Source: Terriglobia bacterium (GTDB taxonomy: Bacteria > Acidobacteriota > Terriglobia > Terriglobales > Acidobacteriaceae). Taken from it: DNA of 64,000 nucleotides. Positions 1 through 64,000 of this stretch are shown piece after piece. Each line of letters begins with the position of its first letter. Position 1 is the stretch's first letter. The stretch covers positions 1 to 64,000 of the forward strand of contig JAIQGL010000003.1 in assembly GCA_020072585.1 (NCBI GenBank). Reading direction: 5' to 3'. Position numbers and translations under genes: made by a program. Below the pieces are notes generated by a model. It worked only from the letters and a program-made list of their open reading frames with translations, was not told the DNA's origin and did no database searches.

Positions 1-317
1 GTGAATTAGACCCGCTCCAGTCCCGCTCCTTTGCTGGGGATCGGACCTGGAGCTGCAAAACTTCCAGCAACAAAGTGTGAAGGATGTGTTGAGAACGGTC
101 TGTGAAGAATGTCCCTGAACTTTACACCCTCAGGGCCGCTCTTCCACCAAGGTGCTGAAGCCAAAGAGTGAATTAGATGTTGGGTTTTCGTTACGACCCG
201 GAACAAGGGTTGCGCACAATCGAGAGCCAAAGAACACGGAAGGTTCCGGCCAGTTGCGCATTGCGAAGGTGGAAATATGCGGGTAGAACTTCCTTGAAGC
301 AGAGGTAGAAAGTGTAT

Positions 318-410
318 CGCCGCCTACGGGGCTTGTGCTTCTTACGATACCGTTACCCAGGGCTTCCGCACCCGGGCCAGGCTCGTTCGCCCCGCTGGGG
401 CTGGGTGCGA
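318..410. repeat. GC-rich degenerate intergenic repeat with inverted segments
   Basis: The block contains nested near-palindromes: GGGCTTCCGCACCCGGGCC pairs imperfectly with itself, and CCCCGCTGGGGC is a short hairpin. Text of this style (a run resembling acccagggcttgcgccctgggct) occurs as dispersed intergenic elements in Acidobacteriota and Planctomycetota. That relation is from memory and needs a genome-wide search. No transposase lies nearby. Confidence 0.4.
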
Positions 411-746
411 TTTAGATAGCGGCGATCTCTATTCCTGAAGGCAGCGGATTTGGGCTTTCTCGCGGGCTTCGGCTCGGGACGCCGCATCGCCCGGGGTGGG
501 ACCATTCTGGTCCCGAATTGCTGTGCGAAACGAATTTTTTTTGGCCAATGTACCGATTCCTGCCTTGAGGAAAATGGCCAATCTGACAATCGGCGTTCGA
601 GAAGAGGTTATGGGCAAGTGGTCGTGGGCGTGGTGACGGATGCTTACGCCCCAGGATAAAGCGCGATGCACTGATTCGTGTTTGATTCGCTGCGGTTATC
701 GAGCTAGAGTTTTCAGGAGTTTTGACCACAAAGGGCACGAAGGCGA

Positions 747-795
747 AAACCTTACCGCTGATTTCACTGATGGCACGGATTTACACGGATCTGAA
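747..795 (+). repeat. Dispersed repeat, copy 1 (CTTACCGCTGATTTCACTGA family)
   Basis: This unit begins ACCTTACCGCTGATTTCACT and ends ACGGATTTACACGGATCTGA. Nearly the same text recurs at 908-955, a shorter form lies inside the gene at 1022-1834, and a reverse-complement copy is at 51476-51521. Confidence 0.7.
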
Positions 796-907
796 GTGGC
801 AGGATAAGTCTGGCGAGAACGGCAAACGAGTTTCTCACCACAGGACTCAGAGGCCACTGAGAAAAAAAAGGCTTATCGCAAAGGACACAAAGGAACGCAA
901 AGAAGAA

Positions 908-955
908 GAACCTTACCACCGATTTCACTGATGGTACGGAGTTACACGGATCTGA
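908..955 (+). repeat. Dispersed repeat, copy 2
   Basis: This is a near copy of the unit at 747-795 with a few substitutions (CCGATTTCACTGATGGTACG followed by GAGTTACACGGATCTGA). It lies 67 bp upstream of the coding sequence that starts at 1022. Confidence 0.7.
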
Positions 956-1021
956 TTGAAGGCAGGCGGAGCGCAAGAATAAGGCAGGACGAAGACTTAC
1001 GAATAAGAAAGAGAGTGAGAT

Positions 1022-1834
1022 ATGGGTTACTGGATTATAGATGGACGGAAGGTAACGGACGAAGAGTATGAGGAGTTAGAGAGGCAGGAAGCGCGGGAAA
1101 AGCAGCAGGCGCGAGATGAGGCGGCGAGGCTATCAAGGCAGTTGGGGGAAACCTACGCTGCACTGAAAGAACATCTGCGGCGGAATCCGGGGATGGGCCG
1201 GCAGGTCACGGACGAGGGCGCGCTGGACCAGCAGGTTTACCAGAACCTGCGGCAAAACCTGGAGAAGGCCGACCGGGCTCCACGATGCCCCAAGATCAAG
1301 GCGGATGGGACGCAGTGCGGTTCTCCGAAGATGAAAGACCATATTTACTGTTTTGCGCATTATCAGATGCTGGAGGCGCGAGCAGAAAAGCTGGTGCTGC
1401 CGGCGCTGGAGGATGCTAACTCCATCCTGATGGCGGTAATGCTGGTGCAGCGGGCGCTGATTGACGACGAGATCTCAGAAAAAAAGGCGGGGCTGTTGTT
1501 GTATTCACTACAGATAGCAGCGGCGAACGTGGCCAAGACCACGTTTGGCCAGGCTGCGGATGAAGACATGGTGACGGAGATGGAAGAGGAAGAAGACGCG
1601 CTGGAGCGGCTAGGGCAGGAAAAAAGCAGGAGATTACCACTGATTAACACTGATGACACTGATCAGGATGGAGCGATAAGAATGGACCACAACGATCAAG
1701 CCGGGGAACGAGGGAGGATGTTGCCGCAGTCGGCGGGCGGAGGTGGAACTGGCGGAGCGCAAAGCAATGAAACCTACGCCAATCTCTGCCCATCCACGCG
1801 AGAAGCGTGCGTGGACGGGGCCGGCTTGGGATGA
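1022..1834 (+). CDS. Conserved hypothetical protein with Cys/His knuckle and repeat-derived tail
   Basis: The protein has 270 residues. The N-terminal third is charged and helical (EYEELERQEAREKQQARDE). Residues about 88-118 carry a possible zinc knuckle, C-x(9)-C-x(10)-C-x(2)-H, read from RCPKIKADGTQCGSP and YCFAHY. A hydrophobic helical segment follows to about residue 175, then an acidic run (EMEEEEDALE). From about residue 203 the frame runs into a dispersed repeat (LPLINTDDTDQDG), so the last 65 residues look like an acquired tail. It resembles a protein type I have seen repeatedly in acidobacterial genomes, but I know no function. A GAGAGTGAGAT run precedes the ATG. Confidence 0.7.
   Translation: MGYWIIDGRKVTDEEYEELERQEAREKQQARDEAARLSRQLGETYAALKEHLRRNPGMGRQVTDEGALDQQVYQNLRQNLEKADRAPRCPKIKADGTQCGSPKMKDHIYCFAHYQMLEARAEKLVLPALEDANSILMAVMLVQRALIDDEISEKKAGLLLYSLQIAAANVAKTTFGQAADEDMVTEMEEEEDALERLGQEKSRRLPLINTDDTDQDGAIRMDHNDQAGERGRMLPQSAGGGGTGGAQSNETYANLCPSTREACVDGAGLG
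1631..1668 (+). repeat. Dispersed repeat, copy 3, inside a coding sequence
   Basis: ATTACCACTGATTAACACTG followed by ATGACACTGATCAGG matches the repeat family seen at 747 and 908, and reads in frame as LPLINTDDTDQDG within the gene at 1022-1834. The conserved part of that protein appears to end just before it. Confidence 0.6.
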
Positions 1835-2089
1835 GTTGGGATGACTGGACTTAAAGCCTTTATTTGTTGGGATCGAGTGGGAGGGGAGAGGGGCAACGTT
1901 GCCGAGATCATGCAGTTTGTTGCTGGCATTGCGCCACAAGCTCAGACAAAAAAAATCGTGCAGGCGTGAAGGTGGCTGGAGTAAACCAGTTGAGGCTGGC
2001 GGTCTGAACAAAAATAGGGCCAATGGAGGGGAATGCACCAGCGAAGGCGCCGGTATCGAGGTCCCCGTCGTCAGCAAACTGGGCAGCAG

Positions 2090-2350
2090 CTATTGGTTGA
2101 AGCTTGCGTACAGCTTCATTCCCACGATCAGAATAAACAGCGCCGCTGATCCCGCACCGCAGAGCTTGAGCCATGGCTGGATCCTGTTCATCCTAAGCAT
2201 CAGCTCTTCCTGCTCCTTGGCCATGTGGGCTTCAGAGTTGCCAAGAAATAACTGATCGTCTTCATGCATGGAGAGAGTGCTGCGGTAGATTAGTAACCCG
2301 ATCAGAACAACTGTTAAACCGGCCCAAAGAATGAGAAGAGGCGTCATCAT
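2090..2350 (-). CDS. Small membrane protein with two transmembrane segments
   Basis: The product has 86 residues. It begins with a hydrophobic helix (TPLLILWAGLTVVLIGLLIY, residues 3-22), has a central charged loop with a short helical stretch (EAHMAKEQEELMLRMNRIQPW), and ends with a second helix (LCGAGSAALFILIVGMKLYA, about 63-82). No family is recognised. AAGGTGG lies about 9 bases before the ATG. It sits alone between the gene at 1022 and the divergent erpA-like gene. The inner membrane is the likely location, and the role is unknown. Confidence 0.6.
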   Translation of the reverse strand: MMTPLLILWAGLTVVLIGLLIYRSTLSMHEDDQLFLGNSEAHMAKEQEELMLRMNRIQPWLKLCGAGSAALFILIVGMKLYASFNQ

Positions 2351-2717
2351 GGAACACCACCTTGAATTTTGGCACCGGTTCCGCTACTCAGAGGCCGCAA
2401 ATTGAATGCGTGCGGCGAGGGTGTAGATGGAACCTACTAGAATTATAGTCCCGGATGGGGGAGGGAAAACCAGCATTTATTGAGAGTTGCTGGAATGGCC
2501 GGGGTACTGGGAATATCCAGGTGAACGGCAGGGCAGAGACAGTGGATGGGGAAAGAACAAGGGTGGACGGGAAAGGAGTTAGGGTGGGAAATTGTTGAGT
2601 CCCGGGGACATCGGGAGTCATCTAATTGGGGAGAAAAACCCAATAGAATCAGCACGGAATGTGTATAATAAAGCAGGTTCATCAGGGTTGAGATCAGCTC
2701 AAGGAGACTCGAAAAAC
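2351..2717. other. Intergenic region upstream of the ErpA-like gene
   Basis: This 367-bp stretch separates the divergent small membrane gene and the Fe-S carrier gene. It is purine-rich on the plus strand between about 2445 and 2600 and holds no supported reading frame. The only clear signal is the TATAAT hexamer at 2664-2669. Confidence 0.6.
2664..2669 (+). promoter_or_regulatory. Probable -10 element for the ErpA-like gene
   Basis: A perfect TATAAT lies about 50 bp upstream of the start codon at 2718. No good -35 hexamer is found at the usual distance, so an activator or a weak -35 would be needed. Confidence 0.5.
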
Positions 2718-3086
2718 ATGTCTACCACCACAACTCCCAGCGTAGAAACCACCCCAAAGCTGCCGGTTAATTTGACCTCAACGGCAGTGGTTAAGGTGAA
2801 GGAAATTATGGGCCAGCAGAACCCGGTACCGGCTGGTTTACGCATTGGCGTGGTCGGCGGCGGATGTTCGGGCTTTTCCTATTCGATGTCGTTTGAAAAC
2901 GCGCCCGGCGTGATGGACAAGGTTTATACCTTTGAAGGATTGAAAGTCTACGTGGATGCGACATCGGCGATGTATCTGAATGGCTGCGTTGTGGACTTTG
3001 TGGAAACGCTGGAAGCCTCCGGCTTCAAGTTCGAAAATCCCAACGTGAAGAGCACCTGCGGATGCGGATCGTCCTTCAGCGTATAA
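2718..3086 (+). CDS. erpA: ErpA/IscA-type iron-sulfur cluster carrier
   Basis: A-type carrier that receives Fe-S clusters and inserts them into apo-enzymes. The 122-residue product has the HesB/IscA fold signature: Cys50 in GGGCSGF and the C-terminal pair Cys114/Cys116 in STCGCGSSF, which are the three family ligands. Residues 1-14 form a Ser/Thr-rich extension. The frame is open upstream, but AAGGAG at 2701-2706 sits 11 bases before the ATG at 2718, and the family domain starts soon after, so this start is preferred. ErpA and IscA cannot be told apart from sequence alone; the Gly-rich GVVGGGCSGF form is closer to ErpA. Confidence 0.92.
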   Translation: MSTTTTPSVETTPKLPVNLTSTAVVKVKEIMGQQNPVPAGLRIGVVGGGCSGFSYSMSFENAPGVMDKVYTFEGLKVYVDATSAMYLNGCVVDFVETLEASGFKFENPNVKSTCGCGSSFSV

Positions 3087-3134
3087 CGCTCAAGCGGAAG
3101 AAACGGCAGCGGATTTGTCCGCAAGAAAATTTTG

Positions 3135-3160
3135 GCCTCGTCTGAAGAGACGAGGCTTTT
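3135..3160. terminator. Bidirectional terminator between erpA and the pilus operon
   Basis: GCCTCGTCT and AGACGAGGC form a perfect 9-bp stem around a GAAG loop, with TTTT on the plus side and an A/T run on the other (AAAATTTTG). It serves two convergent units: the ErpA-like gene on plus and the pseudopilin gene on minus. Confidence 0.85.
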
Positions 3161-3168
3161 AATTTGTT

Positions 3169-3960
3169 TTATCTGGGCACCTGGGGCGGCGGCGTGGGTG
3201 CTCCAGGTGGAAATGGCTGCACCGGCGTGGGTGACGCAGTCGGAGCCGCAGTGCCTAGGGCTCCTGCTGTACCTGCGGCGCCTCTTGGAGCAGCTACGGT
3301 CACACCGGTCCCCCCGCTTTGTTCCAGACGCAGGTCGTAGACAAAGAACCATTCGTCGTAGTGGTCTTTCTCGTTGAATTCTTTGATGGACTGGTTTTTG
3401 TTGACGCTGGCTACGCCAATGATCTGGCCGCCGCCAAGAGTTTGACCATTGCCAATGTTGCTCGTGGTGAGCGTTCCAAGCGTGTTGCTGTTGGCAGGCT
3501 GCGCCTGGGGTTGTGGTGATGCTGTATTGTTGACGGGGGGATTCGTCGGGCCGCCCAGGGGGCTACTTTGCAGGCTGCTGGTACCGCTGGGATTGCCATT
3601 CGGATTGGGCGCAGGAATGTTGACCTGGGCTTCGCCCACATGTACCAGCCGCCAGTCGGCTTCACCGGTCATGGGATCTTTGTATTTTTTGCGCAGGAAG
3701 CGGACGTGGTTGGTGTCCTCCAGTTGCTCAATGGAAAGGGGATACCGGCCGCCATTCTTGTGGACAAACCGCTTGACCGCGGTTGCGTAGTCTTTGCCGC
3801 GATGCACCAGCTCTTCTTCTTTGTCCCGTTTGATCTGCTGCGCGATGCGTGGCGCCTCAATGGAAAGCGCAAGCAGAATCAGCGCGAACGCCAGCATTAC
3901 GGCAAGCAGTACATAGCCTGACTCGGTGGAACGTGAACGGCTTGGTTTCATTCGGCGCAT
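3169..3960 (-). CDS. Type II/IV pseudopilin-like protein with Pro/Asn-rich tail
   Basis: The 263-residue product is the last gene of the pilus operon. It starts with a basic leader (MRRMKPSRSRSTES) followed by GYVLLAVMLAFALILLALSI, the hydrophobic N-helix of a prepilin-like protein, although the usual G-F-x4-E site is replaced by G-Y-V with no Glu5. A globular part (about 45-110) includes DPMTGEADWRLV, typical of GspG-like pseudopilins. The last 130 residues are low-complexity Pro/Asn/Thr/Gly. AGGA lies 8 bases before the ATG. It is probably a minor pilin or tip component exported by the same machine. Confidence 0.7.
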   Translation of the reverse strand: MRRMKPSRSRSTESGYVLLAVMLAFALILLALSIEAPRIAQQIKRDKEEELVHRGKDYATAVKRFVHKNGGRYPLSIEQLEDTNHVRFLRKKYKDPMTGEADWRLVHVGEAQVNIPAPNPNGNPSGTSSLQSSPLGGPTNPPVNNTASPQPQAQPANSNTLGTLTTSNIGNGQTLGGGQIIGVASVNKNQSIKEFNEKDHYDEWFFVYDLRLEQSGGTGVTVAAPRGAAGTAGALGTAAPTASPTPVQPFPPGAPTPPPQVPR

Positions 3961-3978
3961 CGCGATTTTCCTGTGGAG

Positions 3979-4536
3979 TTATCTTGCCGTGACCTGGATC
4001 GTCTGACGGTTGTTGTACAGCACGTCTTCAATGACCACGCTGGTATTGTTGATCTGAATGACTTTGTATCTTCGTTCCACAATATCGCCTTGCCGGGCGA
4101 CGAAAACTTCGCCTTCGTCATCAAGGAAGATACGTTTTGCTTCATTCGGCTTGCTGGCAAAGCCGTAAAACTTCAGGTTGATTGGCGGAGGTGGCGGCGT
4201 CGGCGTCGGTGTCGGCGGCATTTCCACTGTATAGTCTTTTCTTACCGGCGTGTTTACGGCTTCAAGCTTAACTTCTTCCATCCTGAAGATATTTCTTCCG
4301 GTTTCATACTTTTTGCTCTGGCTGGCTGCCAGAATATCGGTGCGCAATCTGGGATCAAGGGTGCTATCGGTCAGCTGCGGGGTCTTTTTTGCTTGCGCAC
4401 CTGCGCTCGTGCCCGCGGGCGCCGCGGCGGAACTGGCGCCGAAGTCAACGAAGTTGTAAATGCCCACCAGAACGGCAATTGCCAGCAGCGCAATCATCCA
4501 TCGCACCTCCTTCTTGTTTTCCGCCCCTATCTTCAC
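3979..4536 (-). CDS. PilP/GspC-like pilus assembly protein
   Basis: The 185-residue product has one N-terminal transmembrane helix (MIALLAIAVLVGIYNFV), a linker, a Pro/Thr-rich stretch (PPTPTPTPPPPP) and a C-terminal beta-rich domain (INLKFYGFASKPNEAKRIFL to the end) of the PilP/GspC type, which links the inner-membrane platform to the secretin. Its position directly after PilO supports the PilP role. The start is uncertain: a GTG at 4536 keeps the basic residues before the helix and is used here, whereas an ATG at 4497 has a very strong AAGGAGG 8 bases upstream but would start inside the membrane segment. Confidence 0.75.
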   Translation of the reverse strand: MKIGAENKKEVRWMIALLAIAVLVGIYNFVDFGASSAAAPAGTSAGAQAKKTPQLTDSTLDPRLRTDILAASQSKKYETGRNIFRMEEVKLEAVNTPVRKDYTVEMPPTPTPTPPPPPINLKFYGFASKPNEAKRIFLDDEGEVFVARQGDIVERRYKVIQINNTSVVIEDVLYNNRQTIQVTAR

Positions 4537-4586
4537 CTTGGGTCTCGTCTCCTCTGGTATTGAACGTCTGCCGGCTGCGTCTCTTG

Positions 4587-5138
4587 CTAGGATTCTTTCA
4601 AAAAAGTCTGGAACTTTATCTGTAGTGATATCACGCCGCTCTCCTGGCTGGTGAGCGCAATCTGGTCGATGATAAAAACAAACTTGTCTTGTTCCATCGC
4701 GTTGATAAAGCGCGCCACCTTGGCATATTCGCCGGTCACCGTGGTGTCAATGTTGATCCGCTGCACGTCGGGCAGATTGTTTTTCTCGTTTTGCGCATTT
4801 GGGTCCTGTGTGTAATGGATCCCCTGGGTGGTCACGCCTGTTTCCTGCGTCAGCTTTTCCAGATGCTGCGAAATCTGTGAAAACTGCGAAGGGACTTTCT
4901 GCTCATAAAACTTCTTTACATCCACGCGGGTCTGATCCAGCTTTTGCGCAATCCCTTTCAGCGGTGCTACTTCGCGGATCAGCGTGTTTTCCTGCTCCTT
5001 CAGACTCTGTTCCTGGGCCAGCTTGCCAGAGGGACTGGAACCAGGAAGAAGCAGGTAAATGATCAGCAGTAAATCCACCGCGCCCAGCAACCCCACCACC
5101 AGCATGAACTGCTGCTTAACTTTTGCCAGATTGCCCAT
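4587..5138 (-). CDS. pilO: Type IV pilus inner-membrane alignment protein PilO
   Basis: The 183-residue bitopic protein has a short cytoplasmic N-terminus (MGNLAKVKQQF), a transmembrane helix (LVVGLLGAVDLLLIIYLLL), a coiled-coil segment (about 40-95) and a C-terminal ferredoxin-like domain (VTGEYAKVARFINAMEQDKF). PilO pairs with PilN and connects the PilM ring to PilP. It begins directly after the pilN stop codon, as expected for the pilMNO unit. Length and domain order fit the family. Confidence 0.9.
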   Translation of the reverse strand: MGNLAKVKQQFMLVVGLLGAVDLLLIIYLLLPGSSPSGKLAQEQSLKEQENTLIREVAPLKGIAQKLDQTRVDVKKFYEQKVPSQFSQISQHLEKLTQETGVTTQGIHYTQDPNAQNEKNNLPDVQRINIDTTVTGEYAKVARFINAMEQDKFVFIIDQIALTSQESGVISLQIKFQTFLKES

Positions 5139-5750
5139 TTACAGGCCCTCCTTTGCGGAAGGTCGGGTCTGCGTCTGCCCGGCGGGCGTGTAATAGGTAA
5201 TAATGTCAAACTTGTAAGTCTGTCCTGCTGAGCGCTGGTCCTTCTCCACGAGTTCAGAGGTGATTTTCGGGCCGCGGAAGCGCTCCGATTTTTCCATTTT
5301 CTGCACCAGTTCCAGCCCATTGCCGTGCGTGTCGCCCTTGATCGTCAGCGTCAACTTGAGCCGATTATCCAGTGTCATTTCCGGATGGACTGAACTCAGG
5401 AATGCCCGTGCCGGCATGATTCTTTGCAGATCGTTGAAGAGTTGTGTCCAGGAAAGCTGGCGGCGGTTGATCTGTTTGTTCCAGTAATTTTTCTGCGCGG
5501 TAACGTCGTGGTTTTCCGGCAGGTTTGTCACCGTCTCCGCGGCGGCGCGCTCCTGTTGCAGGGTCGCGATCTTTGCCTGTAGCTCCTTGATTCGCTGGCC
5601 GGAGCTGGAAGAGCTGGAAAAGTTGATCCACGCCAGCACAATCAGAAACAGCGTCAATACCGCCGTAAATGCGATTGCCGCAGTCCAGCGTGTATAGAAC
5701 TGCCGCACATCCTCATATTTCTGTGAAGCAAGATTGATATTCAGGCGCAT
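5139..5750 (-). CDS. pilN: Type IV pilus assembly protein PilN
   Basis: The 203-residue protein opens with MRLNINLASQKYED, the conserved N-terminal motif (INL) through which PilN binds PilM, then a membrane helix (AIAFTAVLTLFLIVLAWINF), a coiled coil (about 50-90) and a periplasmic domain. The start codon overlaps the pilM stop by one base (TAATG), showing translational coupling. The C-terminal tail (TQTRPSAKEGL) is slightly longer than in proteobacterial PilN. Confidence 0.9.
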   Translation of the reverse strand: MRLNINLASQKYEDVRQFYTRWTAAIAFTAVLTLFLIVLAWINFSSSSSSGQRIKELQAKIATLQQERAAAETVTNLPENHDVTAQKNYWNKQINRRQLSWTQLFNDLQRIMPARAFLSSVHPEMTLDNRLKLTLTIKGDTHGNGLELVQKMEKSERFRGPKITSELVEKDQRSAGQTYKFDIITYYTPAGQTQTRPSAKEGL

Positions 5751-6652
5751 TATCCCAGCAAGGCCCCCACAATTCCCGCCATGGTCGCAGGCGAAACCGT
5801 TTCACCGGTCAGGTTCTGTTCCGCCACAAGCTCGGGGGCCAGTTCCAGCACCTGCGCGCCGGTCTGTTGATGGAGCAATGGGCCCACTTCCGCAAGCGGC
5901 GCAAGACCTCCAACGTAAATCTTCTCAATGTGGGCCGCAAAAGTATCTTCAAAGAAGACAATCGAAGGCAACACCGCTTCTGACAGGTCTTCAGCGGAAA
6001 AATTACCGCTCTGCGGGTTTTCCAGCGTGCGCACCAGACGCAGCTCCTGGTGTTCCACGGCTGTGATGGTAATGTTCATCGGGTCAACTTTCAGCACCAG
6101 CGTTGGCCGCTCGCCATCCACCAGTCCCAGCGCTGCCAGTGACGAAGGCAGAACCACGCCCGGCTCATACCCAATGTCACGGAAGGCTTTTTCGTATTCT
6201 TCAATGATTTCGCGTGGTGAAACCGCGGCCACGGCGCGCACCATCCCATTGCTGCGGGTCACCGAATACGAAAGCGTCGCCTGGTCCACATCAAAGGGAA
6301 GTGACTTCTTCAGGCGAAAGCGGATCACCGGTTCAATTTCGTCCGGCTTGGTCGGCAGAGCTTCAAAATCAATCAGCATCAGCCGGATGGCCACATCCGG
6401 CAGCACCACGATCACGTCGCGCGATTTTCCTGCCACCGCTCCCAGCGCGCTGCTCAACGCCGTGCGCAGCGCTTCAGGATTCAGCACGTTAGGGACGTTC
6501 AGTCCGGGCGCGATCACGCCTTCGCCCAGCCGCCGTGAGGTAAACACCTCCAGGCGCGGCGCTTTCTCTGATGCCCGTGCGGCTATCACGCCATCGGATG
6601 TGATTTCACAAGCAAGCCGCGGTCGTGTCGTTTTTTGGCTCAACCCTGCCAT
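5750..6652 (-). CDS. pilM: Type IV pilus assembly ATPase-like protein PilM
   Basis: Actin-like cytoplasmic protein that forms the ring beneath the inner membrane and binds the PilN N-terminus. The 300-residue sequence begins with a short basic segment then LACEITSDGVIAARA, the first strand-turn of the FtsA/PilM fold. It contains the regions expected for this fold (VVLPDVAIRLMLIDF, RFRLKKSLPFDVDQA, YVGGLAPLAEVGPLL). It is somewhat shorter than the usual 340-350 residues. It lies between pilB and pilN with gaps of a few bases. Confidence 0.88.
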   Translation of the reverse strand: MAGLSQKTTRPRLACEITSDGVIAARASEKAPRLEVFTSRRLGEGVIAPGLNVPNVLNPEALRTALSSALGAVAGKSRDVIVVLPDVAIRLMLIDFEALPTKPDEIEPVIRFRLKKSLPFDVDQATLSYSVTRSNGMVRAVAAVSPREIIEEYEKAFRDIGYEPGVVLPSSLAALGLVDGERPTLVLKVDPMNITITAVEHQELRLVRTLENPQSGNFSAEDLSEAVLPSIVFFEDTFAAHIEKIYVGGLAPLAEVGPLLHQQTGAQVLELAPELVAEQNLTGETVSPATMAGIVGALLG

Positions 6653-6654
6653 CC

Positions 6655-8313
6655 TTATCTCGTTGTCTCAATGAAGGTGACCTTGTTGATTTCCTTCATG
6701 GTGGTCACGCCGGCCTTCACGCGGGCGAGCGCGGAATCGCGCAAAAACTTCATTCCTTCTTCGTGTGCCGCCTTGCGGATTTCTGAAGAAGGCCGCTTCT
6801 CCAGAATCAGCTCGCGGATACGATCAGACAAATCCAGCAATTCGTGGATCGCCGTCCGCCCGTGGTATCCCGTTCCGCCGCACTCAATGCAGCCGGGGCC
6901 GTCATAGAAGGGAACGTCGCGCCATTCTTTCGGATCAAGCCCGAAGGTCCTCAACTCTTCATCTGAATAACGGACCGGACTTTTGCAGTGCGTGCAGATC
7001 ATTCGCACCAGCCGCTGCGCCAGAACGCAGTTCAGCGCGGAAACAAAGTTATATGGTTCCACGCCCATGTTCAGGAATCGTCCCAGAACGTCCACCACAT
7101 TGTTGGCGTGGACAGTGGTAAACACCAGGTGGCCAGTCAAAGCCGATTGAATCGCGATCTGCGCGGTCTCCGTGTCGCGGATTTCGCCCACCATGATCTT
7201 GTCCGGGTCATGGCGCAGGATTGAGCGCAGTCCGCGGGCAAAAGTCAGGCCTTTCTTCTCGTTCACCGGGATCTGCGTGATTCCATGGATCTGATATTCC
7301 ACCGGATCTTCGATCGTAATGATCTTGTCTTCGTCGGTCTTAATTTCATTCAGCGCGGCGTAAAGCGTGGTGGTCTTGCCGCTGCCCGTAGGGCCGGTGA
7401 CCAGCACCATGCCGTAGGGCTCCAGAATGTAGCGCCGGAATTTCCGGAGGTCTTCTTCATCAAAGCCCACAACGTCCAGCACCAGGTTGCGGAACTTCTC
7501 GCTCATGGATTCTTTGTCCAGCACGCGCAGCACGGCATTCTCGCCGTGAATCGTAGGCATGATGGAGACGCGGAAGTCGATCAGCCGGCCGCTGTACTTC
7601 ACGCGGAAACGGCCGTCCTGGGGCACGCGGCGCTCGGCGATATCCAGTTCGCTCATGACCTTGATGCGGGTGATGATGGTGGAGTGGTGCTCCTTCGCCA
7701 TGGGTTGCATGGCCGGCTGAAGCACGCCGTCAATGCGATACTTCACCACCACGGAATCACTCTCGGTCTCAATGTGGATGTCACTGGCGCGCTTTTGCAG
7801 CGCCGTAAAAATTGTGGTGTCCACCAGGCGGATGATCGGGCTGACATCGGCCTCAGTAGTGCCGGTGATGCGATCAATGGTGATGTTTTCGTCGCCGGTG
7901 CCTTCATCTTCGCGCACCACGTCCAGAACAAAACCCTCGCTGGCTTCTTCCAGCACGCGCTGTGACTGTTCGGTCTTTTTCAGAATGTCACTGATCTGGA
8001 CCAGCGTGGCCACTTTCGTCTTGATGCGCCGGTTCAGCAGCAGGCCGATTTCATCAATCATCATCAGCTTGCTGGGATCGGCAATCGCAATGGAGAGAGT
8101 GCTGTCGTTCTGTTCCAGCGGAACAAAGTTGTAACGGAACATCAGGTCCACCGGCACGGTCTTGAACAGCTCCGCGTCCAGGTGGTAACCGCGCAGGTCC
8201 ACGAACTCGCAACGGTAGCGTGCGGCCATGTCACGTGCGCGCTGTTCGCTCCCGTCCCCTTGTCCGTTGATCAGCGTATTCGTTTCCAGGGGCGTTACAC
8301 TTTTTGGGTCCAT
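6655..8313 (-). CDS. pilB: Type IV pilus extension ATPase PilB (GspE family)
   Basis: Hexameric ATPase powering pilus extension. The 552-residue protein has an N-terminal MshEN-type domain (about 30-150) and the GspE ATPase core: Walker A GPTGSGKTTT (about 305-315), Asp box (ITIEDPVEY), Walker B (KIMVGEIRDTETA) and His box (ALTGHLVFTTVHAN). The C-terminal zinc site is present as CTHC and CIEC. The zinc site and full N-domain mark it as PilB or GspE rather than PilT. A separate retraction ATPase is not in this window. Confidence 0.93.
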   Translation of the reverse strand: MDPKSVTPLETNTLINGQGDGSEQRARDMAARYRCEFVDLRGYHLDAELFKTVPVDLMFRYNFVPLEQNDSTLSIAIADPSKLMMIDEIGLLLNRRIKTKVATLVQISDILKKTEQSQRVLEEASEGFVLDVVREDEGTGDENITIDRITGTTEADVSPIIRLVDTTIFTALQKRASDIHIETESDSVVVKYRIDGVLQPAMQPMAKEHHSTIITRIKVMSELDIAERRVPQDGRFRVKYSGRLIDFRVSIMPTIHGENAVLRVLDKESMSEKFRNLVLDVVGFDEEDLRKFRRYILEPYGMVLVTGPTGSGKTTTLYAALNEIKTDEDKIITIEDPVEYQIHGITQIPVNEKKGLTFARGLRSILRHDPDKIMVGEIRDTETAQIAIQSALTGHLVFTTVHANNVVDVLGRFLNMGVEPYNFVSALNCVLAQRLVRMICTHCKSPVRYSDEELRTFGLDPKEWRDVPFYDGPGCIECGGTGYHGRTAIHELLDLSDRIRELILEKRPSSEIRKAAHEEGMKFLRDSALARVKAGVTTMKEINKVTFIETTR

Positions 8314-8319
8314 ATCATC

Positions 8320-9531
8320 CTACTGCTGTACTTGCGCTCCCAGAGAAAAGATCGGCAGATACAGTGACAGGAGCACAAACGCAACTGTAATGCCCATAAA
8401 AATCAAAATGGCTGGTTCAATTAATTGCATGGCGGTCGCCAGGGAGTTCTGTACGTCTTCTTCATAGAACTCCGCAACCGAGTTCAACATGGCCGGAAGC
8501 GCGCCGGTGGACTCGCCCACTTCAATCATCTCGATCGCCAGGTCGGGGAAAAACTGTGTCTCTTCCAGGCTGTAGGAAAGTGAGCGGCCTTCGCGTACTC
8601 GCTTGGCGGCATATTCAACGTTGCTTGAGATCTTAAAACTGTTGATGGACTGGCTGGCCGTCTCGAGCGATGGCACCAGCGGCAGACCGCCTGTCAGCAG
8701 CGTGGAGAGCGTCCGCGAGAACATGGCAATCTGGTATTTCATCCAGATTTCGCCAAAGAGCGGCAGCTTGTAACGTGTCGCGTCCAGTGCCTTGGAGCCT
8801 TTATCGGAGCGTACCCAGATAGTAGCCAACAGCCCTAACCCCACCAGGGCTGCCAGGATGAGGTAGTAATAGTGCTGAATGCCGCGGCCAATGCTCAGCA
8901 TCACCAGCGTAATCGATGGCAGCTTTGCGTTGAGTGATGCGTACAGGTCGGCAAACTGCGGGACCACGTACGTCATCAGGAATGTGAGCATGATGGCCAG
9001 CGCGGTCACCAGGAGCGCCGGATACCACAGCGAGGAAATCAGCTTTTTGCGGAATGAAACCGTGATTCTCTGGAACGTAATATACCGACCCAGCACCTCT
9101 TCAAGGTTGCCGCTGCGCTCGCCCGCCAGCAGAGTGGTGGTGTAGATTTTTGAGGTTGCGCCCTGGGCTTCAAAGGCCGCCGAAAGCAACTCACCGCTCT
9201 TCACCCGCTCCTGCACGTTATCTAATATGGCCTTGAAATACGGGTTCTTCTGCCGCTTGCTGAGAATGTTCAGCGACTTCAGGATCGGCAGGCCGGCTTT
9301 AATCAGGGTAAGGAATTGTTGATTGAAAACAACGAACTGGTCGGCTTTCAGGCCCTTCTTGCGCGTGCCTCCGCCGCCAATGGGCAGCACACCCCGGCGG
9401 TTCTTGACCGAGTAAATAAGAAAGCCCTGCTGGGCAAAGCGGTCCCTGATCTCTTGTTCAGAGACGCCGCTCTCCACTTGTTGGAGAACGTGACCGCGCT
9501 CATCCGCCATTTTGACCAGGAATTCAGCCAT
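8320..9531 (-). CDS. pilC: Type IV pilus platform protein PilC (GspF family)
   Basis: Polytopic inner-membrane platform protein. The 403-residue product has the two repeated GspF domains (about 65-190 and 270-390), with membrane segments LVTALAIMLTFLMTYVVPQF, YLILAALVGLGLLATIW and a C-terminal AILIFMGITVAFVLLSLYLP. The first domain carries the family motif FNQQFLTLIKAGLPI. The start chosen is the ATG at 9531 (MAEFLVKMADERG); the frame stays open another 16 codons upstream without family similarity. This is the first gene of the pilC-B-M-N-O-P-pseudopilin unit. A TATAAA box about 75 bases upstream may be its -10. Confidence 0.92.
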   Translation of the reverse strand: MAEFLVKMADERGHVLQQVESGVSEQEIRDRFAQQGFLIYSVKNRRGVLPIGGGGTRKKGLKADQFVVFNQQFLTLIKAGLPILKSLNILSKRQKNPYFKAILDNVQERVKSGELLSAAFEAQGATSKIYTTTLLAGERSGNLEEVLGRYITFQRITVSFRKKLISSLWYPALLVTALAIMLTFLMTYVVPQFADLYASLNAKLPSITLVMLSIGRGIQHYYYLILAALVGLGLLATIWVRSDKGSKALDATRYKLPLFGEIWMKYQIAMFSRTLSTLLTGGLPLVPSLETASQSINSFKISSNVEYAAKRVREGRSLSYSLEETQFFPDLAIEMIEVGESTGALPAMLNSVAEFYEEDVQNSLATAMQLIEPAILIFMGITVAFVLLSLYLPIFSLGAQVQQ

Positions 9532-9652
9532 GAAATATGAATACGGGGAAGCTTCGACTCCCTCACACAAGTCTAGCATTCAATGGATTGCTAACTCTAT
9601 TTTATAGAATGGGGGGAACCCCTATTATTGCGCATTTTGGCCATTAAATTTA

Positions 9653-10357
9653 TTAATTCTTCCGGCTACCTGGTAATCGGGGAGTGATGGATTGGGTTAC
9701 CTGGGTGTCCTCAAAAACCTCCACGCCGGGGGGCGCGGTAAAGCGAAACAGGCTGTCCTGAACTGGGACATTTTCTTCAATCTGAGAGAAGCGGAAATCG
9801 GTGACTGTGCTGTCAACGCTGTGAATCACAATCCGGTGGATCTGGTGCGTGGCGGACACCTCCAGAAGCACCTCTGACACGCGGTCCTTCATCGTCTTGG
9901 GCACCCCGCGCAGCACAATGTCGCCCTGCTGGATCGGGGTCAGGTCTGGCGCCACGGAAAGCCCTTCCAGTTCTTTTTCCAGCTTTGTCTTGCCCAGCAG
10001 GTAGCGCAATGGAGAGCGAATATCGTCAAGATTTTTTACCGGAGTTTTTCGCGCCTGGCGGTCTCCGGTCACGTAGAAATAGGCGTTTTGCGAATCGATC
10101 AGAAACAGTTTTTCCCGCGGTACGCGGTATTCCCATCTCATGCGGCCCGGTTTCTTCAGCCAGAGCGTGCCACTCTCTGTGCGCGAAATGCCGTCACCCT
10201 GGTAAATCTCGGTAAATTCCGCCTTGAATGTTTTCAGGTGGTTGTAATGCTCGTCCACCGCGCTCGCGGTGGCGCGCACGCTGGCCGCCTGTCCCCAGAA
10301 GATCGCGCTGAACAACAAAAACGCAACAGCGGCAAAAATTGGATTTCCTACTCTCAT
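9653..10357 (-). CDS. lolA: Outer-membrane lipoprotein carrier LolA
   Basis: Periplasmic chaperone that ferries lipoproteins to the outer membrane. The 234-residue precursor has a signal peptide (MRVGNPIFAAVAFLLFSAIFWGQAAS) and the LolA fold: FKAEFTEIYQGDGISRTESGTLWLKKPGRMRWEY, which contains the family's GxLxLKKPGRMRWEY signature, followed by the mid-domain FLIDSQNAYFYV and a C-terminal half with LLEVSATHQIHRIVI. It lies downstream of the ABC/TPR genes, separated from them by a repeat. No LolB homologue is seen. Confidence 0.92.
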   Translation of the reverse strand: MRVGNPIFAAVAFLLFSAIFWGQAASVRATASAVDEHYNHLKTFKAEFTEIYQGDGISRTESGTLWLKKPGRMRWEYRVPREKLFLIDSQNAYFYVTGDRQARKTPVKNLDDIRSPLRYLLGKTKLEKELEGLSVAPDLTPIQQGDIVLRGVPKTMKDRVSEVLLEVSATHQIHRIVIHSVDSTVTDFRFSQIEENVPVQDSLFRFTAPPGVEVFEDTQVTQSITPRLPGSRKN

Positions 10358-10379
10358 CGATTCAAGAATAGCAAATACT

Positions 10380-10446
10380 CGTCATCCCGAAGGGCGTGAG
10401 CGAGCCCGCGCTTTCATCAGCGGGCGAGTAGCCCTGAGGGACCTTG
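10380..10446. repeat. Intergenic hairpin repeat
   Basis: The text GTCATCCCGAAGGGCGTGAG ... CCCTGAGGGACC contains an inner stem GCCCGC/GCGGGC around gctttcatca and outer partial complementarity. A related but diverged unit lies at 19515-19583. Such blocks are common between acidobacterial genes. It lies between lolA and the upstream TPR-like gene. Confidence 0.55.
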
Positions 10447-10504
10447 CGTTTGTCTTCAGTTGAGATGACTCGTCTTGGTACACATTCAAGAGAGATTCAA
10501 CCGC

Positions 10505-11395
10505 TCACTTACCGCCGTGACGCTCAATGTATGGGAACAGCTTTGGATCTGCAACCCGCACCGTGCCATCCAGCCTTAGTTTGTAGGGTGCGCCCTTGGG
10601 ATCAACAGGTACGCCGCGCAACAGCCCGGCCCGTACCAGATCGGACCATTCTTCGGGATATCGTCCGAACTTCTGCTGATACGCCTGCGTGCGCCGCTCC
10701 AGTTCGTCCATGTCTGAGTCCGCGCGCAATGAAAGCAGATGGGTCGCAGCCGACTCCTTGATGCTCTTATCCGTGGTTGTGTCATGAATCGTCTTCCACA
10801 GATAGCCGGCCATATTGGGATCGTCGGCTTTTTCCGCCATTCGCGCCGCCATGATTTTCATCCATGGCAGAGCACCCGGTCTTTCTGACCCTTTTTGAAA
10901 TGCCTCACGGGCAGCCTTGTAATCATGCCGGTCTACGTAGTGGATGAATCCAAGAGTGAAATACAGGCGCCAATATGCGGGATTTGCCCGGATGCCTTTT
11001 TCCACCAGCGCCGCAGCTTTGTCCGGCTGCCCAGCGCCTTCCGGTACGCGTTGTGACAAGAAGATCGAGCCGGTTTCGTACGCCACAATCAAGTGCGGAT
11101 CAAGGTCCGTGGTGATTTCCAGCAGGGGACCAAGCAGTTCATAGCGTTCAGAGCCGCGGATATGGCGGGAACCGAAATATTGCACCGCGCGCGTCCAGTA
11201 AACGTCCGCCAGCAGGCTGTAATAGCCCAGGCTTAGCCGTTTTACGGTTTTGCCTGACGGAAGATAGAGCACCTCTTCCAGCGTTGCCTGCCTGCCCCGG
11301 ATGTCTTCCACCTTGCGCCGGCTCATGATCGAACCCGCAAACAGCGCTACCACAAGCACGCTGCACACAACCGTGACTTTGCGTCCGTGATTCAT
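10505..11395 (-). CDS. TPR-like membrane-anchored hypothetical protein
   Basis: The 296-residue product begins with a signal-anchor (KVTVVCSVLVVALFAGSIM). The middle shows TPR-like helix pairs: LGYYSLLADVYWTRAVQYFG, DKAAALVEKGIRANPAYWRLYFTLGFIHYVDRHDYKAAREAFQKG (two adjacent repeats with the usual W/LGY/A/F spacing), and a third weaker unit. The C-terminus (QKFGRYPEEWSDLVRAGLL ... VPVDPKGAPY) resembles a segment often found in pilin-associated or GspG-like acidobacterial proteins. Its ATG overlaps the stop of the ABC permease gene by four bases (ATGA), so it is translated with the exporter. Role unknown. Confidence 0.7.
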   Translation of the reverse strand: MNHGRKVTVVCSVLVVALFAGSIMSRRKVEDIRGRQATLEEVLYLPSGKTVKRLSLGYYSLLADVYWTRAVQYFGSRHIRGSERYELLGPLLEITTDLDPHLIVAYETGSIFLSQRVPEGAGQPDKAAALVEKGIRANPAYWRLYFTLGFIHYVDRHDYKAAREAFQKGSERPGALPWMKIMAARMAEKADDPNMAGYLWKTIHDTTTDKSIKESAATHLLSLRADSDMDELERRTQAYQQKFGRYPEEWSDLVRAGLLRGVPVDPKGAPYKLRLDGTVRVADPKLFPYIERHGGK

Positions 11396-12168
11396 TTGAG
11401 GTTGCGCCGTTCAAAAATCATCACCGCCGCCACGGTGACCGCAAGCGAATAGAGCAGGGCGTAAACGGTATTGGAAAAGATAAGACCGGAGCCCACGTTC
11501 TGTTCATGGGCCGCCTGGGCGATCACGTTGAGCGACGCAAAATTCGGCATGATATAAGACGCGCCCATGGCCAGCCATTTGGTTGCGCCGTGTGACATGG
11601 CGGCAAAATTTTTCAGGTCCTCTCCAAACGTCCCGATCACATACAGCGCAAAAGCAAAGATCGCGGAGAAGATGGGCGTGGAAAAAGTTGAGAACAGGAG
11701 CGTGATGGCCACCATCATCATGAACTGAAGCACGATGAAGTAGACCGCCACCAGCAGCATGGCGTCTGCGCGCTTCAATCCGTTGATGAAGATCAGCAAG
11801 GCAAGATAAAAGCCCACGGTCATCAGCGCCGTATTGACCACCAGGGTAAGAAGCAGCCCCAGATATTTGCCAACGATGAATTCCCAGCGCCGCACCGGCC
11901 GCGAGAGGATGGTGTAGAGCGTCTTCTTCTCAATTTCCTTGGATACCAGGCCGATCCCGACAAAGATGGCAATGATCACGCCGAATAATGAGATCGAACT
12001 CAGTCCCACGTTCACCAGCATCAGCTTTTCCAGGCCAATGGAGATCTGGCTGAACAGCGGCGCTGAAGCCACCAGCAGCAGCACAAACAGGACCAGGTTA
12101 TAGAGGACGCGGTCACGCACCGCTTCACGAAACGTGTTCCATGTAATGGCGGAGAGGCGGGAAGTCAT
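11392..12168 (-). CDS. ABC-2 type transporter permease
   Basis: The 258-residue integral membrane protein has six predicted helices and the ABC-2 permease layout: N-terminal amphipathic TWNTFREAVRDRVLYNLVLF, a conserved loop EIEKKTLYTILSRPVRRWEFIVGKYLG, and a C-terminal helix ending MIFERRNLK. Such permeases work with a separate ATPase to export or extrude substrates. The start overlaps the end of the ATPase gene by four bases. The substrate cannot be read from sequence. Adjacency to the TPR protein and LolA suggests an envelope role (inference). Confidence 0.88.
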   Translation of the reverse strand: MTSRLSAITWNTFREAVRDRVLYNLVLFVLLLVASAPLFSQISIGLEKLMLVNVGLSSISLFGVIIAIFVGIGLVSKEIEKKTLYTILSRPVRRWEFIVGKYLGLLLTLVVNTALMTVGFYLALLIFINGLKRADAMLLVAVYFIVLQFMMMVAITLLFSTFSTPIFSAIFAFALYVIGTFGEDLKNFAAMSHGATKWLAMGASYIMPNFASLNVIAQAAHEQNVGSGLIFSNTVYALLYSLAVTVAAVMIFERRNLK

Positions 12169-13103
12169 AAGGTAACCGCCTCCTTCTCTTCCTCTCTGGT
12201 CTTGGCCAGGAAGTAGTCTTCCAGTGTGCGTTGTACCGGCATGACGGAAATAAGCCGCGCGCCCTGTTGCCGCAGTTTCTCCAGCAACCGGTCAAGGTCG
12301 CCGCTTTGCACCGTCCCCCGCACCGTGTCGCCGGTAACGTGAACTTCAGCCAGCAGGCTATTGACTGCGGAAAGGGCAGTGGCGCCCAGCCAGATCACCT
12401 CGGTTTTTTCCGCGAGGCTTGACCGGAAATCATTCACCACACCCACGCCGCGCAGTTCGCCTTTGTGAATCACCGCCACGCGGTCGCAGAGCGCCTCGGC
12501 GTCTGACAGGATATGCGTGGAAAAGAAAATGGTCTTGCCCGCGTCTTTGAGGCTCTGAATCAACTCGCGCACTTCATGCCGGCCTACCGGATCCAGGCCT
12601 GACATAGGCTCGTCCAGAAATACGACTTCCGGATCGTGAATAATCGCCTGCGCAATACCCACGCGCTGCAGCATGCCCTTGGAAAACTTGCGCAACTGCT
12701 TGTTTCCAACATCGGCCAGCCCAACGCGGCCCAGCAGCTCGCCGATGCGCTGCTTTCGCACTGGAGCAGGAACGCCGGAAAGCCGTGCATAGTAGTCCAG
12801 CAGCTCAGGAGCGCTCAGGTAATCATAAAAATAGGGCTGCTCCGGCAGGAACCCTATCCTGCGCTTTACTTCCGGATCCAGAAAGTCCTTGCCCAGAATC
12901 GTGGCCGATCCCGAGGTAGGAAAGATGATCCCCATCAGCAGCTTGAGTGTGGTTGTTTTACCGGCCCCGTTGGGGCCCAGGAAGCCAAAGGTCTCCCCGG
13001 CTTCCACGGTAAGATTCAGCGATTTCAACGCCGGACGCCATTGCTTTTTCCAGAAGCCAACAGCGTATTCTTTGGTTAGGTTTTTGATTTCTATGGCGAG
13101 CAT
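12165..13103 (-). CDS. ABC transporter ATP-binding protein
   Basis: The 312-residue protein is the nucleotide-binding partner of the adjacent permease. Walker A is GPNGAGKTT (about 43-51), the Q-loop follows in GFLPEQPYFYDYL, the signature is the variant FSKGMLQRVGIAQAI, Walker B is VVFLDEPMSGLDP, and the H-loop is IFFSTHILSDAE. The C-terminal 90 residues form the accessory domain common in ABC-2 exporters of the CcmA/NatA group. It is the first gene of the exporter-TPR unit. Confidence 0.92.
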   Translation of the reverse strand: MLAIEIKNLTKEYAVGFWKKQWRPALKSLNLTVEAGETFGFLGPNGAGKTTTLKLLMGIIFPTSGSATILGKDFLDPEVKRRIGFLPEQPYFYDYLSAPELLDYYARLSGVPAPVRKQRIGELLGRVGLADVGNKQLRKFSKGMLQRVGIAQAIIHDPEVVFLDEPMSGLDPVGRHEVRELIQSLKDAGKTIFFSTHILSDAEALCDRVAVIHKGELRGVGVVNDFRSSLAEKTEVIWLGATALSAVNSLLAEVHVTGDTVRGTVQSGDLDRLLEKLRQQGARLISVMPVQRTLEDYFLAKTREEEKEAVTL

Positions 13104-13182
13104 GTCACATCAGAACGCTTCAAGAAATCTTATTGCACCTGCATTGCTCCGCGCAACGTCCAAAAGGCCAATCACGGTTCAA

Positions 13183-13713
13183 TTACTGTATCGGCGTGAA
13201 CTTGGTTGGGTCGGCGCAAGCCGCTCTTGCTATTGCCGCGCCGGCTGCAGTGGATGTAATTTCCTGGCGCATCACGCCATCCTCTATGCTGCAATAATTG
13301 CTGTTGCCGGTTCCTCCCAGGGACCTTGGGGTCGCTGTAGAGTTGTAATCTGGAAAGGGCGCTGCCGCTGCGCTGGACTTCAGAAAATAACCGTAACCAC
13401 CCTTCCAGCATGGCTCAGCCGCACAGCCCAGGACCTCATCCACCAGACAGGCGCCGTTTTGATCGCAAGAGGCGCTCTGGCCTAACTTTGCCATGCTGCT
13501 GGCATATCCAATCGACCCGCCAAACTCTGCGATGTAGGCAGCCTGTGAGTTGTTGATGTTGCGAAGAGTCGAAACGGCAGCCGCCTGATTTGCCGACATG
13601 CGGGACCGTAGTAGATTCGGGATTGCGATCGCAGCAATGATCAGGATGATCGCAACCACGATCAGCAACTCAATCAGCGAAAACCCCCGGTTTTTCTTGT
13701 TCAACGTGTGCAT
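13183..13713 (-). CDS. pilA: Type IV major pilin-like protein, divergent paralogue
   Basis: The 176-residue prepilin has leader MHTLNKKNRG and the cleavage and assembly helix FSLIELLIVVAII with Glu5, continuing to NLLRSRMSANQAAAVSTLR. The globular domain contains a disulfide-type Cys set (SCDQNGACLVDEVLGCAAEPC) and ends in ADPTKFTPIQ. It shares the N-helix and the LGCA...C pattern with the two pilins upstream but differs over most of the head. AGGTGGGG lies about 13 bases before the ATG at 13713. It has its own sigma54-type promoter. Confidence 0.92.
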   Translation of the reverse strand: MHTLNKKNRGFSLIELLIVVAIILIIAAIAIPNLLRSRMSANQAAAVSTLRNINNSQAAYIAEFGGSIGYASSMAKLGQSASCDQNGACLVDEVLGCAAEPCWKGGYGYFLKSSAAAAPFPDYNSTATPRSLGGTGNSNYCSIEDGVMRQEITSTAAGAAIARAACADPTKFTPIQ

Positions 13714-13768
13714 TTTTTCAGAACCCCACCTAGAACGTGGTGCAACTTGCCTACCTGCGATATGAAAG

Positions 13769-13784
13769 TGCATGTAGGTGACCA
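13769..13784 (-). promoter_or_regulatory. Sigma54-type -24/-12 promoter of pilin 1
   Basis: On the minus strand the sequence reads TGGTCACCTACATGCA. GG and GC are separated by exactly ten bases, as sigma54 requires, and the -12 half ATGCA matches the sites of the two other pilins. The predicted leader before the start at 13713 is about 44 nt. Confidence 0.65.
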
Positions 13785-13888
13785 AACATTGATGCTTTTT
13801 CTCTTTACGAAAACATTATTTAAGCCTTTTGCAATCATAAACTTAACGTAGTTTTCGTTTTGACCTTGATCCTCTTGCTCTGCTCATT

Positions 13889-13913
13889 TGTCGATAAGCG
13901 ACAAAAATTGTCA
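13889..13913. promoter_or_regulatory. Candidate activator boxes upstream of pilin 1
   Basis: Two overlapping inverted repeats, TGTCG-ATAAG-CGACA and CGACA-AAAAT-TGTCA, lie about 110 bp upstream of the sigma54-type promoter. TGTC-type half-sites at this distance are what is known for PilR enhancer sites in proteobacteria; assignment here is inference. Confidence 0.5.
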
Positions 13914-13956
13914 TGTTTTGCCGACTGATTTTGCCTTCGCTCGGTCATGGGGGCAA

Positions 13957-13995
13957 AAAGAAAAAGGGACATGTTTCCATGTCCCTTTCTTTTCT
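13957..13995. terminator. Terminator downstream of pilin 2
   Basis: AAAGGGACATG pairs with CATGTCCCTTT around a short TTTC loop, flanked by A-rich and T-rich arms. In the minus-strand transcript it follows the pilin 2 stop by about 55 bases and is followed by a run ending in CTTTTTGCCC. Confidence 0.85.
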
Positions 13996-14030
13996 GGCTT
14001 ATACCCTCCCCCAGGTACTTGCCGAAAAAC
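13991..14030 (-). other. Conserved 3' untranslated element of pilin 2
   Basis: A 40-base block between the stop codon and the terminator, reading on the minus strand GTTTTTCGGCAAGTACCTGG then GGGAGGGTATAAGCCAG, is identical to the block at 14910-14949 after pilin 3, although the terminator stems beside the two copies differ completely. Confidence 0.6.
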
Positions 14031-14047
14031 GTGCATGTGGAACTTAC

Positions 14048-14581
14048 TTAGTTAGCCAATGGGTTGAAGTTTGCCGGGGTGTTGCAGCCCGCCAGGTTGA
14101 CCAAAGCGGTCTCCACCTTCTGCTCAAAGCGAACCACTGCGTCCGGCATGGAGCAATAGGACTTGCTGCCCGCCTGTGCGCTCAAAGGCCAGGCGCTGGC
14201 AGTGTAATCCGGGTATGGAACCGCAGCAGCCGTTGAAACGATGGCGTAGTTGTATTGACCCTTGGGGCAAGCTGTTGCACTGGCGCAACCGAGGATGTTA
14301 TCGATCAGGCAAGCCGCAGTGCTGGTCACGTTGGCAGGTACTGAGCAATCGATGCCGTTCGGACCAAGAGTTTTCAAATCCGGCGCGTAGCCGCTGGCGG
14401 GATAAGAAGTCTGATATGTAACTTCTGTTGTGTTGAGTGTGCGAAGACTGCTGGCAGCGGCCGATTCATTGGCCGACATGCGTGAGCGGAGCAGGTTCGG
14501 TATCGCGATCGCCGCGATGATAAGAATGATGGCTACAACGATCAGCAGCTCAATCAACGAAAAACCTTTTTGTTTGCGCAT
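14048..14581 (-). CDS. pilA: Type IV major pilin, tandem copy A
   Basis: The 177-residue prepilin has leader MRKQKG and N-helix FSLIELLIVVAII with Glu5, then NLLRSRMSANESAAASSLRT. The head has four Cys (DCSVPANV, ACLIDNILGCASATACPKGQ) plus two near the end (SYCSMPDA, GCNTPANFNPLAN). GGAGGAG at 14591-14597 lies nine bases before the ATG at 14581, which fixes this start over the earlier ATG at 14599. It differs from the neighbouring copy at about three residues. A GG-N10-GC promoter and TGACA boxes lie upstream. Confidence 0.95.
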   Translation of the reverse strand: MRKQKGFSLIELLIVVAIILIIAAIAIPNLLRSRMSANESAAASSLRTLNTTEVTYQTSYPASGYAPDLKTLGPNGIDCSVPANVTSTAACLIDNILGCASATACPKGQYNYAIVSTAAAVPYPDYTASAWPLSAQAGSKSYCSMPDAVVRFEQKVETALVNLAGCNTPANFNPLAN

Positions 14582-14666
14582 TTGTAAATTCTCCTCCAAA
14601 GTCCCATTCGAAGATCAGAAAAATGTCGAAGGCCAAACATGTACAGCCCTCTCGGCTGTCATTAAG

Positions 14667-14682
14667 TGCATCTGTCTGGCCA
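14667..14682 (-). promoter_or_regulatory. Sigma54-type -24/-12 promoter of pilin 2
   Basis: Minus strand TGGCCAGACAGATGCA has GG-N10-GC spacing, with TGGC in the -24 half and ATGCA in the -12 half. The predicted leader before 14581 is about 75 nt, close to that of pilin 3. Confidence 0.7.
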
Positions 14683-14803
14683 TCCAGGCGGATTTGCGGA
14701 ATCACCCAGAAAATTTCGGCTAAATGCATTAAAAAATAACCATTTAGGCGAATATTAAGAATATGCAAAGAGTCTTTTATCCCAGCATTATGCCCATCTT
14801 TGC

Positions 14804-14828
14804 TGACATTATTTGTTATTTGCTGACA
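14804..14828. promoter_or_regulatory. Candidate activator boxes upstream of pilin 2
   Basis: Two GCTGACA motifs (TGTCAGC on the minus strand) lie exactly 20 bp apart, i.e. two helical turns, centred about 140 bp upstream of the sigma54-type promoter. They fit TGTC-type PilR half-sites by known consensus; binding is inferred. Confidence 0.5.
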
Positions 14829-14878
14829 CTTTCAAGCACGTCACACCAATCCCCGGCAAGGAATTTAGAGCAAGAAAA

Positions 14879-14910
14879 GAGGACGTGGCCAAAGGCCACG
14901 TCCTCTCTTT
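14879..14910. terminator. Terminator downstream of pilin 3
   Basis: GAGGACGTGGCC and GGCCACGTCCTC form a perfect 12-bp stem around AAA, flanked by AGAAAA on one side and TCTTTTTCT on the other. The stem is unrelated in sequence to the terminator of pilin 2 but occupies the same position. Confidence 0.9.
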
Positions 14911-14949
14911 TTCTGGCTTATACCCTCCCCCAGGTACTTGCCGAAAAAC
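14910..14949 (-). other. Conserved 3' untranslated element of pilin 3
   Basis: Identical 40-base block to that at 13991-14030, located between the pilin 3 stop and its terminator. Confidence 0.6.
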
Positions 14950-14963
14950 TTGACTTGCCTTAA

Positions 14964-15497
14964 CTAGTTAGCCAATGGGTTAAAGTTTGCCGGGGTGTTG
15001 CAGGCCGCCAGGTTGACCAAAGCGGTCTCCACCTTCTGCTCAAAGCGAACCACTGCGTCCGGCATGGAGCAATAGGACTTGCTGCCCGCCTGTGCGCTCA
15101 AAGGCCAGGCGCTGGCAGTGTAATCCGGGTACGGAACCGCAGCAGCCGTTGAAACGATGGCGTAGTTGTATTGACCCTTGGGGCAAGCTGTTGCACTGGC
15201 GCAACCGAGGATGTTATCGATCAAGCAAGCCGAAGTGCTGGTCACGTTGGCAGGCACCGAGCAATCGATGCCGTTCGGACCAAGGGTCTTCAAGTTCGGA
15301 GCATAGCCGGAGGCCGGATAGGAAGTCTGATACGTGACCTCAGTTGTGTTGAGTGTACGAAGACTGCTGGCAGCGGCCGATTCATTGGCCGACATGCGTG
15401 AGCGGAGCAGGTTCGGTATCGCGATCGCCGCGATGATCAGAATGATGGCTACCACAATGAGCAGCTCAATCAACGAAAAGCCTTTTTGTTTGCGCAT
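14964..15497 (-). CDS. pilA: Type IV major pilin, tandem copy B
   Basis: The 177-residue prepilin is almost the same as copy A at 14048-14581; I count three differences (APN for APD, TSS/TSA region, NLAAC for NLAGC). Leader MRKQKG, then FSLIELLIVVAII with Glu5. The frame is open 39 codons upstream, but the leader peptide defines the start at 15497, with AGAAGAGAG about five bases before it. It ends in TAG whereas copy A ends in TAA. A sigma54-type promoter at 15577-15592 drives it. Confidence 0.95.
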   Translation of the reverse strand: MRKQKGFSLIELLIVVAIILIIAAIAIPNLLRSRMSANESAAASSLRTLNTTEVTYQTSYPASGYAPNLKTLGPNGIDCSVPANVTSTSACLIDNILGCASATACPKGQYNYAIVSTAAAVPYPDYTASAWPLSAQAGSKSYCSMPDAVVRFEQKVETALVNLAACNTPANFNPLAN

Positions 15498-15576
15498 GAG
15501 TGAATCTCTCTTCTTCTGGGATTGTTGGCGAATTTGCAAGTCCTTAATATCGGACAGCGAATCTGGTTGTTGAGTA

Positions 15577-15592
15577 TGCAGGTTGTCCGCCA
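15577..15592 (-). promoter_or_regulatory. Sigma54-type -24/-12 promoter of pilin 3
   Basis: Minus strand TGGCGGACAACCTGCA has GG-N10-GC spacing with TGGC and TGCA conserved. The predicted leader before 15497 is about 68 nt. Confidence 0.7.
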
Positions 15593-15703
15593 CTCCTCCA
15601 GCCGTTAGTGGCAAATCCCCTTAAGCTACTGATAGATATGAGCCTTACAATCTTATATGTAAATAATTGTAAAGCAGATTATAAATCCAATTTTATCAGA
15701 AAA

Positions 15704-15718
15704 TGACAAAAAATGTCA
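15704..15718. promoter_or_regulatory. Candidate activator box upstream of pilin 3
   Basis: A perfect inverted repeat TGACA-AAAAA-TGTCA lies about 115 bp upstream of the sigma54-type promoter, in an AT-rich stretch. Its geometry (5-bp arms, 5-bp spacer) is the same as the boxes before pilin 1. Confidence 0.55.
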
Positions 15719-15896
15719 TCGCCAATTAACAAAGAACGGCAGCTGAAGAAGCCATTGATTAGGGGTCTTTAAGGCGAGCAGATCTCTTAACTTCGTCGAG
15801 AGATGTTGGGGCGACGCTTCGCCTGGCTGTCTATCACGTCGCCCACTTTAATATCTGCGCCGATCTCTATTCTGGAGGGGCTGGAGCTGAACGGTC

Positions 15897-16367
15897 TTAA
15901 AACGGGATGTCTTCGTCCGTGATCTCAGCGGATGCCGGCGCGTGCTCTTCCGAATGCGAGGTGCGCTGGTCAAACGAGCTTGATGCTCCGCGTGATGAAC
16001 GCCCTTCGTGATCGCCACCGCCAGCTTCACCACGGCCGCCCAGCAATACCAGATCGCTGGCGACAACCTCAGTGCGATACTTCTTTTCCCCGCTCTGTTT
16101 GTCTTCCCAGCTCGATGTCTGCAGTCGTCCTTCAATATAGATCTTTGAGCCCTTCTTCACGTACTCGCCAACGATCTCTGCCAGCCGCTGCCAGGCCACA
16201 ATGTTGTGCCACTCGGTGCGGTCCTGCCATTCACCGGCTTTGTCTTTGAATCGCTCATTGGTGGCCAAGCTGAATTTCGCCACGGGCACGCCGCTTGGCG
16301 TGTATTTCACCTCTGGGTCTTTCCCCAGATTTCCCACCAGAATTACTTTGTTTACGCTTTTTGCCAT
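15897..16367 (-). CDS. ssb: Single-stranded DNA-binding protein
   Basis: The 156-residue product has the OB-fold of bacterial SSB ([72 protein letters not shown]) and an acidic C-terminal tip EITDEDIPF, the partner-binding tail. The linker is Gly/Ser-rich. The start at 16367 is chosen because AAGGA lies 6-7 bases before that ATG and the OB-fold begins at once. It binds ssDNA during replication and repair. Confidence 0.96.
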
Positions 16368-16483
16368 AATTTTCCTTTGAATGTTGCTAAATATATCAGG
16401 TCTGGAGATTTCAAAAAGCTGTTGCGGCAAAGCCCAAAGCCGCCCGCAATTCTACAACCCGCGCTCCGCTGCGTTTACAGCCT

Positions 16484-16915
16484 TCAGGAATGCGCCCCAT
16501 AAATTTGGTACAGCATTATATAAACGATCACGCCTGTTACGGAGACGTAAAGCCATACCGGGAAAGTCCATCGTGAAATTCTGCGGTGCCGGTCAAATCG
16601 CGACTTCAGGCCATACGTGAGTGAGAGCACCACCAGCGGGACCACCGCTGCCGCCAGAATCGTGTGTGAAATCAGGATCGTGAAATAAACCGGCCTGGCC
16701 CATCCCTGACCCGGAAAATGTACCGACCCCACATGCGCATGGTAATAGAGGTAACAGACCAGGAAGACGCTCGACGTTGCAAACGCCGCAATCATGCAGG
16801 CCCGATGCAGTTGTATCCGTTTGCGCGCGATGAGCAGCCGGCCTATCGTAATCAAGACGGCGCTCGCGCCATTCAGCGTGGCATTCAGGGCGGGGAAGAC
16901 GCTATAGTCCGCCAT
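16484..16915 (-). CDS. DUF420 family membrane protein (cytochrome oxidase-linked)
   Basis: The 143-residue protein has four to five transmembrane helices and the DUF420 pattern: LNATLNGASAVLITIGRLLI, RKRIQLHRACMIAAF, YYHAHVGSVHF, VYFTILISHTILAAAVVPLV, RISRWTFPVWLYVSVTGVIVYIML. Conserved His residues (HRACM, HAHVG, SHTIL) suggest metal or heme contact. DUF420/CtaM-type proteins accompany heme-copper oxidase assembly, which fits its place after ctaB. Confidence 0.88.
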   Translation of the reverse strand: MADYSVFPALNATLNGASAVLITIGRLLIARKRIQLHRACMIAAFATSSVFLVCYLYYHAHVGSVHFPGQGWARPVYFTILISHTILAAAVVPLVVLSLTYGLKSRFDRHRRISRWTFPVWLYVSVTGVIVYIMLYQIYGAHS

Positions 16916-17035
16916 TTATACCGCCGAAAGCGGGTAAGCCTCTGAAAGCCTGCATCTGCGCTTGGCCTCAGAGGATACGGAAGCTTTCTGTCTGGAGCTT
17001 ACTGTTGATCTGTGCTTCAGCGTTGTTGCCATCAT

Positions 17036-17995
17036 TTAGGAACGCGCCACGTTCAGCATCATCAAGGCAAAAAGGAGCGGTAGATAAAGCACACTGGCTT
17101 GCAGCAACTGCCGGGCAAACTTTCTGGAGTCCGGTGATGTAGTGGGCAGATTGGTCCGCGCCAGTCTGAAAACAAACCACAGAAAGGCCAGTCCCAGCGC
17201 CAACGCGCCAAACAAATAGATCTTGCCGGTCATCCGCAGCAGCGTCGGGACCAGACTCACGGAAATGAGCGTGGAACAATACGTCAGCATCTGGCGGATC
17301 ACGCTGTGTCCAGCCTTGTCCACCACGGGAAGCATTTTGATGCCGGCGGCTTCGTAGTCCTCGCGGTACATCCACGCAATGGCCTGAAAATGCGGAAACT
17401 GCCAGAAGAACACGATCAGAAAAAGAAAGATCGCTTCAATTTCCATCCTCCCGCGAATCGCGGTCCAGCCCAGCAGTGGCGGCATGGCCCCCGGGAAGGC
17501 GCCTACAAAAGTTGATATCGGCGAAACACGCTTGAGCGGCGTATAAAACGCCAGATATGTTGCGGCGGTTGAAAATGCCAGCACGCCGGTGAGGACGTTC
17601 GTCGTCAGCGCCAGATACAAGGGGCCAAGGACCGTTGCCAGGATGCCGGCGGTTATGCCGGTGGCCAGGCTCATTCTGCCCGCAGGCAGTGGACGGTTGC
17701 GCGTGCGCCGCATCAGCGCGTCGATCTTATGTTCCAGGACCTCATTCAGCGCCGCGGAGCCTGCGCATGTCACGCCGATTCCAACCAGAGCGTTGAGCAA
17801 TGTCCACGTCAGCGATGTAACTCCGCTCTTGGCCGCACCCATGTAATAGCCGGCCCAGGCCGTCATTACAATCAGTGACGTCACGCGGACCTTGAACAAC
17901 TGGAGATAATCGCCGAAAAGAGAACTCTTTTTGAGTACGACCGGGGCCGCTGACGCCCCTGTTTTCTGGTCCAGTCTCTGCGGGACGGAGCTCAT
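17036..17995 (-). CDS. ctaB: Protoheme IX farnesyltransferase (heme O synthase)
   Basis: UbiA-family enzyme adding a farnesyl group to heme b to make heme O. The 319-residue sequence has about nine helices, the two Asp-rich motifs (EVLEHKIDALMRRTRNRPLPAGR and FYTPLKRVSPISTFVGAFPGAMPPLLGW) and WQFPHFQAIAWMYREDYEAAGIKMLP. Its ATG overlaps the stop of ctaA by four bases, so the two heme-modifying steps are co-translated. Confidence 0.95.
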   Translation of the reverse strand: MSSVPQRLDQKTGASAAPVVLKKSSLFGDYLQLFKVRVTSLIVMTAWAGYYMGAAKSGVTSLTWTLLNALVGIGVTCAGSAALNEVLEHKIDALMRRTRNRPLPAGRMSLATGITAGILATVLGPLYLALTTNVLTGVLAFSTAATYLAFYTPLKRVSPISTFVGAFPGAMPPLLGWTAIRGRMEIEAIFLFLIVFFWQFPHFQAIAWMYREDYEAAGIKMLPVVDKAGHSVIRQMLTYCSTLISVSLVPTLLRMTGKIYLFGALALGLAFLWFVFRLARTNLPTTSPDSRKFARQLLQASVLYLPLLFALMMLNVARS

Positions 17996-18936
17996 GCCGT
18001 GGCCACCTCACGCTGCCGGTCAAAAGGAATGACAGCCGCTGGATCTCCCGTATGCCGGTAGGCTTGGATCGTCAACACCATGCTCAAAGCCAGAATCAGC
18101 GCGCCCACCGCCAGATGTGCCACCGTCACGGCCACCAGAGACATTGTCGGCTGAGCTTCATTGATTCCTTGCACCACTCGAACTACATATGCGCTCACTC
18201 CCAGAAGCAGCTGCGCAATGAGCAGCAACAGCATCCATAAACCGGGGCGGCGCAGCTGCGGAATATTGGAATGTTTGGTGAGTACTCGCAGACTCACATA
18301 CAGCAGCAACCCGGCGACCAACAATGCGTTCAGGATGTGAGGATAAAGCAAAGCATGAACGATTTTGTGCACCGGCCAGTGGTTCGATCCGGAAGGGCCC
18401 CACTTGGTCCACACATGGCGGAAAGCCGCTCCAAGAATGAGCTGAAGATAGAGAAATCCAATCAGCATCCAGCAATGCCGAAGCAACGGCCGCGCATCTT
18501 TGCGGGTGATTTTTTCCGCGGGCTCTTCCAGCCAGCTACGGCTCGTAAAAACGGCAATTGCCGCAAGTACGCAGAACATTGTCTGGCCGACCGTGGCGTG
18601 GGCCGTGGAGATTGCGGGAGGAAGAAAGTTCAATACCGTAAGACCGCCCAGAACTCCCTGAACGATCACCCCAGCCACCGCCCCCAGTGTTAACCCGCGC
18701 ATCCAGCGGCGCTTGTCCACGCGCCATGTCCAGATTGCGACAATGATCGTGAGTAGCCCCACGAATTCGGCGATCATGCGATGGGTGTGCTCAAACTTCA
18801 CCCCGCCGATCATCTTGGGAATCTTGAACAAATGCCCGAAGCTTGTGGGCCAATCCGGGACGGCAAGCCCGGCATTGTTGCTGGTGACCAGCCCGCCGGC
18901 AACGATCAGCAGGAAGGCCAGCGCGGCAACAAACAC
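17992..18936 (-). CDS. ctaA: Heme A synthase (CtaA/Cox15)
   Basis: Oxidises heme O to heme A for cytochrome aa3-type oxidases. The 314-residue version has eight helices and paired His ligands in VKFEHTHRMIAEFVG, ISTAHATVGQ, WPVHKIVHALLYPHIL and VAHLAVGAL. GLVTSNNAGLAVPDWPTSFG is the family signature after helix 1. The start given is a GTG, but it lies inside the first helix. The frame is open to a stop just upstream and a CTG at 18976-18978 with AGGGAG seven bases before it would restore the N-terminus (TSSTYNAAQHRFT), so the true protein may be about 14 residues longer. Confidence 0.93.
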   Translation of the reverse strand: MFVAALAFLLIVAGGLVTSNNAGLAVPDWPTSFGHLFKIPKMIGGVKFEHTHRMIAEFVGLLTIIVAIWTWRVDKRRWMRGLTLGAVAGVIVQGVLGGLTVLNFLPPAISTAHATVGQTMFCVLAAIAVFTSRSWLEEPAEKITRKDARPLLRHCWMLIGFLYLQLILGAAFRHVWTKWGPSGSNHWPVHKIVHALLYPHILNALLVAGLLLYVSLRVLTKHSNIPQLRRPGLWMLLLLIAQLLLGVSAYVVRVVQGINEAQPTMSLVAVTVAHLAVGALILALSMVLTIQAYRHTGDPAAVIPFDRQREVATA

Positions 18937-19209
18937 AGTAAAGCGATGTTGAGCGGCGTTATACGTGGACGAGGTCAGAACTGCTCCCTGGAATTACTGA
19001 CTATTTTACACTGCGACTCGACACATCTGAAACCAGCGGCGAGGTCTTTTTCCCGAGCATAGCGCGGGGAACCCTATCGCAACGAATCTTCTAAGAGGGA
19101 CCGACTTCACAAACCTCGATCGCAGCGCCGATCATGGGCGGAATGATTACCTCAACCATCCATGTGCTGATCCTGGTTCCGGTGTTTTCGTGGGCGATTG
19201 ATCGGAGCG

Positions 19210-19419
19210 CTATTTCACTTTCTTCCCGGTCACAGCAAACTTCAGAAAACGGAATGCCATATAGAAGGCGCTCAGCATGAGCACGCCCGGAACAAAAACC
19301 GCAAGAGTGCCCGAGAGAAGCGTGTATCCCTTGAAAGTGGTGGGAATGTAGTCGGATGCTCCCAGGCCAGCCACTGCTAGCACCAAGCCCAAAATGGCGG
19401 AGAATACACGATGCACCAT
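19210..19419 (-). CDS. Small two-helix membrane protein
   Basis: The 69-residue product has two hydrophobic segments (VFSAILGLVLAVAGLGA and LSGTLAVFVPGVLMLSAFYMAF) and a basic tail (FAVTGKKVK). The start at 19419 has GAGAGG five bases upstream; an earlier in-frame ATG at 19509 has no such signal. No family recognised. Its place between the copper lipoprotein and ctaA suggests a link with the respiratory group, but this is weak. Confidence 0.6.
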   Translation of the reverse strand: MVHRVFSAILGLVLAVAGLGASDYIPTTFKGYTLLSGTLAVFVPGVLMLSAFYMAFRFLKFAVTGKKVK

Positions 19420-19514
19420 GATTCCTCTCATTCGTCCCGAACGAGACTGGGCCGAGAATAGCAGCAATGTGCTGCTATCCCGATTCCAATGCCTACAGAA
19501 CTGTCTCAACCTTT

Positions 19515-19583
19515 GTCATGCTGAGCGTCGCTCGAGCTGAGCTAGGTGCTGCGAGAGCAAAGTCGAAGCATCCCGAGGATATC
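19515..19583. repeat. Intergenic repeat related to the block at 10380
   Basis: The text GTCATGCTGAGCGTCGCTCG ... AGTCGAAGCATCCCGAGG is a form of a widespread repeat (compare TCATCCCGAAGGGCGTGAGC at 10382). It lies between the copper lipoprotein gene and the small membrane gene. Confidence 0.5.
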
Positions 19584-19683
19584 TCGTCTGCCATGCTGCC
19601 GCAGGTGTTCTCACCATACAGCATGAACCGCTTCCGCATTTACCCATCTACAAATTACCCATTTGCCAATTCTTCCCGAGCCC

Positions 19684-20454
19684 TCACTGCGCCGTAAACG
19701 CAAATCGCACATCCGTATCCATTTTGGACGATACCTTTACCTTCATCGTCTGCTCGCCGAATTTTTCATGCACCGCTGCCAGTGTGTACTCCCCCGGAGG
19801 CAGGTTCTTGATCTCATAGCTGCCATTTGCCGCGCTTACCGCAAAATACGGATGCGTCATCACGTTAATGTAGGCCCTCATCCATGGATGCTGATTGCAT
19901 TGCACCGCAATCATCATCTCCGGCGTGGGAAAAGTCTTGGTGATGGGCTTGTCGGTGGGCATCTGCGATTCATTGAATGGCTGGTTCTTGCCCGGCATGT
20001 CGTGGATATTGTGGTCTGCCGTGTCTGTGTTGGTGATCTTGAGCGGCTGCCCCGCCATGATTCCCAGCATGTGCGGGATGTAGCGGCAGCCCTTCTGGTC
20101 CAGAACCACCGGTTCCGTGGGAACTGCGAACGCGCCCTGCGGCAGCCCCTCTTTCACGTAGATAAAAACATTGGCGAGCTTGCCGCTATTCACCATCACG
20201 GCATCGGACGGCTGCGGCCCTGTCGGGCAGCCTGGATCGGCCGTCATGTCCAGCGGTTTTGTCTTTGGCGCGGCGCCCTTGAAGTTCACTACGCCACTAA
20301 CGCTACCGGCTGTGGCGGCATCAACGCTGATGGTTGCGGGCTTGGGCGCAGCCGCGGGCTGTTCAGAGGCAGGTTGGGGTTTGCTGCAACCAAGTGCAAG
20401 AAGCAGTGCAAGCAAGACAGTTGGTGCAAAAGAACGAATAGAAATGGTTCTCAC
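19684..20454 (-). CDS. Copper-binding (cupredoxin-like) lipoprotein with carboxypeptidase-regulatory domain
   Basis: The 256-residue precursor has a lipoprotein signal (LLALLLALGC, Cys23) and a Pro/Ala linker to about 45. The central domain has a cupredoxin-type ligand set: His148 and His151 in DHNIHDMP, and Cys186, His189, Met192 in CNQHPWM. The C-terminal part (FAVSAANGSYEIKNLPPGEYTLAAVHEKFGEQTMKV) is a carboxypeptidase-regulatory/SdrD-like beta sandwich. It probably binds copper in the periplasm, for electron transfer or copper delivery to the oxidase. It shares an ATGA overlap with the gene before it. Confidence 0.78.
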   Translation of the reverse strand: MRTISIRSFAPTVLLALLLALGCSKPQPASEQPAAAPKPATISVDAATAGSVSGVVNFKGAAPKTKPLDMTADPGCPTGPQPSDAVMVNSGKLANVFIYVKEGLPQGAFAVPTEPVVLDQKGCRYIPHMLGIMAGQPLKITNTDTADHNIHDMPGKNQPFNESQMPTDKPITKTFPTPEMMIAVQCNQHPWMRAYINVMTHPYFAVSAANGSYEIKNLPPGEYTLAAVHEKFGEQTMKVKVSSKMDTDVRFAFTAQ

Positions 20455-20666
20455 ATTTTTTCCTTTATGAAAGATTTCATCTGCAGTTTGGTCGCCGCGA
20501 AGATGAGGACTGCGACGATCAGAACAGCGACCAGGATGAGTATTTTCAAGAGCATGGGGTTTGTCGGCCCGGCTACGGGGATTGTAGCGCCCGCGCCGAT
20601 TAGAATCGCGTCCGAGCCATCCTTACGGAATGGAGGATCATAAGGGATGGCGCTAAGTTTTCTCAA
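20451..20666 (-). CDS. Small single-helix membrane protein coupled to the copper lipoprotein
   Basis: Up to 71 residues. One long hydrophobic helix (MLLKILILVAVLIVAVLIFA) lies near the C-terminus, followed by a basic tail (KLQMKSFIKEKM). The stop overlaps the start of the copper lipoprotein by four bases (ATGA), which argues that it is real. The start is uncertain: the outer limit is a TTG at 20666 and an internal ATG precedes the helix. The geometry recalls small subunits of respiratory complexes, but no family is identified. Confidence 0.55.
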   Translation of the reverse strand: MRKLSAIPYDPPFRKDGSDAILIGAGATIPVAGPTNPMLLKILILVAVLIVAVLIFAATKLQMKSFIKEKM

Positions 20667-20723
20667 GAGAAACGCATTGCTATTGATTCGTCTTGGCTAA
20701 CAGGAAATTGCAGGTCAACCGTT

Positions 20724-21752
20724 TCAATCGCTCCCGGTGGCCACCGCCGCGTGCTCCATATTCGCAATCACGGCGTCGGCAAATTCAGTGGTGCCCGCTG
20801 TACCTCCCACATCGCGCGTCAGGTGCAATTTTTCCTTGTATGTCTTTTCCAGTGCGGCGTGGACCTTGTCCGCCGCTTCCACTTCACGCATATGGCGCAG
20901 CATCAGCACGGCCGACTGCAACACCGCTGTCGGATTGGCCAGGTCTTTGCCCGCAATGTCTGGCGCAGAACCATGCACGGCCTCAAAAATGGCGCACTTG
21001 GTGCCGATGTTCGCCCCCGGCACCAGCCCCAGGCCGCCCACAAATGCCGCGCACAGATCAGAGAGAATATCGCCGTAAAAGTTTTCCATGACCAGTACGT
21101 CATACTGGTAGGGATTCATCACCAGTTGCATACACGTGTTGTCCACGATGTGCTCGCCGTAGGTGATTTCCGGAAATTCTTTGGCCACATCGCGGCAGCA
21201 GCGCAGGAACAGGCCGTCACTCATCTTCATGATGTTGGCTTTGTGAATGGCGTGGACGCGATGGCGTTTTTCCCGCCGTGCATACTCAAACGCAAACCGC
21301 GCGATCCGCGTGGAAGCCTTTTCCGTAATGATTTTCAGCGACTCCACCACTCCCGGCACCACTTCATGCTCGATTCCCGAATACAGGCCCTCAGTGTTTT
21401 CCCGCACAATCGCCAGATCAACGCTGGGATAGCGCGTAGGCAGGGAAGGCAGGTTGCGGATCGGGCGGAAGTTCGCAAAAAGCTCGAACTGCTTGCGCAA
21501 CGCCACGTTGATGCTGGAAAAGCCGCCGCCGATCGGCGTGGTCACCGGCCCTTTTAGACCGAGCCCCGTCCGCTCAATCGACTGTGTAAGCTCCTTGGGA
21601 ATGTATTCGCCATACTTGGCAAATGCCTCTGAACCCGCCACAAAGGGCTCCCAATCAATCTTCACCCCGGACGCATTGACAATCCGCACCGTGGCATTCG
21701 TAACCTCCGGGCCGATGCCGTCGCCCGGTATCAACGTGACTTTATGTGCCAT
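20724..21752 (-). CDS. Isocitrate dehydrogenase, NAD-dependent type
   Basis: Member of the isocitrate/isopropylmalate dehydrogenase family; oxidative decarboxylation of isocitrate to 2-oxoglutarate in the TCA cycle. The 342-residue sequence has [11 protein letters not shown] near the start, substrate loop [39 protein letters not shown], the catalytic Lys in [13 protein letters not shown], metal Asp residues in [22 protein letters not shown], and the cofactor region [20 protein letters not shown]. The short length and motifs favour the homo-oligomeric NAD type; isopropylmalate or homoisocitrate use is less likely but possible. Confidence 0.9.
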
Positions 21753-21761
21753 GACTCCTGC

Positions 21762-22259
21762 TTATTTCGCGCTGGTCTTTGCCTTGGCCGGCTTGGACTT
21801 GTCGTCTTTGGTATTGAGCAGTGATTCAAGCTCAGAATGGAATTCGCCTACGTCCTTGAAGTCGCGGTAAACGGAGGCGAAGCGGATGTAGGCGACCTTG
21901 TCGATCTGCTTCAGGCTATTCATGATCTGTTCGCCCAGTTCGCTGGTCGTGCGCTCGCGCTCCGGGGAATCGATGACGAACTGCTCCACTTCATTCACAA
22001 TCTGCTCCATTTTGCCCATGGATATCGGCCGTTTCTCACAGGCCCTTAATAATCCAGCCAGGACTTTTTGCCGCTCGAATTTCTCCCGGCGGCCGTCTTT
22101 TTTCACTACCATGTAAGGGATTTCGTCGATGCGCTCGTAGGTGGTGAAACGCTTTTCGCATTTCAGGCATTCGCGGCGGCGGCGAATGGATTCCCCTTCT
22201 TTGCTCTCGCGCGAGTCCACCACTTTGTCATTTTCGAACCCGCAAAACGGACATTTCAT
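21762..22259 (-). CDS. nrdR: Transcriptional repressor NrdR
   Basis: ATP-cone regulator of ribonucleotide reductase genes. The 165-residue protein begins with the zinc ribbon MKCPFCGFENDKVVDSR ... RRRECLKCEKRFTTYE (two CxxC pairs), followed by an ATP-cone (VVKKDGRREKFERQKVLAGLLRACEKRPIS) with the VYRDF motif (ASVYRDFKDVGEF). The tail after about residue 148 is Lys/Ala-rich. It stands directly upstream of the isocitrate dehydrogenase gene with only nine bases between. NrdR boxes near nrd genes cannot be tested here. Confidence 0.96.
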   Translation of the reverse strand: MKCPFCGFENDKVVDSRESKEGESIRRRRECLKCEKRFTTYERIDEIPYMVVKKDGRREKFERQKVLAGLLRACEKRPISMGKMEQIVNEVEQFVIDSPERERTTSELGEQIMNSLKQIDKVAYIRFASVYRDFKDVGEFHSELESLLNTKDDKSKPAKAKTSAK

Positions 22260-22419
22260 TGTGTCTTAACCGGAACTTTCCAAAGGGTTTGTTGACTTAG
22301 ATTGTAACAGGCATGGTGCAAGACCCGGTACTCAGGCCATTGGTATTCGGCCCTGAGAACATGCAGCGTGCCTGGCGCCAAACCAAATACCCAGAGCCCA
22401 AAATAGTCCTAAATACAAG

Positions 22420-23520
22420 CTAATCTTCTTCCAGAAATTTCTCTTCTTCCTGGATGCTCGCCTCTTCCATCTGCGTGATCGAGACATGCTCTGAACGCGC
22501 CATCGCCAGCCCTGCGGGAGTCACGGACATAAACGTCGTGAGCCAGAGCATGATGCCGCAACTGGTAGCCAGTTCAGGTGACAGGTTGAAAACCCCGCGC
22601 AGCATGCCGATCGTCGCCAGTTGCGAGCCGCCGCCCACCACCGGCAACTGCAATACGCCTCCCACCACGCTGGCGGCCGTGAGCAGAAAGACGCTGGAAA
22701 GCGTCATCTGGGAGAGCCGGTGGATGGAATACGCGTGCGTCACTGCCATATATGCAAAGCCGATAAATACCCAGATAAGAATAGAAAGCCCGCTCAGCTG
22801 AAAGAAAGACGCGAGATCTTTGACCGTGTTGAGTCCTTCGCCAAAGGCCACCACACGCTTACCCACGGCATGGCCAACTTTGGGAGAAATCCGTCCAAAC
22901 AGCCGTACAAAAAACTTTGACGCTATGGAAGGGTTCTTTCGTATTTTGACTGCCACCAGAGCCACCATGACCACGCCCAGGAACAAGGCGATGGCAAAGG
23001 CCTCAAAGAAGGTGAATGATGAAACCTCGTATCCCAGAAAATGTCGTCTGGGGGAATTTGCAAATCCCGGCAGCTTGCTGAGCGTCTCTCTTGACCACAG
23101 AATGTTCACCGCCATGATCAGCGCGAATGCTCCGGTATCAAAGATCCTCTCCACCGTCCACACCGCCAATTGTGACGACATGCTCAGATTCACTTTGCGC
23201 GCAATCAGGTACGGCCGTATGAACTCTCCCGGCCTTCCCAGCAACGCCAGCCCGGTAAAACCGATCATGGTGGGCGCCACCAGGTCAGATGTCTTGGCCT
23301 CGCACACCGGCCGCAGCAGGATCTTCCAGCGCAAGGCGCGAAGAATATAGTCGGCATAGACCAGCGCCACACCGGCCACGATATAAAACTTGTTGGTATT
23401 GTGGGTGGCCACCCAGAAGCGGTGCCAGTCAAATTTCTTCCAGGCCCGCACCTGCAGATAAACCAGCGAAGCCAGCACAACCAGCACCAGGGCGGTGATC
23501 AGAAATCTTTTTTTACTCAT
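22420..23520 (-). CDS. Flippase-like membrane protein (LPG synthase TM / UPF0104)
   Basis: The 366-residue polytopic protein has eight or more helices and the conserved features of the lysylphosphatidylglycerol-synthase membrane domain: DYILRALRWKILLRPV, GFTGLALLGRPGEFIRPYLIARK, WTVERIFDTGAFALIM, and PVVGGGSQLATIGMLRGVFNL. It lacks the soluble acyl-transferring domain, so it is likely a lipid- or glycolipid-handling flippase-type protein rather than an aminoacyl-PG synthase. A ribosome site is not obvious before the ATG. Confidence 0.88.
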   Translation of the reverse strand: MSKKRFLITALVLVVLASLVYLQVRAWKKFDWHRFWVATHNTNKFYIVAGVALVYADYILRALRWKILLRPVCEAKTSDLVAPTMIGFTGLALLGRPGEFIRPYLIARKVNLSMSSQLAVWTVERIFDTGAFALIMAVNILWSRETLSKLPGFANSPRRHFLGYEVSSFTFFEAFAIALFLGVVMVALVAVKIRKNPSIASKFFVRLFGRISPKVGHAVGKRVVAFGEGLNTVKDLASFFQLSGLSILIWVFIGFAYMAVTHAYSIHRLSQMTLSSVFLLTAASVVGGVLQLPVVGGGSQLATIGMLRGVFNLSPELATSCGIMLWLTTFMSVTPAGLAMARSEHVSITQMEEASIQEEEKFLEED

Positions 23521-23547
23521 GGTTTTGTGCCGACTCTACCGATCATA

Positions 23548-23579
23548 CAAAAAAAGCGCCCTGCGGGTAGGACGCGCTT
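23548..23579 (-). terminator. Rho-independent terminator after the transglycosylase gene
   Basis: On the minus strand AGCGCGTCCTACCCGCAGGG CGCT folds with AGCGC/GCGCT and CCT/AGG pairs and is followed by seven T residues. It lies about 23 bases after the stop of the gene at 23603 and before the start of the next gene at 23520. Confidence 0.8.
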
Positions 23580-23602
23580 CAATCGTTCTATTCTCTGATA
23601 CT

Positions 23603-24457
23603 TTATGCGGGGCTCGCGGACTTGGACGCGCTCGCCTGCTGCCGCCTGGCCTTCTTCACGGGATTGGGTCTGGTTGTCTTGGCCGGTACAGCCGTCTTGG
23701 TCGCAGCCACGGTCTTCATCTGGGCGCGTTTCTTTGCGTTAAAGTCACGCACAATTTTGTTGATATAAATGCGGGTCTCGCGATACGGAGGAACACCGTT
23801 GTATTGCTTTACGCGATGTGCGCCGGCATTGTAGGCCGCCAAGGCTTTGATGGGATCGTTGTTATACCTGTCCAGCAGAGCGCCCAGGTGCGCCGTGCCC
23901 GCCTCAATATTGGCCCTGGGATCGAATGGATCACTCACGCCCAGCTGTGCCGCCGTCCCTGGCATGAGTTGCATCAACCCCTGCGCGCCCTTCTTCGATA
24001 CTGCCCTGGTCTTGAAGTTACTCTCAGCCTTGATCACGCTGCTCACGAAGTCCGGGTCAATCCGGTTGCGGTTGCTGGCTTCCCGAACCACCTGGTCAAG
24101 ATCAATATTTTGCGCCGCCTTGGCCGGGATAGCGGCTTCCGCCGTTGCTGCTGGCACCTGGATCGTCGGAGATTGGATCGTTGAGGATTGGATGGTCGGC
24201 GGTTGAACCACTGTCTGGTTTTGCGCCTGTGGCGGCGGGATGAGCGGTATTTCTTCGGCTTCAAACGACTCAATCTGGTCGGTGGCAATGTCCATATAGC
24301 CCGCGCCGGTATAGAGCCGGATGGAGCTGCCCATTACCTCTTTTCGATCAAATCGAATGGAAAAACCATTGCGCAGAATGGCGACCTCTCCTGCAAAAGC
24401 GGAAAGCTGTGCCCCCACCAACACAATTCCCATCGCTATGGGCCTGAAAATTCGCAT
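23603..24457 (-). CDS. Lytic transglycosylase (SLT family)
   Basis: The 284-residue secreted protein has a signal peptide (FRPIAMGIVLVGAQLSAFAG), a small beta N-domain, a Gln/Thr-rich linker with a repeated TIQSxTIQ pattern (about 85-105), and a C-terminal SLT domain: catalytic Glu in VIKAESNFKTRAVS, then KGAQGLMQLMPGTAAQLG and ALAAYNAGAHRVKQYNGVPPYRET. It cleaves peptidoglycan glycan strands to anhydromuropeptides. The basic, Ala-rich tail is typical of this family in the phylum. Start chosen at the ATG 24457; a GTG nine bases upstream is the alternative. Confidence 0.92.
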   Translation of the reverse strand: MRIFRPIAMGIVLVGAQLSAFAGEVAILRNGFSIRFDRKEVMGSSIRLYTGAGYMDIATDQIESFEAEEIPLIPPPQAQNQTVVQPPTIQSSTIQSPTIQVPAATAEAAIPAKAAQNIDLDQVVREASNRNRIDPDFVSSVIKAESNFKTRAVSKKGAQGLMQLMPGTAAQLGVSDPFDPRANIEAGTAHLGALLDRYNNDPIKALAAYNAGAHRVKQYNGVPPYRETRIYINKIVRDFNAKKRAQMKTVAATKTAVPAKTTRPNPVKKARRQQASASKSASPA

Positions 24458-24488
24458 ACAGAGCACAAGACAGGTTATTTTGACCTAT

Positions 24489-25358
24489 TTAACTGCTGAA
24501 AGCCAGCCCCAAAATTTCTTCCACGGCTTGGGCCACGCCGCTTTCCGCGTTGCTGGCAGTCACCTTCCAGCCGTTCTGCTTCAGTTCTTCAGATGCATTT
24601 CCCATCACAACCGCAAGTCCCGCAAATTCAAGCATTTCCAGGTCATTATAATTGTCTCCAATGGCCATAATCTGCTCTCTCGGAATATCGTGCTGCTCTG
24701 CCCATCGCCGTAGCGCATGACCCTTGGAACATTCGCTGCTGAGAATATCCAGAATGCACAAGTCCCGGTGGTCATATTGGGTCTTCATGACAGTGATTTT
24801 GTCCTGAAAGTCCGCATCATTCAGCCTGCCCTGGGCCTCTTCCATCCGCGCCACGCGGCCGCAATACATGGCCTGTAGAGGGTCTTCGTCTCTCAAGGCA
24901 TTTTCCAGAGGGGCCACAAATTTAATGTAAGGCCGGTTGACCTCCAGCCATCGGGAAACAGACTTGTTCAACTCATCGGCCCGTTCCAGGACCAGCGAAT
25001 CATTTCCCGGCACATTGGCAGAACGGTCAAAGGTCAGCACGGCATGACCACGAAATTCATCCATGTGGCGAATCAACTGGCGCGCGGTTTCGCAGGAGAG
25101 CCTATCCGTGTAGTGTGTTTCGCCGTCGCTGGAACGTACCAGAGCGCCGTTCGAACTGATCAGCAGCATTGGTACGCCAATCTCCCGTGCGATCGGCATG
25201 GCATAGTCATGGCGCCGTCCCGTGGCCAGTACGATCTGCACGCCAGATTCATGCGCAGCCCGTAGAGCTGCAATGTTGCGTATGGACACCTGAAAATTCG
25301 GGTCGGTCAGAGTGCCGTCAATGTCCAGGGCCAACAGTTGGATGGGTTGCCGCTTCAC
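24489..25358 (-). CDS. HAD-superfamily phosphatase, Cof-type
   Basis: The 289-residue hydrolase has HAD motif I LLALDIDGTLTDPN (nucleophile Asp), motif II LLISSNGALV, motif III Lys in SSECSKGHALRRWAEQH and motif IV MAIGDNYNDLEMLEFAG. The C2 cap domain lies between, as in Cof/YbiV sugar-phosphate phosphatases. The start is taken as the GTG at 25358 because GGGAG lies a few bases upstream and motif I follows; a longer frame to 25427 has no support. Substrate unknown. Confidence 0.9.
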   Translation of the reverse strand: MKRQPIQLLALDIDGTLTDPNFQVSIRNIAALRAAHESGVQIVLATGRRHDYAMPIAREIGVPMLLISSNGALVRSSDGETHYTDRLSCETARQLIRHMDEFRGHAVLTFDRSANVPGNDSLVLERADELNKSVSRWLEVNRPYIKFVAPLENALRDEDPLQAMYCGRVARMEEAQGRLNDADFQDKITVMKTQYDHRDLCILDILSSECSKGHALRRWAEQHDIPREQIMAIGDNYNDLEMLEFAGLAVVMGNASEELKQNGWKVTASNAESGVAQAVEEILGLAFSS

Positions 25359-25390
25359 TTGTCTCCCATCATACCGTGTTGAGTGCTCGG

Positions 25391-25510
25391 TTACCTTTTG
25401 TGCGGAGTCTCTCCGGTGCCCTTGCACGCGGTGCAGCGCATGCCGTCTTTTAGTCCGGCGCCCTGGCAGACAGGACAGAGTGGAGGTTTTACTTTAACGT
25501 GAGTTGTCAT
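25391..25510 (-). CDS. Small zinc-knuckle protein (DnaJ-type CxxCxGxG)
   Basis: A 39-residue reading frame starting at the ATG 25510 and ending TAA at 25391. It reads MTTHVKVKPPLCPVCQGAGL then KDGMRCTACKGTGETPHKR. The pair CPVCQGAG and CTACKGTG is the zinc-binding repeat of DnaJ-like cysteine-rich domains, reduced to one zinc site. It lies 32 bases upstream of the HAD gene on the same strand. No strong ribosome site is seen. The pattern is too specific to be chance, but it could also be the remnant of a longer protein. Confidence 0.6.
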   Translation of the reverse strand: MTTHVKVKPPLCPVCQGAGLKDGMRCTACKGTGETPHKR

Positions 25511-25567
25511 AAGTGGTAAGCCGATCATACTCTCTATTCTGGGCGGGTGCCGGAAAGTGAAGATTCC

Positions 25568-25595
25568 GGTAGTGTCCTAAACTTAGGACACTACC
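25568..25595. promoter_or_regulatory. Perfect 13-bp inverted repeat
   Basis: GGTAGTGTCCTAA and TTAGGACACTACC are separated by only two bases. No T-run follows on either strand, so it looks more like an operator for a dimeric regulator than a terminator. It lies about 60 bp upstream of the zinc-knuckle gene and downstream of the di-heme protein gene. Confidence 0.5.
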
Positions 25596-25743
25596 AAGAT
25601 TCCATTGATTAACAAAATCTCAGGAATGATCAAGGAGCGCCTCGATTGACCAGATCTGCTTCCAGCCGTTTTCTGCTCTCCGCCGAACCCATGCTTACCC
25701 TGCCACGATCGCGCAACTTGACGCAAGTGCGCCCAAAAGCAGC

Positions 25744-25776
25744 GAATGAGAGGCCTCCGGAAAAGACCTCCCATTC
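25744..25776. terminator. Possible terminator hairpin after the di-heme gene
   Basis: GAATGAGAGG pairs with CCTCCCATTC apart from one mismatch, around a loop of about 13 bases. It lies about 40 bases after the stop of the gene at 25815. There is no clear T-run, so the call is weak. Confidence 0.35.
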
Positions 25777-25814
25777 GTGCTAGCGGACAACACTTGTTCA
25801 GTTGCAGGTTTGAT

Positions 25815-27800
25815 TCAGTTGCAGGTCTGGCTGGTAGCTCCTGACAGGGAATTACAGAAACTCCCTAGCGGTGCTCCACCAGCGGCCCCGGTTGCTGGAA
25901 TGGTGATGGATTGCTCCGTCCACACTCCGTTGACCTTGACCAGTCCGTTGGGAAGAACAAGTGACGGGTGGTCAAAGGGAGCGCTCTGTGTGCGGACTCG
26001 TTCGTCGGTCAGTGCTTTCAAGAAGGCCACAACAGCTGCCTTGTCGCTATCGCTGAAGCCGGCGCGCGTGAGGTTCGGGTCTATGTCCGCTGAGGGGAAG
26101 TCTCCACCGCGGCTATAGAACTCCACCAGTTGTGCCAGCGTTGCCTGCCCACCATTCGCAAAGAAGGGAGCAGTCAGTTCGATGTTGCGCAATCCAGGTG
26201 TTTTGACGGCGCCGCCCACGCTCACCGGAGCGCCTGCGGGAACCGGTGTTCCGCTCACTGCCCCGGAAGCCGCCAGTTGGGCGACGGAGAGGGAAGCAAG
26301 CCCGGAAGGATCAGGAGCGCCGAGTCCCAGATCATCGGTTGTAGGACGCAGACCGATGTTATGGAACCCTTTGTCGTGCCACCGGCCGCCCGGCAGGCTC
26401 TCCACTACACCTGTTGCAACGTTCGAGACAGCCGCATCGGTGAGTTCAGGACCGTTGTGGCATTTTGTGCAGTTACCCTTGCCGCTGAATTTGTTCATAC
26501 CTTCTTGTTCCAGGGACGTGAGAGCATTGCGGTTGCCTTCCATGAACTGGTCAAAGCGTGAATTGTCTGAGACCAGCGTGGCCTCATAAAGCTGAATGGC
26601 AACGCCCCAGAACATTGAGAAGTTGTATTCCATTTGCGAATACTCGTTCGTGTTCGCAGGCGTTCCGCTGTAGAGGTAATTGCTGTCAGCATCCACCACA
26701 ACGTTGGAGTTCCACCATTGCGGCTGGAACGCAGCCTGGATCATCGCCTCATAATTCGTGGTGAGACCATTGCCTGGAGACGAACTAAGCCCGCCCAGTA
26801 CGCTGTCACTGGGGGAAACCAGTTGCTTGGCCAGAGGCGTGAGCGAGAGCATTTTTTTGCCCATTTTCACAAAAGGCCGCCCTGCGGCAGACATCTCAAC
26901 ATCGCTGCCCGGAGGTCCAACGGCCTGCGATGCCAGGGCCGAATTGGAGAGCCGGAAATTCACTGAGCTGACGCCATGCGGACCAGAAGCGTCCATGCGG
27001 ATCAACTGCGCGTGAGGGTCGCCCGTACCAAAGGGGTTTACGCCATTGAACGTGCTTTGTGCACGACCGTCCCAGAAGTTTCGGTAGTTGAAGACTGCAT
27101 TGATGACTGAGGGTGCGTTGCGCGGCGTGCTGCGCCGCACGTTGGTCCCGTCTGAGGTACTGAAGACGGGATCGGCAATTGCGGTTTCATCTTCCGCGGC
27201 CTGGGCCAGGACTACATCGTTGAAGTTGTTGCGGAATACGCCCTGGGAACCAACGATGTTGTTGTTGTCTGAAAGAACTGTGGAAGCCTGGTTATTTACG
27301 TCAGCCAGCTTGTGCAGCGGAAAATCACTGACGCTGAGCTGGTGGTTTGCGCCGAAACCCGGTTTGAACGTTGTGGAATCGGCCGCGGGGTTTCCGTTTC
27401 CGTCTACGCGGCGTAGTCCTGGATCGGTTTGATTAAAGGAGCGGCTATCCGCGCCCGCGTTGTAATGGCAGGTGGCGCATGCGGTATTCCCGTCGCTGCC
27501 AAACTGCATCTCCCAGAAAAAAGCCTTGCCTAGTGCGATTGCGGCAGACTTGCTGCGTATCACGCCGCTCAATTCCGCGGCTGTAGGGCCGGGTACCAGA
27601 GCAGTCTTAAGCGATGCCAGATTGCGTCCGCCTCCGCCTCCACTTCCGCCTCCACTTTTTGTGCCGCCACCACCGCCTGACCCGCCACTACCGGAACCTG
27701 AGCCGCTGGCGTACAGCGGATTAGTGTTTATGTTCAGTGTCAGCACCATATAGCACGCGAATACCGCGACAATTTTTTTAAATTTGACTCGCCGACTCAT
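25815..27800 (-). CDS. Secreted di-heme cytochrome c peroxidase / MauG-like protein
   Basis: The 661-residue protein has a signal peptide (IVAVFACYMVLTLNIN), a Gly/Ser-rich linker (about 32-58), and two c-type heme sites, CATCHY near residue 110 and CTKCH near 450, in the bacterial cytochrome c peroxidase/MauG arrangement. Motifs such as TPRNAPSVINAVFNYRNFWDGRAQS and TPGLRNIELTAPFFANGG are typical of the family. It may reduce peroxide or oxidise an extracytoplasmic substrate. It is longer than classical peroxidases. The start has GGAGAGGAG about eleven bases upstream and overlaps a leader reading frame by ATGA. It is probably controlled by the sigma54 module upstream. Confidence 0.9.
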   Translation of the reverse strand: MSRRVKFKKIVAVFACYMVLTLNINTNPLYASGSGSGSGGSGGGGGTKSGGGSGGGGGRNLASLKTALVPGPTAAELSGVIRSKSAAIALGKAFFWEMQFGSDGNTACATCHYNAGADSRSFNQTDPGLRRVDGNGNPAADSTTFKPGFGANHQLSVSDFPLHKLADVNNQASTVLSDNNNIVGSQGVFRNNFNDVVLAQAAEDETAIADPVFSTSDGTNVRRSTPRNAPSVINAVFNYRNFWDGRAQSTFNGVNPFGTGDPHAQLIRMDASGPHGVSSVNFRLSNSALASQAVGPPGSDVEMSAAGRPFVKMGKKMLSLTPLAKQLVSPSDSVLGGLSSSPGNGLTTNYEAMIQAAFQPQWWNSNVVVDADSNYLYSGTPANTNEYSQMEYNFSMFWGVAIQLYEATLVSDNSRFDQFMEGNRNALTSLEQEGMNKFSGKGNCTKCHNGPELTDAAVSNVATGVVESLPGGRWHDKGFHNIGLRPTTDDLGLGAPDPSGLASLSVAQLAASGAVSGTPVPAGAPVSVGGAVKTPGLRNIELTAPFFANGGQATLAQLVEFYSRGGDFPSADIDPNLTRAGFSDSDKAAVVAFLKALTDERVRTQSAPFDHPSLVLPNGLVKVNGVWTEQSITIPATGAAGGAPLGSFCNSLSGATSQTCN

Positions 27801-27880
27801 TCAAAAATACTCCTCTCCTGGATAAAAAAGGCCAGCCGGAGAACGGTGAGCGCCGTCTCCGGCCAGCGAAAAGCATTCAT
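27797..27880 (-). CDS. Possible 27-residue leader peptide overlapping the di-heme gene
   Basis: A frame from ATG at 27880 to TGA at 27797 encodes MNAFRWPETALTVLRLAFFI then QERSIFE. Its stop overlaps the start of the di-heme gene as ATGA. It runs through the terminator hairpin at 27824-27862, so its translation could influence whether the hairpin forms. No ribosome site is evident, so it may be chance; it is recorded because of its position. Confidence 0.3.
   Translation of the reverse strand: MNAFRWPETALTVLRLAFFIQERSIFE
27824..27862 (-). terminator. Intrinsic terminator in the leader of the di-heme gene
   Basis: On the minus strand CCGGAGACGG pairs with CCGTTCTCCGG (one bulge) around a six-base loop, then GCTGGCC and a run of six T. 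It lies between the sigma54-type promoter at 27918 and the start codon at 27800, so a transcript from that promoter must read through it or stop as an RNA of about 80 nt. Confidence 0.7.
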
Positions 27881-27917
27881 CGCGCAGCCATGAGCAATGA
27901 ACTTGTTCCTGACACAT

Positions 27918-27933
27918 TGCATGCACGTTGCCA
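27918..27933 (-). promoter_or_regulatory. Sigma54-type promoter upstream of the di-heme gene
   Basis: Minus strand TGGCAACGTGCATGCA has GG-N10-GC spacing with TGGCA in the -24 half and ATGCA in the -12 half. The expected transcription start near 27906 leaves a leader of about 105 nt. An activator gene of the NtrC type lies immediately upstream on the same strand. Confidence 0.7.
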
Positions 27934-28070
27934 TGTTCATCACGGCCCTATGCTAAGCAGGCGTGTTGTCATGGATTTTTTTTAGGAGCTTCTTAATCTG
28001 TGACTTACAGAATTTGCCGGTTGCATGAAGAGCGTGGCCGAAACCTGAGAAGGCCATCGCGAGAGCAGAA

Positions 28071-28112
28071 GGGGAAATTGTTTTCCCGTGCACGAGGGGA
28101 AGTGGTTTTCCC
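28071..28112. promoter_or_regulatory. Tandem 17-bp inverted repeats, probable enhancer sites
   Basis: GGGGAAATTGTTTTCCC (28071-28087) and GGGGAAGTGGTTTTCCC (28096-28112) are two copies of an imperfect palindrome with starts 25 bp apart. They lie about 140-180 bp upstream of the sigma54-type promoter at 27918, the normal place for dimer sites of a sigma54 activator. The nearest candidate to bind them is the response regulator encoded at 28658-30118. Confidence 0.7.
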
Positions 28113-28200
28113 TAAATGGGACTTTGATCACACTTCGCCCAGCTTTAAAGCTTTGCGAAGTTTTTAAGTTGGGATTTTTGTAAGGACTGGAAGCGTTCGA

Positions 28201-28665
28201 TCAGAATTCAGATCTCAGGCCCATCACCTGAAAATCCACCAGATGTTTTTTCAGGGCATACATCATTTTGTTGTTGCTTTGCGGATCAGGGGGCTTCAGG
28301 AAGAAGCCGGGACTCATCAGCAAAGGCAGCGAGTTGTGAACAAGGCCTTCGGTGACCTCGTTGTCAGCAAAGCGCAGGCGCACCCAAAGTCCGCGGAATT
28401 CTGGCACGTTCTTGAAGAACTTGAGTTCGTTATAGGCAGGGTGTCCTTCAAATTCGCGCACAAAAAAAACAGCTTTGGCCTGGTCTAGGCAAATGGTTGT
28501 TCTGCCGCCCTGAACAAGCTTGAGTTGAAACTCCTCGGGCAGCGGCGCATGTCCCGGGGCCTGGCCGCTGCATGCGCCGGTTGAATCCTTCAGGTAGCCT
28601 TTGACGAGCGTCTTGTCCGCCAGGTGAATGACTGCCTTGACCAGAGGTATGTCCTTCTCACCCAT
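28201..28665 (-). CDS. Hypothetical protein co-translated with the sigma54 activator
   Basis: The 154-residue soluble protein contains VIHLADKTLVKGYLKD, LKLVQGGRTTICLDQAKAVFFVREFEG and FRGLWVRLRFADNEVTEGLVHN, a double beta-barrel style repeat resembling PilZ-like or DUF6982-type domains that I know from acidobacterial and myxobacterial regulator neighbourhoods. PilZ RxxxR and DxSxxG motifs are not present, so c-di-GMP binding cannot be claimed. It overlaps the end of the regulator gene by eight bases, pointing to a joint function. Confidence 0.65.
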   Translation of the reverse strand: MGEKDIPLVKAVIHLADKTLVKGYLKDSTGACSGQAPGHAPLPEEFQLKLVQGGRTTICLDQAKAVFFVREFEGHPAYNELKFFKNVPEFRGLWVRLRFADNEVTEGLVHNSLPLLMSPGFFLKPPDPQSNNKMMYALKKHLVDFQVMGLRSEF

Positions 28666-30118
28666 TGGCGCTTCTCAGTGCGCGCAGAATGCGGGATTGG
28701 TTCGCGTCCTTCGGCGGCGAAATATGGTACTGCTTGATTTTGTAACGCAGGGCTTTGCAGCTGATCTTCAGACGCAAAGCGGCCATCCTGCGGTTCCAGT
28801 TGGTGGCGGACAATGCTTCTTCAATGACCTTGACCTCCGCCGAATGCTTCAGGTCTTTCATCAGCGACTTCAACCCGGCTTCGCTGTTGCCCTGAATATT
28901 CGTGAGTGCCGGCTCCACAGGCATTCCCATGTCGCGCATCTTTTCTTCAAGCTCGGAAATTGCCTGGTTCTCGTCCTGGAACACCACGTATCGCTTGACG
29001 AAGTTTCCCAGCTCGCGCAGGTTTCCCGGCCAGCGGTATTGCAGGCATGACTGTATGAGCCGCGGAGAAAGCTGGGGCAGGGGCTGACAATATTTTGCTG
29101 AAAAGTCGGCAAGAAAATGACGCATCAGATGTTCAATTTCCTCGCGGCGCTCGCGCAGCGGCGGAATTCGAACCGTGAACGCGTTGAGACGGTAAAAAAG
29201 ATCTTCGCGAAAAGTCCCATTCGCAATGGACTCTTCCATGTTGATGTTCGTGGCCGCGAGCACGCGGAAATCCGCAGCAATGGATGAACGTCCGCCCAGC
29301 CGCGAGAATTGTCCGTCTTGAAGAACGTGGAGCAGCTTGGCTTGCAGCGTCGGCGACATCTCTCCGATTTCGTCCAGCAGGATGGTGCCCTGGTCACAGA
29401 GCTCAAACTTGCCGGGCTTGGACCGAGTAGCGCCCGTAAACGCTCCAGCCTCATAGCCGAAAAGCTCGCTTTCCAGCAGGTCCGCGGGGATGGCAGCGCA
29501 GTTTACCTTGACGGAAGGGCGGTTGGCCCGTGGTGAAAGTTTGTGGATCAGCCGTGCCATGACCTCTTTTCCCACGCCGCTTTCACCCAGGAGCAGCACT
29601 GGAATATCCACTTTTGCAAGTTGCGTGATCTGCCAGCGGATCTTCTTCATGGCCGGGCTGGTGGCGACGAAAAAGACGTCTCCATCAATCGCCTCGCAAT
29701 CGCTTCCATCTGCTTCGGCGCAGGTCGTCTTGGGGGCCAGCCAGCGGCCCATCAGGGCTTCAAGGTCTGCCCTGTAAAAAGGCTTTGTGATGTAATCCAG
29801 CGCTCCCAGACGCATGGCGTCCACCACCATGCTCGGGCTGCTGATACAGGAAAGGACCACGATCTTTTGCTCTGGCCGGATCTTGCGGCAGGCTGCAATC
29901 GTACGCAGGCCATCCATGTCTGGCATGGCCATATCAAGAAGGATCAGGTCGGGTCTTGCTCCATCTTGCAGTCGAGTTACCGCCTCAATTCCACAGGATG
30001 CGGTTTCCACCCGGTAGTGGGCCATCTCCAGCAAGCTCCTGGTATAACGGAGCAAGCTGGGATCGTCATCGACAACAAGAATGCTTTCTTTGCCGGAAGT
30101 CAAAGAAACGCGCTTCAT
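28658..30118 (-). CDS. Sigma54-dependent response regulator (NtrC family)
   Basis: The 486-residue protein has a receiver domain (ILVVDDDPS; phosphoryl-accepting Asp in LILLDMAMPDMDG at about residue 62; Lys in YITKPF), an AAA+ domain with Walker A GESGVGKE (about 178-185), the sigma54-contact loop ESELFGYEAGAFTGA, Walker B ILLDEIGEM and arginine-finger region LFYRLNAFTVRIPPLRER, and a C-terminal Fis-type helix-turn-helix (NWNRRMAALRLKISCKALRYKIKQY). The start is the ATG at 30118; a TTG 24 bases upstream is less likely. No sensor kinase lies nearby. Its probable target is the di-heme gene just downstream. Confidence 0.95.
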   Translation of the reverse strand: MKRVSLTSGKESILVVDDDPSLLRYTRSLLEMAHYRVETASCGIEAVTRLQDGARPDLILLDMAMPDMDGLRTIAACRKIRPEQKIVVLSCISSPSMVVDAMRLGALDYITKPFYRADLEALMGRWLAPKTTCAEADGSDCEAIDGDVFFVATSPAMKKIRWQITQLAKVDIPVLLLGESGVGKEVMARLIHKLSPRANRPSVKVNCAAIPADLLESELFGYEAGAFTGATRSKPGKFELCDQGTILLDEIGEMSPTLQAKLLHVLQDGQFSRLGGRSSIAADFRVLAATNINMEESIANGTFREDLFYRLNAFTVRIPPLRERREEIEHLMRHFLADFSAKYCQPLPQLSPRLIQSCLQYRWPGNLRELGNFVKRYVVFQDENQAISELEEKMRDMGMPVEPALTNIQGNSEAGLKSLMKDLKHSAEVKVIEEALSATNWNRRMAALRLKISCKALRYKIKQYHISPPKDANQSRILRALRSANG

Positions 30119-30817
30119 CGTTTTGTCTCTTTCTTGTCCCAAGTCGGTTTTTGTGTTTGCTAGTTGTTACTCCCCTACCGACCCAGTATCCTTCCGGGCT
30201 CAACTTCGGTAAAAGCTATCCAAGTTCTCACTTCCCGGCGCCTATCTGCATCGTTTGTTGTCCTGATGCATTCCCGAATCCGGTCTCGTTCTGTGGTCCG
30301 TTTCGAAAGCTGGAAAGCTCCGCCACTTTTTGCGGCTAGACGCTACATCCACTTACGAATCGAAGCCTCGCAACGCCGGTTCCCCTACAACAGGCGCCCA
30401 ATCAGAGTTCAAAAACAAGCCGCGGCACTAAAACGCGTGCGCTCCGAACTCCAGTTCAATATAAGTTTTATGCCTTAGTACATGTACTGTAGGACAAAGC
30501 CCGCTAATTGTAAAGTTTTCAATGAATTTTTTAATGCGATTGCAGGGTTGGTGCCGGCATAAATTTATGGAAAGACTGGTACTTGTCTGCTGACATTTAT
30601 TTAAATCGAGCCTCTCAGCGAACATTAAAGATATTAATAATTGAGCCAGGTGAGGATATTTCAGGAGGAACTAGTAAAAGGCTTTGAGAGCGAAAAATGT
30701 TGGGTTTTCCGGCGGCAGCAATTCCTGTCTTCGTCACCGCTCCTTTGCTGCCGCCGTTACATTCTGTTGCTGCATGAGAAAGAGCGCATTTTCTCACCGG
30801 TTGCGCATAGGTTTTGC
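30119..30817. other. Intergenic region without a supported gene
   Basis: This 700-bp stretch lies upstream of the response regulator and downstream of the small secreted protein. It is AT-rich near 30480-30640. A 10-bp palindrome GTACATGTAC occurs around 30478. GGCGGCAGCAA (30711-30721) and TTGCTGCCGCC (30745-30755) form an 11-bp inverted repeat that may end the minus-strand transcript of the gene at 30818, though no T-run follows. No reading frame here shows coding character. Confidence 0.55.
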
Positions 30818-31012
30818 TCACCCATAGATCTGCAGAAGCGGGTCGTTCTTCATCTCGTCGCCGGTCTTATTTAAATCCGGATTCTTCTTATGCTTCTTTG
30901 CATTGGTGGACTGTTGGCCGGGGCCCTGTTTGGTCTGGCCCTGTTGAGCAAAGGCTGACATTGAGGTTGCCAGTATGGCAATGGCCATTACGCGGATCAA
31001 ATTGCTTTTCAT
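30818..31012 (-). CDS. Small secreted hydrophilic protein
   Basis: The 64-residue precursor has a clear signal peptide (MKSNLIRVMAIAILATSMSAFAQQ) and a mature part of about 42 residues rich in Gln, Lys and Asn (GQTKQGPGQQSTNAKKHKKN, then PDLNKTGDEMKNDPLLQIYG). AGGAG lies seven bases before the ATG at 31012. No family is recognised. It probably ends in the periplasm or outside the cell. Confidence 0.7.
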   Translation of the reverse strand: MKSNLIRVMAIAILATSMSAFAQQGQTKQGPGQQSTNAKKHKKNPDLNKTGDEMKNDPLLQIYG

Positions 31013-31183
31013 AACGTTCTCCTGCTGCATTAAATTTTTTTGATGAAGATGCCCTGTTCGGTTGCCTTACACGCTGTGAGATTGCCAGAGTTGCAGGAAG
31101 TTACACGCTGGCTGGTGATTTCTACGTGCCCGGACTGGCCTTGCGCAAAGACGCGAGCGGCCCACTCGTGGTAGTTGTTAGAG

Positions 31184-32560
31184 ATGGACGAGCTTGGCCG
31201 TCTCGCTTCGAACGCCCGGGTCACGGTCCGCCGCTCCGGCGCGCCGGACCCGGACGGCAAATATGTCGTCTACTGGATGCAGCGTTCCCAACGCGCGCTC
31301 GATAATCCCGCGCTTGAAGTGGCGGTGCAGGCAGCGAACCTGCTGTACAAGCCGTGCGTCGTCTTCTTTGCCCCGGTGCCGTTCTATCCGCACGCCAATT
31401 TGCGCCACTACCGCTTCCTCAGTCAGGGCATACCGTCGATTGCAACCGGTTTGAAGAAGCGCGGCATCGGTTTTGTCCTCCGCCGTTATCCTGACCATCA
31501 TTTGCTGAAGTTCTGTGAGCAGGCCCGGCCGGCGCTGGTGGTGGGCGACGAAAATCCCATGCGCGAACCGGAACACTGGCGCGAAGCTGTCGCCGCGCGG
31601 CTTGGCGTGCCTTTCTGGACGGTCGATGCCGATGTGATCGTGCCTTCACGGCTGCTGTTGAAAGAGCAATATGGCGCTTACACAGCGCGCCCGCGAATCC
31701 GGCGGCTGTTGCCTGAGTTTTTGCAGCCGGTTGGGAACACGCGGGCAAAAATTGGGTGGAAGTCGCCGCATGGACTGCAATCTCTCCCGCCGGATAGCGA
31801 CCTTACCGCTGGCTGGAAGCTGGACTGCTCCGTTGCGCCGGTTGCAGGCATCTCCGGTGGCACGGACCATGCGCTGAAGCGGCTTAAAAGTTTTATCCGG
31901 AATGATCTTGCAAATTACCCCGTTGACCGCAACAAGCCGGAGCGCGACGGCACCAGCCGCCTCTCTGCTTATCTGCATTTCGGTCATATCGGCCCGCACA
32001 CCGTGGCGTTGGCGGTGCAGAAATCCAAAGCTCCGAAGGCGGCAAAGGAAGCGTTTCTGGAGCAATTGATTGTTCGCCGCGAGCTGGCCATTAACTTTGT
32101 CCGTTTCAATCCTGACTATGACAATTTCGAATCGGGTACGCCGTGGGCGCATAAGAGTCTGGCCGAGCACGCGGGCGATCCGCGAAAAATCTACAGCGAA
32201 CGCCAGATGGAGGAAGCACAAACCCACGATCCGCTGTGGAACGCCGCGCAACGGCAGATGGTTGTGACCGGCTTCATGCACAACTACCTGCGCATGTACT
32301 GGGCCAAAAAAATTCTGGAGTGGAGCAAAACTCCGGCGCGCGCCTACCAGATGGCTGTGTATTTGAACGACAAATACGAACTCGACGGGCGCGACCCCAA
32401 CGGCTACGCCGGTATTGCATGGGCCATTGTGGGGAAGCATGACCGTCCGTGGTTTGAGCGACCTATCTTCGGCAAGGTCCGCTACATGTCATTCAACAGC
32501 ACGTCAAAGAAGTTTGACAGCAAGCGGTATATACAGCAGATGGAAGCCCTGGAAGGGTGA
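31184..32560 (+). CDS. phr: Class II CPD photolyase
   Basis: Light-driven repair of cyclobutane pyrimidine dimers using FAD. The 458-residue protein has the photolyase N-domain (VVYWMQRSQRALDNPALEVAVQAANLL, VVFFAPVPFYPHANLRHYRFLSQGI) and the FAD-binding helical domain with class II hallmarks: RDGTSRLSAYLHFGHIGPH, QLIVRRELAINFVRFNPDYDNFE, and DGRDPNGYAGIAWAIVGKHDRPWFERPIFGKVRYMS. Class I enzymes differ in these blocks. ATG at 31184 is preferred to a TTG nine bases upstream. Confidence 0.94.
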   Translation: MDELGRLASNARVTVRRSGAPDPDGKYVVYWMQRSQRALDNPALEVAVQAANLLYKPCVVFFAPVPFYPHANLRHYRFLSQGIPSIATGLKKRGIGFVLRRYPDHHLLKFCEQARPALVVGDENPMREPEHWREAVAARLGVPFWTVDADVIVPSRLLLKEQYGAYTARPRIRRLLPEFLQPVGNTRAKIGWKSPHGLQSLPPDSDLTAGWKLDCSVAPVAGISGGTDHALKRLKSFIRNDLANYPVDRNKPERDGTSRLSAYLHFGHIGPHTVALAVQKSKAPKAAKEAFLEQLIVRRELAINFVRFNPDYDNFESGTPWAHKSLAEHAGDPRKIYSERQMEEAQTHDPLWNAAQRQMVVTGFMHNYLRMYWAKKILEWSKTPARAYQMAVYLNDKYELDGRDPNGYAGIAWAIVGKHDRPWFERPIFGKVRYMSFNSTSKKFDSKRYIQQMEALEG

Positions 32561-32618
32561 CCCCGGTCACAGCGCGGGAGGCGTTCCGGGGCCGATCATC
32601 CCCGGGTGGAGGTATTTC

Positions 32619-33077
32619 ATGATTCAGGCAAAGGTAAAGCTTACGTTTCCCAATACCCGGCAATTCATGGCGGAGACGGGATCAGGCCATCAATTCATCA
32701 TTGATGAGCCTTCAAGCAACACCGGCCCGAAGCCGGTTGAACTGCTGGCGGCGGCCCTGGCCGGCTGCACCGCGCTCGATGTAATCACCATCCTCCGCAA
32801 TAAGAAGCATAAGAATGTCACGGCCTATGAAGTTTCCGTTGAGGCCGAGCAGCAGCAGTTTCCGCCTCAGGTATTTACCCACGTGCGTATACACCATTCG
32901 GTGACGGGTGAGGATGTGGATGCCCGGTCGCTAGCAGACGCCATCGAGCTCTCGGAGACGAAATACTGTTCCGTCGGCGCCATGGTCCGGCAGAGCGGAG
33001 CTGAGATCAGCACCACTTACAGCATTCAATCGTCCAGGGAAGCAGAGGTGGGATCGGTACAGGCGCTGGCGTCGTGA
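32619..33077 (+). CDS. OsmC/Ohr family protein
   Basis: The 152-residue protein has the OsmC fold and both redox Cys: Cys50 in LAGCTALDVITILR and Cys117 in ETKYCSVGAMV. FIIDEPSSNTGPKPVELLAAALAGC is the family signature. Members reduce organic hydroperoxides or respond to osmotic stress; this one is of the YhfA-like subgroup. GGAGGT lies about seven bases before the ATG at 32619, which is chosen over a long upstream extension that overlaps the photolyase gene. Confidence 0.92.
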   Translation: MIQAKVKLTFPNTRQFMAETGSGHQFIIDEPSSNTGPKPVELLAAALAGCTALDVITILRNKKHKNVTAYEVSVEAEQQQFPPQVFTHVRIHHSVTGEDVDARSLADAIELSETKYCSVGAMVRQSGAEISTTYSIQSSREAEVGSVQALAS

Positions 33078-33174
33078 CCGAGGTTGCCGGCGAACGTGCC
33101 CTTGAGAGCAGAGGCCGGACAAAAATGGGTTTACCAAAGGGGCTTACCCAAGAGCGCCGGGCCGAGTCTAATCC

Positions 33175-33200
33175 GGTGTTGACCAGGTGTTGACCAGGAG
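33175..33200 (+). repeat. Short direct repeat at the BON gene start
   Basis: GGTGTTGACCA occurs twice in tandem immediately before the ribosome site AGGAG of the BON-domain gene. The function, if any, is unknown. Confidence 0.5.
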
Positions 33201-33209
33201 ATGCGCGAC

Positions 33210-33764
33210 ATGAAAGGAATCCTATCCCTGGCTGCGGCAGCGGCCTGCGTCTTGTTACTGGTGGTGGCCGTTTCCGCCCAGGTCTTTCCCGCTCAAGCTG
33301 TTTCTGCTCAGGCCGTTTCCTCTCAAGCCCATGGCGGACGCTATGACGAGCAGATCCGCTCGGAAGTAGCAAAATTGCTGGCCGCAAAGAGCGAGTGCAA
33401 GAACGTGAAGGCCACAGTGGACGATGGAGTGGTTACGCTAACCGGCAATGTGGAGTTGGATAGCGAACGCCGTACGCTGGTGACACGGGTCCGCCGCATC
33501 GCCCATGTGGAAGAGGTCGACAGTCAGATTCTGCTCTCGCCTCCCGCGCCTCTGGACAATGTTTTATATGCGCGCGTCAGCCGCCGGCTGCATGATGCCG
33601 GCTATGCCCAGGTGACCATTCAGGTACACGAGGGAGCCGTCATCTTGCAAGGGAGCGTGCGCACCATGCGCGATCGCCATTCCGTGTTGCAACTGGCCTG
33701 GAATACAGAAGGCGTCAAAGAGGTAGAGGCAAAGCTCTCTGTGATGCAGCCGGACGCGCACTGA
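33210..33764 (+). CDS. Secreted protein with two BON domains
   Basis: The 184-residue precursor starts at ATG 33210, nine bases after AGGAG (the ATG at 33201 abuts it). It has a signal peptide (GILSLAAAAACVLLLVVAVSAQ), a short repeat-like linker (FPAQAVSAQAVSSQA), and two BON domains: NVKATVDDGVVTLTGNVELDSERRTLVTRVRRIAHVEEV and QVTIQVHEGAVILQGSVRTMRDRHSVLQLAWNTEGVKEVEAK. BON domains occur in envelope and stress proteins such as OsmY. Likely periplasmic. Confidence 0.88.
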   Translation: MKGILSLAAAAACVLLLVVAVSAQVFPAQAVSAQAVSSQAHGGRYDEQIRSEVAKLLAAKSECKNVKATVDDGVVTLTGNVELDSERRTLVTRVRRIAHVEEVDSQILLSPPAPLDNVLYARVSRRLHDAGYAQVTIQVHEGAVILQGSVRTMRDRHSVLQLAWNTEGVKEVEAKLSVMQPDAH

Positions 33765-33861
33765 GAAGCAGCTTGCAATCAGCGAATGCAATTAGCAACC
33801 GGCACCTTGGCTCTTGGCCCTAAGCTAACCTGCGTCGATCGGCTTTAACTGAGCCAATTGC

Positions 33862-36633
33862 TCAATCTCCTGCCACCGCCGCTTCCGTCTTTGCGCTCTT
33901 TTCCCGCATCTCTTCCCACATCTCCATTACGCGGCCGCGGAGCTGTTCCGTGAGTTGTTTGTAGGTTTCTTCAGGATTTGTCATTGTGTCCGGCGGAAAG
34001 ATAGGATCGCCGAATTGAACGCGCAGCTTGCCCAGCCGGGGGAAGCGCTTGCTGCGCGGCCAGGATTCATAAAAGCCTTCAAGCGCCACAGGGTAGATGG
34101 GCACTTTCAGATGCGCGGCAAGAATCGCGGCGCCTTTCTTGAATTTTTTGGGCGTGCCGTCAACCGAGCGCTCGCCCTCAGGATAAAGCACCAGGTTCTG
34201 ACCTTTCTTCAGGCCGAAAGCACCGGCGCGCATGGCGTTCACCAGATTGGAGTCAGGGTCCACCGGCACTAACTTAAAAGTCCGGCCAAGATAGTGGAGA
34301 GCGCCATGGCCAAAGATCTCGCTTGTCCCAACATAAAACATGTTTTTGAAGAGCCGCCACGGAATCTGGCTGGAGACGACTGGCCCATCAAGAAAACTCT
34401 GATGGTTTGGAGACAGAATGAACGGCCCCTTTTTGGGCAGCTTCTCTTTGCCGCTCACACGCAGGCCGAAAAATATACGCGTGATGAGCGCAACAACGCG
34501 GCCAACGATAAACCACCAGATACTAAAAATCTGGCTGCTGTTCAGCGCTGCCAGCGCCTTCGGATCGTCCGGCTCTACAGCCAATACGGCATCCCAACCG
34601 GGCACAGCAGCGGAAGAGCGCGGTGTGCCTGAAGACGCGGCGTCCCCGCGGGATTGCAGTACGGCATCCACCAGTTCGCGGACGGTGTAAACCTGCGCGA
34701 TGACTTTTTCGTCGAGATGCGCATTCATCGCGTGCTCCAGAGATACAACCAGCTCTACGCGCTCCATGGAATCGAACCCCAGATCAAGCTCAAGGTTGGA
34801 AGAGGGAAGCACCGGCTTCTCCGCTTTGCTCGCGTTGCGGACCACCGTGATGGCATTTTGCACCTCAGGCGACGCCAGCCATGCCGCCTCTTCACCCGTC
34901 AGTTCCTCGGCTGCACCAGCGCCATCCGAAGCAGTGCCTTCGCCGGCCATCACGCGGCGCTGGATCTCAAAGCGCTTCAGCTTGCGCGTGGTTGTGCGGG
35001 GCAGGGGATCAGACCAGAGGTCGAAGCTGAGAATTCTTTTGGTGCTGGGCAACTCCATGGAGAGGTTCTCCACGTCAAACCGGATTACTTCGCGCGTGTT
35101 CACGATCTTGCGTTCGCGCAGCACGTCAAAGCTGGGCACGATCACCGCATGCAGCCGCTCAGAGAAAGGCTCGCCCGGACGGTTCACCAGCCCCATCACG
35201 CAGATCTCTTTGATGAAAGGAGAGCGCAGGTACTGGGCCTCCAGCTCTTCAGGATAAATATTCTTGCCTGAGCTCAGTACGATGATTTCTTTTTTGCGTC
35301 CGGTGATGAACAGATTGCCGCGCTCGTCCTGATAACCCAGGTCGCCGCTGTAGAGCCAGCCGTCACGAATGGTTTCCGCCGTGGCGTCCGTGCGGTTGTA
35401 ATAGCCTTTCATCACAATGTCACCACGGATGGCAATTTCACCCACGGCGAACGGGATGCCCTCGGCCGGTTGCGGATCGATAATTCTGATCTGTACGCCT
35501 TTCATCGGCTGGCCAACTGAGCCCATCACATTTGCCCGCGGTGGAGTTACCGTGGCTCCGCCGCAGGTTTCAGTAAGGCCGTAGGCTTGCAGCAGTCTGA
35601 ATCCGAGCCTTTCCATGTCGCGCCCGACCTTGGGATCAAAGGCCGAACCGCCGGTGATGAAGTAGCGCATCTTTGGTCCCAGCAACTGGTGTACCTGGTG
35701 GAAAAATATTTTGCCCGGATTGAGTCCCAGCTTTCTGGCCGCGCCAGACACCGCCATCATGGCTCGAAACCCCAGGCGGGCCGGGGCCGATCTCGCTTTC
35801 ACCTGCTGCATGACCCGCTCATGAATCAGGTAGAAGAACTGTGGTACGCAGCAAAAGAGGGTTATGCCGCGTTCGCTCAAGGCGCGTAGCAGGTCCGTGG
35901 TGTTCAGCGTCTCCAGATAGACAATCCGGGCGCCCACCACAAAAGGCATCAGCAGATTGGCTACCTGCGCCAGCGCATGAAAGAGCGGCAGCACTCCCAG
36001 AATGGCGTCCTTCTCACTGACCTGGACGACGTCGAAGATTGCGTCTGCCTCTGCCAGCAAATTCTTGTGCGTCAGCGTTACGCCTTTGGGGTCGCTCGTG
36101 GTGCCAGAAGTGTACATGATCACGGCGGTATCGGTTTCAAAGATGCGTGCGGGACGGAAGTCTCCTGGCCCGGCTGCGAACATGCCTGTCAGGTTGGAGT
36201 AGCGGCCCTCACCGGAGCCATCCATCATTACAATCCGCACCAGCGTCTCTTCCACGGCTTTTTCCACCATGGGCAGGTGCTCAGAATCAGTAAAGATAAT
36301 GGCGCTGCCGGAGTCCCAGAGCAGCTTGTTGACCTGGTGAGCATTGAAGGCGGTATCCAGAGGCACGGCCGCCGCGCCCGCGGACATGATGCCCAGGTAA
36401 GCGGCCACCCAGAGCGGCCCATTGTCCGCCAGAATGGCGCAACGCACCCCCTCTGACATGCCCGATTGCCGCAGCCACTGGCCAACCGATTCACCCATCC
36501 GGCGTAACTCTGAGTAGGTGAGACTCTCCACCTTGCCCGGGCCCCGCTGGTCAGATGCCCGCTGCAGCTCCAGAGCTGTGTTCTCGGGGTGCTTCTCTAC
36601 GGATTGCAGGAAACAACTGTAAAAGCCGTGCAT
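33862..36633 (-). CDS. Three-domain acyl-AMP ligase / acyl carrier protein / acyltransferase
   Basis: A single 923-residue chain joins three lipid-handling modules. Residues about 1-560 form an acyl-adenylating enzyme (VIMYTSGTTSDPKGVTLTHK at 171-190; YSGDLGYQDERGNLFITGRKKEII near 425). Residues about 600-680 are an acyl carrier domain with the phosphopantetheine Ser in DLGFDSMERVEL. Residues about 720-905 are a PlsC-type 1-acylglycerol-3-phosphate acyltransferase, with NHQSFLDG (H-x4-D) and PEGERSVDG. It could activate a fatty acid, load it on its own carrier and pass it to a lipid acceptor. Membrane association is likely through the hydrophobic stretch before PlsC (WWFIVGRVVALITRIFFGL). Confidence 0.93.
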   Translation of the reverse strand: MHGFYSCFLQSVEKHPENTALELQRASDQRGPGKVESLTYSELRRMGESVGQWLRQSGMSEGVRCAILADNGPLWVAAYLGIMSAGAAAVPLDTAFNAHQVNKLLWDSGSAIIFTDSEHLPMVEKAVEETLVRIVMMDGSGEGRYSNLTGMFAAGPGDFRPARIFETDTAVIMYTSGTTSDPKGVTLTHKNLLAEADAIFDVVQVSEKDAILGVLPLFHALAQVANLLMPFVVGARIVYLETLNTTDLLRALSERGITLFCCVPQFFYLIHERVMQQVKARSAPARLGFRAMMAVSGAARKLGLNPGKIFFHQVHQLLGPKMRYFITGGSAFDPKVGRDMERLGFRLLQAYGLTETCGGATVTPPRANVMGSVGQPMKGVQIRIIDPQPAEGIPFAVGEIAIRGDIVMKGYYNRTDATAETIRDGWLYSGDLGYQDERGNLFITGRKKEIIVLSSGKNIYPEELEAQYLRSPFIKEICVMGLVNRPGEPFSERLHAVIVPSFDVLRERKIVNTREVIRFDVENLSMELPSTKRILSFDLWSDPLPRTTTRKLKRFEIQRRVMAGEGTASDGAGAAEELTGEEAAWLASPEVQNAITVVRNASKAEKPVLPSSNLELDLGFDSMERVELVVSLEHAMNAHLDEKVIAQVYTVRELVDAVLQSRGDAASSGTPRSSAAVPGWDAVLAVEPDDPKALAALNSSQIFSIWWFIVGRVVALITRIFFGLRVSGKEKLPKKGPFILSPNHQSFLDGPVVSSQIPWRLFKNMFYVGTSEIFGHGALHYLGRTFKLVPVDPDSNLVNAMRAGAFGLKKGQNLVLYPEGERSVDGTPKKFKKGAAILAAHLKVPIYPVALEGFYESWPRSKRFPRLGKLRVQFGDPIFPPDTMTNPEETYKQLTEQLRGRVMEMWEEMREKSAKTEAAVAGD

Positions 36634-36877
36634 GCGGTTTTAATTTTTTGGGGGAGGCGAGCCTTGCACCAGTATCGCACCTTGGCGATCAAGAGTCACG
36701 GAAGGAACCTACATGCAAAACCAGCTTCATGCAAATATGTTGTGCTCCACTCAGCCGGGCGGCAATGCGTTTCAGCATGGTCTGGCCGCCATTCGGCGGA
36801 AAGATTTGCGCGGCCCGCAATAGCTGGTAAAATTCTTAGTTGACCCAACCAATTGAGACACGGAGAACTTGACCCTT

Positions 36878-37138
36878 ATGGCATACGTAATTGCAGAGCC
36901 TTGCATCGGGACCAAGGACGCGGCCTGCGTGGATGCATGTCCAGTAGATTGCATCCATCCCAAAAAAGACGAACCGCAGTTTGAAGGTTCCAACATGCTG
37001 TTCATTGATCCAGTGGAGTGTATTGACTGTGGCGCGTGCGTGCCGGTTTGTCCGGTGTCCGCCATCTTTGCTCTCGACGATCTGCCGGAAAAATGGAAAG
37101 AGTACGCGGAAAAGAACGCCAAGTATTTCGGCCGCTAA
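36878..37138 (+). CDS. fdxA: Seven-iron ferredoxin
   Basis: The 86-residue ferredoxin has a first cluster motif C-x7-C-x3-C-x3-C (EPCIGTKDAACVDACPVDC) and a second, CIDCGACVPVCP, so it carries one 3Fe-4S or 4Fe-4S and one 4Fe-4S centre like FdxA. The C-terminal helix (LPEKWKEYAEKNAKYFGR) is typical. ATG at 36878 gives the usual N-terminus MAYVIAEPC; a TTG nine bases earlier is the alternative. A TAAAAT box about 45 bases upstream may be its -10. It transfers electrons in the cytoplasm. Confidence 0.93.
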   Translation: MAYVIAEPCIGTKDAACVDACPVDCIHPKKDEPQFEGSNMLFIDPVECIDCGACVPVCPVSAIFALDDLPEKWKEYAEKNAKYFGR

Positions 37139-37160
37139 CAGCTGAAACCAGAGTTTCTCA

Positions 37161-37190
37161 ACGCGCAGCCGGGATGGCTGCGCGTTTGTC
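37161..37190 (+). terminator. Terminator after the ferredoxin gene
   Basis: ACGCGCAGCC and GGCTGCGCGT form a perfect 10-bp stem around GGGAT, followed by a short T-rich tail (TTGTC). It lies 20 bases past the ferredoxin stop and just before recO. Confidence 0.8.
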
Positions 37191-37218
37191 ATTCCCGACA
37201 GATGTATGCTTAACCCGC

Positions 37219-37953
37219 ATGCCCAAGCAGTCTGAAGCCCTGATTTTGCGCACCTATCCGTTCCATGAAGCGGACCTTCTGGTCACGTTCTTCACGCGCA
37301 CTGAGGGCAAGGTACGCGGCGTGGCCAAGGCAGCCAAGCGGTCCAAACGGCGTTTTGGCGGTGCGCTTGAGCCGCTGACGCACGTGACCGCGCACTGGGA
37401 GGAAAAAGAAAAACAAGAGCTGGTGCGGCTGGATTCCTGTGACATTATTTCGTCGCCGCTGGCCACCGAGGTCACGTATCCACGGCTGGTGGCACTGAGC
37501 TACGTGGCTGAGGTGATTGATCAGCTTCTTCCTGATCGCGAGCCCAGTGACGATATTTTCCGGCTCACGCTTGCCGTGGTCCATCACCTGAAGGCCGATT
37601 CCATCTGGCTGCCCCTCACATATTTTGATCTCTGGATCGTCCGCCTGATCGGCCTGTTGCCGGACTTGCACACGTGCGTGATGTGCGGCGCTGCCCTGAA
37701 CGGAAGCCGCGCTTATTTTCATCCGCTGGCCGACGGCCTGCTCTGCCCTGACGACAAGCGGCTGGCCAGCACCGAAATATCCGCAGATTCGCGCGCTGTG
37801 GCTGCAGAGATCTTTCGTTCCCCATTGAACCGGCTGGATCGAGCAGGTTGGGCGCGCAGCCGGGGCGCCGATCTCCGCCGCTTTCTGGCCCAGCGCATCG
37901 AGTGCCACATTGAGCGCAAACTGGTGACCGCGGCGATGCTGGAAAGGGTCTAG
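37219..37953 (+). CDS. recO: DNA repair protein RecO
   Basis: RecFOR-pathway protein that loads RecA on SSB-coated DNA. The 244-residue protein has the N-terminal OB-fold (EALILRTYPFHEADLLVTFFTRTEGKVRGVAKAAKR) and helical C-domain with a zinc site TCVMCGA ... LLCPDDKR. The frame is open upstream, but family similarity begins at MPKQSEALI (37219). No strong ribosome site is visible. The neighbouring upstream gene is the ferredoxin, with a terminator between. Confidence 0.92.
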   Translation: MPKQSEALILRTYPFHEADLLVTFFTRTEGKVRGVAKAAKRSKRRFGGALEPLTHVTAHWEEKEKQELVRLDSCDIISSPLATEVTYPRLVALSYVAEVIDQLLPDREPSDDIFRLTLAVVHHLKADSIWLPLTYFDLWIVRLIGLLPDLHTCVMCGAALNGSRAYFHPLADGLLCPDDKRLASTEISADSRAVAAEIFRSPLNRLDRAGWARSRGADLRRFLAQRIECHIERKLVTAAMLERV

Positions 37954-38002
37954 GGATTGCCAAAATCGCCGAAATTGCCAAAGATTGCCAAGAGCGAAAA
38001 TC

Positions 38003-38395
38003 ATGCCTGAGGAACATTGCTGCTCCGAAACCGATCGTGTCTTCCCGACTGCCGGTGAAGCCCGCGCCAGCGAAGCCCGCTTTCGCGAAATCCAGGCTGA
38101 GTGCGATGCTGGCCGCGTGCCGGAGCTGCGTCCGGGCGACGTGATCTACGTTGAAACAGAGCTCTATCTGGGGCACGGCGTCGACGATTTTCGCGGTGGG
38201 CTGGCCGAGGTGAGCGAAATGCAAGCAGGAAAGAGCAAGGGCCAGCCTGTGCTGTATATCCGCGTGGTGCAGCAACCTGACACGCTGCACAACTGGCATT
38301 ACCTGGCGGCAGAGCAGAAGAAGCTGCGCGCCGGCCACGGCAAGACCTGGGCGCATCCTGATCCAGACCACCGGCCGGAATTTAACAAGTGGTGA
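38003..38395 (+). CDS. Hypothetical protein, soluble
   Basis: The 130-residue protein is charged and without signal or membrane segments. It contains ARFREIQAECDAGRVPELRPGDVIYVETELYLGHGVDDFRGGLAEVSEM and ends with WAHPDPDHRPEFNKW. The N-terminus has a Cys pair (HCCSETD). I do not recognise a family. The ATG at 38003 is preferred to the upstream in-frame start. It follows recO by about 50 bp and may share its transcript. Confidence 0.65.
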   Translation: MPEEHCCSETDRVFPTAGEARASEARFREIQAECDAGRVPELRPGDVIYVETELYLGHGVDDFRGGLAEVSEMQAGKSKGQPVLYIRVVQQPDTLHNWHYLAAEQKKLRAGHGKTWAHPDPDHRPEFNKW

Positions 38396-38426
38396 TGAGC
38401 CGCTTTTCTGAAATCCCTGGCGGAGC

Positions 38427-38616
38427 TTTTCCGCAGTCCCGAGCGAAGCGAAGGGTACCTATGGCAACGAGAATTGCGAGACGCCCCAACCTTGTCGCAT
38501 CAGTTTTGTTTATCAAACTCGTGCGCTTCAAGACTTTTCAGATGGTAGGGGCCCCTCCCCTTCGGCAAGCTCAGGGTCGGGGTTTCAGAAGCAGCTGCGC
38601 TCGGGACTGCGGAAAA
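38427..38616. mobile_element. 190-bp inverted-repeat element (MITE/REPIN-like) in front of glyQ
   Basis: TTTTCCGCAGTCCCGAGCG (38427-38445) is repeated as an exact 19-bp inverted copy at 38598-38616. The interior holds a second repeat type (CCCCTTCGGCAAGCTCAGGG around 38560) and no gene. The right end lies about 30 bp upstream of the glyQ ATG, so the element overlaps the space where its promoter should be. Confidence 0.6.
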
Positions 38617-38647
38617 ATCTGTTAAATTAAATAGTTCCGCCATACTC

Positions 38648-39613
38648 ATGCCAACCGCCCCCACATACCAGGAACTCATCCTCAGTCTGCAAAAATTCTG
38701 GGCGCAGCAGGGCTGCGTTCTCCAGCAGCCGTATGACATTGAAGTGGGCGCAGGCACTATGGCGCCGGAGACATTCCTGCGCGTGCTGGGGCCAAAGCCG
38801 TACAAGGTTGCGTATGTCCAGCCATCACGCCGCCCCGCCGACGGCCGTTACGGCGACAATCCCAACCGCCTCTACAAGCACATGCAACTCCAGGTGATCC
38901 TGAAGCCGCCGCCGGAAAACGTGCAGGAGCTTTATCTGGAGTCGCTCAAGGCCATCGGCATTGACCTCCGCAAGCATGACATCAAGTTTGAAGAAGACAA
39001 TTGGGAAGCGCCCACGCTAGCGGCCTGGGGCGTGGGCTGGCAGGTGATGCTGGACGGGTTGGAGATCACGCAGTTCACCTACTTCCAGCAGTGCGGCGGA
39101 ATTGATCTTGATCCCATCTGCGCCGAGCTGACCTACGGCCTGGAGCGCATTGCCGCGTTTCTACAGGACGTGGACAGCATTTATGACATTGTTTGGGCCA
39201 GAGATCCGCAGACAGGCAGGGAAGTAAAGTATCGCGACGTGCGATACCAGGACGAGCTTCAGCTCTCCGTCTACAACTTTGAGAAAGCCGATGTCGAGAA
39301 GACCTGGAAGCACCTGGAGATGTATGAAGGCGAGTCACAGGCGCTCATCAACCAGTTCAACGCGCTGATGGCTGACAAGAATGCCAGCCCCGCTGAGAAA
39401 GAGCGTTTTCCCCTGCTTGCCGCGTATGAGCTATGCCTCAAGTGCTCGCATCTTTTCAATCTGCTCGACGCTCGCGGCGCTATCTCCGTGACGGAGCGCG
39501 TGGGCGTGATCGCCCGCATTCGGCAGCTCGCGGTGGGATTGGCGAAAGCATACGTTGCGCAACAGAACGTTGGGGTCGAGCTGGCCAAACAGCAGAAAGG
39601 AGGAGCGGCCTGA
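38648..39613 (+). CDS. glyQ: Glycyl-tRNA synthetase alpha subunit
   Basis: Catalytic subunit of the heterotetrameric bacterial-type GlyRS. The 321-residue chain shows class II features: [45 protein letters not shown] (start), [36 protein letters not shown] (motif 2), and [35 protein letters not shown] (motif 3). The C-terminus ([20 protein letters not shown]) is slightly extended. Its stop overlaps the glyS start by one base. Confidence 0.97.
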
Positions 39614-41736
39614 TGCCTGACTTTCTGCTGGAGATCGGCACGGAAGAAATTCCTGCGCGGATGATTCAGGACGCTAGCCAGGAATTGCACAAGCGGCTGG
39701 AAGACCTGCTGAACAAAAATGCTCTTTCCTGCAACGAGGTGAAGCGTGCGGAAACACCTCGCAGGCTGACGCTGATAGCATCCGGCATTCCTACTACACA
39801 GCCCGACGAGCAGGAGCAACTTATCGGCCCAGCGACAAAGGTCGCATATAAAGATGGTCAACCGACTCCCGCGGCGCATGCCTTCGCCAAAAAGGCCGGC
39901 GTGGACGTTTCAAAATTGCAGACGGTCACGACGCCGAAAGGCGAGTACCTTACGGCGACCGTCACCAACAAGGGAAAGCCGGCAGCGCAGGTCCTGGCGG
40001 AACTTCTGCCCAAAGAGATTGCATCAATTTACTGGCCGAAGAATATGTATTGGCGCGCGGGGAAGCCGGAGCGCTTTGTGCGTCCGGTGCGCTGGATTGT
40101 GGCATTGCTCGATGGCGAGATCATTCCGCTGGAATTTGGCGGCATCAAGGCGGGCAAGCAGTCGCGCGGGCATCGCATCCTCGGACCACAACAGGTTTCG
40201 ATTGCTGCGCCTTCGCAATATGTTGCCACCATGCAGGGCGCGCATGTCACGGCCTTAAGCGCCGATCGCGAATACAAGATCCGCAAGGCCCTGGACGCAG
40301 CCACGCGCACGGTTCCCGGTGCTCGCTGGCGCGAAGATGCCGATTTGCTGAAGACCGTGGTGAATCTCACCGAATGGCCGTCGGCTATCCTGGGCAACTT
40401 TGACAAGCAGTATTTGTCGCTGCCGGAAGAGGTGCTGGTCACGGTGATGCGCGACCATCAGAAATATTTTGCCGTAGAAGACGCTGAACACAAGCTGGCG
40501 CCGCATTTCCTGGCAGTACTGAATACTGACGGTGATCCCGACGGTCTGATCCGCCACGGCAATGAACGCGTGCTGCGCGCGCGGTTTAATGATGCGAGAT
40601 TTTTTTGGGACACCGACCAGAAAATCTCGCTTGAGCAGCGCGTAAAAATGCTCAGCGCAGTTACCTTCCAAAAGGATCTTGGGAGTTACTACGATAAGAC
40701 GGGGCGTGTACAAAAGCTTGCAACTGATATCGCACTAGCCCTCGGCAAAGCGGAGTTCGACGTTCGAGGAGAGATGGTCGCCGACGCGGCAAGGCTCTCA
40801 AAAACGGACCTTACTACCGAACTTGTCAAAGAATTTACTGAGCTGCAGGGCATTATCGGTGGACTCTACGCCAGAGCGCAGGGCTTGCCGCAGCCTGTAG
40901 CCGACGCCATTTACGATCAATATAAGCCCGAATCCACAGAAGACGCTGCCCCGCGCACGTTGGAAGGCGCTGTGCTTTCCATTGCCGACAAAGCGGACAG
41001 CATTGCGGGCATGTTCGCTCTGGGCCTGGTGCCTTCCGGCTCCAAAGACCCCTTTGCGCTGCGTCGGCAGGCCAATGGAATCGTGAAAACAATTGTCGAG
41101 CACAAGCTGACGTTGAACCTGGCCCAAATCATGGCTGACGCGCGCAGCGGATATCAGGCAAGCGAGGCGGAGAAGAAGTTTACGCTGAGCGGCGAGGCTT
41201 ATGTCCAGGCCATCCGCGGCTTTTTCCGCGAGCGCCTGGAGTTTTACCTGCGCGACGTGCTCGGACTGGCTTATGACGTGGTGAACGCCACGCTGGCCGC
41301 CGGCGCGGACGATGTAGTGGACGCCGTCGCGCGGGCCCTGGCCGTGGCCAAAGTGAGGCCATCAGCCGACTTTGAGTCTATCTCTGTCGCCTTCAAGAGA
41401 ATGAAGAACATTCTGCGGCAGGCGGAGGAAGCGAAGAAGAAGATTGCCGCTCCGTTCAATCCTGCTGCGCTGACGGACGAAGAAGAGAAGAAGCTGGCGG
41501 CCGCAGTCCCGCAGATCGCGAAAAGCGTGAAGGAGCTGAGCGCCTCCGGGCAATACGAGCCCGCGCTGATCGAGATTTCCCGCCTTCGTCCAACGGTCGA
41601 CGCATTCTTCGACAAGGTCATGGTGATGGTGGAAGACGAAAATCTGCGCGCGCAGCGTCTCGGACTGCTGCAAACGCTGGTGAATGAGTTCTCCAGCATC
41701 GCGGATTTCTCGGAGATCGTGACTGAGAAGAAATAG
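39613..41736 (+). CDS. glyS: Glycyl-tRNA synthetase beta subunit
   Basis: tRNA-binding subunit partnering GlyQ. The 707-residue protein begins PDFLLEIGTEEIPARMIQDA, the family N-terminus, and contains ETPRRLTLIA, RWIVALLDGEIIPLEFGGI, HRILGPQ, VTVMRDHQKYFAVEDAEHKLAPHFLAVLN, the HD-like region (AARLSKTDLTTELVKEFTELQGIIGGLYA) and a C-terminal DALR-like tRNA-binding domain. AGGAG at 39601 precedes the ATG, which overlaps the glyQ stop (TGATG). Confidence 0.97.
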   Translation: MPDFLLEIGTEEIPARMIQDASQELHKRLEDLLNKNALSCNEVKRAETPRRLTLIASGIPTTQPDEQEQLIGPATKVAYKDGQPTPAAHAFAKKAGVDVSKLQTVTTPKGEYLTATVTNKGKPAAQVLAELLPKEIASIYWPKNMYWRAGKPERFVRPVRWIVALLDGEIIPLEFGGIKAGKQSRGHRILGPQQVSIAAPSQYVATMQGAHVTALSADREYKIRKALDAATRTVPGARWREDADLLKTVVNLTEWPSAILGNFDKQYLSLPEEVLVTVMRDHQKYFAVEDAEHKLAPHFLAVLNTDGDPDGLIRHGNERVLRARFNDARFFWDTDQKISLEQRVKMLSAVTFQKDLGSYYDKTGRVQKLATDIALALGKAEFDVRGEMVADAARLSKTDLTTELVKEFTELQGIIGGLYARAQGLPQPVADAIYDQYKPESTEDAAPRTLEGAVLSIADKADSIAGMFALGLVPSGSKDPFALRRQANGIVKTIVEHKLTLNLAQIMADARSGYQASEAEKKFTLSGEAYVQAIRGFFRERLEFYLRDVLGLAYDVVNATLAAGADDVVDAVARALAVAKVRPSADFESISVAFKRMKNILRQAEEAKKKIAAPFNPAALTDEEEKKLAAAVPQIAKSVKELSASGQYEPALIEISRLRPTVDAFFDKVMVMVEDENLRAQRLGLLQTLVNEFSSIADFSEIVTEKK

Positions 41737-41870
41737 TTCCAGGAATTAAGAGCCTTTTAACGGCAGGAACTCGCCTGATCACTCCCCGCGCTGTAAAATA
41801 AGAAGATTACATTCCGGCCACACGCCGGCCTGCAATTCAGCTTTCATCTTTCCTCCATGGAGACCAGCCA

Positions 41871-44615
41871 ATGAGCGTGACGCCCCTTTCCAAACCCGAG
41901 ACCAAGGCAGCAACACAACCGCAGCCAGGAAACCAGTATGTATTCTTTTTTGGCGCTGGAAAAGCCGACGGCAACGGCAAGATGAAGGACGAGCTGGGCG
42001 GCAAGGGCGCCGGCCTGGCGGAGATGACCAACGCCGGACTGCCGGTGCCTCCTGGTTTTACCATCCAGACCACCGCATGCCGGGAGTTCATGAAGACCAG
42101 CAAGGTCTCGGACACTCTGGAGCGGGAGACGGCGGCGGCGCTGGCCCGGCTGGAAGAGCTGCAAAAACAAAAATTGGGCGTGGGCGAGAACCCGCTGCTG
42201 GTGAGCGTGCGCTCGGGCGCAAAGTTCTCCATGCCGGGGATGATGGACACAATCCTCAACCTGGGCCTGAACGATGAGAGCGTGCAGGCGCTGGCGCGCA
42301 AGAGCGGCAACGAACGCTTTGCTTATGATTCCTATCGCCGCCTGATCCAGATGTACGGCAACGTGGTGCTGGATATTCCCAAGCACGCGTTCGAAGAAGT
42401 CTTCGACGGGCAGAAACATAAGCGCGGCGTGAAACTTGATACCGAGCTTACCGCTGCCGACCTGAAAGAAGTCATTGCACAATATAAGGATGTGGTGCGC
42501 AAGCACACAGGGCGCGATTTTCCCCAGAAACCGCTGGAGCAGCTCACGGGCGCGCGGGATGCCGTTTTCCGCTCATGGAACAACGATCGCGCCAAGGTCT
42601 ACCGCCGCATCAACAATATCTCTGACGATCTGGGCACGGCGGTCAACGTGCAAGCCATGGTCTTCGGCAACCTGGGCGAGACCAGCGGCACGGGTGTGGG
42701 CTTTACGCGCAATCCGGCGAACGGGGACAAAGAATTTTATGGCGAGTTCCTGATGAACGCCCAGGGCGAGGACGTGGTTTCAGGCGTACGCACTCCGGTC
42801 CACATCAGCGAGTTGCAGAAGCTGATGCCGCAGGTTTATGACCAGCTTCGGGACATCACGTCGCGCCTGGAAAAGCATTATCGCGACCTACAGGACTTTG
42901 AGTTCACGATCCAGGAAGGCCGCTTGTACATGTTGCAGACGCGCAACGGCAAGCGCACCGGGCGCGCCGCCGTCCGCGTGGCCCTGGACATGGTGAAGGA
43001 AGGCCTGATCAAGCCGGAAGAAGCCATCTTCCGCGTGGAGCCAAACCAGCTTTATGACTTTCTGGTGCCCAGCCTCGACGAAAGAGGTGGCGACGCGGAG
43101 GTGATTGCCAAGGGGCTGCCCGCATCTCCGGGGGCCGCGGTGGGACGGATTGTTTTCACGGCCAATGATGCCGTAAAGGCTGCCGGTCCCAACACGCAGA
43201 AGAACCCGGTGATCCTGGTGCGCGGCGAGACCACGCCGGAAGATATTCACGGCATGGAAGTAGCGGTTGGCATTCTTACCTCTCGCGGAGGCATGACCAG
43301 CCACGCGGCAGTGGTCACGCGCGGCATGGGCAAGTGTTGCGTCGCTGGCGCGGGCGAGATCGAAGTGGATGAGAAGAAGAAGGTCATGCGCGTCGGCTCA
43401 CTGACTCTCAAAGAAGGCGACTGGATTTCGCTGGACGGCACCACGGGCCGCGTGATCAAAGGACAGCTGGGCACGGTTGCCGCCAAGCCGGACGATCCTG
43501 ACCTGCAAACGTTGCTCAAATGGTCTGAGCCATTCCGTAAGCTGGGCGTGCGAGCGAATGCGGATATCCCGCGTGACGCTGTTGCCGCGCGCAGCTTTGG
43601 CGCGGAAGGCATTGGACTGTGCCGAACCGAGCACATGTTCTTTGCCGAGGACCGGATCGGACACATGCGCGCGATGATCCTGGCGCGCACGGAAGGCGAA
43701 CGCAAAGCCGAAATCGCAAAGCTGCTGCCGATGCAGCGCGAGGATTTTGAAGGCGTGTTCAAGGCGATGGACGGCTTTCCGGTGACGGTCCGCCTGCTGG
43801 ATCCGCCGCTGCATGAGTTCCTGCCGCGCCGCGAAGAATTGATGGTGGAGATTGCGCAGCTGGAGATCAAAGATCCAAAGTCACCGCGGTTGAAGGAAGC
43901 GCACGAGCTGCTGCGCCGCGTGGAAGAGCTCCATGAATTGAATCCCATGCTGGGGCATCGCGGCTGCCGTCTCGGCATCACCTATCCTGAGATTTCCGAG
44001 ATGCAGGCGCGCGCGATTTTTGAAGCGGCCGTGAATGTATCCAAGGCGGGCGTGAAAGTTTTTCCTGAAGTCATGATCCCGCTCGTGGGCATGATGAAGG
44101 AGATGGAGAATCAAAGCGCTATTATCCGGCGGGTTGCCGAACAGGTATTCAAGGAGAAGGGAACACGCGTGGAATACATGGTGGGAACCATGATCGAACT
44201 GCCGCGGGCCTGCAGCGTGGCCGATCAGATTGCCAGCGACGCGGAGTTCTTCAGCTTCGGCACCAACGACCTGACGCAAACCGCGTACGGCTTTTCACGC
44301 GACGACATCAGCAAATTCCTGCCCGCCTATATCGAGCGGGGCATCCTGAAGAGCGATCCATTTGCCACCATCGACCAAGAAGGTGTGGGAGAGCTGATGG
44401 AGATTGCGGTGAAGAAAGGCCGCAAGACCCGTCCGGCGTTGAAGATCGGGATTTGCGGCGAGCACGGCGGCGATCCGGCGTCGGTGGAGTTCTGCCACAA
44501 GCTGGGCTTGAACTACGTTTCCTGCTCGCCCTACCGCGTGCTGACCGCACGACTGGCCGCGGCGCAAGCAGCGGCAGCGGAAGAGTTGAAGACAGAGGGC
44601 GGAAGAACGAAGTAA
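41871..44615 (+). CDS. ppdK: Pyruvate, phosphate dikinase
   Basis: Interconverts pyruvate, ATP and phosphate with phosphoenolpyruvate, AMP and pyrophosphate. The 914-residue protein has the N-terminal ATP-grasp domain (YVFFFGAGKADGNGKMKDELGGKGAGLAEM; SVRSGAKFSMPGMMDTILNLGLN), the phosphohistidine domain with catalytic His in GGMTSHAAVVTRGMGKCCVAGAG, and the C-terminal TIM barrel (GLCRTEHMFF; HEFLPRREELM; NPMLGHRGCRLGI; FFSFGTNDLTQTAYGFSRDD; ICGEHGGDPASVEF). The length fits the family. The start has no perfect ribosome site but AGGA-like text is near. Confidence 0.97.
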   Translation: MSVTPLSKPETKAATQPQPGNQYVFFFGAGKADGNGKMKDELGGKGAGLAEMTNAGLPVPPGFTIQTTACREFMKTSKVSDTLERETAAALARLEELQKQKLGVGENPLLVSVRSGAKFSMPGMMDTILNLGLNDESVQALARKSGNERFAYDSYRRLIQMYGNVVLDIPKHAFEEVFDGQKHKRGVKLDTELTAADLKEVIAQYKDVVRKHTGRDFPQKPLEQLTGARDAVFRSWNNDRAKVYRRINNISDDLGTAVNVQAMVFGNLGETSGTGVGFTRNPANGDKEFYGEFLMNAQGEDVVSGVRTPVHISELQKLMPQVYDQLRDITSRLEKHYRDLQDFEFTIQEGRLYMLQTRNGKRTGRAAVRVALDMVKEGLIKPEEAIFRVEPNQLYDFLVPSLDERGGDAEVIAKGLPASPGAAVGRIVFTANDAVKAAGPNTQKNPVILVRGETTPEDIHGMEVAVGILTSRGGMTSHAAVVTRGMGKCCVAGAGEIEVDEKKKVMRVGSLTLKEGDWISLDGTTGRVIKGQLGTVAAKPDDPDLQTLLKWSEPFRKLGVRANADIPRDAVAARSFGAEGIGLCRTEHMFFAEDRIGHMRAMILARTEGERKAEIAKLLPMQREDFEGVFKAMDGFPVTVRLLDPPLHEFLPRREELMVEIAQLEIKDPKSPRLKEAHELLRRVEELHELNPMLGHRGCRLGITYPEISEMQARAIFEAAVNVSKAGVKVFPEVMIPLVGMMKEMENQSAIIRRVAEQVFKEKGTRVEYMVGTMIELPRACSVADQIASDAEFFSFGTNDLTQTAYGFSRDDISKFLPAYIERGILKSDPFATIDQEGVGELMEIAVKKGRKTRPALKIGICGEHGGDPASVEFCHKLGLNYVSCSPYRVLTARLAAAQAAAAEELKTEGGRTK

Positions 44616-44620
44616 TCCTG

Positions 44621-44702
44621 CAAAACCTTGAAACACAGGGGAACAGAGGATTCAATTCCAATTTCTCTGCTTCCTCTGTTCCTCTGTGTTGCAAAGGTTT
44701 TG
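44621..44702. terminator. Long inverted repeat serving as bidirectional terminator
   Basis: CAAAACCTTG-AAACACAGGGGAACAGAGGA is matched in inverse by TCCTCTGTTCCTCTGTGTT-GCAAAGGTTTTG. The arms are about 30 bp with few mismatches and a 20-base loop. It lies between the convergent ppdK and the gene at 44706. The text resembles dispersed ACACAGAGG-type repeats, here inverted. Confidence 0.7.
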
Positions 44703-44705
44703 GGT

Positions 44706-45308
44706 TTACTGCACCTTTTGCAATCGTTCAATCAGCTTCTGGGCCAGATTGTCTTCTGATTCTGACCACAGCACGCGGCCGCTGATGCCGCAGTTTTTCT
44801 CCACGGCGCTGGTAAAGTTGACCAGCTTGTGCACGTTGGCTTTGATCCGCTGCTCCAGGATGGTGGTGAAGTCAACTTCCTCAAAGAGGAATGGAGCGTC
44901 CAGGCCGAAATCCACCTGAATGTGGCCGTTCTGCTGGAAGGCCGCATCATCGAATTCCGTCCCGAAAGCGATGAATTTCACGGTCTGCGGGCGCAGGACC
45001 CAGGTTTCATCAAGGTCGCCTTCTTTTTCCGGGACCCATAGGTCCCAGAGGACATCAAGCTCATAGGCATTGTCTTCATGCAGAAACTCGGCGGCAAGCG
45101 CCAGGGCCTGCTCGGGAGTGGCGCGATCGTCAAACGTCTGCTCAAAGATAATGGGCTCTTCCCAGGAAACGCTGCGCACGGCCAGGTAGCCAACGCCTCC
45201 GCGCTGGGTGGAGAACGGGAACAGCTTCAGAACAGAGAGCAGGCGAGAGAGCATCTCCTGTTCGTGGAAGCTGGGAAACCAGATGCTTAGATAGAGACGG
45301 TCAGCCAT
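44706..45308 (-). CDS. Hypothetical protein, acidic and soluble
   Basis: The 200-residue protein starts MADRLYLSIWFPSFHEQEMLSRLLSVLKLFPFSTQRGGVGYLAVRS and contains VLWDLWVPEKEGDLDETWVLRPQTVKFIAFGTEFDD and a C-terminal helix (SEDNLAQKLIERLQKVQ). It has no signal peptide or membrane span. I associate it with a conserved acidobacterial protein of unknown function; no catalytic motif is visible. It is convergent with ppdK. Confidence 0.75.
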   Translation of the reverse strand: MADRLYLSIWFPSFHEQEMLSRLLSVLKLFPFSTQRGGVGYLAVRSVSWEEPIIFEQTFDDRATPEQALALAAEFLHEDNAYELDVLWDLWVPEKEGDLDETWVLRPQTVKFIAFGTEFDDAAFQQNGHIQVDFGLDAPFLFEEVDFTTILEQRIKANVHKLVNFTSAVEKNCGISGRVLWSESEDNLAQKLIERLQKVQ

Positions 45309-45438
45309 ATTCGCGAAACGTTATTGTAATCTTAGATGCCCGAGTTATGCATAAGACTCAGCGCGGAGCCAGGCAGGTACCGGAGTGTTTGCCTTGCAGG
45401 CGCGCAATCGCCTAAAGTACTAAGTGCGGAGGTTAAGG

Positions 45439-45987
45439 ATGCGTAGTATCGGGCACTGGGCTGTCTTTACTGTTGCGATACTTATCTGGACGGCAGGCGC
45501 AGTGCCTTCTTATGGGCAGCAACCGGCAGAGAAGAAGCCAGCGATTGAAACGCCCTCCATGCGGCTGGCCTCGGCAAGAAACGTATTCATTAACCGCACA
45601 CATGGCAGCCGGATCCCCTTTGAAACCATAAGGTCCACCATTGAAGGTTGGGGAAGGTTTACGCTGGTGGAGACGCCAGACAAAGCCGACCTTCTTATTG
45701 AAATTGCCTCCACCGGAGATTCGGGTGTTCAGGTTTCCAGTTCGTCAAAGGTTTCGCCAGAGAGCGGACAAGAGGAAAAATCCACCTCCACGCGGAAGGA
45801 CATCTCGCCGACTGACGTAAAGATGGTTGTGTCTGACGCCCGCAACAAGCGTGTACTCTGGATCGCTACGGAGAGCGTCAAGTTTGCCATGAAGGAGAAG
45901 GCCAAGGAGAACAATCTGGTGGAAGCTGCTGAACGCCTGGCGTCAAAGTTCCATGACCGGCTGGAGCCGCCTCCGCCGGCAAAATAG
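45439..45987 (+). CDS. Secreted hypothetical protein
   Basis: The 182-residue precursor has a signal peptide (SIGHWAVFTVAILIWTAGAVPSYG) and a mature domain with SARNVFINRTHGSRIPFETIRSTIEGWGRFTLVETPDKADLLIEIAS, a Ser-rich stretch, and VKMVVSDARNKRVLWIATESVKFAMKEKAKENNLVEAAERLASKFHDRL. The ADLLIEI and VSDARNKRVLW elements recall the DUF4136/LpoB-like lipoprotein folds, but it has no lipobox Cys. GGAGG lies six bases before the ATG at 45439. Confidence 0.75.
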   Translation: MRSIGHWAVFTVAILIWTAGAVPSYGQQPAEKKPAIETPSMRLASARNVFINRTHGSRIPFETIRSTIEGWGRFTLVETPDKADLLIEIASTGDSGVQVSSSSKVSPESGQEEKSTSTRKDISPTDVKMVVSDARNKRVLWIATESVKFAMKEKAKENNLVEAAERLASKFHDRLEPPPPAK

Positions 45988-46108
45988 AATTTTCTTATCC
46001 AGGGCGGTCTCTCTCCAATTTTGCGATCAAAAAATAAATTTGTGCTAATCCAGCATTCATGCGGTTAAATCGCACAACCCTGCTGAATGTAGCTGAATCT
46101 CATCTCTT

Positions 46109-48751
46109 GTGCGCCACTCATGCTCCCTTGCGCTTCGAGGGGCTGCCTTCGTCCTACTTCTGTTGTTTGTTGTTGCAGTAGCAGTACGCAGTAACGCCCA
46201 AGCCTCCACCCAGGGCCAATGGTCAACGGTCGCCAACTGGCCAACTCGAGCCGTGCATATCACTCTATTGTCAGACGGCCGCGTCTTTTTCATTTCTTAT
46301 TACGCTGAATCGCTGCAGCCGCACCTCTGGGACCCTGTCAGCAACACCTTTACCACAACGGCAGCCTCCAGCTATGCCCTGTTCTGTAGCGGACACACCA
46401 CTCTTGCTGACGGACGCGTGCTGTTGGCCGGCGGCCATGTTGCTGACTACGTGGGCTATACGCATGCCGTAATTTATGATCCGGCAAACAACGTCTTTAC
46501 CTCTCTGCCAGACATGAACGCTGCGCGCTGGTATCCAACGGCCACAACTCTTTCCAATGGCGATGTGCTGTTGGTCTCCGGGGACATTAATTCGAACACC
46601 AATGTCAATCCGCTGCCGCAGGTGTTTCAGTTTTCCACTCATACCTGGCGCAATCTCACGTCGGCACAGCTTGCATTGCCTCTTTATCCCAATATGCTGG
46701 TGGCGCCGAATGGCAAAGTATTCAATGCCGGGCCCAGCCGCCAAACGCGTTATTTGGATACAACTGGAACAGGCGCATGGAGCAATGTTGCGGTGCTGAA
46801 CTTCACTGGCTTTCGCGACTATGGGCCGGCAGTGATGTATGACGCCGGCAAGGTAGCGGTCTTTGGCGGCGCCGATCCGCCGACGGCGACAGCCGAGGTG
46901 ATCGATCTGAATGCGGCCACGCCAGCATGGAAGTCTACCAGCAGCATGCACTTCCCGCGCCGCCAGCACAATGCAGTGGTCCTGCCGGACGGCAAGGTGT
47001 TCATTGTCGGTGGAAGCAGTGCAGGCGGGTTTGATACTTCCACCTCGCCGGTTCTGCCCACGGAGATGTGGGACCCCGCCACCGGCCAATTTACCGTGAT
47101 GGCCAGCATTGCCAAATATCGCGGGTACCACTCAACGGCGTTGCTGTTGCCGGACGGGCGTGTGCTCTCCGCTGGAGGCAATGTCGGCGGGGCCAATGCC
47201 CAACTCTTCTCGCCACCTTATCTATTTGCGGGAGCGCGCCCAGCCATCGCTTCCGCGCCAACCAGCGCGGGTTACGGACAAACGATATTTGTCGGTTCGC
47301 CCGATGCAGCTTCCGTGAGCAAGGTGACTTTGTTGCGCGAAGCCTCAGTGACGCACACCAACAACATGAGTCAGGGTTTCTTATCTCTAAGATTTACTCA
47401 GACCAGCACAGGGTTGAACGTGGTGCTGCCGGCCAGTGCGAATCTGGCTCCGCCGGGCTATTACATGTTGTTCATCCTGAACGGCACTGGCGTGCCTTCG
47501 GTCGGTCACATCATTCAGATTTCTTCTTCCGCCGCCGCCGTCGGCACTGTAACCGGCAAGGTCACCAACACAGCGGGTGCGCCGATCCTGGGCGCATCAG
47601 TTTCTTCCGGAGGCAATGGCGCGGTTACCGGCGCCGATGGCGCTTATACCTTACAGGTGCCTACGGGATCAGCAACTCTTACGGCGGCTCTTTCCGGATA
47701 TCAGAGTGCTTCAGAGACGGTGAGCGTTACCGCGGGAGCGAGCACGCAAGCCGCGACCCTGCAAATCCAGCCGGTAAATCCCGGGAACGTGACTGGCCGG
47801 GTCGCAGACAGCAGTGGCGCAGCGCTTGCCGGAGCTTCGATCAATGCCCATGGCTTGAGCGCGCTCAGCGCCGCCGACGGCAGTTATGCCCTCAACAATC
47901 TGCCCGCGGGTCAAACCACAATCGCCGCTTCGCTCACCGGGTTCCAGTCAGGATCGGCGGCGGTTACCGTTGTTGCAGCCGCAACTTCGGTGGCGCCCAC
48001 TATCATTCTGGTTTCCGGCAGCGGGTCCATCACCGGAACCGTGAAGAGCTCTTCTGGCGCGGCGATCGCCGGCGCGTCGGTTGGATTTGGCGGGGGCACA
48101 GCCACCACCAACGCGTCCGGCGTTTACTCGCTCACGGGCGTTCCCGTGGGGACCGTGCAGTTGGTGGCTTCAGCGACAGGATTCTCAAGCGTTACGCAGA
48201 ACGTGACTGTGAATAGCGGCGCCACGACGACCGCAAATTTTACCCTCGCAGCGGCCTCCGGTGGCGGAACCGTGACCGGCAAAGTCACCAACATCTCTAA
48301 TGGCGCTGTCCTGGCCTCGGCTACCGTCAGTTGGAGTGGCGGATCCACCACCACCAACACCAGCGGAATTTACACGCTGACCAATGTCGCCGCCGGAAAC
48401 CAGAACATCACGGCTACGAAAACTGGATATCTAAACCGCACTGGCACGGCGGCTGTGACCGCGGGGGCAACCAGCACTCTCAATCTTCAACTCGCCACGG
48501 CAGGAAAGATCACCGCAAAGGTCGTCACGGCAAGCGGGGCCGTAGTCAGCGGAGCTACCGTGACGATCAAGGGCGGCGTTATCGCCACCGCGGTAACCGG
48601 CGCTACCAGCACAACGGGCATATTCACAACCAACTGGATTCCCATTGGGACGTACACGGTCACCGTGGCCAAGACGGGACACACAACGCAAAGCAAGTCG
48701 ACAACTGTCACCAGCGGCGTGACCACCTCGCTCACGTTCACCGCCTTCTAG
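46109..48751 (+). CDS. Secreted galactose/glyoxal oxidase-like protein with five carboxypeptidase-regulatory repeats
   Basis: The 880-residue precursor has a signal peptide (about 1-30), a seven-bladed kelch domain (about 40-370) and a DUF1929-type C-terminal domain (about 370-475). Residues matching a copper-radical active site are present: Cys93 (LFCSG), Tyr142 (ARWYPT), Tyr340-His341 (RGYHST) and His416 (VTHTNN), in the order of glyoxal oxidase Cys70/Tyr135/Tyr377-His378/His471. Five Ala/Gly/Thr-rich repeats of about 80 residues (VTGKVTN..GAPILGASV..) follow. It may oxidise an alcohol, aldehyde or glycan outside the cell. Translation starts at GTG, without a strong ribosome site. Confidence 0.85.
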   Translation: MRHSCSLALRGAAFVLLLLFVVAVAVRSNAQASTQGQWSTVANWPTRAVHITLLSDGRVFFISYYAESLQPHLWDPVSNTFTTTAASSYALFCSGHTTLADGRVLLAGGHVADYVGYTHAVIYDPANNVFTSLPDMNAARWYPTATTLSNGDVLLVSGDINSNTNVNPLPQVFQFSTHTWRNLTSAQLALPLYPNMLVAPNGKVFNAGPSRQTRYLDTTGTGAWSNVAVLNFTGFRDYGPAVMYDAGKVAVFGGADPPTATAEVIDLNAATPAWKSTSSMHFPRRQHNAVVLPDGKVFIVGGSSAGGFDTSTSPVLPTEMWDPATGQFTVMASIAKYRGYHSTALLLPDGRVLSAGGNVGGANAQLFSPPYLFAGARPAIASAPTSAGYGQTIFVGSPDAASVSKVTLLREASVTHTNNMSQGFLSLRFTQTSTGLNVVLPASANLAPPGYYMLFILNGTGVPSVGHIIQISSSAAAVGTVTGKVTNTAGAPILGASVSSGGNGAVTGADGAYTLQVPTGSATLTAALSGYQSASETVSVTAGASTQAATLQIQPVNPGNVTGRVADSSGAALAGASINAHGLSALSAADGSYALNNLPAGQTTIAASLTGFQSGSAAVTVVAAATSVAPTIILVSGSGSITGTVKSSSGAAIAGASVGFGGGTATTNASGVYSLTGVPVGTVQLVASATGFSSVTQNVTVNSGATTTANFTLAAASGGGTVTGKVTNISNGAVLASATVSWSGGSTTTNTSGIYTLTNVAAGNQNITATKTGYLNRTGTAAVTAGATSTLNLQLATAGKITAKVVTASGAVVSGATVTIKGGVIATAVTGATSTTGIFTTNWIPIGTYTVTVAKTGHTTQSKSTTVTSGVTTSLTFTAF

Positions 48752-48761
48752 GAGAGATGCA

Positions 48762-49817
48762 ATGACGCGCAGCCAGACCATCCAACTGTTCATGATCGCT
48801 TCGATCATTTGTTTTCTGGCGGGTGGCGCTCGCGCGCAGACATACATTGCGATTGATCTGGGCACCCTGCGCGCCGGCAGCGCTCGCGTGCATGGTGTGA
48901 ATGCGTCAGGGCAAGTCGCAGGCGCATCCGGGCATCCGCATGGCGCCGAGACGCATGCGTTTTTCTGGGAACAACGCGGCGGCATGCGTGATCTGGGCAC
49001 TCTTCCCGGAGGCGACTACAGCGCTGCTTTCGCGATCAATGATTCCGGCGTGGTCGTGGGCACATCCAACACCTCCACCAGCATGCACGCCTTCTCCTGG
49101 ACTCCCAGCCAAGGCCTTCACGATCTTGGGACCTTGCCCGGCGCTGACGCCAGTTCTGCATTTTCCATCAATAACCGTGGCCAGATTGCAGGCGCCTCTG
49201 GCGCGCATGCGGCGCTGTGGACGAGCGGCGCGATCCAGGACCTGGGCTCTCTCGGCGGCCAGACCAGCGAGGCACATGCCGTGAACAATCTGGGTGTTGT
49301 CGTCGGCGTTTCAGACACCTTCTCAAGCCCGCATGCGTTTCTATGGAAAGACGGAGCCATGCAGGACCTTGGTACTCTGCCCGGCGATATCAGCAGCCGC
49401 GCAGACCACATCAATGACAATGGAATGGTTGTCGGCGCGTCCCAGGGCAGCGGAGGTGTGCGCGCTTTTATCTGGACCAGCTCCGCCGGAATCGAAGCTC
49501 TGGATTCAAATCCCTCCGGCGTCTATAGCGAAGCTTTTGACGTCAACAACGCGGGGCAAGTGGTTGGTGAGGTGGCTACTGCTCTTGGAACCAGGGCGTT
49601 TCTCTGGACCAGCCAGCAGGGGCTCATCGACCTGAATGAGTCCGTCGCCAACCTTCCCGGAAACGTCGTACTGACCGGCGCTTTTTCTATCAATGACAAA
49701 GGACAGATCGTCGCATTTGGTCTTAAAAGCCCCAAGGTCAGCCGTCACCAGGAAATTACCGCTGATAGCCATGTCCATGCCGGTCCAACGCGGGTCTTTT
49801 TGCTCACACCACAGTGA
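48762..49817 (+). CDS. Secreted HAF-repeat protein
   Basis: The 351-residue precursor has a signal peptide (FMIASIICFLAGGARAQ) and about eight repeats with the HAF signature (THAFFWEQRGGMRDLGTLPGG, MHAFSWTPSQGLHDLGTLPGA, PHAFLWKDGAMQDLGTLPGD) alternating with INDSGVVVGTS-type turns. The HAF family forms an extracellular beta-propeller-like repeat of unknown function. The start is ten bases after the stop of the copper-oxidase-like gene with AGGAGAG before it, so the two are probably one unit. Confidence 0.92.
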   Translation: MTRSQTIQLFMIASIICFLAGGARAQTYIAIDLGTLRAGSARVHGVNASGQVAGASGHPHGAETHAFFWEQRGGMRDLGTLPGGDYSAAFAINDSGVVVGTSNTSTSMHAFSWTPSQGLHDLGTLPGADASSAFSINNRGQIAGASGAHAALWTSGAIQDLGSLGGQTSEAHAVNNLGVVVGVSDTFSSPHAFLWKDGAMQDLGTLPGDISSRADHINDNGMVVGASQGSGGVRAFIWTSSAGIEALDSNPSGVYSEAFDVNNAGQVVGEVATALGTRAFLWTSQQGLIDLNESVANLPGNVVLTGAFSINDKGQIVAFGLKSPKVSRHQEITADSHVHAGPTRVFLLTPQ

Positions 49818-49897
49818 CAGGGCGCATCGGTTACGGTTCCCGCCCATATTAGGCTGACGCACAAGCGAACAATGGATCGCCCGCGAGTTGGGTGGAA

Positions 49898-51382
49898 TTA
49901 TCGACCCGCCGAAGGCAACGGTTCCGCGAATTGCGCGCAGATGGCCTCAATTGAATCTGTATCCTTATACAGCTTCTTGGTGGCCGCGCAACCTTGTTCA
50001 CCGCCTGTGAGCAGCGTAGGACGTTTTTTGTCCTGCTCGGAATTGCTCTTGACTACTTGCTGCTTGAGCAGTTTTTTCATCTCCTCGAAAGCGGTCGTCT
50101 GGAGAATGGCTTGTTCCTTTTTCGGCAGGAAGCTGATTTCGCGCTTGGCGCGAACCATTCGATCATAGAAAACTGGATGAGTGCGAAACCAGCTTGCGCC
50201 AACAACGTTGCCTTCCTTACTTGCCATCTTGTCAAAAAACCTTATGAAGCCGCCTGGATCGTAGCCGGTCTTCCAGGCGTATTGGATTCCCAGCTGGTCT
50301 GCTTCTATCTCATAGTCGCGGTTCACCCCCAGCAAATTCAGGTTCAGAGCGAACCCTAGTCCATAGAAACCGTATTGGAGGGCGTAATACGTTCCAACAC
50401 CCCCAACTCCACCCGTAAGGACGATGGCCGCCACCTGTGCTGCCTGATAGAAAATTGACGAGATCATGGCTTTTTTCATCAGCTTGTAGCCATGCCTGGC
50501 AGCAATATGAGACATTTCATGCGCAAGGACGCCAGCCAGTTCCGATTCGTCGTCCGCGGCCTCCAGCAGGCCACGTTGTACGAACAGGAAGCCGCCCGGA
50601 AGAGCAAAGGCATTGACTTCCTTTGAGTCGAGGACGACAACTTTCAGCGGAATGAGCAGATCAGAATTCCCTGCTATGCGCAATGCAACCGTGTTCACAT
50701 AATCCTGAATCGCCTTATTGTCCAGTTCCGGAGGCATGGCGCTTTGTTGCTGCAATTCCCGAACCGCGTCCTGCCCGCGTTTGATGTCGTCCTTCTGGTC
50801 TTTTTCCATATCGCGAAATCCAATTTCGTTAACGTTGCTCCATCGGCGCGTGAGATACGTTTCCGATTTGATTTCCGCCTGGATTGATCGGAAGTCAGAT
50901 GGCCATTTTTCCAGCAGTTCAATCTTGGCGCGGCTATTGTCAAACGCAACCGGAATCAGTTGTTGCGTCAGCACGTCCGCCTGGGCTTTTGCGGAGCGCA
51001 GGTCCTGTATCTGGCAGTGGAGGTCATGGCGTTTGCCCTCCTCGATCTTATTTCCTAAACGTTTGAGCTCCGCCAGCCGATCGTCAGTCTGTGTTTCAAA
51101 TTTCTTGGCGGCGGCCTTTGCGTTCGTGGTGCAATAATCCTGGCTTTCCCGTACATGCTTGCGCATGGCCTCAAGGTCACTGGGACTCAGCTTCAGATCT
51201 GGCGCAGCGTCAAAGAGCTCATCGTACGGTTGTGCCAGTCTTTGCTGCATCTCGTCGTGAACTGCCGGAGCCAGCCCTAATTGCGGTGGCTTTGTGCGCT
51301 TTTGCGAGCAGCCAACGGCCAGGGTCAAGATTGACACTATCAAAAGGAACAGCTGAAAACGAGTACACTTTTTCGTGCGCAT
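49898..51382 (-). CDS. M48-family metalloprotease lipoprotein
   Basis: The protein of about 494 residues has a lipoprotein signal (FLLIVSILTLAVGC), a helical region with SPSDLEAMRKHVRESQD and long coiled-coil stretches (to about 250), and the M48 catalytic domain: LFVQRGLLEAADDESELAGVLAHEMSHIAARHG with HEMSH, and EIEADQLGIQYAWKTGYDPGGF carrying the third ligand Glu. A C-terminal domain follows. Related to BepA/YcaL-like outer-membrane quality-control proteases, but without TPRs in the usual place. The start is uncertain among ATGs at 51403, 51388 and 51382; AAAGG fits the last. Confidence 0.88.
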   Translation of the reverse strand: MRTKKCTRFQLFLLIVSILTLAVGCSQKRTKPPQLGLAPAVHDEMQQRLAQPYDELFDAAPDLKLSPSDLEAMRKHVRESQDYCTTNAKAAAKKFETQTDDRLAELKRLGNKIEEGKRHDLHCQIQDLRSAKAQADVLTQQLIPVAFDNSRAKIELLEKWPSDFRSIQAEIKSETYLTRRWSNVNEIGFRDMEKDQKDDIKRGQDAVRELQQQSAMPPELDNKAIQDYVNTVALRIAGNSDLLIPLKVVVLDSKEVNAFALPGGFLFVQRGLLEAADDESELAGVLAHEMSHIAARHGYKLMKKAMISSIFYQAAQVAAIVLTGGVGGVGTYYALQYGFYGLGFALNLNLLGVNRDYEIEADQLGIQYAWKTGYDPGGFIRFFDKMASKEGNVVGASWFRTHPVFYDRMVRAKREISFLPKKEQAILQTTAFEEMKKLLKQQVVKSNSEQDKKRPTLLTGGEQGCAATKKLYKDTDSIEAICAQFAEPLPSAGR

Positions 51383-51475
51383 TTTCATAGCCTTTAATCC
51401 CATCTAAGAATGACAGGAGAGCACACCTGGTGAAAGTGATATCCATCACGTTCGTAAGCCCCCGGCGGTGAGGGT

Positions 51476-51521
51476 TTGACCCTGATCAGTGTTATCCGTG
51501 TTTTATCAGCGATAAGGTTCG
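51476..51521 (-). repeat. Dispersed repeat, copy 4
   Basis: The reverse complement reads GAACCTTATCGCTGATAAAA then CACGGATAACACTGATCAGGG, matching the family at 747-795, 908-955 and 1631-1668. Confidence 0.55.
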
Positions 51522-51550
51522 CCCCTTGAGTACTTAAGTTCGACCTAAAA

Positions 51551-51568
51551 TTTAAAGTGCGCTTTAAA
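51551..51568. promoter_or_regulatory. Inverted repeat before microprotein gene 1
   Basis: TTTAAAG-TGCG-CTTTAAA is a 7-bp inverted repeat about 18 bp upstream of the TTGACA box at 51586, where an operator or AT-rich activating element might sit. Confidence 0.4.
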
Positions 51569-51585
51569 AAATTGTGCAAAAAGGC

Positions 51586-51615
51586 TTGACAGAGCCCCTG
51601 CCGCGGTCGCATTCT
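51586..51615 (+). promoter_or_regulatory. Probable sigma70-type promoter of microprotein gene 1
   Basis: A perfect TTGACA at 51586-51591 is followed at 18 bp by CATTCT (51610-51615), a weak -10. The text GCTTGACAGAGCCC resembles that of the promoter of the paralogous gene (CCTTGACAGCCCAT). Confidence 0.5.
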
Positions 51616-51665
51616 GATTTTGCATTCTCAAATCGATTACAGAAGTTTTTATTGGGAGAATTGTC

Positions 51666-51788
51666 TTGAGAATGCACCGACGGAAACTCACCCTTCGCAA
51701 GCTTCACATCCTCATTGTCGACATGATTCTTTTGACCATAGCGCTCATCGAGGGCGTCAAATATGTCCTTTACCTCATCAGGCAATGA
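51666..51788 (+). CDS. Membrane microprotein, paralogue 1
   Basis: A 40-codon frame beginning TTG at 51666 (or ATG at 51672, 38 residues). It reads LRMHRRKLTLRKLHILIVDM then ILLTIALIEGVKYVLYLIRQ: a basic N-terminus and one hydrophobic helix. GGGAG at 51654 lies seven bases before the TTG. Its C-terminal block LIEGVKYVLYLI is nearly that of the second microprotein (LIEGVKFVIFII) 400 bp away, which argues strongly for coding. No named family is recognised; small membrane regulator or type I toxin-like peptide are possibilities. Confidence 0.65.
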   Translation: MRMHRRKLTLRKLHILIVDMILLTIALIEGVKYVLYLIRQ

Positions 51789-51988
51789 GAGCGGTTGTAT
51801 CTAGGGCTATAAAAGGTTTCCACAAGATGCACAGCGCAGTGTGCAACAAATATAAGCGATTTGTGCTATTAAAGAAGTGGGTTTGCCGTTGATTAAGGAG
51901 CAGACCCTTGACCCTCCATTTTTTGAGCAGGACCTTCACGACAATTTGTTGGTGGTGCGTAGAGTGGCACGATAGCTACACAACCCCC

Positions 51989-52017
51989 TTGACAGCCCAT
52001 TTTTCTACTGACATATT
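51989..52017 (+). promoter_or_regulatory. Probable sigma70-type promoter of microprotein gene 2
   Basis: TTGACA (51989-51994) and CATATT (52012-52017) are spaced by 17 bp. The predicted transcript has a leader of about 55 nt before the strong ribosome site at 52064. Confidence 0.6.
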
Positions 52018-52079
52018 CTTCCCGAGGTCAAAGCGCCTCCAAGGACAGATTGAATTTTGTTCTAAGGAGGATTCAAGCT

Positions 52080-52178
52080 TTGCTCCGCAATCCCGATAAA
52101 TTTATTCTGAAGTGGCTGCTCGCTCTCCTCCTGCTTATTGAGGGCGTGAAATTCGTCATTTTCATCATCTCGCATTGA
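52080..52178 (+). CDS. Membrane microprotein, paralogue 2
   Basis: A 32-residue frame from TTG at 52080 to TGA at 52178, MLRNPDKFILKWLLALLLLI then EGVKFVIFIISH. AAGGAGG at 52064-52070 is a near-perfect ribosome site nine bases before the TTG. It shares the LIEGVK-[FY]-V-[IL]-[FY]-[IL]-I block with the frame at 51666-51788. One transmembrane helix covers most of the chain. It has its own promoter. Function unknown. Confidence 0.7.
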   Translation: MLRNPDKFILKWLLALLLLIEGVKFVIFIISH

Positions 52179-52460
52179 AATGAGCCTTTTTAGCTAGCGA
52201 TAGGCCGGAGACATGCCTTGCTAAACTCAAGAGGTACGAGTGCTTGGACACCGACTTTTAAGGCAAGGTAACGCTTCAAAAGGTTTTGGGACAGCTTGTC
52301 CCGAAGAGCGGCCATTCATGGAGGAGAGAGAAATCCGCGAGACGTCCACAACTTCATGGGACAGTGGCGTGCTCTTTAAAAAACCGAATTTCACAGCAAG
52401 ATTCGGAACGCGCGATTGTCTGGCGAAGCATATATATGAATGCAGGTGCCAGGAGGGGTT

Positions 52461-53207
52461 ATGTCAGCAGCAAGAATTCAAATACCAATGCCAACCGCCA
52501 GCAACATTCACTCTCACGTCAACGCCATTGACTGGCCACGGATCGCGGCAAGCCTGCATGAGTCAGGATGGGCCAGGACCGGTGGGTTACTGACCGAGAA
52601 CGAATGCCAGGAGCTGCGCGAACTCTATGTGAATGATGCCTTATTCCGCAGCAGAGTGGTGATGGCGCGGCATCGCTTCGGGCTGGGAGAATACAAGTAT
52701 TTCGCATATCCGCTACCCGGTCTTGTGGCCGAACTGCGTGAGTCGTTGTATTCGCGCCTGGCTGGAGTCGCCAATGAATGGGCGGAGAAGCTGGGAAGCA
52801 AAGCTGAATATCCCGCTTCGCACCCGGAGTTCATCAAGCTCTGCCATGCGAAAGGACAGACGCGTCCTACTCCGCTGATGCTGCGCTATGAAAGCGGTGG
52901 CTACAACTGCCTGCACCAGGACCTTTACGGCGCGGTCTACTTTCCGTTGCAGACGGTCTTCATGCTTGACCAGACGGGGCGCGATTTTGAAGGCGGAGAG
53001 TTTGTGCTGGTGGAGCAACGTCCGCGGGCGCAGTCAGCAGCGCAGGTGATCGCCCCTAAGCAAGGGGAAGGGGTGATCTTTACCACGCGCTGGCGTCCGG
53101 TGCAGGGAACAAGGGGCCATTACAAGGTGAACATCAGGCACGGCGTAAGCACGGTCACCAGCGGCGTTCGCCACACGCTGGGTATTGTGTACCACGATGC
53201 GGAGTGA
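52461..53207 (+). CDS. 2-oxoglutarate/Fe(II)-dependent oxygenase
   Basis: The 248-residue protein has the double-stranded beta-helix ligands His and Asp in NCLHQDLYG, GGEFVLVEQRPR, and the distal His in VNIRHGVSTVTSGVRHTLGIVYH, with the 2OG-binding Arg in GVRHT. Fe/2OG enzymes of this layout hydroxylate proteins or repair alkylated bases; the substrate is unknown. AGGAGG at 52451-52456 lies four bases before the ATG at 52461. The upstream ATG at 52440 is the alternative. It is followed by the convergent TonB-dependent receptor gene. Confidence 0.9.
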   Translation: MSAARIQIPMPTASNIHSHVNAIDWPRIAASLHESGWARTGGLLTENECQELRELYVNDALFRSRVVMARHRFGLGEYKYFAYPLPGLVAELRESLYSRLAGVANEWAEKLGSKAEYPASHPEFIKLCHAKGQTRPTPLMLRYESGGYNCLHQDLYGAVYFPLQTVFMLDQTGRDFEGGEFVLVEQRPRAQSAAQVIAPKQGEGVIFTTRWRPVQGTRGHYKVNIRHGVSTVTSGVRHTLGIVYHDAE

Positions 53208-53222
53208 TCCGCCTTCAGGAAC

Positions 53223-56200
53223 TCAGAAAATAAATTTCACTGCAAGCTGCGCCTGTAGCGGATCGCCCACGCCCTGGCGCAGAAAGCCGTCAAAGTTGAA
53301 CAGTCCCGGCGTGACCAGCGGATTGACGTTGTTGCGGTTGTTGAAGCTGTTGAACATCTCAAACGTCGGCGTGAGCACATAGCGGTCACCGAAATGGAAT
53401 GGCCGGCTGCCGCGCCAGTCAAAGGTAAAGAAGCCGTTGTCCTTACGCAGGTGATTGCGGCCGCAGTCAATGCCGTTGACCACGCGCGTCTTAGAGTTGC
53501 TGGGGCTGCACGGCGCTCCGGCGCCATCGCCCAGAGGATTGTCCGTAATGGGCTGCGCGGTGTGCGCCTGGATGCGTCCGCTGAATTCAAACCCCGCAGG
53601 GAGTTTGGTCTGGGTGATCAGGTTGAACTTGTGGCGGCTGTCGCGGTCAGAGAACGTGTAGTCCTTGCGGAAGTCGAATCTGTTGAAGTAGCGGAAGGTA
53701 AAAGGATCACGCTCGTTGGAATCGTCGTCGAGGTCTTCGGAGAGAACGTAGTTGGCTTCCATCTGGAATCCCTTGCCAAAGCGCTTGCGCGTTCCAATGG
53801 TCAATCCGCGATAGAGCGAGTGGGCGGAACTCTGCGTATCCGTGATGGAGCCCAGGTTGGGGAAGAGCGCTGGGCCGGGATAACTGGCTAAGTCGCCGTT
53901 GAGAGGAATGCAAACGCCACCCGGGGACAATGTGGCGTTGACGGCAGCACAAGCTGCCGCTCCTGCTGCTCCAAAGAGCTGGGAACCACTGTTGGGATCG
54001 ACAAAGCGCGTGAGATAGACGCCTTTGGCCCAGGCCAGGTCAATATAGCCCGCCCAGTCAGGAGCAAGTTCCTGGGTGTAACCGAAATCAGCAATGTAGG
54101 TGCGCGGGTTGTTGTAATTCTTGTTGAAGACGGTGATGCCGGGTTGGAAGGGGAACGATCCCGGCGGCACAGCGGCGGGCGTGATAGAGTTGGGCCACGT
54201 GGGACCAGCGGTATTGAAACCGGTAGCCCCCACGAAGCCACCCGGTACGTCACCGGAGAAGAGGGTCTGCTGCTGAACGCCGTTGGTTGTAATTGCGCCC
54301 ACCTGCGTCAGCATGTTCTGCTGCGCATTGTAGATTCCCCAGCTGGCGCGGAGCGCCGATTTGCCGTTGCCGCGAACGTCCCAGGCGAGACCTAGCCGGG
54401 GCTGAAACATTTTGGTGGCGTTGGGAATTTTTCCGTTCGAAGGGAAACGCGGGTCACTCAGGTTCACGCCATAGGCGGTCTTTGACGGATCAATGACCGG
54501 GTCGGGGAAGATTTGCGCTTCCCAGCGCAGGCCGTAGTCGAGCGACAGGTTGGGACGAATCTGCCATTTGTCCTGAATAAAGAAGGCATAGTTGTTATTG
54601 CTGATGTCGGAGAAGCCGGCGGCATCAGTAGTGGTTCCATTGGTGCCCGCATGCTGGAGATAGAGCAGCAGAGGACTGCTGGTGGCGATGGCAAGGTCCG
54701 GACAAGTGCCGCCGAGATTCACGAACGATCCATCAGAGCACTCGGCGGTGGCCGGGCCAAAGCCGGGGCCGAGGCTTGCGGGCGAAGCGTAATGCAGGAA
54801 GCCCAGCACCGAATCAAAGATATAGCGTCCGGTAAAGAAGCCGCGGAAGACCTGCGAGTTGTTGCTATGCAGCCACTCGCCGCCAAACTTTACGGCGTGC
54901 TTTCCGGCGAGCACGGAAAATGCGTCGCGTACCTGGACGCGCTTGAAGGTTTCATCCACGCCGGGCTCCAGGAAGAAGGGTGCGCCAAAGCGGAACGTGG
55001 TGCCGAAACCCATGGCAGTGTCTGCCGGGACCTTGGAGTCCACCGCGGCGCGCGGACGGTCTTCACGGGAGAAGCCCACATGCGCTTCATTCACATGCCT
55101 TGCGGAAAAGGTGCTGAACAGGTTGAAGTTGACGGAATTAATTTTTGAAGGCCCTTCAATGCCGTTGGCGGAGTTGCCATACGTAGGCACGTCAAAGGTC
55201 TGGTTCTTGTTGTTCGACCGATCAAAGTTATAAGAGGCGCTCATGTTGTGGTTGGCATTGAGCGTCCAGTCAAATTTGCCCAGCAGAGCGCTGTTACGGA
55301 TGGGATGCTCCACCGGCAATCCTTCGGCTTGCCCGAGGCTGGTCTGGAAGAAGTTGAGCAACGCCAGGCGCTGGCAGTCAGCGTTGCTTCCGATCTGGGC
55401 GGAGTTCGCAGCCAGAGTGGGCGACGGGACCGGGCAGGCCGTGTTGCCTGTCTGCGCGCTCAGGTTCGGACGAGTGAGGTTTTCCAGGATTTGCTCAAAC
55501 GCGCCAAAGTAAAACATTTTGTGCTTCACGATCGGCCCACCCATGGTGGCGCCGAACTGCTCGCGATGAAAGTCCTGTAGCGGCTTGCCGTCAGAGGTGT
55601 TGGCGGTGAGCGCTTCCAGACGCTGATAGTGGAAGAGGCTGCCATGCACCTGGTCAGTGCCGGACTTGGTTACCACGTTGATCACGCCGCCGGCGCTGCG
55701 TCCGAATTCCGCGCTGGCGCCGCTGGCGATCACCTGGAATTCCTTGACCGCGTCAAGCGTGATGTCAATGGCGGCGCGCTGGCCGCCTACCTGCTCGCCG
55801 AAGAAGCCGTTGTTGTAATCACCGCCGTCAAGGCTGATGTTGTTGAAGATGCCGCGCTGTCCGGCAAAGCTGATCTCGTCGCCGTCCGGGCCCTGCACTA
55901 CGCTCACTCCGGGCGTGAGGGTCAGCAGGTCTTCAAATTTTCTGCCCAGGATGGGCGTCTCGCTGACCGTGCGTTCGTCAATCGTGGTGCTCGACGCGGT
56001 TTGCGTGGTCTCAATGATCGGGGTGCCGGTGACCTCCACTACTTCACTGGTGGCGGAAACCCGGAGCGTGATCTTGAGATTCAGGGCCTGGCCCACGGTC
56101 AGCTCCACGTCCTTTTGCACCAGCTTGGAGAAGCCGGCCTTGGACGCGGTGACCGAATAACGTCCGGGGGAGAGGGAGAGGAAGACGAAGCGGCCATCGC

Positions 56201-56396
56201 CGTCAGTCTTCTGCGTGGTTTCCGTCTGGGTGTTCACGTTGGTCGCGGCCACATCCGCCCCGGGCAGGACGGCCCCTGACTGATCAAAGACTGTCCCCTG
56301 GATGACGCCCGTAGTGATCTGTGTTTGTCCCATTGCCAGAGAGCTGAGCGTGAGTCCTATCAACACGAGGAGAGTAGAGTGCCTTACCGTGAACAT
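53223..56396 (-). CDS. Oar-like TonB-dependent receptor
   Basis: The 1057-residue outer-membrane protein has a signal peptide (HSTLLVLIGLTLSSLAMGQ), an N-terminal carboxypeptidase-regulatory domain (GVIQGTVFDQSGAVLPGADVAATNVNTQTETTQKTDGDGRFVFLSLSPGRYSVTASKAGF), a plug domain (SSTTIDERTVSETPILGRKFEDLLTLTPGVSVVQGPDGDEISFAGQRG ... GGVINVVTKSGTDQVHG) and a large beta barrel ending in LQAQLAVKFIF with terminal Phe. This layout is the hallmark of the Oar family expanded in Acidobacteriota. GGAGG lies six bases before the ATG at 56396. It probably takes up or secretes a macromolecule. Confidence 0.95.
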   Translation of the reverse strand: MFTVRHSTLLVLIGLTLSSLAMGQTQITTGVIQGTVFDQSGAVLPGADVAATNVNTQTETTQKTDGDGRFVFLSLSPGRYSVTASKAGFSKLVQKDVELTVGQALNLKITLRVSATSEVVEVTGTPIIETTQTASSTTIDERTVSETPILGRKFEDLLTLTPGVSVVQGPDGDEISFAGQRGIFNNISLDGGDYNNGFFGEQVGGQRAAIDITLDAVKEFQVIASGASAEFGRSAGGVINVVTKSGTDQVHGSLFHYQRLEALTANTSDGKPLQDFHREQFGATMGGPIVKHKMFYFGAFEQILENLTRPNLSAQTGNTACPVPSPTLAANSAQIGSNADCQRLALLNFFQTSLGQAEGLPVEHPIRNSALLGKFDWTLNANHNMSASYNFDRSNNKNQTFDVPTYGNSANGIEGPSKINSVNFNLFSTFSARHVNEAHVGFSREDRPRAAVDSKVPADTAMGFGTTFRFGAPFFLEPGVDETFKRVQVRDAFSVLAGKHAVKFGGEWLHSNNSQVFRGFFTGRYIFDSVLGFLHYASPASLGPGFGPATAECSDGSFVNLGGTCPDLAIATSSPLLLYLQHAGTNGTTTDAAGFSDISNNNYAFFIQDKWQIRPNLSLDYGLRWEAQIFPDPVIDPSKTAYGVNLSDPRFPSNGKIPNATKMFQPRLGLAWDVRGNGKSALRASWGIYNAQQNMLTQVGAITTNGVQQQTLFSGDVPGGFVGATGFNTAGPTWPNSITPAAVPPGSFPFQPGITVFNKNYNNPRTYIADFGYTQELAPDWAGYIDLAWAKGVYLTRFVDPNSGSQLFGAAGAAACAAVNATLSPGGVCIPLNGDLASYPGPALFPNLGSITDTQSSAHSLYRGLTIGTRKRFGKGFQMEANYVLSEDLDDDSNERDPFTFRYFNRFDFRKDYTFSDRDSRHKFNLITQTKLPAGFEFSGRIQAHTAQPITDNPLGDGAGAPCSPSNSKTRVVNGIDCGRNHLRKDNGFFTFDWRGSRPFHFGDRYVLTPTFEMFNSFNNRNNVNPLVTPGLFNFDGFLRQGVGDPLQAQLAVKFIF

Positions 56397-56516
56397 TTCG
56401 ACCTCCGGAAAAAGTCTCGGAATTCTAGTGCCGTGCTTATGAACAAAGCAAATCAAAAATTGCCCTTATGAAATTTTGCGTAGAAGCCCAATTACATGAA
56501 GAAGTAAAATCCTGCC

Positions 56517-57095
56517 ATGGGCAACGAACGGAAGACCATCGAACAGAAAGCTGCAAAACAAAAGACTACCGGGCAGAAGCTGTTGAGGCATTTTCTTGCC
56601 GCCATCGCTTACCGTACACAGAAGGCGTTACGTGAAGCGCCTGAGTCGTTTTCTGAATTCAGCGCAGGCAACAATGTTCGTACGCCCCATGAACTTCTCT
56701 GGCACATGACCGGCGTGCTCGGCTACGCGCGGACGTTCTTTCGTGGCGGCGTGTGGCAACCGGAGAAGCTGGATTCTTTTGCGGCGGAGGTTGCGCGCTT
56801 TCATCAGGTTTTGGAAGACCTTGGTGCAGCCCTGGAGAATGAGACACCAACTCGCGCGATTTCCGCGGAGCAGCTATTGCAGGGACCGTTGGCGGACGCG
56901 ATGACCCATGTGGGACAGCTGGCCCTGTTGCGTAGGCTCTCCGGGTCGCCTGTGCCGCCGGAAAATTTTGTGCGTGCCGCGATCCATGCAGGCAATCTGG
57001 GTGCGAACCAACCCGCTCCGGCAGCGCCCGATCCAGGCTGGTCGCCAGAGCTACCGCCTCCAGCACCGGGCAAGAACTTGCCCAAAGACTGGTAG
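56517..57095 (+). CDS. DinB-fold protein
   Basis: The 192-residue protein has a basic N-terminus (NERKTIEQKAAKQKTTGQK) and a four-helix bundle with DinB/YfiT features: NNVRTPHELLWHMTGVLGYARTFF (His), DAMTHVGQLALLRRLSG (His and Gln in the third helix). DinB-fold proteins often bind a divalent metal through three His; two are clear here. Pro-rich tail (APDPGWSPELPPPAPGKNLP). Thiol-transferase or unknown role. Confidence 0.82.
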   Translation: MGNERKTIEQKAAKQKTTGQKLLRHFLAAIAYRTQKALREAPESFSEFSAGNNVRTPHELLWHMTGVLGYARTFFRGGVWQPEKLDSFAAEVARFHQVLEDLGAALENETPTRAISAEQLLQGPLADAMTHVGQLALLRRLSGSPVPPENFVRAAIHAGNLGANQPAPAAPDPGWSPELPPPAPGKNLPKDW

Positions 57096-57169
57096 CCAAA
57101 GCCGGGCTTAAACAGACAAGGGCGCAGGGTACTCATCATTTCGGAGAATAGGCATCAGGGGCGAACAGC

Positions 57170-58426
57170 ATGTCTCAACGGCAATATGACGTGGTCCTCT
57201 ACGGCGCCAGCGGCTTTACCGGCCGGCAGACGGTCGAGTACTTTGCGGGTAATACACATCAGTCTGAGGTTCGCTGGGCCATTGCCGGACGCAACCGGCA
57301 GGCGCTTGAAGCAGCGCGGGCGCAGGCAGGAGAAGACGCTCAATCCGCCGACATTCTGGTGGCTGATGCCCATGACCAACAGGCCGTAGACGTCATCGTA
57401 TCCAGGACGCGCATCCTTCTTACTACGGCAGGGCCATTCTCTCTTTACGGCAGCAAGATTGTGGATGCATGCGTGCGCTACAAGACCCATTATGTTGACA
57501 TTACAGGCGAAACCTTCTGGGTGCGCGACTTAATCGATCGCTATCATGACCGCGCGGCGGCCGATGGAACGCGCATCATTCCTTGTTGCGGATTTGATTC
57601 CGTGCCTTCAGACCTGGGTACGTATCTGGTCGTCAGGCAAATGCAAAAATCGCTGGGCGCGGATTGCCGCGAGGTGAAGTCGTTTTATCAAATACGCGGC
57701 GGCCTGAACGGAGGCACTTTTGCTTCGGCTTCAAACGCGCAGGCCTCAGGGCAGTCCGCGCGGATGCGCGAGCCATTCCTGCTCAACCCGCCGAAAACGC
57801 GCTCGGCAGAAGAGCTCAAGCTCAATCGCGACCCACGCGAGGCGCGGTTTGATTCCGATATTGGCGCCTGGGCCACACCGTTCGTGATGGGCGTAGCCAA
57901 TACGCGGATTGTCCGGCGCAGCGCAGGATTGTTTGAGCAATGGAATGAATCATACGGGCCGGAATTCCGTTATCAGGAATTTCAGAAATATGGCCCGCCG
58001 ATGGCCCGTACCAAAGCCTTTATCACGCTGGCTGGGCTTGGAGCACTGCAAGCTGGGCTGAAATCCTCTTTTGGGCGGCGGCTGTTGAGATCTCTTGCTC
58101 CCAAACCGGGACAGGGCCCATCGCAAAAGACCATGGATAATGGCTTCTTCCGCTGCGATCTGGTGGGAATCGCCGCTGACGGCCGCAAAATCTACGGAGT
58201 TGTTTTCGACAAAGGCGACCCGGGCAATCGTGCCACTGTAAAGTTCTTGTGCGAGTCTGCGCTGAGCTTAGCGCTGAATGCAGATGAGCTTCCGGGCGGA
58301 CAACAGCGCGGCGGCATTCTTACGCCTGCGACCGGTCTGGGAGACGTTCTGGTCCAACGGCTCAGGAATGCGGGCATGCGGCTGGAAACTTCCGATCGTG
58401 GTCCCATCGCCAGCCAGTCAGTGTAA
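57170..58426 (+). CDS. Saccharopine dehydrogenase-like / trans-acting enoyl reductase family protein
   Basis: The 418-residue protein opens with a Rossmann nucleotide-binding loop (YDVVLYGASGFTGRQTVEYFA) and has RILLTTAGPFSLYGSKIVDACVRYKTHYVDITGE, YHDRAAADGTRIIPCCGFDSVPSDLGTYLV, which are the conserved blocks of this family. The C-terminal half includes SSFGRRLLRSLAPKPGQGPS and GGILTPATGLGDVLVQRLRNAGM. Members reduce enoyl or keto groups in lipid or polyketide pathways, but the substrate is unknown. It precedes mmsA by 27 bases and may be co-transcribed. Confidence 0.9.
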   Translation: MSQRQYDVVLYGASGFTGRQTVEYFAGNTHQSEVRWAIAGRNRQALEAARAQAGEDAQSADILVADAHDQQAVDVIVSRTRILLTTAGPFSLYGSKIVDACVRYKTHYVDITGETFWVRDLIDRYHDRAAADGTRIIPCCGFDSVPSDLGTYLVVRQMQKSLGADCREVKSFYQIRGGLNGGTFASASNAQASGQSARMREPFLLNPPKTRSAEELKLNRDPREARFDSDIGAWATPFVMGVANTRIVRRSAGLFEQWNESYGPEFRYQEFQKYGPPMARTKAFITLAGLGALQAGLKSSFGRRLLRSLAPKPGQGPSQKTMDNGFFRCDLVGIAADGRKIYGVVFDKGDPGNRATVKFLCESALSLALNADELPGGQQRGGILTPATGLGDVLVQRLRNAGMRLETSDRGPIASQSV

Positions 58427-58453
58427 AATTTAGGTACATCCAGTGAGGTCCTC

Positions 58454-59926
58454 ATGACACCCAGCGCAACCGCCGTCGAATTGAAATCGTGCCCGTTGTA
58501 CATCAATGGGAAGCCGGTTATTTCCACCGGCCCAAAAGATATTCAGCACAATCCCGCCACCGGTGAAGCTGTGGCTGAGATACCGCGCTGCACTCATGAA
58601 GAGATCTCCGCGGCTGTGGAAGCGGCGGCCAAGGCGTTTCCCGCATGGAGCAAAACACCGGTAGTGCAGCGCTGCAAGGTGCTGTTCAAGTTTCGCGAGC
58701 TGCTGGAGAAGAACGCGCAGGAGCTGGTTGGTCTGGTGATTGAAGAGAACGGCAAGACGCGGGAAGAAGCGCAGGGATCATTTGACCGCGGCATTGAGTG
58801 CATTGAGTTTGCCTGCGGTGCTCCCACATTAATGATGGGCGACACGGTGGACCGCGTGGGGACCTCCGTGGATAGCTGGTCAACGCGGTATCCGGTGGGA
58901 GTTTGCGTTGGCATCACGCCGTTTAATTTTCCCTTTATGGTCCCGCTTTGGATGTTCCCCATGGCGATTGCCTGCGGTAACACTTTCATCCTTAAACCCT
59001 CAGACAAAGTCCCGCGCACCGCCGCGCGCATGGTTGAGCTGGCACATGAAGCAGGCATGCCTCCTGGTGTTTTGAATCTGGTGCACGGCGCAAAAAGCAC
59101 GGTTGACCAACTGCTGACTGATCCACGAGTGCGGGCGGTTTCTTTCGTGGGCTCCAGCGCCGTGGCGAAGTACATTTACCAGACTGCCGCAAACAACGGA
59201 AAGCGTGTGCAGGCGCTGGGCGGGGCCAAGAACCATTCCGTGGTGTTGCCGGATGCGGACATGAAGTCCACGGTGGCGGCCGTGATGGGTTCCGGCTTTG
59301 GTTGCGCCGGCGAACGTTGCCTGGCCACCAGCGTGGTGGTGGCTGTGGGTGAGATTGGCGACCCGTTGGTAAAAGAACTGGTGAGCGCCGCTGACAAGCT
59401 GAATGTCGGCAATGGCTGTGATGTGAAGACCGGCATGGGGCCGGTGATTACCGATGAATCCAAGAAGCGCATCCTGAGCTATATCGAACTTGGCGAAAAA
59501 GAAGGCGCAGTGCTGGCTCGCGATGGCCGCAAGGATCCGGTGGCAAACGGGAAAGGCTATTTCGTTGGCCCGACAATTCTCGACAAGGTGAATCCTGAAT
59601 CCCGCGTGGCAACGGAAGAAATTTTTGGTCCTGTGCTTTCCGTGATTCGTGCGAAAGACCTCAAGGAAGCAATCGATATCGTAAGCCGTTCCGAATACGG
59701 CAACGCTGCTTCAGTGTTTACTCGCTCCGGCGGCGCCGCGCGGCATTTTACCCAGAACGTGACGGCGGGGATGGTCGGCATCAACGTGGGCGTGCCCGCG
59801 CCGGTGGCGTTCTTTCCGTTCTCCGGCTGGAAGAAATCATTCTTCGGCGACCTGCACGCCCTGGGCAAAGATGGCGTGAACTTCTACACAGAGACAAAGG
59901 TCGTAACGTGCCGCTGGCCGGACTAG
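58454..59926 (+). CDS. mmsA: CoA-acylating methylmalonate-semialdehyde dehydrogenase
   Basis: Converts methylmalonate semialdehyde (or malonate semialdehyde) with CoA and NAD to propionyl-CoA (or acetyl-CoA). The 490-residue ALDH has VCVGITPFNFPFMVPLWMFPMAIACGNTFILKPSDKVP, the catalytic Cys289 in GCAGERC, and PFSGWKKSFFGDLHALGKDGVNFYTETKVVTCRW. As in CoA-acylating members, the general-base Glu of hydrolytic ALDHs is replaced (LGGAKNHSVVLP). It serves valine and thymine catabolism, matching the dihydropyrimidine genes 2 kb away. Confidence 0.95.
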   Translation: MTPSATAVELKSCPLYINGKPVISTGPKDIQHNPATGEAVAEIPRCTHEEISAAVEAAAKAFPAWSKTPVVQRCKVLFKFRELLEKNAQELVGLVIEENGKTREEAQGSFDRGIECIEFACGAPTLMMGDTVDRVGTSVDSWSTRYPVGVCVGITPFNFPFMVPLWMFPMAIACGNTFILKPSDKVPRTAARMVELAHEAGMPPGVLNLVHGAKSTVDQLLTDPRVRAVSFVGSSAVAKYIYQTAANNGKRVQALGGAKNHSVVLPDADMKSTVAAVMGSGFGCAGERCLATSVVVAVGEIGDPLVKELVSAADKLNVGNGCDVKTGMGPVITDESKKRILSYIELGEKEGAVLARDGRKDPVANGKGYFVGPTILDKVNPESRVATEEIFGPVLSVIRAKDLKEAIDIVSRSEYGNAASVFTRSGGAARHFTQNVTAGMVGINVGVPAPVAFFPFSGWKKSFFGDLHALGKDGVNFYTETKVVTCRWPD

Positions 59927-60075
59927 AAAAATTCCGCTTCAATTTATTGCTTATAAATTTTTTTGGGTATTGAAATTATGTGCAAGGATTTAGCTGCCTC
60001 ATCGTTCTGAATGCGGGATGGTTCTATCCCAGCAGTTTTCGCTATTGGAAGATTAGAAAAAGGACTGTCGACGCG

Positions 60076-60831
60076 ATGAAAGCACTATCTTGGATCTCAG
60101 CTAGCCTCTTCTTGTTGCTTTTTACCACAATTGCCAATGCCCAGCCCGGATGCGGATCTTCCGCTCCCGGCACAGAGATAACCAAGCTGCGTCCTGTCGC
60201 TGGCGCGCCTTTTTCCGCTGATATTGTGTTGGAGAATTCGCATCAGCTGAGTGATGGAACTCACCTGGTGGTAAAAAGGCATGGCCAGGTCTCGCGCGAT
60301 TCCGCAGGCCGGAGCCGTTGCGAACTCGAGGACGCTCACAAGACCATTACGGTGATAGAGATCGTGGATCCCGTAGCCAAAGTGGCGATACGCCTTGATA
60401 CCCGCAAAAAGTTTGCGACGGTTACTCACATTCCCCAGACGCCGCAGCAGGCTGCACCCGCGTCAACTGCAGTTGTAGAGAAGAAACCAGAGAAGCCTGC
60501 AATGCCGAATCCCAGGTACACAATGGAAAAGCTGGACAGCCGGGAGATTGACGGAATCCCGGTAACCGGGACACGGTCTACCAATATTACTGAAGCCGGC
60601 GAGGCTGGCAACGATAAACCCATCGTCACAACCATGGAACACTGGTATTCCAGCGATCTAAAGCTGACGTTGCTCTCCATCCGCGATGATCCACGGGGCG
60701 GCAAGTTTATTGACAAGCTGGTTAATATTCAGAGAATTGAGCCCGACCCAAGCGTGTTTCACATACCAGATGGTTATACCGTGAAAGACCGGTACTGCCG
60801 GGCCGGAGACTGTAGCTATGATTCGGAATAG
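60076..60831 (+). CDS. Secreted hypothetical protein
   Basis: The 251-residue precursor has a signal peptide (ALSWISASLFLLLFTTIANAQ) at the ATG 60076, preferred to an upstream in-frame start without a signal. The mature domain contains FSADIVLENSHQLSDGTHLVVKRHGQVSRDSAGRSRCELED, an Ala/Pro/Lys linker and a C-terminal domain (LDSREIDGIPVTGTRSTNITEAGE ... EHWYSSDLKLTLLSIRDDPRGGKFIDKLVNIQRIEPDPSVFHIPDGYTVKD). This two-part arrangement is a common acidobacterial secreted type of unknown function. Confidence 0.82.
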   Translation: MKALSWISASLFLLLFTTIANAQPGCGSSAPGTEITKLRPVAGAPFSADIVLENSHQLSDGTHLVVKRHGQVSRDSAGRSRCELEDAHKTITVIEIVDPVAKVAIRLDTRKKFATVTHIPQTPQQAAPASTAVVEKKPEKPAMPNPRYTMEKLDSREIDGIPVTGTRSTNITEAGEAGNDKPIVTTMEHWYSSDLKLTLLSIRDDPRGGKFIDKLVNIQRIEPDPSVFHIPDGYTVKDRYCRAGDCSYDSE

Positions 60832-60963
60832 TAACGCAGCGGCAGAAGCCGAATGTTGTATAGCTCATAATCTGCGGTCATGAATGCCTGCTTCACTTCG
60901 GCAATGATGAGCCAGGTAAGAAAATTAAATGGATCAGCGCTGAAATACAGTGCGAACAAATAG

Positions 60964-61353
60964 CTAGCGGAAGTTGTAGAAGTTACAGTTGATGCGCAAG
61001 AAATATTCCGCAATTCTTGATACCGTCTTCTGATCAAAATAGATGCCAGGTTCATTCTCACGGGAATAGCTGACGAGCTGCATTGTGCCGCCTAATTCGC
61101 GGCTGAGCTCGACAAACTCGTTCTTGTTGGCATCAAGCTGGTCCAAGATGTCTTTCACATGCGACTCAAGCGGCGCTTCAAGATCAAGCCGGGAGCGCAG
61201 CCTCCACAAATTTCGCTGGGCTTCTGTCGCCGGAGAGTCGGGCCCACTCTGCTTCATCATGGCCATAGGTGAAATGCCGGTTCTCCGGGTTATCTCTATT
61301 GGGTCGAGTGAACCGTCAAAGTAGAAATATGCAAATCGAGCATCGAGGTCCAT
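60964..61353 (-). CDS. DUF4279 family protein
   Basis: The 129-residue protein starts at ATG 61353 (MDLDARFAYFYFDG). The pattern RFAYFYFDGSLDPIEITRRTGI, then GPDSPATEAQRNLWRLRSRL, SHVKDILDQLDANKNEFVELSRELGG and QLVSYSRENEPGIYFDQKTVSRIAEYFLRINCNFY, is that of DUF4279, often found in immunity or antitoxin-like genes. The frame is open upstream, but a TATAAT at 61382-61387 lies where a promoter for the shorter form would be. No toxin partner is identified. Confidence 0.78.
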   Translation of the reverse strand: MDLDARFAYFYFDGSLDPIEITRRTGISPMAMMKQSGPDSPATEAQRNLWRLRSRLDLEAPLESHVKDILDQLDANKNEFVELSRELGGTMQLVSYSRENEPGIYFDQKTVSRIAEYFLRINCNFYNFR

Positions 61354-61381
61354 ATCGAAATGCGGGATGACCCGCACAGAA

Positions 61382-61387
61382 ATTATA
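61382..61387 (-). promoter_or_regulatory. Possible -10 element of the DUF4279 gene
   Basis: TATAAT on the minus strand lies about 30 bp before the ATG at 61353. A -35 match 17 bp further is poor, so the call is tentative. Confidence 0.4.
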
Positions 61388-61668
61388 CGGCAATGGCGAA
61401 TAAAAAGCGATAATATTTTGTCGCACAATTTTTCAACAGGCCTGCCGCTCAGGCGAGGGAGTGAAGTGACAACTTAGCATTCAGCATTCAGTCCCGGAAT
61501 GGCGTTCATTAAGAATAATTCACGATTTTATGGCGATGCTTCTTCATTCGAAGGATTTGCGGTTCGGTTTGGGCGACTTGTTTCAGACTTGGCGTTTCCT
61601 CTGTAAGCAACGTTCTGAGCGAATGTCTCGAAGAGAATTCCCTGGCTAGCGCTGATTCCGCTTCATGC

Positions 61669-63060
61669 CTACACCCCGCTATAAACTGCTCGCTTCAAAA
61701 AATTTCCCTGGCCGGGCTTGCCATGGAATTTGTCGCCTTCCACCACCACCTGGCCGCGGGAAAGCACCACGTCCGGCATGCCTTTGACCTTGATGCCCTC
61801 GAACATCGAATAATCCACACGCATGTGGTGGGTTTTGGCGCTGATGATGTGCTCGCGGTTGGGATCGAAGATGACAAGATCGGCATCACTGCCTACGGCG
61901 ACAGTTCCTTTGCGCGGGAAAAGGCCAAAGATCTTTGCCGGTGTGGTAGAGACCAGTTCGACAAACCGGTTCACGCTGAATCGCCCTTTACCAACGCCGC
62001 CGGAATAGATGAGGCTCATGCGGTGTTCAATGCCAGGGCCACCGTTTGGGATTTTGGTGAAATCGTCTTTGCCCATTTCTTTTTGTTCCTTAAAGCAGAA
62101 AGGGCAGTGGTCAGTGGAAACAACTTGCAGGTGGTCCTGTTTCAGCCCGGTCCAGAGTTTTTCCTGGTGCCACTTTTCGCGCAGCGGCGGCGTGAAGACA
62201 TATTTCGCGGATTCAAAACCGGGCTTCTCCATATCGTCGAGCGAGAGATAGAGATACTGCGGGCAGGTCTCGGCATAGACCGGCAATCCGCGGTCACGGG
62301 CTTCGCGGACTTTCTCCAGTGCATCATTGCAGCTCAGATGCACAATGTATACAGGGGAGCCGGCCATCTCCGCCAGCGCAATGGCGCGTGAGGTGGCTTC
62401 CGCCTCTGCTGTTGTAGGACGCGTGAGCGCGTGATATTTGGGCGCGGTCTTGCCTTCAGCCAGCGCCTGCTGAACGATTACGTCAATAGCGCCGCCATTT
62501 TCCGCGTGCATGCAGATCATGCCTCCGATCTTTGAGGCGGTGCGCATGGCTTTGAAAATTGTCGCATCGTCCAGCATGAATACGCCGGGATACGCCATGA
62601 AGAGCTTGAAGCTGGGCACGCCTTCATGGACTAACTCCGCCATCTCGTCGAGGCGGGCGTTGGGCAGATCAGTAATGATGCAGTGGAAGGCGTAGTCAGT
62701 GGTGGCTTTGGAGGCGGCTTTTTGCATCCAGGCGTCAAAGGCGGCGCGCAGCGGCTGGCCTTTGTATTGGATGGCGAAATCGATCAGCGTTGTTGTTCCG
62801 CCGAACGCGGCAGCGCGAGTGCCGGTTTCAAAATCATCAGCGCTGGTGGTCCCGCCGAAAGGCATGTCGAGATGGGTGTGAACATCAATCCCTCCCGGCA
62901 TGACATATTTATTCTTCGCTTCGAGAATGCGCGTGGTGTTTTCGCGTGGCAGACTCTGTCCAATCGCAGTGATCTTTCCGCCGGTGATGGCAACGTCGGC
63001 AATGTAAGTGTCAGTGGCCGTTACAACCGTGCCATTTACGATGAGAGTGTCAAACGTCAT
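61669..63060 (-). CDS. hydA: Dihydropyrimidinase / D-hydantoinase
   Basis: Cyclic amidohydrolase opening dihydrouracil or dihydrothymine (or hydantoins). The 463-residue protein has the metal ligands His61/His63 in GGIDVHTHLDMPFGG, the carboxylated Lys in VPSFKLFMAYPG, CMHAENG and VHLSCNDALE, and ends with the family tail RGQVVVEGDKFHGKPGQGNFLKRAVYSGV. AGGAGA lies seven bases before the ATG at 63060. It is divergent from preT, the usual partner in reductive pyrimidine breakdown. Confidence 0.95.
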   Translation of the reverse strand: MTFDTLIVNGTVVTATDTYIADVAITGGKITAIGQSLPRENTTRILEAKNKYVMPGGIDVHTHLDMPFGGTTSADDFETGTRAAAFGGTTTLIDFAIQYKGQPLRAAFDAWMQKAASKATTDYAFHCIITDLPNARLDEMAELVHEGVPSFKLFMAYPGVFMLDDATIFKAMRTASKIGGMICMHAENGGAIDVIVQQALAEGKTAPKYHALTRPTTAEAEATSRAIALAEMAGSPVYIVHLSCNDALEKVREARDRGLPVYAETCPQYLYLSLDDMEKPGFESAKYVFTPPLREKWHQEKLWTGLKQDHLQVVSTDHCPFCFKEQKEMGKDDFTKIPNGGPGIEHRMSLIYSGGVGKGRFSVNRFVELVSTTPAKIFGLFPRKGTVAVGSDADLVIFDPNREHIISAKTHHMRVDYSMFEGIKVKGMPDVVLSRGQVVVEGDKFHGKPGQGNFLKRAVYSGV

Positions 63061-63193
63061 TCCGGTCTCCTGCTGTTTCCCACAATGAATGAGCATTCTA
63101 TGCTACACTCGCAAAATTTCCACCGCTGTTTCTGTAGTGGAGGAATGTGTTGGGCGCGCATAGTATTGAAGTTGGCACCCTGTGAGATGATCC

Positions 63194-64000
63194 ATGCCGA
63201 ATAACCCCGCTGCCAGGCTTTCACCGGAACAGCTGGAAAAGAACTTTGAGGACATCAATCCGCCGCTCACGCCGGCCCAGGCGCTGGAAGAGGGCTCCCG
63301 TTGCCTGTTTTGCCATGATGCGCCGTGCATCAAGGCATGCCCCACGGAGATCGACGTGCCGCAGTTCATCCGCCAGATTCTTACCGGCAATAGGCGCGGC
63401 TCTGCCAGGACCATTCTGGGGGCCAATATCCTGGGGCAAAGCTGTGCGCGGGTCTGTCCGACCTCTGTCCTCTGTGAAGGGGCCTGCGTGCTCAACGCGC
63501 AAGGCAGGAAGCCGGTGGAGATAGGAAAACTACAGCGCTATGCGGTTGACCCGGTCATTGCCAGTGGAATACAGCTGTTCAAGGCCGGAGCAGCCAATGG
63601 ATATCGAGTTGCCTTGATCGGCGGAGGACCCGCGAGCCTTTCCTGTGCGGCGGAGTTACGCAAGCGTGGATATGAGACGGTGATCTTTGACGCGAATCCC
63701 CGCGCGGGCGGCCTGGATACATACGGCATTGCCGCATACAAGATGCGTGCGCAGGATGTAGAAAAAGAAGTTGCGATGGTCCGGGGTCTCGGGGTTGAGA
63801 TCAGGAATGAAACCCTGGTGGGCCGGGACATCAGCATAGCCCAGCTGGAGCAGGATTTTGACGCGATCTTTCTGGGTATTGGGTTAGGAGCAACGGACGA
63901 TCTACAGATACCGGGCGAGGAGCTGCGAGGATGCCGGGACGCGCTGTCATTTATTGAAGAGACCAAGAGCAAGACCTTGGGCGAAGTGCAAGTTGCCAAG
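63194..64000 (+). CDS. preT: NAD-dependent dihydropyrimidine dehydrogenase subunit PreT (partial)
   Basis: The 269 residues present have no stop before the window ends. The N-terminus carries Cys-rich Fe-S motifs of the PreT/GltD-like family (RCLFCHDAPCIKACPTEIDVPQF; CARVCPTSVLCEGACV), then an FAD-binding Rossmann fold (YRVALIGGGPASLSCAAELRKRGYETVIFDANPRAGG) and the second motif region (LGIGLGATDDLQIPG). PreT feeds electrons to PreA, which reduces uracil and thymine; PreA is expected just beyond the window. The usual glutamate-synthase small subunit is the main alternative, less likely beside a dihydropyrimidinase gene. Confidence 0.9.
   Translation, partial: MPNNPAARLSPEQLEKNFEDINPPLTPAQALEEGSRCLFCHDAPCIKACPTEIDVPQFIRQILTGNRRGSARTILGANILGQSCARVCPTSVLCEGACVLNAQGRKPVEIGKLQRYAVDPVIASGIQLFKAGAANGYRVALIGGGPASLSCAAELRKRGYETVIFDANPRAGGLDTYGIAAYKMRAQDVEKEVAMVRGLGVEIRNETLVGRDISIAQLEQDFDAIFLGIGLGATDDLQIPGEELRGCRDALSFIEETKSKTLGEVQVAK

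What the first reader, a model, noticed from the sequence alone, without database searches (positions are those of the whole stretch)
51551..52178. Two paralogous membrane microproteins with their own promoters
Two short frames 400 bp apart share LIEGVK-[YF]-V-[LI]-[YF]-[LI]-I at their C-termini but little nucleotide identity elsewhere, a sign of selection on protein. Each has TTGACA upstream in a similar context (CTTGACAG-CC) and a ribosome site (GGGAG; AAGGAGG), and both may start with TTG. A 7-bp inverted repeat precedes the first. They are too short for standard gene calling. They could be membrane regulators, stress peptides or type I toxin-like peptides; no antisense partner was identified by eye.
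Basis: partly seen in the sequence, partly recalled or inferred. Interest (0 to 1): 0.75.

Follow-up and report, generated by a model that had tools for sequence, protein, structure and literature searches.

The report
Phage-shared tandem membrane microprotein cassette
A short stretch of this soil bacterium's chromosome appears to encode two tiny membrane proteins related to ones found in bacterial viruses, behind RNA hairpins that may hold back their production, and their job, perhaps to disturb or guard the cell membrane, is untested.

Summary
ORF1 (51666-51788, 40 aa) and ORF2 (52080-52178, 32 aa) share LIEGVK[YF]V[LI][YF][LI]I; both are hydrophobic and start with TTG. ORF1 is coding by evolution: sense dN/dS 0.13-0.22 in three pairs of relatives, antisense 1.4-2.5. 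Relatives were found in one same-genus genome and two IMG/VR viral contigs, one with terminase and capsid genes. The unit is a cassette of about 700 bp: TTGACA box, two or three peptide units, a TGCAC-N8-GTGCA dyad with an extended -10-like box before unit 2, and a conserved non-coding block. Seven leaders share a hairpin that pairs the Shine-Dalgarno sequence, with two compensatory changes. The window holds a third leader (51861-51914) whose peptide is lost. No library searched gave a credible family. Most likely it is a virus-shared cassette of throttled membrane-active peptides, working like a type I toxin or an exclusion peptide. No antisense antitoxin was found, so it is not filed as type I. 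A control weakens the 'lock' reading: 11 ordinary genes here hide their Shine-Dalgarno sites about as much.

The parts
51586..51591 (+). TTGACA box of unit 1 (CTTGACAG context)
   Evidence: sequence; CTTGACAG also before unit 1 in L049 (452-457) and L050 (4022-4017, minus); not scored by the promoter scan
51621..51676 (+). 11-bp inverted repeat TGCATTCTCAA ... TTGAGAATGCA covering the ORF1 start codon, with the ribosome site in the loop
   Evidence: fold z -2.93, 1 of 200 shuffles folds as well; predicted start unpaired 0.05 but Shine-Dalgarno unpaired 0.88 at 37 C
51666..51788 (+). ORF1, 40-aa predicted single-helix membrane peptide, TTG start
   Evidence: relatives in G006 and L049; sense dN/dS 0.13 and 0.18 with these two; helix 10-39, mean pLDDT 85.4
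51828..51845 (+). TGCAC-N8-GTGCA dyad, possible operator or activator site
   Evidence: 1 in window, 0.08 expected; among loci held only at the unit-2 position of window, L049 and L050
51864..51872 (+). TGCTATTAA, extended -10-like box; TATTAA begins 21 nt after the dyad
   Evidence: TG[CT]TATTAA in window, G006, L049 unit B and L050 unit 2; as promoter: inference
51879..51907 (+). unit-2 leader hairpin GGGTTTGC-CGTTGATTAAGGA-GCAGACCC; no peptide of this family follows it here
   Evidence: 91% identical over 55 bp to the leader of the G006 peptide; model R1 45.4 bits; two of its pairs do not form; fold z -1.21, 29 of 200 shuffles
51989..52017 (+). TTGACA-17-CATATT promoter-like site of ORF2
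   Evidence: 1 found, 1.0 expected
52036..52070 (+). hairpin pairing CCTCC (52036-52040) with the Shine-Dalgarno sequence of ORF2 (AAGGAGG 52064-52070)
   Evidence: fold z -1.24, 21 of 200 shuffles fold as well: weak
52080..52178 (+). ORF2, 32-aa hydrophobic peptide, TTG start
   Evidence: best 19-residue hydropathy 2.53
52188..52275 (+). conserved non-coding block downstream of the cassette
   Evidence: 93% over 29 nt with L051 and 76% over 80 nt with L060; 83% over 182 nt between the two viral contigs; no Rfam match at gathering score

Best explanation
The locus is a compact cassette of about 700 bp, shared with viral contigs, in an Acidobacteriota chromosome between an M48 peptidase gene and an Oxygenase-NA gene. 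It makes 31-40-residue peptides that each form one membrane helix with a Glu-x-x-Lys (once Lys-x-x-Gln) pair inside the hydrophobic stretch. Shown: sense-strand protein selection on ORF1 and its two closest relatives; shared ancestry of leaders, peptides and downstream block with two viral contigs. Moderately supported: a conserved hairpin that pairs the Shine-Dalgarno sequence. Inferred: a sigma-70-like promoter drives the first unit; the dyad plus extended -10 is a regulated promoter for unit 2; the hairpins and the TTG starts keep yield low until the promoter is induced or the hairpin is opened; the peptides then insert into the inner membrane and change its permeability or block another phage. 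It thus works like a type I toxin such as TisB, or like an exclusion peptide, without a demonstrated RNA antitoxin.
For: Relatives: G006 E 3.5e-15; viral contig L049, 76% identity; viral contig L050, found by the leader pattern and again by profile A4. Codon pattern: 17 of 28, 20 of 32 and 22 of 39 changes at third positions. Leader: 93.5% of 77 cells paired, 64.9% or less when slid; two pairs with a change on both sides (13 of 500 shuffles reach that); covariation score reached by 10 of 500 shuffles. In L050 unit 3 the overlapping reading frame changes non-conservatively while the pairing is kept. Single folds beat shuffles well for L049A (1 of 200) and L050 unit 2 (0 of 200). Dyad, TATTAA and AAGGAG spacing pattern: only the two known contigs in the viral collection. 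Terminase and major head protein on L051; YopX and TrwB-like genes on L050. Of the window, only 51632-52275 and one weak stretch (17221-17325, E 2.7e-4) matched the viral DNA compared. AlphaFold2 gives helix 10-39.
Against: No expression data. Shine-Dalgarno pairing is not unusual here: 11 ordinary window genes have a median of 0.33 unpaired, against 0.18-0.43 for seven of nine units at 37 C; L050 unit 3 is 0.05, and ORF1 is 0.88 with its start paired instead. Several leader folds are ordinary against shuffles (29, 21, 21 of 200; 8, 75, 16). The number of pair types is no higher than in shuffles (384 of 500), and both two-sided changes come from one sequence. The cassette is rare: strong scores only for G000 and G006 among 398 family genomes. 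The window's unit-2 peptide is lost, which fits decay as well as use. No antitoxin RNA was found; the downstream block is not complementary to the leaders.
Confidence: 0.5

Rival explanations
1. Superinfection-exclusion or immunity peptides: the virus, and later the host, keeps them to stop DNA entry or lysis by related phages.
For: Viral neighbourhood with YopX, exonuclease and primase genes; presence in two chromosomes where I recognised no viral gene beside it (two neighbours domain-searched in the window; G006 contig read by eye); purifying selection on ORF1.
Against: No PADLOC hit and no credible PHROGs hit; no phage challenge data; only two viral contigs found, so a target phage is unknown.
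Confidence: 0.22
2. Regulatory microproteins that bind a host membrane protein (as KdpF or MgtR do; recalled, not tested).
For: Recurrent Glu-Lys pair and fixed C-terminal length; in G006 the nearest gene downstream looks like a P-type ATPase (identified by eye, no domain search).
Against: The neighbours differ in the window (M48 peptidase, Oxygenase-NA) and in the viral contigs.
Confidence: 0.13
3. Viral relic: a piece of viral DNA decaying in the chromosome, no longer in use.
For: Unit-2 peptide lost and two leader pairs broken in the window copy; no other clear match to the viral DNA compared.
Against: ORF1 keeps its frame and a low dN/dS to the viral and G006 copies, though this counts changes on all branches, not the window branch alone.
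Confidence: 0.15
4. FourU-type RNA thermometer switching on heat-induced membrane peptides.
For: UUUU opposite AGGA in four of the seven leaders aligned, not in the window's; a validated fourU element precedes blyA in the B. subtilis prophage SPbeta (PMC10586365, part 1 of 3 read). Modelled exposure rises with temperature in L050 unit 3 (0.00 to 0.47, 10-60 C).
Against: In seven of nine units modelled Shine-Dalgarno exposure rises by at most 0.15 from 10 to 60 C; in ORF1 it rises from 0.28 to 0.88 while the start codon closes (0.63 to 0.06). No Rfam match for these leaders at gathering score.
Confidence: 0.05

Closest known systems
TisB / tisB-istR1 of E. coli (type I toxin)
   Same: Tiny membrane peptide; ribosome site hidden in mRNA structure; regulated promoter (PMC7708055, part 1 of 6 read).
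   Different: No toxin family match; tandem paralogous units; no antisense RNA found; the dyad was not seen by eye upstream of the host's own lexA; shared with viral contigs.
FourU RNA thermometer of blyA, prophage SPbeta
   Same: Phage leader in which U-rich sequence pairs with the Shine-Dalgarno sequence (PMC10586365, part 1 of 3 read).
   Different: Here the stem is 9-11 bp and in most units is not predicted to melt with heat; the product is a membrane peptide, not an autolysin.
Phage small proteins (review PMC11323111)
   Same: Sub-100-aa proteins of phages acting on the host.
   Different: The four passages seen describe no such peptide with a hairpin leader; the rest of the review was not read.

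Membership tests
Type I toxin-antitoxin | toxin under about 60 aa with one hydrophobic membrane helix | tested here: met
   7 peptides of 31-40 aa, best 19-residue hydropathy 1.91-2.53; helix 10-39 predicted for ORF1
Type I toxin-antitoxin | antisense or trans RNA antitoxin pairing with the toxin mRNA | tested here: inconclusive
   no minus-strand promoter-like site in 51400-52450, one minus-strand terminator-like site at chance level; downstream block not complementary to the leaders, 16 comparisons, z -1.20 to 1.95; RNA data needed
Type I toxin-antitoxin | growth arrest on overexpression | not testable with these tools
   needs a bench test
TisB | sequence family membership | tested here: not met
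   no toxin family among the Pfam and NCBIfam hits of 7 peptides; that these libraries hold a TisB model is recalled
TisB | LexA control | tested here: inconclusive
   the dyad was not seen upstream of this genome's own lexA; the host LexA box itself was not determined
FourU RNA thermometer | four U opposite the Shine-Dalgarno sequence | tested here: inconclusive
   4 of the 7 leaders aligned have it, the window's does not
FourU RNA thermometer | opening in the growth temperature range | tested here: not met
   modelled exposure rises by at most 0.15 over 10-60 C in seven of nine units; no Rfam match for these leaders
Superinfection-exclusion peptide | blocks a second phage | not testable with these tools
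   no PADLOC hit, no credible PHROGs hit

The most novel reading that the evidence does not exclude
A new kind of mobile cassette: tandem membrane peptides, each behind its own hairpin leader, with a class-II-like activator dyad before the second unit and a conserved non-coding RNA downstream, exchanged between viruses and Acidobacteriota chromosomes and used in phage-phage or phage-host conflict without any antisense antitoxin.
Probability: 0.25. Interest if true: 0.72.

Novelty: new variant of a known kind. Interest (0 to 1): 0.52.

Why it matters
This locus gives a defined, testable cassette: a peptide family with no credible match in the libraries searched, a leader motif specific enough to find a second viral contig by itself, and a dyad that could lead to the regulator. 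It also shows a virus-shared module in a host chromosome with protein-level selection on its first peptide.

Tried and rejected
Thermometer reading: rejected as the main idea because modelled exposure hardly changes in seven of nine units. LexA operator: not supported. Antisense strand as the real gene: its frame is open in the window, L049 and G006, but antisense dN/dS is 1.4-2.5. Leader as a conserved peptide (GLLLIKEQT frame, indels of 3 nt): not excluded everywhere, but L050 unit 3 changes it to SLELKEWT while keeping the pairs. Downstream block as an antitoxin RNA against the leaders: no signal in 16 comparisons. Leader-like hits in eight other genomes (E 0.001-0.21): read; seven are not followed by a peptide of this kind, the eighth (L069) ends 9 nt after the hairpin and cannot be judged. 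Further viruses through the exonuclease and primase: only the same two contigs. The exonuclease was not found in 329 family genomes (the tool warns that an empty answer shows nothing). CTTTTGATTAAGGAGC in IMG/VR: 14 further contigs, none followed by such a peptide in the 170 nt or less read; R1 scores there at most 20.8 bits. RGTACGAGTGCTTGSMC of the downstream block: 9 contigs, 7 unrelated by eye. Weak profile hits (best E 0.003) were set aside by frame length and partial coverage; of these only L048 (G788) was read. Synteny in the genus: only partial matches of the flanks on separate contigs, so no empty site could be shown.

Full report
What is there. The two frames exist as described. ORF1 is MRMHRRKLTLRKLHILIVDMILLTIALIEGVKYVLYLIRQ, ORF2 MLRNPDKFILKWLLALLLLIEGVKFVIFIISH. 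In the own genome (6.9 Mb, 74 contigs) the profile of the two finds only themselves and two short matches at E 4.4 and 8.8. They lie between an M48 peptidase gene on the minus strand and an Oxygenase-NA gene.

Is it coding. The profile found one strong relative among 61 genomes, in G006 of the same genus (E 3.5e-15; 12 other genomes had matches only at E 0.27-0.97). The same contig is DAHUXR010000171.1, an Acidobacteriaceae MAG, and was the only hit in the genome-contig collection. In 398 family genomes G000 and G006 scored strongly and six more at E 0.004-0.04. Order (3 of 397 at E 0.01 or better: G000, G006 and G156 at 0.004) and phylum (2 of 396: G000 and G788 at 0.003 with a stop inside) added nothing strong; the samples overlap. 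A wider 7-row profile gave 11 of 329 family genomes at E 0.05 or better, strong only for G000 and G006. Between ORF1, the G006 peptide and the viral peptide L049A, sense dN/dS is 0.13, 0.18 and 0.22; the antisense frame gives 1.4-2.5, and in the two shifted frames pS is below pN in all six comparisons. ORF2 has no close relative of its own; its case rests on the shared block.

Virus link. IMG/VR contig IMGVR_UViG_3300046812_000824 (34.7 kb) holds a 40-aa relative and, 201 bp on, a 31-aa paralogue. Its genes include a terminase large subunit and a major head protein by PHROGs. A leader pattern found a second contig, IMGVR_UViG_3300036827_000361 (39.4 kb), with three units in a row, of which two encode such peptides. 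It carries YopX, an exonuclease, a primase, a TrwB-like gene and a Replic_Relax match below its cut-off; in the part held I saw no capsid gene, so its viral nature rests on the collection. Exonuclease and primase of the two contigs are 66% and 70% identical. Named phage and plasmid collections gave no match. Comparing the window with viral DNA (13.9 kb of the first contig, 12.1 kb of the second), matches fall in 51632-52275, plus one weak hit at 17221-17325 (E 2.7e-4).

Architecture. In the viral contigs the order is a YopX gene (domain match in L050; in L049 similar by eye), the CTTGACAG box, unit 1, dyad, extended -10-like box, unit 2, in L050 unit 3, a conserved non-coding block, then exonuclease and, on the other strand, primase. 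The window keeps the box, unit 1, dyad, extended -10, the unit-2 leader without its peptide, a second CTTGACAG box, ORF2, and the block. The unit-2 leader in the window is 91% identical over 55 bp to the leader directly before the G006 peptide, more than the 77% over 113 bp of the peptide gene itself. The dyad TGCAC-N8-GTGCA occurs once in the window (0.08 expected) and, in the loci held, only at this position in window, L049 and L050; G006 has the extended -10 but no dyad. The gapped pattern of dyad, TATTAA and AAGGAG hits only the two contigs in the viral collection. Its centre lies roughly 42 bp upstream of the inferred start, where class II activators bind; that is inference.

Leader hairpin. 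Seven leaders align. A stem of 11 pairs covers the Shine-Dalgarno sequence: 93.5% of 77 cells pair, 64.9% or less when slid. Two pairs change on both sides, both in L050 unit 3, and one position has three pair types. 10 of 500 shuffles reach the covariation score and 13 of 500 the number of two-sided pairs, but the count of pair types is ordinary (384 of 500) and the +1 slide also gives one two-sided pair. Seven related sequences are few, so this is moderate evidence. The window's own unit-2 leader breaks two of the pairs. ORF1 does not have this leader but has an 11-bp stem over its start; ORF2 may pair CCTCC with its Shine-Dalgarno sequence (weak). Fold tests of single leaders are mixed: 1, 29, 21 and 21 of 200 shuffles do as well for ORF1, window unit 2, ORF2 and G006; 1, 8, 0, 75 and 16 for L049A, L049B, L050 unit 2, unit 3 and unit 1. 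Against over-reading: 11 ordinary genes in the window with a Shine-Dalgarno match of 5 or more have a median of 0.33 unpaired, like seven of the nine units (0.18-0.43).

Function. The seven peptides are 31-40 aa with one hydrophobic stretch; ORF1 is predicted as one helix, residues 10-39. Pfam, PHROGs, NCBIfam, PADLOC and PDB sequence searches gave no credible family (best a single-member NCBIfam hit at E 0.013). The best commitment is a membrane-active, throttled peptide cassette shared with viruses, working like TisB (whose mRNA also hides its ribosome site; PMC7708055, part 1 of 6 read) or like an exclusion peptide. Direction of transfer was not tested.

Literature. Seven searches of the held library listed no paper that by title and abstract start describes this cassette; this covers only those terms, the listed papers and that library. 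I read part 1 of PMC7708055 and of PMC10586365 and four passages of PMC11323111; the rest I saw only as listings.

Noticed in passing
window 51481-51519: Short repeat (ATCAGTGTTATCCGTGTTTTATCAGCG type) with six other matches at 84-92% identity in the same genome, outside the cassette.
   Followed up: no
L049 3404-3538 minus; L050 1-831: A further small hydrophobic frame (IIFIIEVGKFVAGKLNK end) in one viral contig, resembling the IEGVKFV block by eye; L050 has a different small hydrophobic frame in the corresponding region.
   Followed up: partly
L068 and L073, 1388-1528 minus: A leader-like hairpin (GTTTGC...GCAGAC) stands directly before a SAM riboswitch (RF00162) in two other family genomes; a similar hairpin stands in L069 at a contig end.
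   Followed up: partly
L050 (IMGVR_UViG_3300036827_000361): Type IV coupling-protein-like gene and a sub-threshold Replic_Relax match beside phage-type genes, suggesting a phage-plasmid or conjugative element.
   Followed up: no
window 51564-51785 minus, with L049 and L012 counterparts: Antisense frame stays open and looks similar in all three, but its dN/dS is above 1, so it is probably a shadow of the sense gene.
   Followed up: yes
L061 1440-1500: Upstream of this genome's lexA: GTTCGTACTGCACAATTTGTTGGACAGTTCG, a possible LexA site (by eye).
   Followed up: no
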